Shown here: in pieces, positions 1-39,847 of the stretch | Numbering within the stretch: the first letter of the stretch is position 1 | How the letters are laid out: each line of letters starts with the position of its first letter | From: Bacteroidetes/Chlorobi group bacterium MS-B_bin-24 | GTDB taxonomy: Bacteria; Bacteroidota; Ignavibacteria; Kapaibacteriales; UBA2268 | NCBI GenBank assembly: GCA_003731685.1 | Contig: RCNO01000021.1 | Span: 2,808-42,654 of the forward strand | Direction of reading: 5' to 3' | DNA length: 39,847 bases | Made by a program: the position numbers and the translations under genes | The notes under the pieces: model-generated | The model's database searches: none | Seen by the model: the letters and a program-made list of their open reading frames with translations, nothing else | What the model was told of the DNA's origin: nothing

Positions 1-383
1 AACGGAATCGCAAGAAAGCTAAGTAGCCTTAGGAACAGCGTGCCAAGTGGTGAAAGAAATTTCAACGGGGCTTCGGCAAACTTAATTTCTTTAACATAGG
101 AATAAACTTTCCCATCGATTTTTGCAAGAAGTATCTTTTTGGTATTCTTCTCGACATACTTTACCAATTGCCTTACATCTTTAAATGAAATCGTATCGTA
201 GATTTGATTATTTTCGACCACAAGTTGAGCAAAACCAGTAAATGTTATGCGTTCGCTTCGTTGTTTGTCTTCCTGACCATAAGTAATCAACAAACGATTT
301 TCGTTTTTCTTGAAGATTATTCCAACAACGATACCCAACAAAAACGCAATTAAAATCCAGTGGTGAATTTTTAATTTTTTCAT
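1..383 (-). CDS. Dicarboxylate/amino acid:cation (DAACS) symporter, N-terminal fragment running off the window edge
   Basis: Hand translation from ATG at 383: MKKLKIHHWILIAFLLGIVVGIIFKKNENRLLITYGQEDKQRSERITF...PLGTLFLRLLSFLAIP; TM1 plus the PLGxLFLRLL motif typical of DAACS TM2. Confidence 0.7.
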   Translation of the reverse strand, partial: MKKLKIHHWILIAFLLGIVVGIIFKKNENRLLITYGQEDKQRSERITFTGFAQLVVENNQIYDTISFKDVRQLVKYVEKNTKKILLAKIDGKVYSYVKEIKFAEAPLKFLSPLGTLFLRLLSFLAIP

Positions 384-421
384 CTCAAAAAATTTATTCA
401 AAAAATTTTCCCCGAATAATT

Positions 422-478
422 CCAGCGGACAACTACGTAGGACTTTTCGAAATAACGGACAGTTATTGCGTCCGCTGG
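422..478. repeat. Inverted repeat CCAGCGGAC(422-430)/GTCCGCTGG(470-478) with an internal AATAAC/GTTATT hairpin, overlapping the ftcD stop codon
   Basis: Exact 9-bp arms read directly from the sequence. Confidence 0.75.
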
Positions 479-2091
479 GCAATTATTTTAAGAATTTCGT
501 CCAGACATTCTTTTGCTCGATTTGAAATCATTTCCGCTTCGGTCTTAACTTTCGCCACGAAATCAGCATCTGTAATTGATGGTAAATTGATTAGCACATT
601 TCGATAGGCTCCCCAAATTCCTGTTTCAAGTGCTTTGGCTCCAACTTCAATGTCCGAACGGGAAGCAAAATTCCCTATTCGTGCCACTGCCTTCATCGCA
701 TCCCAACAAGAATCAGCCATACGCATTGTAGTCAATGGAACATTTATTGCCTTTTTCAAGCCTTCCTGCATTGCTTTTTCTCGCAATTCGATTTCCTCGA
801 GTGTGTTCTTTGGCAATCGTAATGCATCCATATACTCATTGAAGGCATTTGCATCGGCGTCTATCTTTGAAATCAATTCTCTAGTGGTATGATATAAAGG
901 CGGAATGACTTTCCGAAGTTCATCCGTAAGATGCTCAAACTTACGGACACCATAGGTCAGCTGTGCAACCATACAACCGAGGGCAGTACCAATAGCCGAA
1001 ATTGCCGCCGAGGCTGAACCTCCACCCGGCGCCGGCGTTCGAGCCGATATCTTTTCGATAAACTCCCGAACTGTGCTCCCAGCCAAAGGTTCATTGGGCT
1101 CTTCTTTAATCATATACTCGATGATTTTCTTTTTTGGGTCGAACGGCGTTATTGAATTTAGCCCCAACCTATCGACAACTAACTTTACCTTTTGGTCTTC
1201 ATGCAAAATAAAAAGATTCTCTCGCTCAATATAATATTCAGCAGCCATCAGAATTGCTTCCAGCGGAATTAAACCGACAAGTTCGGAGCCAACGACACCG
1301 ACTTTCAACTTCGCTGCCTGTCTTTTAATCTCCTCGAAAACTATATGGGGGGGTGTAACCTTGAAATTTGTTAAGTTTATCGAAACTTGGGCCATATTAT
1401 TTTCTTCGACCCACCATCCAATTGCCCTAACTTCCTTGAAAAGCCCGGGCTCGTTCGGTCCCCGTCCTGCTTCCCTAATGTTCAAAGCAATTCTGTGCGC
1501 CTGCTCTTTTGTCCCCAAAATATTAACATTGTAAGCGATTAGAAAATTCCGAGCACCAGCAACAGTCGCTCCCCACTCGGGAATAAATTCTGCTGGACCG
1601 AAATCGGGCTTCCATTCAGGCTTCTTTATCTTTTCGGCTAAACCTTCGTACTCCCCTTCGCGAATTTGCGACAGTTTCTTCCGATACTCCAACGGCTGGG
1701 CAAATTCATAAAGGTAAACAGGGATGCCAAGCTCCTCGCTGGCTCGGCGAGCAAATTCTTTTGCACACTCTACACATTCATCCATTGTAACATTTGCTAC
1801 AGGAACAAATGGGCACACATCAAGGGCACCAATCCGAGGATGCTCGCCCTTGTGATGTCGCATATCGATTAATTTGCGGGCAACGCGAGCTGCATTCAAA
1901 GCCCCTTGCGCAACTGCCGAAGGTTCCCCAACAAACGTATAGACCGTGCGATTCGTCGATTTTCCCGGATCTACATCAAGAAGAACACATCCCGGGGTCT
2001 GCCTGATTGCTTCTGCAATTTCTTCGATTACCTTTTCGTTCCGTCCTTCCGAAAAGTTCGGAACGCATTCTACAATCTTTTTCCCTTTCAT
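463..2091 (-). CDS. ftcD: Bifunctional glutamate formimidoyltransferase / formimidoyltetrahydrofolate cyclodeaminase
   Basis: N-terminal IVECVPNFSEGRN and HPRIGALDVCPFVP motifs; C-terminal cyclodeaminase motif ISARTPAPGGGSASA; 542 aa fused protein. Confidence 0.93.
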   Translation of the reverse strand: MKGKKIVECVPNFSEGRNEKVIEEIAEAIRQTPGCVLLDVDPGKSTNRTVYTFVGEPSAVAQGALNAARVARKLIDMRHHKGEHPRIGALDVCPFVPVANVTMDECVECAKEFARRASEELGIPVYLYEFAQPLEYRKKLSQIREGEYEGLAEKIKKPEWKPDFGPAEFIPEWGATVAGARNFLIAYNVNILGTKEQAHRIALNIREAGRGPNEPGLFKEVRAIGWWVEENNMAQVSINLTNFKVTPPHIVFEEIKRQAAKLKVGVVGSELVGLIPLEAILMAAEYYIERENLFILHEDQKVKLVVDRLGLNSITPFDPKKKIIEYMIKEEPNEPLAGSTVREFIEKISARTPAPGGGSASAAISAIGTALGCMVAQLTYGVRKFEHLTDELRKVIPPLYHTTRELISKIDADANAFNEYMDALRLPKNTLEEIELREKAMQEGLKKAINVPLTTMRMADSCWDAMKAVARIGNFASRSDIEVGAKALETGIWGAYRNVLINLPSITDADFVAKVKTEAEMISNRAKECLDEILKIIAQRTQ

Positions 2092-2663
2092 TTTCTTTCT
2101 TTTTTATTTAACATTTCTTCTCGAACAATAACAATTTTGCTTATTTCAGGAATGAGACTTATTAACTTTTTCCCCTCGAAAATCAACAAAGTATGTTCCA
2201 AGTTCGCAGCCGATAAATTCTTGTCATTAGTCTTTATCGTTATCTTAATTGGATTAAGGTACTTGTAGCCTTGGTAAACTTTTGAATAATCAATCTTCCG
2301 GGTAGTTTTCGATTCCGAAAATCGAAGAGTATCGTGCCACTGGTATCGTTCCTTTTTAACTAACAGGACAAAATTGGTATCCGATTGATTCGAAACACCA
2401 AAAACCAAACTGTCGCCAACGAAAAATTCAATCCTCTGCCAAGCAAAGTCGTCACGGGAATACAAATCGCCCAAAGCCTGTGAATCGAATCCCCGAAAGT
2501 ATCTGGAACTTGTGCTTTTTCCCGACTTCAAAATGATATTGTAGTAGTTTAGTTCATCGAGGATTTTTCGTGGGAAATCCGAAATGACAAGTGTGTCGGT
2601 ATCACTTGCCTGTAAAAGATTTAATCCAAAAGTTAGAGTAAAAAAAATAACAAAAATTCTCAT
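2088..2663 (-). CDS. Hypothetical secreted protein
   Basis: Signal peptide MRIFVIFFTLTFGLNLLQA; 4-nt overlap with ftcD start. Confidence 0.7.
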   Translation of the reverse strand: MRIFVIFFTLTFGLNLLQASDTDTLVISDFPRKILDELNYYNIILKSGKSTSSRYFRGFDSQALGDLYSRDDFAWQRIEFFVGDSLVFGVSNQSDTNFVLLVKKERYQWHDTLRFSESKTTRKIDYSKVYQGYKYLNPIKITIKTNDKNLSAANLEHTLLIFEGKKLISLIPEISKIVIVREEMLNKKERK

Positions 2664-2681
2664 TTTGCAACTTCAAAAAAG

Positions 2682-2689
2682 CAAAATTA
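2682..2689 (-). promoter_or_regulatory. Candidate TAnnTTTG (-7) element for the 2088-2663 gene
   Basis: TAATTTTG on the minus strand about 18 nt upstream of the start codon; no strong -33 element seen. Confidence 0.35.
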
Positions 2690-2721
2690 AGAAAACCGCC
2701 AAACTCAACCACCTCGAACCT

Positions 2722-2759
2722 CAAGAGATCGTACTAAAATCACTACGAAATGTCTCTTG
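2722..2759. repeat. Intergenic bulged hairpin CAAGAGA-TCGTA / TACGA-(AATG)-TCTCTTG
   Basis: 12 complementary bp interrupted by one 4-nt bulge; no T-tract on either side. Confidence 0.5.
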
Positions 2760-2818
2760 TTTAAAAACTTTAAGCAGACATTAATTTTAATACAAGTTCA
2801 ACAATAGCAATAAACAAT

Positions 2819-5065
2819 TTAAAATGCATAGCCGAGGCGGATGTGGAAAACGGGGGACGCGAAGGCTCTTTTTTCGCCGTTCGGGTCGTAAACCGGAAAG
2901 CCTACATCAAGAAAGAAGGGTCCAGCAGGTGTAATAAACCCAATTCCAAAGCCGGTTGCACAAGCAATGCCACGAATGTAGTCGCCCAGTGTATATTTCA
3001 CATAATAGTCACCCTTTTCGTTTTGAATCAGCCATTGGTAAGCATTCCCCGCATCGAAAAATAAAGTTACGGTAAAAAGTTCAAGTATATCGGCAAAAGT
3101 TTTACCAATATACGAAGGTCTGCCAAACCGAAAACGAGCCTCGAGCGAAGTTTCAAAAAGTGTCGAGTTGCCTACAAAGTCCCGCAAAAAGCTATTCACA
3201 ATGGCACTACTGCTGGTGTCGAGCCGAAAACCCTTGAAGTAGCGAAGTTGGCGCGAAGCCCAACCCCGAACACTATTGGCACCACCAGCGAAAAAGTGTC
3301 TTTCAAACGGGACGAAGCTGTTTTTCTTATCGAACCAGTAAATGTAGCCCGTTTGGACTCGCGCCCCAAGAACAAAGAAATTCGTCAAATCCCAGAACCA
3401 ACGCGACGAGAAGTTGAACCGATAATATTTTGCCATACCAAAGAAGAAGTACCCATCGAAGCTCAAATTGGTCAGCCGACCGCGTCGGGGAATCAGTGGA
3501 TTATCGCGCGTATCGCCCGTAAAATTAATCCCAAAGATTGAAGTTGTCAACAACGGATGGTATGTATTAATGTATCTATCCAAGTTGCCAAAAATTGCTA
3601 TCGACTGCTGAATTCGCAAAGAATCCTCGAAGGAGTTGGCATTGGAAAAAAAACTTTGCGAAGCAGTCGCAAAATTTTTGGGAACTTGCCGCTCGAAGTA
3701 AAAATCGAAATCGATGTAATTGAAATAAGTCCACAAAGGCAGCCTCGAGGAAAATTTCAGCGGGAAAGTAAAAGTATTCAGCTGCAAAGAACCGAACACT
3801 TTCCTTCGGGAATAAAGTATTGAACTCGAAAGCCCTACCCTTGTATTACCAATAATCCAAAGCAATGGTTGAAGAAAATTCACTCCTGTTTGAAATTCAT
3901 ATTCAAGAGATTTCCGCTCGAAGATTACCCTACTTATATCGATTCCAAAGGCTCGCAGGAAAAAACTCGCCGATTGAGCACCACCGAAAATATTCCTGTC
4001 CGATATTGTAAACTCGAAACCAATGTTGATGGCTTTTTCTGCTGTTGTTCTGTTTGTAAATAACCCAACTCCGTAGTCCCGGAGTTTTCGATAATTCAAA
4101 AGAACAGCGAGATTAATTGTCGAATCGGTGAAAGGATGAAATGCACTCGAAGTATCAATACGAACAAGTTCAAAAGTTCCGAGCGAGCTTAAATTAATTT
4201 CTGAACTTAAAAGCTTCTTCTGGCTGAATAAATCTCCGGGCTTAATATCCAAGTTGTTGTACTTAACATTAAAGCCTACCCTTTTTTGGTTCCCAACGCT
4301 GTCGATGAAATTAATATGCCCAATCCTGACAGGTTTCCCCGTTCGAAACTCAATATAAACAGAATCGATTTTCTTTAAAGTATCGATGACAACTCTCGGA
4401 GATAGAAAATCTGCATAAAAATAGCCATTGTTTCTTAAAATCACTCGGATTGCGGTTAATTCCTCTGCTAAAAGTTCTTCGTTGAAAGGTTCGCCAACAC
4501 TTACTTTTTTCACACTCCGAATTTCTTTTTCCACCTCTGGGCTTAATGAATCGAGCCCTTGAACAGCGATGAAATCAACCCGATATTGAACGCCTTCGGA
4601 AATCGAAAACTCAAGAACATTGATTTTTTCAATAGAATCCGGATAAAAGCGATAATCCACCGCAACATCGTGAAAACCATTTTGAAAGTAAAAATTGTAA
4701 ATTGTTTGCTTATCGTTTTCAGCCAGGGGCTCTTTGAAAAAAGAAATTTCATTCGCAAGAGAAAGGACAATAGATTTCAGCGACGAAGCAAGCAATTTCG
4801 GAGCCGCTCGATTGCGGGCTACATTTTCGTAGTAGAAAAAAAGGGCTCTATGGGGAAGGCTCTTCTTTGTTGGTTTCGAAGAAATCAAGCCCTGCAATTT
4901 TTCGGAAGAAACAAAAGAATTCCCCTTGAAAACTACTTTATTAATTTCAAATAAGTCGGGATGATAGAAAGAATGGAACAACTTTTTATTGTTTTCAATC
5001 GAGAGAGAATCAGTCGCCCAAAACAACAAGCCAAAAAGCAAAAAGCAGAATCTTTGAAACCACAT
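2819..5065 (-). CDS. BamA/TamA (Omp85, D15 surface antigen) family outer membrane assembly protein
   Basis: POTRA-like N-terminus and C-terminal barrel with HFFAGGANSVRGW and GIGFITPAGPFFLDVGFPVYD, ending FHIRLGYAF. Start placed at the internal Met (MWFQRFCFLLFGLLFWATDS) because the ORF-track start at 5146 lies upstream of a terminator. Confidence 0.9.
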   Translation of the reverse strand: MWFQRFCFLLFGLLFWATDSLSIENNKKLFHSFYHPDLFEINKVVFKGNSFVSSEKLQGLISSKPTKKSLPHRALFFYYENVARNRAAPKLLASSLKSIVLSLANEISFFKEPLAENDKQTIYNFYFQNGFHDVAVDYRFYPDSIEKINVLEFSISEGVQYRVDFIAVQGLDSLSPEVEKEIRSVKKVSVGEPFNEELLAEELTAIRVILRNNGYFYADFLSPRVVIDTLKKIDSVYIEFRTGKPVRIGHINFIDSVGNQKRVGFNVKYNNLDIKPGDLFSQKKLLSSEINLSSLGTFELVRIDTSSAFHPFTDSTINLAVLLNYRKLRDYGVGLFTNRTTAEKAINIGFEFTISDRNIFGGAQSASFFLRAFGIDISRVIFERKSLEYEFQTGVNFLQPLLWIIGNTRVGLSSSILYSRRKVFGSLQLNTFTFPLKFSSRLPLWTYFNYIDFDFYFERQVPKNFATASQSFFSNANSFEDSLRIQQSIAIFGNLDRYINTYHPLLTTSIFGINFTGDTRDNPLIPRRGRLTNLSFDGYFFFGMAKYYRFNFSSRWFWDLTNFFVLGARVQTGYIYWFDKKNSFVPFERHFFAGGANSVRGWASRQLRYFKGFRLDTSSSAIVNSFLRDFVGNSTLFETSLEARFRFGRPSYIGKTFADILELFTVTLFFDAGNAYQWLIQNEKGDYYVKYTLGDYIRGIACATGFGIGFITPAGPFFLDVGFPVYDPNGEKRAFASPVFHIRLGYAF

Positions 5066-5092
5066 TCTAAATTTTACAGCGAAATAAATTTG

Positions 5093-5137
5093 CAAAATAA
5101 AAAGACTGCTCCGAATAGCAAAGGATGGAGCAGTCTT
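5093..5137 (-). terminator. Intrinsic terminator downstream of the DUF2795-like gene
   Basis: Perfect 11-bp stem AAGACTGCTCC/GGAGCAGTCTT (5127-5137 / 5102-5112), 14-nt loop, followed by TTTTATTTT on the minus strand. Confidence 0.9.
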
Positions 5138-5150
5138 GTGTTGCAAAAGG

Positions 5151-5390
5151 TTAGGCGTATTGCTCTTCTTCGTCGTCGTTGTAGAAATAATCCTCGGAAC
5201 TTATTTCCTCGTATTCAGGCCAGAGGTCTTCGATGCCCATAATCAAAGCTTCCTCGTCCTCGATTTCCATCAGATTATCTATAACCTGCTGAGGGCAACC
5301 AGTTCGGTTAGCATAATCAATCAACTCCTCCTTTGTTGCTGGGAACGGTGCATCTTCGAGATATGCAGCAAGTTCTGGTGTCCAAAACAT
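5151..5390 (-). CDS. DUF2795-like small acidic protein
   Basis: 79 aa; 'YLEDAPFPATKEELIDYANRTGCPQQVIDNL' resembles DUF2795; strong RBS AAGGAGGTGA. Confidence 0.75.
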   Translation of the reverse strand: MFWTPELAAYLEDAPFPATKEELIDYANRTGCPQQVIDNLMEIEDEEALIMGIEDLWPEYEEISSEDYFYNDDEEEQYA

Positions 5391-5464
5391 ATTTCACCTC
5401 CTTTTTTGTTTATAATTCCAATTTCCAAAATAATATCCAAAATTTTATCGAAAAAACAAAAATA

Positions 5465-6196
5465 TTATTTTATTTCTTGGTAATAAATTTCATCAAAATT
5501 GTGCTGAATTATTAAAACCGAAGGCGAGCCAATCCCCGAGGCAACTTTAAAATCGCCACGCAAAACAATTGTGTATCCTTTGCCGGGCAAAAAGCTGTAA
5601 CTTTTGTAAAAGAACAAAACCGAATCTTTCTCGGCATCCCGAATTTCGATATTGTACTTTTCGGGATAAGTTGTAAAAAACTTCGTAAAGCTCCGAAAAC
5701 GTATACCCACTGCCACTGGATATTGTTGCTCAACCTTGAAAACCAAACTCCCCGACGAGTTATTAGCAATATTAACAAATCGAAAGTAAGAATTTGTAAA
5801 TGAATATGAGCTTAATGTATCGTAAAGAAGTAGTGGCTGAATCCTTTTTTGAAGCTGATAAATAAGGAAAGTATATGGTACCGCTTTTCGTAAACTCACC
5901 ATTCCATTGAAAAGAGTCGAATCGGATTTGTACAAAACAACAAAGTTTATAACCCCGGGAAGAACATTAATATATCGGAATCCCTCTTCCATACCGTAAT
6001 AAAGAGCAGAATGCAACAGGAAGTCCCCAGCGTAAATTTTCAACTTTTCGAATTGTGGTGCGCAATTCACACACATCACTTTGGAATATTGGGACGGAGT
6101 TATTTCCTGCTCGGTGTCCAAACTCGGTATACACTGACACCCAACCAAAATGCATAGTGCCAAAAAGTAAAATTTATATAGAATATATTTCCGCAT
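5465..6196 (-). CDS. DUF4397-like lipoprotein
   Basis: Lipobox CILVGC; two repeats with 'FRYINVLPGV' / 'FRFVNIANNSSGSLVF' patterns. Confidence 0.6.
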   Translation of the reverse strand: MRKYILYKFYFLALCILVGCQCIPSLDTEQEITPSQYSKVMCVNCAPQFEKLKIYAGDFLLHSALYYGMEEGFRYINVLPGVINFVVLYKSDSTLFNGMVSLRKAVPYTFLIYQLQKRIQPLLLYDTLSSYSFTNSYFRFVNIANNSSGSLVFKVEQQYPVAVGIRFRSFTKFFTTYPEKYNIEIRDAEKDSVLFFYKSYSFLPGKGYTIVLRGDFKVASGIGSPSVLIIQHNFDEIYYQEIK

Positions 6197-6201
6197 ATCT
6201 T

Positions 6202-7458
6202 TTAATATTTCACACTAACCCCATAAGTTATACCATTCTTTCGAGTTTGATACAAATTGTTTTGAACTTTGTACCAAAGGATAGTTCCTTCCCAACCAAG
6301 GAAAAGCGAAACTCTACGGTCGGGCGTGTATTGCAAACCTATTGTACCACGAGCGAGAGGTCCAACTGGCGTTCCACCAACGAAAATTTTAGCAAAAGGT
6401 TTAAGCCACTCGAAACTGAACAAATTGCTAACAGCCTGCTGATAATACAAACCATACCACCAAAGCAGGGGATTCTGTTTGTAAAACATCTTGTCGTCAT
6501 CACGAATCAAAGTAAACCTCTGCGGGAACTTTTCCTGTCCGAACTCGAAGCCAATTGTGCTATTTTTCCCAAGCTCGTAACCAATTCCAATGCCAGCATT
6601 ATTCAAAAGGCTTGTCTGAGTTGTGTTAATGTTGACTTCTGGCTGAGAATTAAGCATATACCCACGGAAAGTAAGAGTAAATTTACTTAAATGATTTAAA
6701 ATTGGTTCAATGTGATTAACTGGAACCTCAAAATTCTGATTGATTGGGATATTAGATTTAATCTTTCCATCCTGAACGAATATTTTATTAAAAGCAATCG
6801 GAAGCTGGTTCAAAGTATTACGAGAAGTTGTAACAGGCTCAAAAGTCCTGGATGGCTCTGTTGCGTTCGAACTAATTGAATTGTCCGAAGGTAAATTGTT
6901 AGCTTGCAAATTGAACTGCCGTAGCCACTTCTCGAAAGCGGATTGGAAAGCCCTTTCCAAATTTGCAACAGGCATAGTGTATGTCTTATTCTCGGTTGCA
7001 ACAATTTTAGGAACTTCGACAGCACTACCCACTGGAATCCCGGGCTGAGAGACGACTTGGATTCCTCGCTGAACGGGCTCCGCAGTTCGCTGCCAAGGAA
7101 TGAAAATCCAGAGCAAAACAAAAGAAACCAACCCACCGAAAATACTCGATGCAACAAAAGGAAAATACTTGGCTACAATTTGTTTGAAATTGTATAAAAG
7201 ACCAAGCGGAGCAGGACTTGTTCGCGGATATGCAGAGTTTGGTATTTTAAAGTCCAAGCTCGAGAAGATATAATTTGTTGCATCGAGCGGCGGAGCAATT
7301 GATTGCATATCTTTTTGGAAGAGTTGATTGAATTGCATTTGCTGGTCGAAATATTCCCTCAACTCTGGATTTCGGGAAAGTTCGGCAAACAGCAAATCCT
7401 TTTCAACCTGATTCAATTCCCCTTCCAAATACAAGTCAATTAATTTGATATAATCCAT
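6202..7458 (-). CDS. Anti-sigma-factor-like protein with N-terminal cytoplasmic domain, one TM helix and C-terminal beta-barrel-like domain
   Basis: Directly downstream of an ECF sigma gene; LIDLYLEGELNQVEKDLLFAEL N-terminus; TM FPFVASSIFGGLVSFVLLWIFIPW; C-terminal amphipathic strands ending ITYGVSVKY. Confidence 0.7.
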   Translation of the reverse strand: MDYIKLIDLYLEGELNQVEKDLLFAELSRNPELREYFDQQMQFNQLFQKDMQSIAPPLDATNYIFSSLDFKIPNSAYPRTSPAPLGLLYNFKQIVAKYFPFVASSIFGGLVSFVLLWIFIPWQRTAEPVQRGIQVVSQPGIPVGSAVEVPKIVATENKTYTMPVANLERAFQSAFEKWLRQFNLQANNLPSDNSISSNATEPSRTFEPVTTSRNTLNQLPIAFNKIFVQDGKIKSNIPINQNFEVPVNHIEPILNHLSKFTLTFRGYMLNSQPEVNINTTQTSLLNNAGIGIGYELGKNSTIGFEFGQEKFPQRFTLIRDDDKMFYKQNPLLWWYGLYYQQAVSNLFSFEWLKPFAKIFVGGTPVGPLARGTIGLQYTPDRRVSLFLGWEGTILWYKVQNNLYQTRKNGITYGVSVKY

Positions 7459-7475
7459 AGCATTTATCCCATTTA

Positions 7476-8039
7476 TTATTTCTCATTTCTTAAAAAAGGA
7501 ATTAAATAATTACGAAGTTTTTCTTTTGCACGATAGTAACGAGTTTTAACCGTCGCAAGTGATTCACCTGTAATCTCTGCAATCTCTGCAAATGTTAAAC
7601 TCTGGTAATGGTGGAGCACAAAAATTTCTCGGACAGGGAAGTCGAGCAAAGCTAAGGCGTTCGCAATGATTTGTGAAGTTTCGCTCCGTTCAAGTTCTTC
7701 ATCGAAAACCGAAGTGCGATTATCTTCGAACGGGACAATCATCTTCTTGTCACGAAACCGATTCAAACACAAATTTCGGGCAATTTTCAACAACAAAGGC
7801 AAAATGTTGGTGACCTTTGCTCCACCCACACAGCTGGAATAAAATTTCAAAAAAGTTTCCTGAAAAACATCTTTGGCATCAGTCCGATTCCCCAATATTC
7901 TTAAAATAAAAGCAAAAAGCATCTGGCTGTATCGGTTATATATCTCGGTGAAAGCCAATTCGGCAATTTCCTTTCGGCTCGTAAGAGCCTGACAAAGTTC
8001 AAAATCGGACATCTGACCAAAGTTATCGAAACTTTCCAT
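7476..8039 (-). CDS. ECF-type RNA polymerase sigma-70 factor
   Basis: Region 2 'DAKDVFQETFLKFY' and region 4 'LTFAEIAEITGESLATVKTRYYRAKEKLR'. Confidence 0.93.
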   Translation of the reverse strand: MESFDNFGQMSDFELCQALTSRKEIAELAFTEIYNRYSQMLFAFILRILGNRTDAKDVFQETFLKFYSSCVGGAKVTNILPLLLKIARNLCLNRFRDKKMIVPFEDNRTSVFDEELERSETSQIIANALALLDFPVREIFVLHHYQSLTFAEIAEITGESLATVKTRYYRAKEKLRNYLIPFLRNEK

Positions 8040-9142
8040 TATCTCTTATATTTATTCCAAAATGCTCTATAAACATTGCTACTAATTATCGTTGGTTTAA
8101 TAGTCTTATCCTTTAAAGTGTTTAAATCAACAATTTCCAAAGTCCCGTGAAACAAATTTAAATCATCCTTGTAATATCTTGTGTAAAGTATTTTAGAGTT
8201 CTGGAAATTAACTTGAGGGAATAAATTATAGGAATAACCGGAACCAGGGGAGAGGAACTGATATTTGCTGACAGGCTCAGCAAAGTTTACAAACCAAAGG
8301 GAGCCTTCGCGTCCGGTAATGTAAAATTTCCCATCCTCGAGTGTTGGAACAACTTCGACGCAACCAATTAAATCCACTGGGGAAGCATTTTCGTAATTGC
8401 CTTCGTAACTTGCAGAATAAATCAAGTCGTAATTTTCCTCGTTCGAAATAGAAAGGTAAACGAAGACCCCTTCTTCGCTCCACGAAAGACTTGGCTCACC
8501 AAAAATTTCATTGATTTGCCCGGGCAAAAGCTTCGTAGATATTTTTATTGGTCTATCGGCTTCGCAATAGTACACAACAAGTTGTTGTGGGGAAGTATAA
8601 ATATCCTTCCCTTCGACAAAAGCAATTTTGGTTCCGTCGGGTGAAAATGCTGGAAGAGTTCCTTTACAGAAATTGCTACTCAATTTAAAAAATTCACTTT
8701 CGTTACGAACCAACCACAATTCATTTCCATTGGCTCCAATAGCAATAGAGCGACCATTGCTCGAAAGTATAGCAAAATCTCGCGAGTACCATTTGTAATC
8801 GCCGGCGATTATTCTTTGCTGAGTCCCATCGATTTTGGCAAGCACAATATCTTGCGAACCCGATGGATTATTTCGAACAAACACAATTTTTTTATCGCGC
8901 GATGGAGGTGAATACAAAATTCCGTTCTCAACAATATATCGCGGTTTCTTCTCTTGAAGGTCGATTTGGAAGATTCCAGGTTGGTTTGTATTAAAGGGAA
9001 GTGCAGTAAAATAAATATCTCCTTCGGGAATAGAAAAAACATCATCGTAACGGCAGGGGTCGCACGAAGCAAAGGCAAAAATCACTAATGCCAACACTCC
9101 GATGCTTTGTATTATTTTCTTTATACCCTGCCTCACAATCAC
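8039..9142 (-). CDS. WD40-like/TolB-like beta-propeller lipoprotein (GTG start)
   Basis: Lipobox FASC; repeats such as 'LPAFSPDGTKIAFVEGKDIY' and 'SSNGRSIAIGANGNELWLV'; stop/start overlap TAATG with the sigma gene. Confidence 0.8.
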   Translation of the reverse strand: MIVRQGIKKIIQSIGVLALVIFAFASCDPCRYDDVFSIPEGDIYFTALPFNTNQPGIFQIDLQEKKPRYIVENGILYSPPSRDKKIVFVRNNPSGSQDIVLAKIDGTQQRIIAGDYKWYSRDFAILSSNGRSIAIGANGNELWLVRNESEFFKLSSNFCKGTLPAFSPDGTKIAFVEGKDIYTSPQQLVVYYCEADRPIKISTKLLPGQINEIFGEPSLSWSEEGVFVYLSISNEENYDLIYSASYEGNYENASPVDLIGCVEVVPTLEDGKFYITGREGSLWFVNFAEPVSKYQFLSPGSGYSYNLFPQVNFQNSKILYTRYYKDDLNLFHGTLEIVDLNTLKDKTIKPTIISSNVYRAFWNKYKR

Positions 9143-9171
9143 TTTTCAAAAATTTGCAACTTCTACAAAGT

Positions 9172-9200
9172 AATAGACACATAAAACTTAAAAAAGTTCC
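9172..9200 (-). promoter_or_regulatory. Candidate ECF-sigma-dependent promoter GGAACTT-N15-GTCTATT upstream of the lipoprotein/sigma/anti-sigma operon
   Basis: Minus strand GGAACTT at 9200-9194 and GTCTATT at 9178-9172; 29 nt upstream of the operon's first start codon. Confidence 0.6.
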
Positions 9201-9237
9201 AAAAATTTCAAAAAAATTTTAAAATTTTTTAAATATT

Positions 9238-9732
9238 TTAATTTTTTGTTCCAGATGAGATATTAAAAACTTTGAACAAATCGAGCAGAATTACGAGTCT
9301 ATCGGGCAAATTTACAACCCCCACAATGTAATTCTCCCCTACTTTGGAGTTAGTGTCGATTGGATTGGTCTCTATCATATTCTTGTTGACCCAAAGAACT
9401 TCGTTCATCCTATCGACAAGAATTCCAATTATTTTGTCATCCAAATGAAGAACAATAATTCGAGAGTTGGAACCATAGGTTCCCGGTTCGAGGTTTAAAA
9501 TTTTTCGAAGGTCGACAACTGGAATAACTTTGCCACGAAGATTAATTACGCCTTCGACGTAATGTGGGGCGTTTGGCACACGGGTTATTTTCGTCATTGT
9601 CGTGATTTCCTGAACCTTTAAGATGTCGATTCCAAAGTGTTCATTCGCAAGCTCAAATGTTACCAGTTGAACCATTTCGCCAACCTGAGCTTCTTGGTTA
9701 ATCAAACTCGATGATTTTACGACCTCTTCCAT
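9238..9732 (-). CDS. cheW: Chemotaxis coupling protein CheW
   Basis: 'VTFELANEHFGIDILKVQEI', 'VEGVINLRGKVIPVVDLRK', 'NYIVGVVNLPDRLVILLDL'. Confidence 0.93.
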   Translation of the reverse strand: MEEVVKSSSLINQEAQVGEMVQLVTFELANEHFGIDILKVQEITTMTKITRVPNAPHYVEGVINLRGKVIPVVDLRKILNLEPGTYGSNSRIIVLHLDDKIIGILVDRMNEVLWVNKNMIETNPIDTNSKVGENYIVGVVNLPDRLVILLDLFKVFNISSGTKN

Positions 9733-9744
9733 ATTCTCCTCAAT

Positions 9745-10641
9745 TTAATAACCAAAAAATTTTAAATAATTCTTATTGTTTCGCCAATTTTTTCGAACTT
9801 TTACGAAAAGTTCAAGATAAACAGGAACCCCAAGATGATTTTCGATTTCCTTTCGTGTGATTTCTCCAAGCTTCTTAATCCTGCTTCCACCAGCCCCGAT
9901 TATTAACGGTTTCTGTGTTTCCTTCTCGACAATTATTTCGGCAGAAATATACCACTTTCCCTTTTCTCGCTCCTTGAAATCGACAATTTGCACTTCGGTA
10001 GAGTATGGAACTTCATCCTTGAACATTGTGAACAACTTTTCTCTTATTAATTCCGAGACAAAGAATCTTTCCGATTGAGTGCTCAGAACATCTTCCTCGT
10101 AAAGGAATTCCCCTTCGGGAAGATATTGTTTAAAAACTTTAATCAACTCGTCAACTCCAGCAAGTTTAGTTGCAGAAATTGGAACAAATTCTCGAAAAAG
10201 CCCAAGCTTGTTGTATTCTTCAATAATAGGTAGAACCTCTTTCGAATCTTTTAATAAGTCAATTTTGTTCAAAATCAAAATCAAAGTCTTGTCGAAAGTT
10301 TTCAGTCGCTCTTTAACTTGTTCGGTTAAAGCCACAGCAGGATCTTTATGGATAGCCACATCAATCATAAATCCAATAATATCGGCTTCGGCAATAGCAA
10401 AATCAACATATTGCATCATCACACGATGAAGTTCATACCGAGGTTCCACAATTCCCGGGGTGTCGAGAAAAATCATCTGGGAATCTTCGTCGGTTCGAAC
10501 TCCAACAACTCTCTTCCGTGTTGTTTGTGGCTTTGGCGTAACAATACTCAACTTGGTTCCAACGAGTGCATTCAAAAGGGTCGATTTCCCTACATTTGGC
10601 TCACCAATTAAAGCCACATATCCACATTTAGTTTCCATCAA
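9745..10641 (-). CDS. era: GTPase Era
   Basis: G1 GEPNVGKSTLLNALVG, G3 DTPG, G4 NKID; C-terminal KH domain 'KPLIIGAGGSRIKKLGEITRKEIENHLGVPVYLELFVKVRKNWR'. Confidence 0.97.
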   Translation of the reverse strand: MMETKCGYVALIGEPNVGKSTLLNALVGTKLSIVTPKPQTTRKRVVGVRTDEDSQMIFLDTPGIVEPRYELHRVMMQYVDFAIAEADIIGFMIDVAIHKDPAVALTEQVKERLKTFDKTLILILNKIDLLKDSKEVLPIIEEYNKLGLFREFVPISATKLAGVDELIKVFKQYLPEGEFLYEEDVLSTQSERFFVSELIREKLFTMFKDEVPYSTEVQIVDFKEREKGKWYISAEIIVEKETQKPLIIGAGGSRIKKLGEITRKEIENHLGVPVYLELFVKVRKNWRNNKNYLKFFGY

Positions 10642-10721
10642 CCTACTGCTCTTTTTTCGAACAACATCAAGTATTCTTTTCTCAATTCCGCTATTTAGTT
10701 TCCATCAACCTACTGCTCTTT
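10626..10721. repeat. 29-bp exact direct repeat (copies 10626-10654 and 10693-10721)
   Basis: atttagtttccatcaacctactgctcttt occurs twice, 67 bp apart; one copy covers the era start codon, the other the end of the DUF3098 gene. Confidence 0.95.
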
Positions 10722-10994
10722 CTTAAAGGTATTCAAAATTGCATACGGAATAATCACGCAATAGCCAATAACAATGATAACGGGAGCCACGTAAATTACT
10801 AATGGGTTGTTCCATTTTCCTTGTGGCAGGGCTGGTTCTTCGGTGATTCCTGTGGTCATCAAAATATAGCCCAAAACAATAACCCCGATACCCACGAAAA
10901 ACCAAACCCAATTCTTCTTTTCAATTGGAAAATTCCATTCCACAACTGCTTTCTTTTTCCCTCTTTGCGAGGTTTTCTTCACTTGTCGAGCCAT
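10710..10994 (-). CDS. DUF3098 family membrane protein
   Basis: 94 aa, two TM helices; 'NWVWFFVGIGVIVLGYILM...VIYVAPVIIVIGYCVIIPYAIL'. Confidence 0.8.
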   Translation of the reverse strand: MARQVKKTSQRGKKKAVVEWNFPIEKKNWVWFFVGIGVIVLGYILMTTGITEEPALPQGKWNNPLVIYVAPVIIVIGYCVIIPYAILNTFKKEQ

Positions 10995-11107
10995 CTTACA
11001 TTTCTATTTAAAATCACATAATCAATTCAAAATTAACGAAAAAAATTCAATATTCATTTCTCATTTGCAAACTTTTATCCTCGAAATCAATTTTTGTTTA
11101 TAACTAT

Positions 11108-11139
11108 TTTGGTTTAAAAATATATTTAAATTATTTTTG
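11108..11139 (+). promoter_or_regulatory. Candidate Bacteroidota-type promoter TTTG-N20-TATTTTTG upstream of the aldolase
   Basis: TTTG at 11108-11111 and TAnnTTTG match at 11132-11139; start codon at 11173. Confidence 0.5.
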
Positions 11140-11172
11140 TATATCTGTTTTTCAAAAAACATTGGAGGAGAT

Positions 11173-12237
11173 ATGTTCGAAAAAATTCAATCATTGCTGG
11201 GCAACGATGCCGAATATCTTTTAGGCTTCTCTAATCCCAAAGTTCCAAAGGAAATGTTAACTCTCCCCGGACCGGATTTTATCGATAGAGTTTTCGCAAA
11301 CTCAGACCGAAATAATCGTGTCCTTGCCAATTTACACAGGCTTTTCAACCACGGACGACTTGCAGGCACCGGCTACCTTTCGATTTTGCCTATCGACCAA
11401 GGTGTGGAACATTCTGCTGGTGCAAGTTTCGCTAAAAATCCAATTTACTTCGACCCGGAGAATATTGTTAAGCTTGCAATCGAAGGCGGATGCAACGGCG
11501 TTGCCTCGACTTTTGGCGTTCTGGGTATGGTCGCTCGCAAATATGCCCACAAAATTCCCTTTATTGTTAAAATCAATCACAATGAACTTCTTACTTATCC
11601 AAACAAATACGACCAAATACTTTTTGGAACAATCGAAGAAGCGTATAATATGGGCGCTGTTGCAGTTGGAGCCACAATTTACTTCGGCAGCCCCGAAAGC
11701 AACAGGCAAATAGTCGAAATTTCCGAAGCTTTCGCTTATGCACACGAACTTGGTATGGCTACCATCCTTTGGTGCTATCTGCGAAATTCCGCATTCAAAA
11801 AGGACAAAGATTACCACGTATCGTCAGACTTAACTGGCCAAGCAAACTATCTTGGAGCAACAATTCAAGCGGACATCATCAAGCAAAAATTACCAGAAAA
11901 TAACGGCGGCTATCTTGCATTAAACGCCGAAGGTAAATCCTATGGAAAATATGACAAAAGAATGTACTCCGAGCTCACTTCTGAACACCCAATCGACCTT
12001 TGCAGATACCAAGTGGTTAACAATTTTATGGGCAAAGTTGGGCTTATCAATAGCGGCGGTGCTTCGGGCGAAAACGATTTAGCCGAGGCAACCAAGACTG
12101 CTGTAATCAACAAGCGCGCCGGTGGTATGGGATTAATCTCGGGAAGGAAGGCTTTCCAAAAACCGATGAACGAAGGCATTCAGCTTTTGAATACAATCCA
12201 AGACGTTTACCTTTGCAAAGAAGTTACCATTGCGTAA
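11173..12237 (+). CDS. fbaB: Class I fructose-bisphosphate aldolase (FbaB/DhnA type)
   Basis: '[20 protein letters not shown]', '[12 protein letters not shown]', '[13 protein letters not shown]'; start at MFEKIQ with RBS GGAGGAG. Confidence 0.88.
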
Positions 12238-12245
12238 ATAAACTC

Positions 12246-12286
12246 TGCCTCACTCCTGTCCAATTTTGGGAGTGAGGCAATTTTGT
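12246..12286 (+). terminator. Terminator downstream of the aldolase, in the convergent gap with dsrO
   Basis: Perfect 11-bp stem TGCCTCACTCC/GGAGTGAGGCA followed by ATTTTGTAT. Confidence 0.7.
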
Positions 12287-12302
12287 ATATAAGGATTAAA
12301 AT

Positions 12303-13067
12303 TTACACGAGATAAAACACTTCCGGGCTGGTTCCCAATTCAGGTTTTCGCCGTATTGAAAATCTTTCGGAAAGCACTTGTCGAACCTCGGAGCCGGGGT
12401 CTTCGAGGTCGCCAAAAATCAATGCTTTCGACGGACAAGCTTCTACACAGGCGGGCATCATCCCTCGGGCTAATCTTTCTGCACAGAAAGTACACTTTTC
12501 AACCACACCACGAGTACGAGTTGGAAATTCAGGATTCTGCTCTTTTATAAAAGGCCTTGGGTCACGCCAATTGAAACTTCGTGAACCATAAGGGCATGCA
12601 GCAACACAATACCGACAACCAATGCACCTATGCCAATCCATCATCACAATCCCATCTTCACGCTTCCAAGTTGCTTGGGTGGGGCACACATTCGTACACG
12701 GAGGATTATCACAATGATTGCAAAGAAGTAGCACCGTGGAAAAATTCATTCCTTTCGGCAAAAATTCATTCTCCTGGGTAATGAAAGCATTTCTAAATTG
12801 TTCTTTCCAAATCCATTTTATTTCGTCTTTGGGATTGTCCAATTTTGGCACATTATGGTAAGAATGGCAAGCTTCGATACACTTGTTGCAATTGGGATTC
12901 TGCTCGCATTTCTTCACATCGATTGCCATTGCCCAACGATGGGCTTTCAACCCTTGCTGGGGATGTTCCACAACAGTTTGTGAGATAGACTCATAGGTCC
13001 ATTTCCCAGCAAGAGCAATACCTCCAGCAAAACTCACTATCTTCAAAAAGTTTCTTCTATCAATCAT
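12303..13067 (-). CDS. dsrO: DsrO-like periplasmic Tat-exported ferredoxin subunit of the Dsr complex
   Basis: Tat motif DRRNFLKIVSF; four Cys-rich clusters (CEQNPNCNKCIEAC, CNHCDNPPCTNVCP, CIGCRYCVAACP, CTFCAERLARGMMPACVEACP); start at the internal ATG with AGGAGG and ATGA overlap with dsrJ. Confidence 0.9.
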   Translation of the reverse strand: MIDRRNFLKIVSFAGGIALAGKWTYESISQTVVEHPQQGLKAHRWAMAIDVKKCEQNPNCNKCIEACHSYHNVPKLDNPKDEIKWIWKEQFRNAFITQENEFLPKGMNFSTVLLLCNHCDNPPCTNVCPTQATWKREDGIVMMDWHRCIGCRYCVAACPYGSRSFNWRDPRPFIKEQNPEFPTRTRGVVEKCTFCAERLARGMMPACVEACPSKALIFGDLEDPGSEVRQVLSERFSIRRKPELGTSPEVFYLV

Positions 13068-13474
13068 TTTAAGGCCTCCTTTGGTTGAACGTGACAATCC
13101 CAGCAATATGGCTTTACTTGGAGATAATTATGGCACTGGTCGCAGAAATTCTTTTTGTCGCTATGACACTTCAAGCAAGTCAAAGTCAGGCTCATTTCAA
13201 GCTTCTGTCCATTATGCGTCAGCACAACTCCGTTTCGAACAACGTAGCGCATATTCAAACGGACTACACTATCGCGCCAATAATTGAGCAAATCCATATG
13301 GTAATGATTCATATAATCTTTATCGTCGATACATTGCCGTGCATCAGTGGGATAAACCAGTTTAGGCTTTACTTTGCTTTGGGCAGAAGACAAATTGAGC
13401 CAGATAGGCATTGTAAAAAATGCAATTCCGATTACTATACCCAAAATAATTTTCCATCCATCGTAAATTTTCAT
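13064..13474 (-). CDS. dsrJ: DsrJ triheme cytochrome c subunit
   Basis: N-terminal TM anchor; three CxxCH motifs (CLKCH, CDQCH, CWDCH); 'CIDDKDYMNHYHMDLLNYWRDSVVR'. Confidence 0.92.
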   Translation of the reverse strand: MKIYDGWKIILGIVIGIAFFTMPIWLNLSSAQSKVKPKLVYPTDARQCIDDKDYMNHYHMDLLNYWRDSVVRLNMRYVVRNGVVLTHNGQKLEMSLTLTCLKCHSDKKNFCDQCHNYLQVKPYCWDCHVQPKEALK

Positions 13475-15084
13475 TGGTTTTCCTCCTCTTTTAACAAAGG
13501 ATTAAGTCGCAAATCAACTTCACGGGGCTTTTCCCCAGTCATAATCAATGCATTTCCAACCATTTCGTGAACTCCACCAACTTCGAGACCAGGTACCCAG
13601 AAATCAAAAAGCGGTGGGAGATTGGCTTTATCGATTGCGCAGATACACAAGCAAATGTTCACCCCGTATTTATCTTTGACATATTTTGCTGCGTTTGCTC
13701 GCGGGAAACCTCCCCGCATCCGCATTTCAAAATTCTCTTCGGTTCCTAAGCCAGCGCCACTACCACAGCAGAATGTCTGCTCTCGAATCGTATTATCGGG
13801 CATCTCGGTGAACTTCCTCATAACATTTTTAATTATGTACCTCGGCTCTTCGAGCAAGCCCATTCCCCTGGAAGGATTACAGGAATCGTGGAATGTAGCG
13901 TGCCAATGGTCATTACGGCTTGGGTCGAGTTTTAACTTATTATGATAAATCAAATCGGCAGTAAATTCACAAATATGAACCATTTTCGTCGACTTAGCAT
14001 TTTCGAAAACTGTTCCTGTGATTGGGGACTTCGGAACTTCGAGGAAATCCGCTGGACCATTCATTGTATCCATATATTGATGAATAACACGCCACATATG
14101 TCCGCATTCCCCGCCCAATATCCATTTTACTTTTAGCCTTTTTGCCTCGGCATAAATCTTATGGTTCAATCGTTTCATTAAGTCGTGTGAAACGAACGAA
14201 CCGAAATTTCCACCTTCGGAAGCATAAGTACTGAATGTATAATCCAGTCCTATCTCGTGAAAGAGCATTATGTAGCCCATCAAAGTGTAGTAGTGCGGTG
14301 TTCCAAAATAATCTGCCGATGGTGTAACAAAAAGAAATTCTGCCCCTTTCTTGTTAATCGGTATCTCTACACGAATTCCTGTGATTTCTTCGATGTCGGC
14401 TGCTGCCATTTCCAAACTATCTTTCATACCATGCGGCTGAACCCCAAGATGATTCCCTGTTCTATATGAGTTTTTTACGGGGGTCATTATCCAATCGATA
14501 TTGACGCCAATTAGATTCATCAAGTCCCGTGTAAGAAATGTAATCTCGGCTGTATCAATTCCATAGGGACAGAAAACGGAACATCTTCGGCACTGGGTAC
14601 ATTGATAGAAGTAATAGAACCATTCGCGAAGAACATCAAATGTCAGCTCCCGAGCGCCAACCATTCTACCCATAATCTTACCTGCCGTTGTGAACTCACG
14701 GCGATAAACAGAGCGTAGCAATTCTGCTCGGAGAACTGGCATATTTTTGGGGTCGCCCGAACCAAGGAAGAAGTGGCATTTATCGGCACAAGCACCGCAG
14801 CGAACGCAAATATCCATAAAGATTTTAAGTGACCGATATTTTTCCAATCGCTCCCGCAAACCCTCGAGAATTATCTCCTGCCAATTCTCAGGCAATTTCC
14901 AATCGGGGTCGGTCGGTTGCCATTTCCTTGGGTTCGGTTGGTCAAGATAAATCAATGCATCTTCGCTTCCCGCATAATTAAATGTTCCCTTTTGAAATTC
15001 AACAGGAACATCCATCCAGTTTACAAACTTGGGCTTGTAAGTTACATTCTTTAAAAGTTCCTCTGGTTTTATCTTTATCGACAT
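13471..15084 (-). CDS. dsrK: DsrK, HdrD-like iron-sulfur subunit
   Basis: 'CVRCGACADKCHFFLGSGDPKNMP', 'CTQCRRCSVFCPYGIDTAE', CCG-type 'TFHDSCNPSRGMG' and 'EQTFCCGSGAGLGTEENFEMRMRGG'. Confidence 0.95.
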   Translation of the reverse strand: MSIKIKPEELLKNVTYKPKFVNWMDVPVEFQKGTFNYAGSEDALIYLDQPNPRKWQPTDPDWKLPENWQEIILEGLRERLEKYRSLKIFMDICVRCGACADKCHFFLGSGDPKNMPVLRAELLRSVYRREFTTAGKIMGRMVGARELTFDVLREWFYYFYQCTQCRRCSVFCPYGIDTAEITFLTRDLMNLIGVNIDWIMTPVKNSYRTGNHLGVQPHGMKDSLEMAAADIEEITGIRVEIPINKKGAEFLFVTPSADYFGTPHYYTLMGYIMLFHEIGLDYTFSTYASEGGNFGSFVSHDLMKRLNHKIYAEAKRLKVKWILGGECGHMWRVIHQYMDTMNGPADFLEVPKSPITGTVFENAKSTKMVHICEFTADLIYHNKLKLDPSRNDHWHATFHDSCNPSRGMGLLEEPRYIIKNVMRKFTEMPDNTIREQTFCCGSGAGLGTEENFEMRMRGGFPRANAAKYVKDKYGVNICLCICAIDKANLPPLFDFWVPGLEVGGVHEMVGNALIMTGEKPREVDLRLNPLLKEEENQ

Positions 15085-15085
15085 A

Positions 15086-16087
15086 TTACTCCTCCTTTTC
15101 TACTGGAATACCTGCAGCTTTCATTTTTTCACGAAATTCATCTTCATATTCTTCGTAAGTATGAACCGCAACGACTGGATTCCAAGGATTGATGTGTCGC
15201 TTCATTCGATTGTTATTGGCTAAATTTCGTGTTGGGCTCATAAATATTCCACCCAAATGAACAAGCTTGCTCATTGGGAAATAAATCAGCAAGGTACAGA
15301 CAAATGTGAAATGAATCATAAACAATGGGCTAAGTTTGTTCAGCAGTTCATTGCTTATTGGTTGAAAAGATAGAATCGACACTGCAAATTCTTTAACAGC
15401 AACCAAATCCGTCTTCAAAAAATATCGCATCAAAACCCCTGTTACAGCAATACCCAAAATCAACAATAAAGGGAAATAATCGGAAGGGAGCGAGACAATT
15501 CTAACTTTTGCATTGAAGATTCTGCGCAGGAAAAGATATGTTAAAGCAACAAGTATCGCAACGTCGGTAATGTAAATTATCGGCAATCCAACTTGGAAAA
15601 AGCCATCAATATCTTGAAGAAACCCAACAAAGAATGGTATTGGCTCGGTAAAGAATCGAAAATGCCGTAAGAAAATAATTAAAAAAGACCAATGGAAAGC
15701 CAAACTGAAAAACCACAGCCATTTGTCAACGGAATAAACCAAGCGGTCATCTTTTAGCGAGGCTTTCGTGTTTCGGAAAAGAGAACGGAAGAAGAGCACT
15801 TCCAACGCCATTCTGCCCAAAGTTCCTAAAGCTGAACTTGGGTTGTCCAATTTGTTCTGCTTAATCCAAGGCAAGGATTTCTCCTGCCCGCAAGTTGTAG
15901 TAATTCGGAAAGGTACAGGCGAACGAGCCCAACGAAGCACACGAACAATAAGCCCAATAGCAAATACTGCCAAAGCTACATATGGCAGAATCACTCCAAA
16001 AATAAATTTCAAAAAGGGCAGGACTCCTGCCACCCATCCCGCAAGCAATATCACGACAGTAACCAAAAGCGATAGCTGAATACCCAT
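15086..16087 (-). CDS. dsrM: DsrM, NarI-like cytochrome b membrane subunit
   Basis: 'FRITTTCGQEKSLPWIKQNKLDNP', 'FHWSFLIIFLRHFRFF', 'YFPMSKLVHLGGIFMSPTRN'. Confidence 0.95.
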   Translation of the reverse strand: MGIQLSLLVTVVILLAGWVAGVLPFLKFIFGVILPYVALAVFAIGLIVRVLRWARSPVPFRITTTCGQEKSLPWIKQNKLDNPSSALGTLGRMALEVLFFRSLFRNTKASLKDDRLVYSVDKWLWFFSLAFHWSFLIIFLRHFRFFTEPIPFFVGFLQDIDGFFQVGLPIIYITDVAILVALTYLFLRRIFNAKVRIVSLPSDYFPLLLILGIAVTGVLMRYFLKTDLVAVKEFAVSILSFQPISNELLNKLSPLFMIHFTFVCTLLIYFPMSKLVHLGGIFMSPTRNLANNNRMKRHINPWNPVVAVHTYEEYEDEFREKMKAAGIPVEKEE

Positions 16088-16088
16088 A

Positions 16089-16631
16089 TTACTCTTCTAT
16101 TTTGTTGGCAAAACTTTCACCCAAAATGTTATCCATCAACTTGTATTTTTCGTTAAGTTTTTCCAAAAACTTACCATAACGATTCCGAATCTCTTCCCTT
16201 TGAATTTGGGCTATTTTCTCCCGAATGTTGATAAAAGACTCGAATGCTTTTTCCGAGATTGTCATATAGTAATCAACATCAGTCCTATACGATTCTACTT
16301 TGGTATCAGTGGGCAACGAGTTGTTGAACTTATCCCACAAAAATCGAAATATATTTGCCGATTGCCAATAGGACAAATCTTGAACAGCTCGAATTTTGAG
16401 AATATCCTCCAACGAATCGTTGAACTCGGTGCAATCTATTTCACTGGAACAAATCAACGAGAGCAATTTCCCAAGATTTTGATAAAGATTGTATCCCACA
16501 GGGTTTGTAAAAGGTTCCTCTTTTTTGGAAATGAATTTTTTCGAGGGTTCAGGATAATGGTCAATTAACCACAGGAACCATTCCTCTAATAAGTTTTCTT
16601 TGTTCTCATTTAAAAAATCTTTAAAATTCAT
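16089..16631 (-). CDS. RsbRD N-terminal-domain-like protein preceding dsrM
   Basis: 'LLEEWFLWLIDHYPEPSKKFISKKEEPFTNPVGYNLYQNLGKLLSLI' pattern resembles RsbRD_N proteins; 1-nt gap to dsrM. Confidence 0.7.
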   Translation of the reverse strand: MNFKDFLNENKENLLEEWFLWLIDHYPEPSKKFISKKEEPFTNPVGYNLYQNLGKLLSLICSSEIDCTEFNDSLEDILKIRAVQDLSYWQSANIFRFLWDKFNNSLPTDTKVESYRTDVDYYMTISEKAFESFINIREKIAQIQREEIRNRYGKFLEKLNEKYKLMDNILGESFANKIEE

Positions 16632-16790
16632 TATTAATCATAAATTTAACCATTCTAATTTATTATTGTTTTATCGAAGCGATATAGAATAAAAGATATT
16701 TTGTATTTATTTTGTTGATTAAAATATTCCTATCCCCCTTTTTACTAATTCAGTGGTCTGGTAGGCAATAACTATCTTGTAGTTTTTTCG

Positions 16791-16798
16791 TAATTTTG
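16791..16798 (+). promoter_or_regulatory. Candidate TAnnTTTG element for guaB
   Basis: TAATTTTG 26 nt upstream of the start codon; no clear -33 element. Confidence 0.4.
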
Positions 16799-16824
16799 CA
16801 AAAATTATTTTGTAAAAGAGGGAT

Positions 16825-18300
16825 ATGATGTTTGAAAATGAAAAGATTGTTGACGAAGCATTAACATACGACGATGTTCTTTTGATACCTCGATATTCGG
16901 AAGTACTTCCCCGAGAGGCAGACCTTCGGACCAAACTTACCCAGAGTATCACTTTAAACATTCCCATCCTTAGTGCTGCAATGGATACTGTTACCGAAGC
17001 CCCAATGGCAATTGCAATTGCCCGCGAAGGTGGGTTAGGCGTGATACACAAAAATATGTCCATCGAAGAGCAGGTCGACCAAGTCGATAGAGTGAAACGC
17101 TCCGAAAGCGGGATGATTATGAATCCAATTACTCTGGGTCCGAAGAATACAATTCGCGAGGCTCTTGAACTGATGGCTAAATTTCATATTTCTGGAATTC
17201 CAATTGTCGACGAAAACAACAAATTAATTGGCATTGTTACCAACCGCGATTTGCGTTTTAATCCTGCACTGGACACGCTCATCGAAGACATTATGACCAA
17301 AGAAAATCTTATAACTGCATCGGTTGGAACTACTCTCGAAGAAGCAGAAGCAATCTTGCAAGCCCATAAAATTGAAAAACTCCCCGTTGTTGACGAGAAT
17401 TTTATACTCAAAGGTTTAATAACTGTAAAGGACATTCAAAAGAAGAAACAGCATCCAAATGCTTGCAAGGACGAACTGGGCAGGCTTCGAGTTGGTGCCG
17501 CTGTTGGAGTTAGTTCCGATACTCTCGATAGAATTGCTGAACTAAAAAAAGTCGGAGTGGACGCAATATTTATCGACACTGCCCATGCCCACTCCCGTGG
17601 AGTTATTGAAATGATAAAAAAGGTAAAATCAAAATTTCCCGAGATACCTTTAATTGCGGGAAATATTGCAACCACCGAAGCAGCTGAAGATTTGGTTCGT
17701 ACTGGCGTCGATGGAATTAAAGTAGGCATCGGTCCCGGCTCTATTTGCACCACTCGTGTAATCGCTGGGATTGGGGTTCCACAACTTACAGCAATATTCA
17801 ACGTGGCAAAAGTCACCCAAAAAGCAGGAATTCCAATAATCGCCGACGGCGGAATAAAGCAAACGGGCGATATTGCAAAGGCTCTGGCTGCTGGTGCAGA
17901 TTCTGTTATGATTGGCAATCTACTTGCCGGACACGAGGAAAGCCCCGGAGATAAAATCCTTTACGAAGGTCGAGCATATAAAATCTATCGTGGGATGGGC
18001 TCGCTGGAAGCAATGAAAAAAGGCTCCGCCGACAGATATTTCCAAGATGTCGAAGATGAAATTACCAAACTTGTTCCCGAGGGCATCGAAGGCAGAGTTC
18101 CCTACAAAGGGAATGTAGCCGACACGATTTTCCAAATTGTTGGCGGGCTTCGCTCTGCAATGGGTTATTGTGGATGCAGAACAATTGCTGAACTACAGAA
18201 ATATGGAAAATTTGTTCGCATCACTGATTCAGGGCTTCGGGAATCGCATCCCCACGATGTTAGCATAACAAAGGAATCACCAAACTATTTTGTTAAATAA
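16825..18300 (+). CDS. guaB: Inosine-5'-monophosphate dehydrogenase with CBS pair
   Basis: '[18 protein letters not shown]', '[24 protein letters not shown]', 'VPYKGNV'. Confidence 0.98.
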
Positions 18301-18318
18301 TCTTTAAAAGGATACAAT

Positions 18319-19452
18319 ATGGCAAAAAAATCTAACTCAATTACGAACGAACCTGTTAAAACTTTTCCAGAAAAGATTACCCAAAGATTAACACAAATTC
18401 GATTCCGAATCGAGGAACTCAAAACCGATGGCTTATTTGTTAATTATCTGCCCAATATCCGCTACCTGACAAATTTTTCGGGGTCATCTGCTTCGATGAT
18501 TATTTTTCAGGACTCCATCTGGTTTTTTACCGATGACCGATACGAGGAACAGGTGCAAACAGAACTTTATCCTCTCCCAAATCTACAAATTCATATAACC
18601 CGTGATATTTGGAACTACTTAATCGAGAAAAAGCTACTCAAAGACATTAATGCACTGGCTTTCGAAGCCGAAAAATTAAGCTACCAAGAGGTAATCAACA
18701 TACGCAATCTCATTCGCCCTGTAAAATTTAAACCCGGGGAAACCATCGTTGAACCCTACACTATGCCAAAATCCCCAGAGGAATTAGAAAATATCAAAAA
18801 AGCTTGTGCGATGAGCGAAGAAGTATTCAACATTGTTTTAAAAAATTTCAAACCCGGTATGACAGAAAAGGAATTGGCAGCCGAAATTGTTTACTACGCT
18901 CGCAAACTTGGCTCCGAAGGCGAACCATTCCCAACAATCGTAGTTAGTGGTAAACGCAGCTCAATGCCCCACGGCAGTCCCACCGATAAGCAAATCAAAG
19001 CCAACGAGGTTGTTACCGTCGACTTCGGCTGCGTTGTAAATGGATTTTGTAGCGATATTACAAGAGTTTTTGCTGTTGGCAAATACACGAAAGAACAAAA
19101 AAGCATTTACGAGCTGCTTATCAAAGCCAAAGAGAATGCAATTGCCCAAATTCGACCCTTCGTAAATGGTAAATTGGTGGACCAAGCCGCTCGCTCTATG
19201 ATTGCCAAAGCTGGATATGGCGATTTCTTCCAGCATTCGCTTGGACATGGTATTGGCATTATGCCTCACGAAATGCCTTTAATTACTTTTCGCAAAGAAA
19301 ACGAGATTATCCCCGAAGGATGTGCCCTTGCTATTGAACCCGGCATTTATATACCAAATAAATACGGAATGAGAGTCGAAGACAATGTCTATGTTGCCAA
19401 AGACTCTGCAAAACACTTAACAAAAGCACCCGAAGAACTTATTGTAATTTAA
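18319..19452 (+). CDS. pepP: Xaa-Pro aminopeptidase, M24 family
   Basis: 'VSGKRSSMPHGSPTDKQIKANEVVTVDFGCVVNGFCSDITR', 'HSLGHGIGIMPHEMP', 'IEPGIYIPNKYGMRVED'. Confidence 0.93.
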   Translation: MAKKSNSITNEPVKTFPEKITQRLTQIRFRIEELKTDGLFVNYLPNIRYLTNFSGSSASMIIFQDSIWFFTDDRYEEQVQTELYPLPNLQIHITRDIWNYLIEKKLLKDINALAFEAEKLSYQEVINIRNLIRPVKFKPGETIVEPYTMPKSPEELENIKKACAMSEEVFNIVLKNFKPGMTEKELAAEIVYYARKLGSEGEPFPTIVVSGKRSSMPHGSPTDKQIKANEVVTVDFGCVVNGFCSDITRVFAVGKYTKEQKSIYELLIKAKENAIAQIRPFVNGKLVDQAARSMIAKAGYGDFFQHSLGHGIGIMPHEMPLITFRKENEIIPEGCALAIEPGIYIPNKYGMRVEDNVYVAKDSAKHLTKAPEELIVI

Positions 19453-19480
19453 TTTCGGTAAAACATTGTCTGTTTCTGAT

Positions 19481-20740
19481 ATGAACAATAAAAATGTTCT
19501 GATAATATCTTATTATTTTCCACCAATGGGATTGAGCGGAGTTCAACGAACTTTGAAGTTTGTTAAATACCTCCCCGAGTTCAACTGGAAGCCAATCGTT
19601 TTAACTACTTCACCAAAGTCATATTATGCTTTCGACGATGAACTGCAAAAAGATTTAGAAACATTGGACGTCGAAGTTTATAGAACAGGCGAATACTCGC
19701 CAGAACAGCGAAAGGTCAAACCATTTCCCCCAAGTTATAGATTGCAAAACTTTTTCCGTTTCCTTGCAAGCTTCTTTTTGCAACCCGATACAAAAATTTT
19801 ATGGAAGAAAAAAGCATTGAATTTGGGGCGCAAAATACTGCAAGAGAATAAGATTGATGTAATTTTGGCTACCGCCCCTCCTTTTACAGATTTCCTTGTT
19901 GCCTCAACATTATCCGAAGAGTTCAAAGTCCCTTTCGTTATCGATTATCGCGACATTTGGGTGGATAATCCTTTTCATTTTTTCCCTACTTTTTTCCACA
20001 AAAACTATGTGAGAAAATTAGAAGAATCTATTTTAAAGAAAGCTAAAAGGATAATTGTTACATTTCGTGGAACAAAGGATGTTCTCCTAACTCGCTATCC
20101 CTTTTTGAAAAGCGACGAAGTGGTTATAATCCCTCACGGATTTGATGCAAGCGATTTTTCGAGCTTTGAAAACCTCAAGCCTGTTCCCGGGAAATTTGTT
20201 GTAACGCACTCAGGACTGTTTCAGGACAATAGAACACCAAAATACTTTCTAAAAGCTTTTTCCGAGTTCGTCAAAACTCGAAACGATGGCATCCCCAAAG
20301 AAGCTTGGTTCATAGGAATTATGAGAAAGTCACATAAAAAATACATCAAACGATACGGAATAGAAGAAAGTGTCAAATTGTTTGGCTATCAGCCTCATAA
20401 TCAAGTAATTCGGCTACTGAAAATGTCGAACATTCTTTGGCTAACTTTCGAGGATAATGTGCGCTCCCCTGGCAAACTCTTCGAATACTTTGGTGCACGA
20501 AAGCCAATCTTGATTTGTGCTCCCGATGGTTATATGAAGAATTTGGCACTCGAATCCAAAGCTGCAATCGGAACTAACCCTCGTGATGTCGATGGTATCA
20601 ATCGTGCTTTAAATACTTTTTACGACCTGTGGCAAAAGGACATATTGCCAGTGCCTGCAAATGATTTTGTTGAACAATTCGATAGAAAAAAACTAACACA
20701 AGAGCTTGCATATCAATTGGCTCTTGCCTGCGAAGTTTAA
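19481..20740 (+). CDS. Glycosyltransferase (GT4-like)
   Basis: 'ISYYFPPMGLSGVQRTLKFVKYL'; C-terminal 'SPGKLFEYFGARKPILI'; ATG start preferred over the TTG at 19466. Confidence 0.85.
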   Translation: MNNKNVLIISYYFPPMGLSGVQRTLKFVKYLPEFNWKPIVLTTSPKSYYAFDDELQKDLETLDVEVYRTGEYSPEQRKVKPFPPSYRLQNFFRFLASFFLQPDTKILWKKKALNLGRKILQENKIDVILATAPPFTDFLVASTLSEEFKVPFVIDYRDIWVDNPFHFFPTFFHKNYVRKLEESILKKAKRIIVTFRGTKDVLLTRYPFLKSDEVVIIPHGFDASDFSSFENLKPVPGKFVVTHSGLFQDNRTPKYFLKAFSEFVKTRNDGIPKEAWFIGIMRKSHKKYIKRYGIEESVKLFGYQPHNQVIRLLKMSNILWLTFEDNVRSPGKLFEYFGARKPILICAPDGYMKNLALESKAAIGTNPRDVDGINRALNTFYDLWQKDILPVPANDFVEQFDRKKLTQELAYQLALACEV

Positions 20741-20815
20741 TTTAAAATACAATCGTTATATTGTCGTTTCTTAATTTTAATTTTTCTGTTTTGTTAAACA
20801 AATTAAGGTTCTACT

Positions 20816-21736
20816 ATGAAAATCAAAAGTTTCTTTGCGTTTGCAAGTTTCTTTTTAGCGCTGTTGCTTTTTGTTTCTTGTGAAGAGAGCACAACAACCG
20901 AGCCCACTCCAACAGTCACCGGTCCCGATAGTATGAAAGCTACATCAATCGATTCGGCAACGGTTCGGCTTCGTTGGAAACTCTCGCCCGATGAAAGCAA
21001 AACCTACTTCAAAGACTACGTGCTCTATATCTCTCCCGGTGCTTTCAGCCCCAAGATTATCTCCAAAGGTACCAATACTATCGATATCAAAGGCTTAACC
21101 GACGGAACAATCTACACCTTTGAACTTCGTGCACGCAATACCGAAGACAAAGAAAGCATTGGTAGTGCAAAAATCCAATGGTCGCCTGCTTTCCGCTTCA
21201 CCACAAATATCAACGACGAGCCAATTCGTGTTTACGAAACTGCTTCGTCCTTTGGTAGCGGTCTCCAACTTTATGACCCAACAAATGGCAAACCAAAGAC
21301 TCTGAAAGTTGCCAGCGGGGAATTCTGGAATCTTGGACTCTATACCAAATTGGGGGAAGTAAGCCTTTACAGTGCAAATTACATTGCAAACAACAATCTT
21401 TATAATTTCCCGAAAGCTCCAACTTGGACTACGGAAATTAGCGAAGATGTATTCTTGACAAATACTTTGGATAATGTTTTCGATAGTCAAGCCCTTAGTG
21501 CACGGAAATTCTCTACTAACTATTATATTGACCTTACTGAGCCTAGCTTCCAAAATGGTATCGTTATCATTGTCCGAACAAAGGCACCAAATGCCACCGA
21601 TTGGAACTATGCCAAGGTTTTGATTAAGCCGGGAGCTAATGGCTTGCTCCAGGGCACACCCGATAACCGCTACATTGAATGCGTCATCTCGTACCAAAAG
21701 AAAGCTGGTGTTCCATACGCAAAACCTATTAATTAA
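20816..21736 (+). CDS. Fibronectin type III domain lipoprotein
   Basis: Lipobox LFVSC; FN3 pattern 'ATVRLRWKLSPDE...YVLYISPG...IDIKGLTDGTIYTFELRARN'. Confidence 0.8.
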   Translation: MKIKSFFAFASFFLALLLFVSCEESTTTEPTPTVTGPDSMKATSIDSATVRLRWKLSPDESKTYFKDYVLYISPGAFSPKIISKGTNTIDIKGLTDGTIYTFELRARNTEDKESIGSAKIQWSPAFRFTTNINDEPIRVYETASSFGSGLQLYDPTNGKPKTLKVASGEFWNLGLYTKLGEVSLYSANYIANNNLYNFPKAPTWTTEISEDVFLTNTLDNVFDSQALSARKFSTNYYIDLTEPSFQNGIVIIVRTKAPNATDWNYAKVLIKPGANGLLQGTPDNRYIECVISYQKKAGVPYAKPIN

Positions 21737-21753
21737 TAATTGAGGAGGCAAAG

Positions 21754-22227
21754 ATGAAAAAATTATTTTTGGCAACAGTCTCGTTGTTATTAGTTTTTGG
21801 GCTAACGTTTGCATTCTCGCAGGAAGCTGCTCAAAAGAAAGCTTCGGCAAAAACAGCCGAACCAGCAAAAGTTGAACAAAAGCAAAAGCCCGAAACCAAA
21901 GCAGATGAAAAAAAAGATGCAAACAAGAAAGCTGACAAACCTTTGAAAGGTCGTGTCATCAGCCTTACAAAATATATCATCGATAATAACGGCACAGTTT
22001 CGAAAGACGAAGCTATGAAAGAAGCCGACGAAGGCAAGCCTATTGTCCTGCTTGTTGGCGAAGGTAAAAAAGCCAAAATCTACTTCGTTTTTAACGAAGA
22101 TGGCTCCTTCGCTGGCAAAAAACTTGCTAAATATGCAAGCAACAAATATGTTGGCATCATTGGAAAGCAAAAAGTTGTCGGCGGCTTGAACATAATCATT
22201 GCCGAAATGATTGAATCAATGGATTAA
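21754..22227 (+). CDS. Secreted hypothetical protein with Ala/Lys/Glu-rich linker and small C-terminal domain
   Basis: Signal peptide; low-complexity 20-60 region; RBS GGAGG. Confidence 0.75.
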   Translation: MKKLFLATVSLLLVFGLTFAFSQEAAQKKASAKTAEPAKVEQKQKPETKADEKKDANKKADKPLKGRVISLTKYIIDNNGTVSKDEAMKEADEGKPIVLLVGEGKKAKIYFVFNEDGSFAGKKLAKYASNKYVGIIGKQKVVGGLNIIIAEMIESMD

Positions 22228-22238
22228 TCTTTTCCAAG

Positions 22239-22276
22239 AAGGGGACTTATCCATAGTCCCCTTCGACTTTTATTTT
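22239..22276 (+). terminator. Intrinsic terminator after the 21754-22227 gene
   Basis: Stem AAGGGGACT/AGTCCCCTT (22239-22247 / 22255-22263), loop TATCCAT, then CGACTTTTATTTT. Confidence 0.75.
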
Positions 22277-22285
22277 GGTAAGCCT

Positions 22286-22711
22286 ATGGTAGAATTTTCG
22301 GAACAAAACATTTCAGCAATTAGTAAATTTTTGGGAACAGAACCAGAAAAAAACGAAAATTCTTGGTGCTGGAAGCTCGTCGACCCAGAAACGAAAAATT
22401 TTCTTTTCTTAACCATTTACCAAAATATTGAGTTAAACGGCTCGAAAATTAATTTGGCTTCTGTCCAAACCAGCTTCGGTTATTTCGAACTTCACAACTT
22501 TTCGAAAATAATTTTTGTCGAACCCAACGAAATTGCATTTCTTCAATACGACACGCAAAAACTAAATTGCCTTATTGTCGGGAAAAATTGCACTTGTTCC
22601 CTTTACTCCAACATCCAAAGAGAAATAATCAAACACAACTTTGCCGAGCTCGACAGTGCTCTCCTGCTCTCTGCTCTGCAGCTTGCCCTTTTCGAAGAAA
22701 CCCTTTCGTAA
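22286..22711 (+). CDS. Hypothetical protein
   Basis: ORF from MVEFSEQNIS; the longer ORF-track start at 22211 would place the terminator inside the coding region. Confidence 0.55.
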   Translation: MVEFSEQNISAISKFLGTEPEKNENSWCWKLVDPETKNFLFLTIYQNIELNGSKINLASVQTSFGYFELHNFSKIIFVEPNEIAFLQYDTQKLNCLIVGKNCTCSLYSNIQREIIKHNFAELDSALLLSALQLALFEETLS

Positions 22712-22798
22712 TTTTTAAAACTTGCCCTCTCCCAAAACCTTTATTTCCATTTTGGCATTTCGTTTGATATTCCCTTTTTTCTTTATAATTTTATTTTT

Positions 22799-23221
22799 AT
22801 GGAAAAAATAACAATTAGAATATATAACGAAACGGAGCAAAAGGGAATTCCCCGCAAGGCTTTGCAGACTTCGATAACAAATGTTTTAAAACACTTTGGC
22901 AAGCGAAACGCACAGATTAACATTATCCTTACCGATGACAAAACCATATTGGAGATGAACAAAAAATTTCTTAACCACAACTACATCACTGATGTCATCA
23001 GTTTCGATTTAAGCGATAGCGAAGAGCTGATTCTTGGTGAGATTTACATTTGTCTGCCCCAAGCCGAAAGACAAGCGAAAGAATATAAAACAACATTCAA
23101 AAACGAACTGCTTCGGCTTGCAATTCACGGAATTCTTCATATTTTAGGATTTGATGATCGTACTTCGAAAGAGAAAAAAGAAATGACAAGATTAGAAAAT
23201 TATTTTCTAAATCATCAATAG
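22799..23221 (+). CDS. ybeY: Endoribonuclease YbeY
   Basis: 'FLNHNYITDVISFDLSD', 'GEIYICLPQAERQAKEY', 'LLRLAIHGILHILGFDD'. Confidence 0.93.
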   Translation: MEKITIRIYNETEQKGIPRKALQTSITNVLKHFGKRNAQINIILTDDKTILEMNKKFLNHNYITDVISFDLSDSEELILGEIYICLPQAERQAKEYKTTFKNELLRLAIHGILHILGFDDRTSKEKKEMTRLENYFLNHQ

Positions 23222-23224
23222 AAA

Positions 23225-23671
23225 ATGGAAAGAATAATAGAAATACTAATTTTTATCGCAAGCGAATTGACCAAGAAAAAGCAAATCGATGAAGTCGATT
23301 TGAAAATGCTTTTGAACAAAGGATATTCCCGTTCGGAAATTTCGGTCGCTTTAAGTTGGATTGTAGAAAAACTTGAAGATGGGAAATCGACATTATTCCA
23401 AAATCTTCATTCTGGCAATAAATCCTTTCGCTATCTTCACGAGGCAGAAAAGGATTTGTTCAGCCCAGATGGTTGGCAGGAGTTGAATCAGCTTTATTCG
23501 CTTGGAATTCTTCCACTCGAAGTTATGGAAACATTTATCGACAGAGCGATGCTCATTGGTCTACGAAACATCAATGCCCAGCAAGTTCGAAGATTTATCG
23601 CCGGCTTGATTTTCGAAACAAACATCCACCAAAACATTTTCCCCCCAAACAACGAGGATATTATTAATTGA
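23225..23671 (+). CDS. DUF494/Smg-like protein
   Basis: 'LLNKGYSRSEISVALSWIVEKLEDG', 'LYSLGILPLEVMETFIDRAM'. Confidence 0.7.
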   Translation: MERIIEILIFIASELTKKKQIDEVDLKMLLNKGYSRSEISVALSWIVEKLEDGKSTLFQNLHSGNKSFRYLHEAEKDLFSPDGWQELNQLYSLGILPLEVMETFIDRAMLIGLRNINAQQVRRFIAGLIFETNIHQNIFPPNNEDIIN

Positions 23672-23863
23672 ACGAAAACGATTAGTACTGAAATGTGAGT
23701 GCCCGTATTTCTTGTCAATCATACTACTCATTAATGTTTTACTTTTGACAAATCCACTTTCATAATCTTTAAGTCGCCAAAGACGATTTATTTTTATAAC
23801 TTCCTTCGGAAAGCTTCTAATTTATTGTTATTTACATAATTTAGTATTTTTTTATTCTGAAAA

Positions 23864-24481
23864 ATGAATATTATTCGAACAAAAATTGACGGTGTTCTTA
23901 TTTTAGAGTCCCAGCTTTTTAGGGACAACCGTGGTTTCTTTGCCGAACTTTTAAATCAAAAGGAACTTGACGCAAACTCAATCGATTTTAAAATTCTTCA
24001 AGTTAATCATTCCCTTAGCACCCAGATGGGGACTTTGCGAGGGCTACATTTCCAAATCAAACCATTCCAGCAAAAGAAAATCGTTTGCTGTCCGAAAGGT
24101 GTTCTGTTCGATGTTGCAGTCGATTTGCGACCACAAAGCCCCTCTTTCCTTCAATACCTAACCTTCGTTATGGTTGGCTCCGAAAACCATATTGATTCGA
24201 TAGGCTCGCTTGCGAACATTCCTAACGATTACATAATCCACTTCCCGAATAAAGTCCTAATTCCCGATGGTTTTGCACATGGATTCCTCACTTTGACCCC
24301 CAATTCCGAAATATTGTATCTTCTCGACAATTTTTATTCAAAGGAATGTGAACGAACCATCAGATACGACGACCCAAACATCAACATCCAATGGCCCAAT
24401 CTCGGAAGAAATTTTATTTTGTCCGAAAAAGACAAAAATGCACCCTATTTTGTTAATTTTGATATTTCAGAATTACTTTAA
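23864..24481 (+). CDS. rfbC: dTDP-4-dehydrorhamnose 3,5-epimerase
   Basis: 'LQVNHSLSTQMGTLRGLHFQIKPFQQKKIVCCPKGVLFDVAVDLR', 'GFAHGFLTL'. Confidence 0.95.
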   Translation: MNIIRTKIDGVLILESQLFRDNRGFFAELLNQKELDANSIDFKILQVNHSLSTQMGTLRGLHFQIKPFQQKKIVCCPKGVLFDVAVDLRPQSPSFLQYLTFVMVGSENHIDSIGSLANIPNDYIIHFPNKVLIPDGFAHGFLTLTPNSEILYLLDNFYSKECERTIRYDDPNINIQWPNLGRNFILSEKDKNAPYFVNFDISELL

Positions 24482-24483
24482 AA

Positions 24484-25542
24484 ATGAAACGAATTCTTGT
24501 CACAGGAGGGTGTGGTTTCATAGGTACAAATTTCATCAAGTTCCTCTTCAACAATGTTTCAGGAGAACATACTGTTGTAAATGTCGACAAATTAACCTAT
24601 GCAGCCAACCCCGAAAATTTAATGGATATTGAGCAGAATTTACCGACTCGCTATTTCTTCGAAAAAGCAGACATTTCCGATATTGAAAAAATCGAAAAGA
24701 TAATCGACAAATACGAAATTGATACAATTGTCAACTTCGCAGCAGAGTCCCACGTCGACCGCTCAATTATTGGTCCACAAGATTTTATTCAAACAAATAT
24801 AATTGGAACATTTTGCCTACTGGAGTTAGTAAGAAAATTCCAAAAGATGGGCAAAGAAATTCGTTTCCACCAAGTTAGCACCGACGAAGTCTATGGTTCG
24901 CTCCAAGGAAGCGAATTTTTCAGCGAAACCGCTCCATATAATCCCAGTAGCCCATATTCTGCTTCCAAAGCCTCTGCCGACCTTCTCGTTAAATCCTATG
25001 TCAACACTTACAAAATACCCGCAACAATCTCTTTATGTTCAAATAATTACGGACCATACCAATTCCCCGAAAAACTTATCCCCCTAATGATTTTGAATAT
25101 GCTCGAAGGGAAAGAACTGCCAGTTTATGGCGACGGGCTCCATATTCGAGACTGGTTGTTCGTCGAAGACCATTGTTCTGCAATTTGGATGATTTTGCAG
25201 GAAGGCAAAATTGGTGAATCATACAACATTGGTGGAAACAACCAATGGGAAAATCTAAAACTTATACAATTTCTGGCAACAATTCTGGCTGAAAAAACTG
25301 GCAGAAACATCGAAGATTTTACCAAACTAATACGATTTGTAAAGGACCGACCCGGACACGACCGCCGTTATGCAATAAATAGCGACAAAATCAGAAATGA
25401 ACTTAGATGGAAAGAATCGTTCGACTTCACCACAGGCTTGCGATTAACCGTCGACTGGTACCTGAATAATCTCGATTGGGTCGAGAAAGTTCGCTCTGGG
25501 GACTATCTAAAATGGATTGAAATCAATTATAGGAATAGATAA
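24484..25542 (+). CDS. rfbB: dTDP-glucose 4,6-dehydratase
   Basis: 'ILVTGGCGFIGTNFIKF', 'FAAESHVDRSIIGP', 'VSTDEVYGSL', 'PYSASKASADLLV', 'RPGHDRRYAI'. Confidence 0.97.
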   Translation: MKRILVTGGCGFIGTNFIKFLFNNVSGEHTVVNVDKLTYAANPENLMDIEQNLPTRYFFEKADISDIEKIEKIIDKYEIDTIVNFAAESHVDRSIIGPQDFIQTNIIGTFCLLELVRKFQKMGKEIRFHQVSTDEVYGSLQGSEFFSETAPYNPSSPYSASKASADLLVKSYVNTYKIPATISLCSNNYGPYQFPEKLIPLMILNMLEGKELPVYGDGLHIRDWLFVEDHCSAIWMILQEGKIGESYNIGGNNQWENLKLIQFLATILAEKTGRNIEDFTKLIRFVKDRPGHDRRYAINSDKIRNELRWKESFDFTTGLRLTVDWYLNNLDWVEKVRSGDYLKWIEINYRNR

Positions 25543-26384
25543 TGAAATTCCTACTAATAGGAAGATTAGGTCAACTTGGTAATGAGTTCAAGCATTACTT
25601 CCAAAAAAATAATATCGAATTTTACGAAACCGACTTGCCCACTCTCGATGTTTTTAATCTCGATGATGTTTTGGAAATCTTTTCGAACATTAAACCAGAA
25701 ATTGTAATAAATTGTTCAGCATACAATTTTGTTGACCGAGCCGAAGAAGACCGATGGAATCCGATAAAGGTTAACACAATAGGGGTGAAAAATCTTGCTT
25801 ATGCCTGCGAAAAATACGATTCCTTTTTGGTTCATTTTAGTACGGATTATGTTTTCGATGGAGAAAAGCCAACCCAGTATACCGAAGAAGACGAACCCAA
25901 CCCGATTAACTTCTATGGATTGAGCAAATATCTTGGCGAGCAAGCAATTTCCGATATTTTAGATTCCTACCTGATTTTCCGTGTTAGCTGGCTCTATGGT
26001 TATGGCACCCAGAACTTTATCGTCAAGTTCTTGCATTGGGTCGAAGACACTGATATTGTCCGGATTGCAATCGATGAAGTTTCGGTTCCTACATCTACCT
26101 TTACAGTTGTCGACGCTGTAATGAAATCTCTCGACGAAGGTCTGTGTGGACTTTATCATTTAACAAATTCAGGATTCGCTTCACGCTATGAGTGGGCTTT
26201 GGAGATAAAGAAGAATCTCGGATTGCGAATCAACATAGTTCCCGTAAATTCCGAAGAATTCCATTTGCCAGCCCGCCGTCCCAAATTTTCCGCAATGAGC
26301 AATCAAAAAATCTCCTCCGATTTAAATATCGAAATTCCCTCGTGGCGAGAGGAACTCGAAAGATTTTTGAACTGCTGTAAGTAA
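25542..26384 (+). CDS. rfbD: dTDP-4-dehydrorhamnose reductase
   Basis: 'LIGRLGQLGNEF', 'VINCSAYNFVDRAEED', 'FSTDYVFDGEKP', 'YGLSKYLGEQA', 'LPARRPKFSAMSNQK'. Confidence 0.95.
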   Translation: MKFLLIGRLGQLGNEFKHYFQKNNIEFYETDLPTLDVFNLDDVLEIFSNIKPEIVINCSAYNFVDRAEEDRWNPIKVNTIGVKNLAYACEKYDSFLVHFSTDYVFDGEKPTQYTEEDEPNPINFYGLSKYLGEQAISDILDSYLIFRVSWLYGYGTQNFIVKFLHWVEDTDIVRIAIDEVSVPTSTFTVVDAVMKSLDEGLCGLYHLTNSGFASRYEWALEIKKNLGLRINIVPVNSEEFHLPARRPKFSAMSNQKISSDLNIEIPSWREELERFLNCCK

Positions 26385-26482
26385 TCAAATCCTCGTTTAC
26401 TGGAACGCCTTAAACGCAATCCAATGTTTCGAGTTCTTAATACCTTGTTTTTGCTTAATTTTACTTTTTTTGTTTTGAGTAA

Positions 26483-27460
26483 ATGAGCAAAATCGAAGTA
26501 GTTAATTTTGAACCAAAGTATAGGCAAATCTGGGACGATTTTGTCGAAAAGTCGAATAACGGAACACTTTTCCATTTACAATCTTTTTTGGATTATCACC
26601 CTGCGGGCAAATTTAATTTCCATCATTTAATGTTTTTCGAAAACCAGAAACTTCTTGCTGTTCTGCCCGGTGGAATTGTCGACAATAACATTTTCTGGTC
26701 GCCAGTTGGGGCAAGTTATGGCTCATTGGTAACCGAAGCCCTACCTTTCGAAAAGGCTTTGCAACTTGTAGACACAATGATGGAATATTTCGACAACGCT
26801 GGCTTTAAAGAGATTTTCTTAATCCCGCCCCCGATAATTTACAACAAAGTAATCACGCAAAATATTGAATATGCGATGCTTTACAGGAAGTTCGATTTCG
26901 AACTTCATTATATCAGCCATGCTATAAATCTTCGCTTTAACGGCGATTTCTTGTCTTCGTTCGATAAAACTGCAAGGAAAACAATTCGCAAAATCTTCCT
27001 CGAAGGTAAAATCAAAATCGAGCCAAGCGACGATTACCAAACCTTTAATGAAATACTCTTGAAAAATAAGGCAAAACACAATGCCCGCCCCACCCACTCA
27101 TTGGAAGATATGATTAGACTATCGAAACTTTTGCCCGATAAAGTTCGACTTAATATGGTATATTACGAAAACAAAGCAATTGCAGGTTCGTGGCTGTTCC
27201 TGTGCAATTCCAAAGTAGTACTTTGCTTCTACAATATGCTTCTCTACGAATATGAACACCTTAAACCTGTTTATTTAATTATGTACGAAACAGTTCGTTG
27301 GGCAATCGAAAACGGCTATGAATGGGTCGATATTGGTGTCTCGCAGGACACTAAGGCTGCGGACCCAATGACCCCAGCAATAAGTTTAATCAACTTCAAA
27401 GAGCGGTTTAATTCGCACGGCATCTTGAGAAGCACATACCACTACAAGTTCCGCGATTAA
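26483..27460 (+). CDS. FemAB/GNAT-like acyltransferase
   Basis: 'NGTLFHLQSFLDYHPAGKFNFHHLMFFENQKLLAVLPG'; C-terminal 'AIENGYEWVDIGVSQD...GILRSTYHYKFRD'. Confidence 0.7.
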   Translation: MSKIEVVNFEPKYRQIWDDFVEKSNNGTLFHLQSFLDYHPAGKFNFHHLMFFENQKLLAVLPGGIVDNNIFWSPVGASYGSLVTEALPFEKALQLVDTMMEYFDNAGFKEIFLIPPPIIYNKVITQNIEYAMLYRKFDFELHYISHAINLRFNGDFLSSFDKTARKTIRKIFLEGKIKIEPSDDYQTFNEILLKNKAKHNARPTHSLEDMIRLSKLLPDKVRLNMVYYENKAIAGSWLFLCNSKVVLCFYNMLLYEYEHLKPVYLIMYETVRWAIENGYEWVDIGVSQDTKAADPMTPAISLINFKERFNSHGILRSTYHYKFRD

Positions 27461-27461
27461 T

Positions 27462-28574
27462 ATGGACACAATCCGAGTTGATGTTCTTATCGTTGCTCTT
27501 AACAAAATTGAATTCGACGCCCGATTAACAAATTTTATAAACACCTTGTCTTCCAACAAATTTTCGATTGCCACTGTAACTTTGGATACAACTTATTCAT
27601 TGAATGTAATTTATTCAATCGGAATTGAACTCAACGAAAAGCTTAAAACAATTGAAAAAGCTTTGCTTTTCAACCGAAAAGCTTCGAAGTATTTTCATAA
27701 AATCATCCCACGATTTGTTCTCTGTTCCGATGTTTATTCTTTACCAGCGGGGAAATATTTCAAACAAAAGCACAATAGCCAGATAATTTACGATTCACGG
27801 GAAATTTACTCCGCATTAGCTTCCCTTCGCTCGAAAAAGTTCAAACAATTTATTTTAAAAACTTTCGAGAGCTATTTCGTGAAGTTTGTGGATAAAATCA
27901 TTGTAACGGGCGAACTCGATAAAGAAATTCTTGGAAAATTATTTCCTACGAAATCATTTGTAGTGATAAAAAACTATCCGTCCAGTGCCATTTTTCAATT
28001 TCAGAATAAAATTAATATACGCAAAGAATTGAACTTGCCACAGAGCTCCATCCTAATGGTTTACCAAGGCGTATTGCTCGAAGGACGGGGAATTGAACTC
28101 GGCATACAAGCACTAAAGTATAATGAACAACTCCATTTCATTATCCTGGGGAGCGGTGGAATGGAAACAAAATATAAGGCTTCTGCCAAATTGCTTGGTG
28201 TTGATGATAGAACTCATTTCCTTGGCAGCGTTCCCTACCGCCAACTTTACGACTACACATCAGATTGCGATGTCGGGTTGTGTATTATCGAGCCACTTTC
28301 TCTTTCCTATCAGTTAGCTTTGCCCAATAAGCTCTTTGAATATTGCCATTCTGGTCTCCCCGTCATCGCAACCAAGCTTCCTGCAATCGAGGATGTCTTC
28401 AAAAAATTCTCGCTTGGAGAACTTGTTTCCACCGACATCTCCCCCGATGAACTTGCAGAAAAAGCAGTGCTACTTGCAGAGCGAAAATCAGAATTCATTC
28501 CTCAATTGAAAATGGCTTCGCAAACTTTCTCTTGGGAACAACAAGAGCAAACAATTCTGGGCATCTTCCAATGA
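27462..28574 (+). CDS. Glycosyltransferase family 4-like
   Basis: 'YQGVLLEGRGIELGIQALKY', 'HFIILGSGGMETKYK', 'LPNKLFEYCHSGLPVIATKLP'. Confidence 0.88.
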   Translation: MDTIRVDVLIVALNKIEFDARLTNFINTLSSNKFSIATVTLDTTYSLNVIYSIGIELNEKLKTIEKALLFNRKASKYFHKIIPRFVLCSDVYSLPAGKYFKQKHNSQIIYDSREIYSALASLRSKKFKQFILKTFESYFVKFVDKIIVTGELDKEILGKLFPTKSFVVIKNYPSSAIFQFQNKINIRKELNLPQSSILMVYQGVLLEGRGIELGIQALKYNEQLHFIILGSGGMETKYKASAKLLGVDDRTHFLGSVPYRQLYDYTSDCDVGLCIIEPLSLSYQLALPNKLFEYCHSGLPVIATKLPAIEDVFKKFSLGELVSTDISPDELAEKAVLLAERKSEFIPQLKMASQTFSWEQQEQTILGIFQ

Positions 28575-29458
28575 TTTATCTCCTTCTAATTTTCCAGCAA
28601 TTCATTGCTTCGACAACGCACATCTTTGCCAAAAACTTAACATTCGAGCTACCTCCGGGCGTAATTCTGCTTCTACGAAGCTTTTTTGCTGTGCTTTTCT
28701 TTATCCTTTTACTCATACTCCGAAAACAAAAGCTATTTGTAATCCAACGTGAAGACTTTTACAAGTTCGTTGTCTTAGGGATTCTAAACATTCCGTTGAA
28801 CCAATATTTATTTTTTGTAAGCATAAAATTCACAACTGCACCAAACGTTGCCCTCGCTTACGCATTGAGTCCGATATTTATTTTGATTATTGCAGTGGCT
28901 TTTTTTCGGGAAAAAGCCGATTTAATTAAACTCATTGGAATAATTGTTGCATTCTTTGGTATATCGATAATTCTCATTGAAAAAGGAGTTTCGTTCAAGA
29001 GCGAATATTTTGTCGGGAATCTTCTTGCCCTTGTGGCAAGCATCTGCTGGGCATTATATTCAACTTACGGGAAAAATTTGATAAAAAAATATGGAAGCAT
29101 CTATACAACCGCAATGGCAATGACTTTTGGTTTTATCCTTTACTTGCCAATTTCACTTGTCCAAGAGGATTTTGTGAAATTAAACATTGTTCATCTTGTG
29201 CATCTTGCACAAATTCTTTACCTTGCATTGATGACCTCTGGCTTGGCATATTTGATTTGGTACCATGCATTGAAAAGGCTGCCTGCAAGCAATGTTGGTG
29301 TTTTCAACAACTTACAACCAGTTTTCACTACCATTTTGGCAGTGATATTTTTCCAACAAAAAATTTCGGCAACCTACATCGTTGGCGGTTTGATGGTAAT
29401 CATTGGCGTTATTTTGACCCAAAGGAACCACGCTGACGAAGAATCTCGTAAAGAATAA
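28571..29458 (+). CDS. EamA/DMT-family transporter
   Basis: About ten TM helices in two EamA repeats; ATGA overlap with the preceding glycosyltransferase. Confidence 0.88.
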   Translation: MIYLLLIFQQFIASTTHIFAKNLTFELPPGVILLLRSFFAVLFFILLLILRKQKLFVIQREDFYKFVVLGILNIPLNQYLFFVSIKFTTAPNVALAYALSPIFILIIAVAFFREKADLIKLIGIIVAFFGISIILIEKGVSFKSEYFVGNLLALVASICWALYSTYGKNLIKKYGSIYTTAMAMTFGFILYLPISLVQEDFVKLNIVHLVHLAQILYLALMTSGLAYLIWYHALKRLPASNVGVFNNLQPVFTTILAVIFFQQKISATYIVGGLMVIIGVILTQRNHADEESRKE

Positions 29459-30179
29459 TTCCAGCCGAAACCGAGGCGTTCAAAGACTCTACTTTGCCGA
29501 AAACCGGAATTTCAACAATGTAATCGCAATGTTTTAATACACTTTTGCTAAGCCCTTTCCCTTCGCTCCCAATAGCAACAACTATGGGTTGGTCGTAAAT
29601 CCCTTCGGTATAGATTCTACCACCTGTTGGTGCAGTTCCAACAATCCAAAAGCCTTTGGACTTCAAAAACTCCAATGCTTGGGAAGAACTGCTTACCCTT
29701 GCTACTGGTATGTTCAAAATCCCGCCAGCACTGGCTTTGATGACCGTGGCATTAACAGGTGCGGTTTCCTTTGTGGTCATAACCAATCCACCAACGCCCG
29801 CACATTCCGATGTCCGGGCAATGGCTCCAAGATTCTGCGGGTCCTGAATTCTGTCCAAAAACACCAGTACAGGATTATCTTGCCGCGAAAAAGCAATCTG
29901 GACAAGTTCTTCAAGTTCAAGATAATTTATTGGACTTATTAGAGCAATAACTCCTTGAGTATCTTCGCTCCTTACAAGTTCTTGTTCAAGACGATTGAAA
30001 TTCGTCTTTTCCAGCATCGAAACAGGAACATTGTTCTTTCGTGCAATCTGCACAATTCGGTCAATTTGATAGCCTTTCGAGCCAAACCGAATGTAAATTT
30101 TTTCAATCTTGATATTCCCAAGCCGTAAAGCTTCGACAACTGGATTTCTGCCGTAAATAATATCGGTCTTAATTTCCAT
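29409..30179 (-). CDS. rlmB: 23S rRNA (guanosine 2'-O) methyltransferase, RlmB/TrmH group 3
   Basis: 'IIYGRNPVVEALRLGN', 'LDRIQDPQNLGAIARTSECAGVGGLVM', 'AIGSEGKGLSKSVLKHCDYIVEIPVFGKVESLNASVSAGIILYE'. Confidence 0.93.
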   Translation of the reverse strand: MEIKTDIIYGRNPVVEALRLGNIKIEKIYIRFGSKGYQIDRIVQIARKNNVPVSMLEKTNFNRLEQELVRSEDTQGVIALISPINYLELEELVQIAFSRQDNPVLVFLDRIQDPQNLGAIARTSECAGVGGLVMTTKETAPVNATVIKASAGGILNIPVARVSSSSQALEFLKSKGFWIVGTAPTGGRIYTEGIYDQPIVVAIGSEGKGLSKSVLKHCDYIVEIPVFGKVESLNASVSAGIILYEILRQRGSFGSK

Positions 30180-31005
30180 ATTTTCGCTTTTTTTTCAACA
30201 AATACGAGGCTTCGGATGCAAAAATTTCCTTTGCCAAATTGAAATTGATAAATCTTGGTATTTCTACCGAATTTAACCCAAATTTATATTTATACACAGG
30301 ACGTATCAAAAAATACCGCTCATCAACAATTTCAAATGCAGTTGTGGAAACGATGTCCATAAATTTCTTTATGGTTAAGTTGATGGATTTCAAACGGCGA
30401 ACTTCCTCGGCGTCTGCCGGTCTGCCGTTTTTAATCACAAGATGAAAAAGTTTGCGTGGCATCCAATGAATATATGGGATTTTGCTGGCGAAATTCCCAA
30501 GTTGATGTTGATGCCCGCCAAATGGTGAATAATATGGCGGAAAAGTTACATACAAATAACCATCATCGTTCAGAAGTTCAGAAATCCGTCGCAATGCTAA
30601 TGATGGATTATCCAGATGTTCTATTACATCTCGCAGCAACACTAAGTCGAATTTTCCTTGCCAGTTAGGAGGTATTGGGTCGTTTAAAATATCGTGCCTT
30701 TGAAAATCAATATTAAAAGCAAACTCATCGGCAATTCTTTTGCCCGCCTGCAAACGACTTTCGGCAATATCTGTTGCTAAGCATACTTCGGCAGATTCTT
30801 GTGCAAAAGCGAAAAGAACACCGCCTTCGGCGCTGCCAATTTCGCAAATTGCTTTTCCAGCAATTCGTATTCCCAACGATTTCAAGTAGGGAATTATATA
30901 ATCCAAAGCAAGTTGATACTGGTATTTCCAAAAATAGGAATTATACCAGCTCAAACCCATTTCGTCTATTTTCTTTAAAACTTCTTCTTTTTTCAATTTT
31001 TCCAA
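30169..31005 (-). CDS. Class I SAM-dependent methyltransferase
   Basis: 'AICEIGSAEGGVLFAFA', 'FDLVLLRDVIEHLDNPSLALRRISELLNDDGYLYVTFPPYYSPFGGHQHQLG'. Confidence 0.85.
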   Translation of the reverse strand: MEKLKKEEVLKKIDEMGLSWYNSYFWKYQYQLALDYIIPYLKSLGIRIAGKAICEIGSAEGGVLFAFAQESAEVCLATDIAESRLQAGKRIADEFAFNIDFQRHDILNDPIPPNWQGKFDLVLLRDVIEHLDNPSLALRRISELLNDDGYLYVTFPPYYSPFGGHQHQLGNFASKIPYIHWMPRKLFHLVIKNGRPADAEEVRRLKSINLTIKKFMDIVSTTAFEIVDERYFLIRPVYKYKFGLNSVEIPRFINFNLAKEIFASEASYLLKKKRKYGN

Positions 31006-31062
31006 ATTTTATAACTTAAATTTTTTAAATTAACGACTTTATTGATGTAAAATTTTGAGAAT

Positions 31063-32208
31063 ATGAAAATTGCATATTTATCGACTTTTTATCCGTTTCG
31101 GGGTGGCATTGCCCAATTTAACGCTCGTTTGCTGAAAGCCCTTTCTCGCTATGCAGAAGTCACAGCATTCACTTTTAAGCGGCAATATCCATCCTTGCTT
31201 TTTCCGGGCAAAAGCCAGTACGTCCAAGAAGGAGATAACCCCGAAAAAGTCAATTCAATCCCGCTTCTGGATACAATCAATCCTTTTTCATACTTTAAAA
31301 CGGCTAAAATAATCAGAAAATATAATCCAGACATAACCATTACAAAATATTGGATGCCTTTTTTCGCTCCTTCGCTTGGTTATGTCCTACGGAAATTAAA
31401 GAAAACATCTTTCAATGTCTCAATTCTCGATAATGTTGAACCTCACGAGAATTTCCCCTTTTCACGCACTCTGACGAAATTCTTTTTGACTCAAAACCAT
31501 TTGCTAATTGTGATGAGCGAGGCAGTTGAAAAAGATTTGCTGAAAATTTTCCCCGAAGCACGATACATCCGCTTGCAACATGCTTTGTACGACAATTTTG
31601 GCAATAAAGTCGACAAACAAGAAGCAAGAATTCAACTTGGCTTGCCTTTGGACAAAAAAATCTTGCTGTCTTTTGGATTCATTCGGGAGTACAAAGGTCT
31701 CGATATCCTCTTGGAATCGCTTTCTCTTCTTCCCAATGAGTACCATCTGGTTGTTGCTGGCGAACCTTATACCAATTTTGAAAAGTATAGCAAAATAATT
31801 CAAAGCAATAACTTAAGCGAAAGGATTAGTTTGTTCGTGCGATTCATTGCCGAGCAGGAAGTGCCATTATTCTTCTCTTCGGCTGATGTTTGCGTTTTGC
31901 CTTACAAGTCTGCAACACAAAGTGGGATTGTTGGCATTGCTTACAACTTCGATTTGCCTGTTATTGCTTCTTCTGCTGGGGGGCTTGCAGAAATGATTAC
32001 ACCTTTTGGTTCAGGTTTGGTTGTTGAAAAATGCACTCCTCAAAACCTCGCAAATGCTATCGTTCGATTTTTTTCGATGGACAGAGAAAATTTTATCTCT
32101 GGAATTAACAAGTACAAAGCAATTGCTAACTGGGACTACTTTGCCAAAAAGATAATTGACGAGTATAATTTTTTCGTTTCGAGCAAAACTAAATCGAACT
32201 TCGCATAA
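31063..32208 (+). CDS. Glycosyltransferase family 4-like
   Basis: 'YLSTFYPFRGGIAQFNARLLKAL', 'ILLSFGFIREYKGLDILLESLSLLP', 'CVLPYKSATQSGIVGIAYNFDLPVIASSAGGLAE'. Confidence 0.9.
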   Translation: MKIAYLSTFYPFRGGIAQFNARLLKALSRYAEVTAFTFKRQYPSLLFPGKSQYVQEGDNPEKVNSIPLLDTINPFSYFKTAKIIRKYNPDITITKYWMPFFAPSLGYVLRKLKKTSFNVSILDNVEPHENFPFSRTLTKFFLTQNHLLIVMSEAVEKDLLKIFPEARYIRLQHALYDNFGNKVDKQEARIQLGLPLDKKILLSFGFIREYKGLDILLESLSLLPNEYHLVVAGEPYTNFEKYSKIIQSNNLSERISLFVRFIAEQEVPLFFSSADVCVLPYKSATQSGIVGIAYNFDLPVIASSAGGLAEMITPFGSGLVVEKCTPQNLANAIVRFFSMDRENFISGINKYKAIANWDYFAKKIIDEYNFFVSSKTKSNFA

Positions 32209-33166
32209 TATCGTGCAATCGAATCACACCAATACACTTATTTTCGTCATCGACAACAGGCAGAACATTTATCTGGCTCTCGCGTTGCTCCATCAAAGCC
32301 AAAGCCTCGCCCAATAGAGCGGAAGGATGCACTTTAACAGGATTCGGGGTCATCACATCCGAAACTTTCAGCTGATTTATGTCCTCGAACCTTTGGAGAG
32401 TTCGGCGAACATCCCCATCGGTTATAATGCCTTTTAATTTCTGATTGTCATCGACAACACAAACGCATCCAAGTTTCTTGTTAGTTATTTCAATCACTGC
32501 TTCACGGAAAGAATTTTCGGGCTTGATCAATGGTAAATGGTTATCCTTATGCATCACATCTTCGACACGAAGAATAAGGTTCCTCCCAAGCTGACCAAGA
32601 GGATGCTGTCGTGCAAAATCTTCGAGCGTAAAATTCTTCAACTTCATCAAGCAAGCTGCAAGCGCGTCGCCAACTGCAAGAGCAACCATTGCACTGGACG
32701 TTGGAACAATATTCAGTGGACAAGCCTCTCGCTCCACTTGGGCTATTATCGAAACATCCGACTCTTTGGCAAGAAACGAATTCGGATTACCAACGATAGA
32801 AATAATTTTAGCCCCTCGATTTTTCAAAAAAGGAACCAACTGGACAATTTCTTCGGTCGAGCCACTTTTAGAAAGCAAAATCACAAGGTCATCTTTCGAA
32901 ACTATACCAATGTCCCCATGCAAAGCATCGACCGAATGCATAAACACACAGGGGAAACCAATGCTCAACAATGTGCCCGCAATTTTTCGCCCGATGATTC
33001 CGCTTTTACCAATTCCCGAGACAATGATTTTCCGTGCATCGAGTATGTATTCAATAGCTCGAACAAAGCTCACGTCGAGCGATTTTTGCAGTTGAACAAG
33101 AGAATCAATTTCAATTTGCAAAGTTTCCCTTGCAAACTTTAAAATATCGTCTTTTGATATGTTCAT
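32189..33166 (-). CDS. kdsD: D-arabinose-5-phosphate isomerase (KpsF/KdsD) with SIS domain and CBS pair
   Basis: 'IIVSGIGKSGIIGRKIAGTLLSIGFPCVFMHSVDALHGDIG', 'DFARQHPLGQLGRNLILRVEDVMH'; start at MNISKDD. Confidence 0.93.
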   Translation of the reverse strand: MNISKDDILKFARETLQIEIDSLVQLQKSLDVSFVRAIEYILDARKIIVSGIGKSGIIGRKIAGTLLSIGFPCVFMHSVDALHGDIGIVSKDDLVILLSKSGSTEEIVQLVPFLKNRGAKIISIVGNPNSFLAKESDVSIIAQVEREACPLNIVPTSSAMVALAVGDALAACLMKLKNFTLEDFARQHPLGQLGRNLILRVEDVMHKDNHLPLIKPENSFREAVIEITNKKLGCVCVVDDNQKLKGIITDGDVRRTLQRFEDINQLKVSDVMTPNPVKVHPSALLGEALALMEQRESQINVLPVVDDENKCIGVIRLHDIMRSSI

Positions 33167-33179
33167 AATCACTCCAGAA

Positions 33180-33524
33180 TTAACCTGGTGGCCAAGCAAA
33201 CTTCCGCCCACCGAGTAGATGCAAATGGAGATGATAAACAGCTTGTCCTGCGTCCTTGTTGCAGTTAATCACAAGACGGTAGCCCGAGTCGGCAACGTCA
33301 AAATCCCGAGCAAGTTTCTTTGCAACAACAAACAACTTGCCAATCAAAGGAGCATCTTCATCGGCAATATCATTTGAAGTTGGTATCTCCTTCTTTGGTA
33401 TTATCAAGATGTGAACTGGGGCTTGTGGTGCAATATCTTTAAATGCAAGAACTTCGTCATCTTCGTAAACAATTTCTGCTGGAATTTCCTTTTTGATGAT
33501 TTTGCCAAAAATTGTCTCGCCCAT
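33180..33524 (-). CDS. HIT-family hydrolase
   Basis: '[43 protein letters not shown]' and histidine triad '[14 protein letters not shown]'. Confidence 0.95.
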
Positions 33525-33601
33525 CGTTATTCTTTCTTTTTGAATTTGCAAATTAAAAAAACTTTGCGAAATAGAAATGTTTGGGAACATTTTTCATTAA
33601 A

Positions 33602-33624
33602 GTAGGGGCGAATAATTATTTGCA
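33602..33624. repeat. Possible decayed palindromic repeat, GTAGGGGCGAATAATTATTTGCAC
   Basis: GCGAATAATTATTtGC is an inverted repeat with one mismatch pair, with GTAGGGG on the left only. Confidence 0.35.
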
Positions 33625-33696
33625 CATAAAAAATAATAAATCATTATCTGGTGTTACTCGAAAACCAGATTTCCTGACTCAAACGGAATTCATTAT

Positions 33697-33733
33697 AAAA
33701 AGACATCGGATGTTTTTTAAACATCCGATGTCT
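33697..33733 (-). terminator. Intrinsic terminator of the tsaE transcription unit
   Basis: Perfect 15-bp stem AGACATCGGATGTTT/AAACATCCGATGTCT with 3-nt loop, followed by TTTTATAATG on the minus strand. Confidence 0.85.
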
Positions 33734-33795
33734 GGAAAAGTTTTTAGGTTCAATTCATCAATTACCCCAACAAGAGAGCAAATTATGATAAAATT

Positions 33796-34245
33796 TTAGC
33801 TTTCAACTCGGCTGATAATCACAATCCTGTGATTTTCATTTTCTTCCACATTTTTAAACTCCACAATGTAATACGGAGGCGAAAGTAAATCAATCACTTT
33901 ATCTGCCCACTCGATTAAGAAAATGGAGTTTGGCGTACCTAAAAGTTCATTGAAACCAAGTTCAACAAGTTCTTCACGATTTTTAATCCGATACAAATCA
34001 ATATGTATTAGATTGAATTCCTTATTAGCAAGGTTACCTGTATATTGATTCATTATCGTGAATGTAGGGCTGGTAACAATTTCGTCAACTTTAAAATACT
34101 TGCATATTGCCTGAATAAAAAGGGTTTTCCCCGAGCCGAGTGGTCCAATAAGCCCAACGACATCGCCGGGCAATAAAATTCTTGCAAAATCCGTTGCGAT
34201 TTGAATTGTTTCGGATTCACTTTTGGATAAATGACTTCCTAACAT
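33796..34245 (-). CDS. tsaE: tRNA threonylcarbamoyladenosine biosynthesis ATPase TsaE
   Basis: 'GDVVGLIGPLGSGKTLFIQAI', 'VTSPTFTIMNQY', 'HIDLYRI', 'FLIEWADKV'. Confidence 0.95.
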   Translation of the reverse strand: MLGSHLSKSESETIQIATDFARILLPGDVVGLIGPLGSGKTLFIQAICKYFKVDEIVTSPTFTIMNQYTGNLANKEFNLIHIDLYRIKNREELVELGFNELLGTPNSIFLIEWADKVIDLLSPPYYIVEFKNVEENENHRIVIISRVES

Positions 34246-34248
34246 ATT

Positions 34249-35607
34249 TTATCTTTTAATTTGAACAGTAAAAGCAAAATTAAATGAAGACTGTGGTTTC
34301 CAAGGTATTTCGAATAGTAATCGTTGCGGTTGCTTTTCTTTGGGCTTAATGTTCGAATTGACCAACTCGAAGGAGGAGTTTTCTAAATACTCAATTTCAC
34401 ACGATGTCTCGCTCTTTTTGAAATTTTTTATCAACAATTCCATTCTTACTTCTTGGAGATTTTCCGAAATGGTTCGCGTTTCGTTGGAAATTACCTGAAT
34501 CGAAATATCGGTTGCCTTCCCGACAAATGTTTCTACTTGTTCCCCTTCCAACGAACTGCGAATGTTGTTTTGTCCAACAAATTCAACATCATTTTTGCTG
34601 GTGAAGTAAAAATCGGCTTGGCCACGAGGAATAAGAAAGCCAAGATTATTTGCTTTTGAATTGACAAAGGAAACTAAAATATAAGGATTATCACGAGTGT
34701 TTGGCTGTGTCCAAGTATTTAAAGTATATCTAAATGTTTTTTTGTATGGAACATTGCTCGCAGAAAAGATCTTAAGCAGCTTGGTTTCGCCATCATTCAA
34801 ACTCACGCTTTGAGGGAAGTCGTATTTGTAGTACTCAAACGAAGGTGTTTCGGCAACCGACCTACTAAATTCGGACGTTGCGGCGAGCTTTTCCATTCTG
34901 TAATCATAAGTTGGAGCACTTTTTGTCAAAATTTCCCCTTCGACAATGCTGAGCCGGACATTCGTAAAATCCATCCCCGAAAAATTTTGCAAATTAGCAT
35001 AAGCAGAGATTGAAAGCTTTTGGTTCTGTTCGTCGAGATAGATGAAATACTTTGTTGTCCAAGAAAGGCCACGGGTATGATAAACAAGGAATGCAGAGTT
35101 TAAACCCGACCTACGAGGCTTTAAAATCCATTTCGCAATAGGCTTGGCTTGATAATCCAAAGGATAATTGTTTATCAAAATCGAATAGCCTTCGAGGTCT
35201 TTGACGAAAAGGGAGCTTCCATCGTCAAGGTTCAAAGCGATTTCGTCTTCGCCAACTAAAACCAGTTTCCCCTTTTGGCTAAGTTTTTGCGGCTGAATCA
35301 AATTCACTTCTTTCCCAATTGCATTTCGTAGTGCTGTGTTGAAATCAACTTTCTTTAAGTCGATAGATTGCTCCAAAATTTCTCCATCGAACAACAAATT
35401 GAAAGAATTTTCCACAAGGTCTTTGGGAAATTTATCGAAAACGAGCCGAGTATAATCGGCAGAGGCATTAAATTCGATTTGCTGCTTTACAATTGCATAG
35501 TTGCTCTGGTAAAGGGTCAAACTCGTGGAATTAATTTTGACCTCTTGCGAAAAAATTGCAATGCACACCAACGGAATTATTGCTAACGATAAAAAAGAAC
35601 TCTTCAT
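34249..35607 (-). CDS. DUF4139-like secreted protein (mucoidy-inhibitor A-related)
   Basis: 'SFLVYHTRGLSWTTKYFIYLDEQNQKLSISAYANLQNFSGMDFTNVRLSIVEGE'; signal peptide starting MKSSFLSLAIIPLVC. Confidence 0.75.
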   Translation of the reverse strand: MKSSFLSLAIIPLVCIAIFSQEVKINSTSLTLYQSNYAIVKQQIEFNASADYTRLVFDKFPKDLVENSFNLLFDGEILEQSIDLKKVDFNTALRNAIGKEVNLIQPQKLSQKGKLVLVGEDEIALNLDDGSSLFVKDLEGYSILINNYPLDYQAKPIAKWILKPRRSGLNSAFLVYHTRGLSWTTKYFIYLDEQNQKLSISAYANLQNFSGMDFTNVRLSIVEGEILTKSAPTYDYRMEKLAATSEFSRSVAETPSFEYYKYDFPQSVSLNDGETKLLKIFSASNVPYKKTFRYTLNTWTQPNTRDNPYILVSFVNSKANNLGFLIPRGQADFYFTSKNDVEFVGQNNIRSSLEGEQVETFVGKATDISIQVISNETRTISENLQEVRMELLIKNFKKSETSCEIEYLENSSFELVNSNIKPKEKQPQRLLFEIPWKPQSSFNFAFTVQIKR

Positions 35608-35628
35608 AGCCACCTCGAAATTGTTTAA

Positions 35629-35636
35629 TAATTTTG
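35629..35636 (+). promoter_or_regulatory. Candidate TAnnTTTG element for kdsC
   Basis: TAATTTTG 22 nt upstream of the start codon; no clear -33 element. Confidence 0.35.
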
Positions 35637-35658
35637 TACTTACAAAAAAAAGCAATTT

Positions 35659-36177
35659 ATGGAAAGTAATTTAAAAGAAAAATTAAAAAAAATTAAATTA
35701 GTTGTTATGGATGTAGATGGAACATTAACCGATGGTCGGGTTTACTATTCCAAAAATGGCGAAGAGCTCAAAGCTTTTTCTATACGAGACGGGATGGGCA
35801 TTGAACTGCTTCATCACAACGGAATTGCCACTGCTATAATCACAACAGAAACATCGCAAATAGTAACCGCTCGTGCGATGAAATTAAAAATCGAGCACGT
35901 TATCTTGGGGTCAAAGAACAAATTGAAAGACTTGATTGCATTGTGCGAAGAAATTCAAATAAATTTAGACGAAGTTGCCTTCATTGGCGACGATATCAAC
36001 GATATTCCTGCTCTCCAATCTGCTGGTTTTTCTGCTTGTCCCAACGACGCAATAAAATATGTTAAAGAGAAAGTCGACTTTATTAGTGCGTACAATGGTG
36101 GCAACGGAGCAGTACGCGAAATTATAGAATTAATTTTGGAAGCAAAAGAAAAGGAAATTGTTTTCCCAGTAAGTTAA
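35659..36177 (+). CDS. kdsC: 3-deoxy-D-manno-octulosonate 8-phosphate phosphatase (KdsC, HAD family)
   Basis: 'LVVMDVDGTLTDGRVYYSKNGEELKAFSIRDGMGIELL', 'VAFIGDDINDIPAL'. Confidence 0.92.
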   Translation: MESNLKEKLKKIKLVVMDVDGTLTDGRVYYSKNGEELKAFSIRDGMGIELLHHNGIATAIITTETSQIVTARAMKLKIEHVILGSKNKLKDLIALCEEIQINLDEVAFIGDDINDIPALQSAGFSACPNDAIKYVKEKVDFISAYNGGNGAVREIIELILEAKEKEIVFPVS

Positions 36178-36196
36178 ATAAATAAAGGAGGAAAAG

Positions 36197-36616
36197 ATGG
36201 CAAACAACGGGAAAGAATATGTAAAAGGCTTTTTGGTAGGTTCATTAGTAGGTGGTGCGGTGGGCGCTGTTGTGGCGCTTCTATTTGCCCCAAAGAGCGG
36301 TAAAGAACTTCGCCAAGACATTGCCGAAAAGACCAGCGACTTATATCAAAAAGCATCAAACTATTTCACCGATGTTCAACAAAAAGTCGATGAACAAGTT
36401 TGGGAAACAGTGAACGAAGGCAAACAGCGAGCCCAAACAATTATCGACTCGGCAAAAGCCCAAGCACAAAAAATTTTGGAAAATGCCGAAAAAATAATCG
36501 AAGAAGCAAAAACCAAAGCTAAAGCCGTCCAAGAAAATGTTGAATCGAAAATCGAACAGGTAAAGGAAGCTGCAAAAGCTGGGGTCGAGGCGTTTAAATC
36601 CGAAATGAAGCAATAA
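36197..36616 (+). CDS. YtxH-domain protein
   Basis: 'GFLVGSLVGGAVGAVVALLFAPKSGKELRQDIAEK' followed by a coiled-coil/amphipathic helix. Confidence 0.88.
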   Translation: MANNGKEYVKGFLVGSLVGGAVGAVVALLFAPKSGKELRQDIAEKTSDLYQKASNYFTDVQQKVDEQVWETVNEGKQRAQTIIDSAKAQAQKILENAEKIIEEAKTKAKAVQENVESKIEQVKEAAKAGVEAFKSEMKQ

Positions 36617-36643
36617 AACACATTAAAAATAAAAGGTCTTACT

Positions 36644-37087
36644 ATGGAATTCGATATAATATTGAAGGTTGCAGGTATTGTGCTACTTGTGGCTCTGACT
36701 TTTCTCGTTATTTACTTAATCTTCTACTTCAATTCGCTGAATAAGATGATTAAATCGATGACCGAAAATATTTTCCAATTGTCTCGCTCAATTCAGGATA
36801 CTTTGGCTGATGTTTCAAAAGACATCGATTCGTTGAAAGTGAAATTGGAAGTGAGCCTGAGCAATTTGGATTCAACCTCTGTCCAGATAAAAAAATCTTT
36901 CGAAAATATTGACCAGAAAGTCGATGCGTTGGAGTCTATCTACAAGCCTTTCGTAGAATTGTCGGAATATGTTTACCAAAGGGTCGCTCCCCCATTGCAA
37001 ACTACATCCCGTATTATCAGCGGGATTTCAAAAGGTGTTAATGTATTTGTCGATATTTTATCACGAAAAAATAGAGGTGCACAATGA
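36644..37087 (+). CDS. DUF948-like membrane protein
   Basis: N-terminal TM followed by coiled coil; located next to YtxH. Confidence 0.65.
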   Translation: MEFDIILKVAGIVLLVALTFLVIYLIFYFNSLNKMIKSMTENIFQLSRSIQDTLADVSKDIDSLKVKLEVSLSNLDSTSVQIKKSFENIDQKVDALESIYKPFVELSEYVYQRVAPPLQTTSRIISGISKGVNVFVDILSRKNRGAQ

Positions 37088-37494
37088 ACTACGAAAAAGC
37101 AAAAGAGTTCTTAAAGCAATATAAAACAATTGCAGTCTATGGGTTTTCGAAAAATCCCGAAAAACTTGCCCATTCCATTCCCGTTTTCTTAAAAAGTCGC
37201 GGATACAACATAATTGGCATTAATCCCCAAAAATTTGAAGTCAACGGAATTCCCGTCTACACTAAGCTCGAAGATGTTGCCGAAACTATCGAAATTCTTA
37301 ATGTTTTTAGGCCTTCGGAATATTGCCTTGATGTTGCAAAGGAAGCAGTGGAACGAAAAAACAAACGCGGCGATATTAAAGTAATTTGGTTGCAGGAAGG
37401 AATTGTCAACGAAGAGGCTCGAAAACTCGCCGAAGAAAATGGAATAGAATTCATTCAAGATACTTGTATTTATAAAGTTTATCATATGTTGTAG
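37084..37494 (+). CDS. CoA-binding domain protein (YccU-like)
   Basis: 'TIAVYGFSKNPEKLAHSIPVFLKSRGYNIIGINPQ', 'VIWLQEGIVNEEARKLAEENGIEFIQDTCI'. Confidence 0.88.
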   Translation: MNYEKAKEFLKQYKTIAVYGFSKNPEKLAHSIPVFLKSRGYNIIGINPQKFEVNGIPVYTKLEDVAETIEILNVFRPSEYCLDVAKEAVERKNKRGDIKVIWLQEGIVNEEARKLAEENGIEFIQDTCIYKVYHML

Positions 37495-37498
37495 AACT

Positions 37499-37768
37499 AT
37501 GGAAAAGATTAAAGTTGAGAAACTAACACAGGAAGAACTCGAAAACCGCGGTGTTAAAAGCTGGCCTATTTGGGAAAAAGAAGTCTCCGAATTCGATTGG
37601 TATTACGACGAAACCGAACAATGCTATTTCCTCGAAGGTAAAGTTATTGTCGAAACCAAGGATATGCAACTCGAAATCGGGGCAGGAGACTTCGTAACTT
37701 TCCCTGCAGGTTTGTCTTGCGTTTGGAAAGTGCTTGAACCTGTTAGGAAACACTATCGATTCCTGTGA
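37499..37768 (+). CDS. Cupin_3-like (DUF861-type) small protein
   Basis: 'WPIWEKEVSEFDWYYDETEQCYFLEGKVIVETKDMQLEIGAGDFVTFPAGLSCVWKV'. Confidence 0.88.
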   Translation: MEKIKVEKLTQEELENRGVKSWPIWEKEVSEFDWYYDETEQCYFLEGKVIVETKDMQLEIGAGDFVTFPAGLSCVWKVLEPVRKHYRFL

Positions 37769-39666
37769 TTAAGAGGTTCGGCTTGTCTAACCGCTTGGAA
37801 ATTTGTATTCTTCTTTATTTTTTTATTTTTTCTAATCTTTTTTCTCAAAGCGATACATCTTCGACCACAAAAAACGACACAATCATTTATCACACTCCAA
37901 TCAGATTGTTGGGTACATTTTATCCCGAAAGAGATGTTTACACAAAACACATCCTACCTTTTGGCGACAATGTTTCTGCATTTGAAATAATCGAAAGAGC
38001 AAGCGAGCAGAAATTTTTAACTCTCGGTGCCATTGGAAACACACCATTTACGATTGAGTACGGATTTGTTTCCCGACCTTCAATCTATTCCAATGGACGC
38101 ATACATCGACAACTGCCCGACCAAGCCTCTTCGTTCGAATTCTTCCCTCTCCTTGCTATCGAAAATATCGAGATATTCAAAGGGAGCGAAGCAATTGCTC
38201 GAAGCGGCAACTCGAACGGACTGCTTTTCAATTTCACTTCTCGGATTCTGAATACCAAATATCCATACACTCAAATTTGGATTGGACAGGCGGGCTACGA
38301 ATATCTCGGTTCCAGCGGTTTATTCTCGCAAAACATTTTCCCAAATTTGAACTTCTTCCTTCTCTACCAGCGATATTGGAGTGCTGGAAGATATACTAAC
38401 TCCAATGCAGACCGATGGAACTTGCTTGGGGGCGTCCGCTGGTATTTCAAAAATAACTTGAATTTCCTTTTCCAAAACCAATATACAATTGTAAACAATG
38501 GTTTATATGGTGGCTTGAACCCTGAAAAATCCATAAGTTTGTTCGATAACACTTTTTCGGTGCCAAATTTCGAAAAGTTAAACCGCATCGTCAGACAAAA
38601 TGATTTTTCAATCAATTATACATACCTTGCTTCCCCCGACACTGCGATTGTGATTTCTGGCGGATGTCTTTTCTCCTATGCAAAAAATGACATAGACTTG
38701 GACAAATTTTTGTCGAAAAATGGCGAAGAAACCGAAAAAACCGAAGCCAAAATGGTTAGTGTCGATACCAAGGTGCGAATAAAGTCCCATAAATTCGATT
38801 TCCTATTTGGAACAGAAATCCAGAAGAATTGGTTTGAAAAGAATTTACTCGCTGAAAAGAACGATGATTTTATCCCTTCCCTTTTCGCTATTACCAAAAC
38901 CATCTTGGGTTCTAAATTAAGACTAACCCTTGCTGGGCGAGTGGACAAACTACCAGAAACTTTCGGCTTTTCCGCTGGTTCCAAACTTGGCTATTCGCTC
39001 GATAGCGCCACTGAATTTTACGCTGATTTATCATATAAAGCCACTGGTAATGGTGAACTCTACAAAAATTGTTTCTTGGCGATTTTCGGCAACGAGATTC
39101 TAAAAGCAGATTTTCGCCTGACAGCGGAAGTTTTCGCTCGTTTCGCCCGCGACTATTCCATCTACAACATCATTCCCGATAGCGCTGGAAACATTGTTGG
39201 AGTTTCAAAAATTTATAGTCAGAACATCAACTTTTTGGGCACAAATGTTTCGGTTTCAATTCCGTTTCTTTTAGGAAGCCGCTTCTATACCAAAGCCAAC
39301 ATTAATTACGCCACTGCCAATGGTAAATCGAAAGAATGGCTTCCGCTTTTGGTTTCAAAAAACGGAATCTCATACAAGTACACTCGCGGTGCAAGTTCTT
39401 TGGATATTGGACTTGAATTTGAATTGCTTTCGCAATTCAAAGGGCTCTACATTGTGCCTTTTTTTGGCTACCCCGTGGAATACAACAAAGAGCGAACAAG
39501 CTGGCAAACCAATGGGTTGAACCTTTTTGCTTCTGCTAAACTTGGCAATGCCTATCTTAATCTTTCGGTCAGAAATATCCTTTCCACCAATTTTTATTAC
39601 TTACCAATTTATCCCGAATACGACAGGTCAATAAGAATCACGGTTTTTTGGTCTTTTAACGACTGA
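37765..39666 (+). CDS. TonB-dependent-receptor-like outer membrane protein with reduced N-terminus (GTG start)
   Basis: Signal peptide; plug-like 'IENIEIFKGSEAIARSGNSNGLLFNF'; beta-barrel ending 'EYDRSIRITVFWSFND'; GTGA overlap with the cupin gene. Confidence 0.65.
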   Translation: MIKRFGLSNRLEICILLYFFIFSNLFSQSDTSSTTKNDTIIYHTPIRLLGTFYPERDVYTKHILPFGDNVSAFEIIERASEQKFLTLGAIGNTPFTIEYGFVSRPSIYSNGRIHRQLPDQASSFEFFPLLAIENIEIFKGSEAIARSGNSNGLLFNFTSRILNTKYPYTQIWIGQAGYEYLGSSGLFSQNIFPNLNFFLLYQRYWSAGRYTNSNADRWNLLGGVRWYFKNNLNFLFQNQYTIVNNGLYGGLNPEKSISLFDNTFSVPNFEKLNRIVRQNDFSINYTYLASPDTAIVISGGCLFSYAKNDIDLDKFLSKNGEETEKTEAKMVSVDTKVRIKSHKFDFLFGTEIQKNWFEKNLLAEKNDDFIPSLFAITKTILGSKLRLTLAGRVDKLPETFGFSAGSKLGYSLDSATEFYADLSYKATGNGELYKNCFLAIFGNEILKADFRLTAEVFARFARDYSIYNIIPDSAGNIVGVSKIYSQNINFLGTNVSVSIPFLLGSRFYTKANINYATANGKSKEWLPLLVSKNGISYKYTRGASSLDIGLEFELLSQFKGLYIVPFFGYPVEYNKERTSWQTNGLNLFASAKLGNAYLNLSVRNILSTNFYYLPIYPEYDRSIRITVFWSFND

Positions 39667-39786
39667 CGTCCCTCAATTCAAAAAACTTTTTCACTTTTTA
39701 CTTTTTTATTTTCAAATTATTTTTTAATTTTCTTTGCCAATTTAAATGGAAATAAGTTATTTTATTGATAAATAAGGAGAAATGCA

Positions 39787-39847
39787 ATGAAAAAAGGCTT
39801 TTTTTCTTTTCTTTTCTTTTTCTTTGTTTCTCTTTCGGTATTTTCCA
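39787..39847 (+). CDS. N-terminal fragment of a secreted protein, truncated by the window end
   Basis: MKKGFFSFLFFFFVSLSVFS signal peptide; upstream AAGGAGAA. Confidence 0.6.
   Translation, partial: MKKGFFSFLFFFFVSLSVFS

Follow-up and report, generated by a model that had tools for sequence, protein, structure and literature searches.

The window analysed here, a stretch of 39,847 nucleotides from Bacteroidetes/Chlorobi group bacterium MS-B_bin-24 (contig RCNO01000021.1), contains a dsr operon in which the usual place of dsrP, the gap behind dsrO at 12238-12302, is empty. This raises the question of whether DsrP is encoded elsewhere in the genome or whether the organism makes a four-subunit complex in which DsrJO lacks its membrane partner, the two options that the initial annotation had put forward. 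The former is correct: a full-length, Dsr-type DsrP is encoded on another contig (C43), and with a Dsr-type dsrP in the genome the latter is not supported. DsrMKJOP here is probably a complete complex of the ordinary kind. Adjoining genes for DsrO and DsrP are usual for DsrMKJOP without defining it, and here the two genes do not adjoin.

Results

The dsrTMKJO operon and its 3' junction

The four dsr open reading frames and the RsbRD_N open reading frame were all intact and lay on the minus strand in the order dsrT-dsrM-dsrK-dsrJ-dsrO (Table 1). DsrM, DsrK, DsrJ, DsrO and DsrP were identified by scores above the cut-offs of curated NCBIfam equivalog models, which all four such proteins encoded in the window exceeded. 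Three CxxCH motifs (CLKCH, CDQCH and CWDCH) were found in the DsrJ translation, and DsrO carried a Tat-type signal (RRNFLK) and ended in SPEVFYLV followed by the stop codon at 12303. Judged from the sequence, the true start of dsrO is probably the ATG at 13067, which would overlap the dsrJ stop by 4 nt. In reductive-type clusters dsrT adjoins dsrM (PMC10504309; PMC6338057), and the RsbRD_N protein encoded 5' of dsrM is, by its position, the DsrT of the literature.

Table 1. Features of the dsrTMKJO operon in the window and of dsrP on contig C43 of the same genome.
Feature	Position	Strand	Identification
dsrT (RsbRD_N-domain protein; putative regulator; operon gene 1)	16089..16631	-	Pfam PF14361, 41 bits (cut-off 24.3)
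dsrM (cytochrome b-type membrane subunit)	15086..16087	-	NF038037, 490 bits (cut-off 300)
dsrK (cytoplasmic Fe-S, HdrD-like subunit)	13471..15084	-	NF045796, 728 bits (cut-off 400)
dsrJ (periplasmic cytochrome c)	13064..13474	-	NF038038, 143 bits (cut-off 100)
dsrO (periplasmic Fe-S protein)	12303..13106	-	NF045797, 315 bits (cut-off 200)
Bidirectional terminator hairpin between dsrO and the convergent aldolase gene	12238..12302	-	11-bp stem, -20.2 kcal/mol, z -4.7 vs shuffles
dsrP (full length, 383 aa)	C43:5793-6944		NF045798, 465 bits (cut-off 350)

A convergent class I aldolase gene ends at 12237, 65 nt from dsrO. The open reading frames and the predicted fold bore out the earlier statement that this gap holds a terminator and leaves no room for dsrP: because the 65 nt after dsrO contain only a single strong hairpin, dsrP is missing at this locus. 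The predicted hairpin can serve both dsrO and the aldolase gene.

Location of dsrP and the sulfate-reduction pathway

The draft genome searched (G000) comprises 2.60 Mb in 109 contigs and is 98.8% complete, with an estimated contamination of 4.66%. A whole-genome search with the Pfam NrfD model returned four proteins, one of which is the Dsr-type DsrP of C43, and this protein clusters in the tree with the DsrP of close relatives. According to the initial annotation, its case for an absent DsrP would fall if a dsrP of this kind, grouping with Dsr-type DsrP, lay elsewhere in the genome; the gene at C43:5793-6944 is such a dsrP. The NrfD protein of C61 adjoins an Fe-S protein and a molybdopterin-oxidoreductase-like open reading frame, and those of C4 and C15, as read from the surrounding genes, adjoin ActB-like Fe-S proteins, as in alternative complex III. 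From their neighbours, these three proteins appear to belong to other systems.

The search for dsrAB, dsrC, aprAB, sat and qmo, which the initial annotation had recommended, located them on C41 and C1. A single series of genes in one direction on C41 starts with sat, aprB and aprA, continues with two small genes, qmoC, dsrA, dsrB, dsrD, dsrN, a 145-aa gene and a gene for a DsrL-like NAD(P) oxidoreductase, and closes with dsrC and another pair resembling dsrM and dsrK. A QmoB-type FlpD domain is encoded on C1. Family models identified sat, aprB, qmoC, dsrAB and dsrC; aprA was identified by its FAD domain beside aprB, and dsrD, an 84-aa open reading frame between dsrB and dsrN, by size and position only. 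The genome thus carries the dissimilatory sulfate-reduction pathway (sat, aprAB, qmo, dsrAB, dsrC and dsrD), with Qmo seen as qmoC and the QmoB domain. The second pair lies directly 3' of dsrC on the minus strand (L008:27-2688) and corresponds to dsrM-2/dsrK-2 of Thiel et al. 2019 (PMC6338057). Its DsrK2 scored 299 bits, under the DsrK cut-off of 400, and sub-threshold DsrK paralogues of this kind are found in most DsrK-bearing relatives.

Distribution of the split among relatives

In the DsrK-bearing genomes of the class, DsrP was located by a separate search. dsrO and dsrP were unlinked in every one of the six genomes from two sister genera of the same family, namely G000, G406, G437 and G448 of the window's genus and G506 and G526 of its sister genus, and each of the six (6/6) has a dsrT homologue in the same position as in the window. 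G448 is a complete, single-contig chromosome (CP058732.1, "Ca. Kapaibacterium sp. Ch6") with dsrK at 2,633,452 and dsrP at 2,493,065, so that dsrO and dsrP are ~138 kb apart; in G406 both genes lie on one 340-kb contig, ~144 kb apart. The recurrence of the split in a complete chromosome and in two genera excludes the assembly error at 12.2-12.3 kb that had been considered for the window.

The family's remaining genera (G441, G452, G477, G550 and G495) had linked dsrO and dsrP, and 111 loci, some of them from the same genome, were scored as linked. In these loci dsrP mostly starts 11-20 nt past dsrO, with a few gaps of up to 68 nt. A Chlorobi locus scored as split (L036) proved to contain a run of N over dsrO. 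Because dsrP adjoins dsrO in these genera and in almost all further loci, linkage is ancestral and the split is derived. One further family member, G529, has a stretch (L190; G529:C68:13000-25251) with a DsrK 44% identical and a weak DsrM match, in which dsrJ, dsrO and dsrP were not detectable; the best DsrK match in a search of that genome holds two internal TGA stops.

Conservation of the detached DsrP

At 124-125 of the 126 near-invariant columns the detached DsrP has the conserved residue, against a leave-one-out mean of 98% for linked sequences. When the numbering of DsrP1 was matched by position, without a reference sequence, 19 of the 20 quinone and ion-path residues of DsrP1 (PMC8076601) were identical; the exception, S204, is T in the detached DsrP and likewise in 8 of 42 linked sequences. 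Values of dN/dS were 0.013-0.037 for the split pairs with computable dS and 0.016-0.039 for linked DsrP pairs, a rough comparison, as many split pairs were saturated at synonymous sites. These sequence comparisons indicate that the detached DsrP is under strong purifying selection, with its constraint unchanged. Sequence searches with DsrP or DsrO found no solved DsrMKJOP structure.

History of dsrP

The six split genomes (g1+g149) were grouped at a support of 100 in both the DsrM+K+O tree and the DsrP tree, and next to this clade in both trees stand G495 and then the four-genome genus g144 (with L099). Because the two trees agree on the split clade, DsrP has followed the same line of descent as the other subunits, and dsrP is, on this phylogenetic reading, a vertically inherited gene relocated out of the operon.

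All four congeners have dsrP in divergent orientation to one and the same ABC ATPase gene, and the genes directly beside dsrP are not the same in the two split genera; outside the dsrP/ABC-ATPase pair, C43 also departs from the congeners on both sides. In G000 the larger region around dsrP could thus be rearranged or misjoined, which leaves the congeners unaffected. Most likely, dsrP moved once, in the lineage leading to the two sister genera, and local rearrangement followed. The alternative to this simplest reading, two separate moves, is less likely but would fit the differing neighbours of dsrP in the two genera and the differing outer flanks in G000.

Several further observations were made around these loci. 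Three genes past the ABC ATPase near dsrP (L009:8128-13137) have homologues near dsrO in G406 (L171:666-5670), with identities of 68, 73 and 50%, suggesting that the surroundings of both dsr loci were rearranged repeatedly. A single-copy gene for a secreted-type protein is located 3' of dsrP in G000 (L009:4714-5445) and 3' of dsrO in G506 (L175:7199-7897), with 43% identity; its shared presence may be coincidental. An ancestral dsrO-dsrP-X order based on this gene (C43:4714-5445) was considered and dropped, the gene not being beside dsr in linked relatives. The palindromic repeat GTAGGGGCGAATAATTATTCGCCCCTA occurs just 3' of dsrP (C43:5634-5660) and at about ten further sites of the genome, with 0 for the reversed control, and a half-site is present at 33603-33612 of the window; it looks like a dispersed REP-type element. 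Since GTAGGGGCGAATAATTATTCGCCCCTA was absent in intact form from all loci retrieved from other genomes, it does not explain the older shared move and was rejected as the agent of that move. A comparison of the regions upstream of dsrT and dsrP for a common regulatory site yielded no convincing shared dyad; each has an AT-rich block conserved within the genus.

Discussion

We are highly confident that the window carries an ordinary reductive-type dsrTMKJO(P) operon whose dsrP moved out and was kept elsewhere, and that a complete five-subunit DsrMKJOP is made. Most likely dsrP left before the two sister genera diverged, in the ancestor that they share, and it would have been kept as its own transcription unit. 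In the resulting complex, DsrM would oxidise menaquinol and DsrK would hand electrons to DsrC trisulfide, while the periplasm-facing DsrJ and DsrO would reach the quinone pool via DsrP made in trans. Such trans assembly and electron flow are likely in the light of established work on DsrMKJOP; gene content and the location, conservation, selection and tree of dsrP were computed here.

That a true four-subunit DsrMKJO works without DsrP, the dsrP elsewhere serving another complex, is very improbable. It would fit the unlinked dsrP, a transcription unit of its own in six genomes, and the second DsrMK pair beside dsrC, by which DsrMK variants coexist here, but the histories of DsrP and DsrMKO coincide, the conservation of DsrP and the selection on it are unchanged and no other periplasmic Fe-S gene was recognised beside dsrP. 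Moreover, in metatranscriptomes of a related hot-spring population at Mushroom Spring, the 20 sulfate-reduction genes were expressed most highly at night, dsrP among them, like the other dsr genes (PMC6338057). Only a slim chance is given to the related idea that a separately transcribed dsrP lets the ratio of DsrP to DsrMKJO vary, with DsrP-free DsrMKJO under some conditions such as the daily oxic-anoxic shifts of mats.

An artefact, whether a misassembled junction or a dsrP contig from a contaminant, might be suspected in a draft of 109 contigs with 4.66% estimated contamination; it is less probable still, as the split is also seen in the Ch6 chromosome and the 340-kb contig of G406, and dsrP is paired with the same ABC ATPase throughout the genus. 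Least probable of all is a xenologous replacement, in which dsrP would have been exchanged for a foreign copy instead of being moved. The position of dsrP, unlike that in all linked relatives, would agree with it, but the split clade lies within its own family in the DsrP tree, as it does in the MKO tree.

Compared with canonical dsrTMKJOP operons (G441, G452, G477, G550, G495; Chlorobiaceae; Desulfobacterota), G000 has the same five subunits, families and conserved residues, and its dsrT lies 5' of dsrM as in these five relatives within the family; the difference is that dsrP is a separate unit in G000 instead of directly following dsrO. Some Gram-positive and archaeal sulfite or sulfate reducers have DsrMK-only systems, without dsrJ, dsrO and dsrP. 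The DsrMK core is common to these systems and G000, whereas all three further genes were found in G000. The split arrangement is already known since Thiel et al. 2019, who reported dsrTMKJO with dsrP elsewhere in "Ca. Thermonerobacter thiotrophicus" (PMC6338057). The order dsrT-dsrMKJO is identical in that organism and G000, and both have a sat-aprBA-hyp-hyp-qmoC-dsrABDN-hyp-dsrL-dsrC-dsrM2-dsrK2 cluster (PMC6338057); qmoAB lies at another place in that organism, as does the QmoB-type domain in G000, and no essential difference between the two was found. This study adds the confirmation in a complete chromosome, the direction of the change, the finding that only two sister genera show the split among the genomes sampled, and the unchanged constraint on DsrP.

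The host is a hot-spring-type Kapabacteria sulfate reducer. Its dsrP is a clean example, with little at stake, of a subunit gene that left a strongly conserved respiratory operon and kept its constraint, and it is a warning that operon content alone is no ground for calling a subunit missing. The lineage is also a possible natural case for asking whether DsrP must be made in cis with DsrO.
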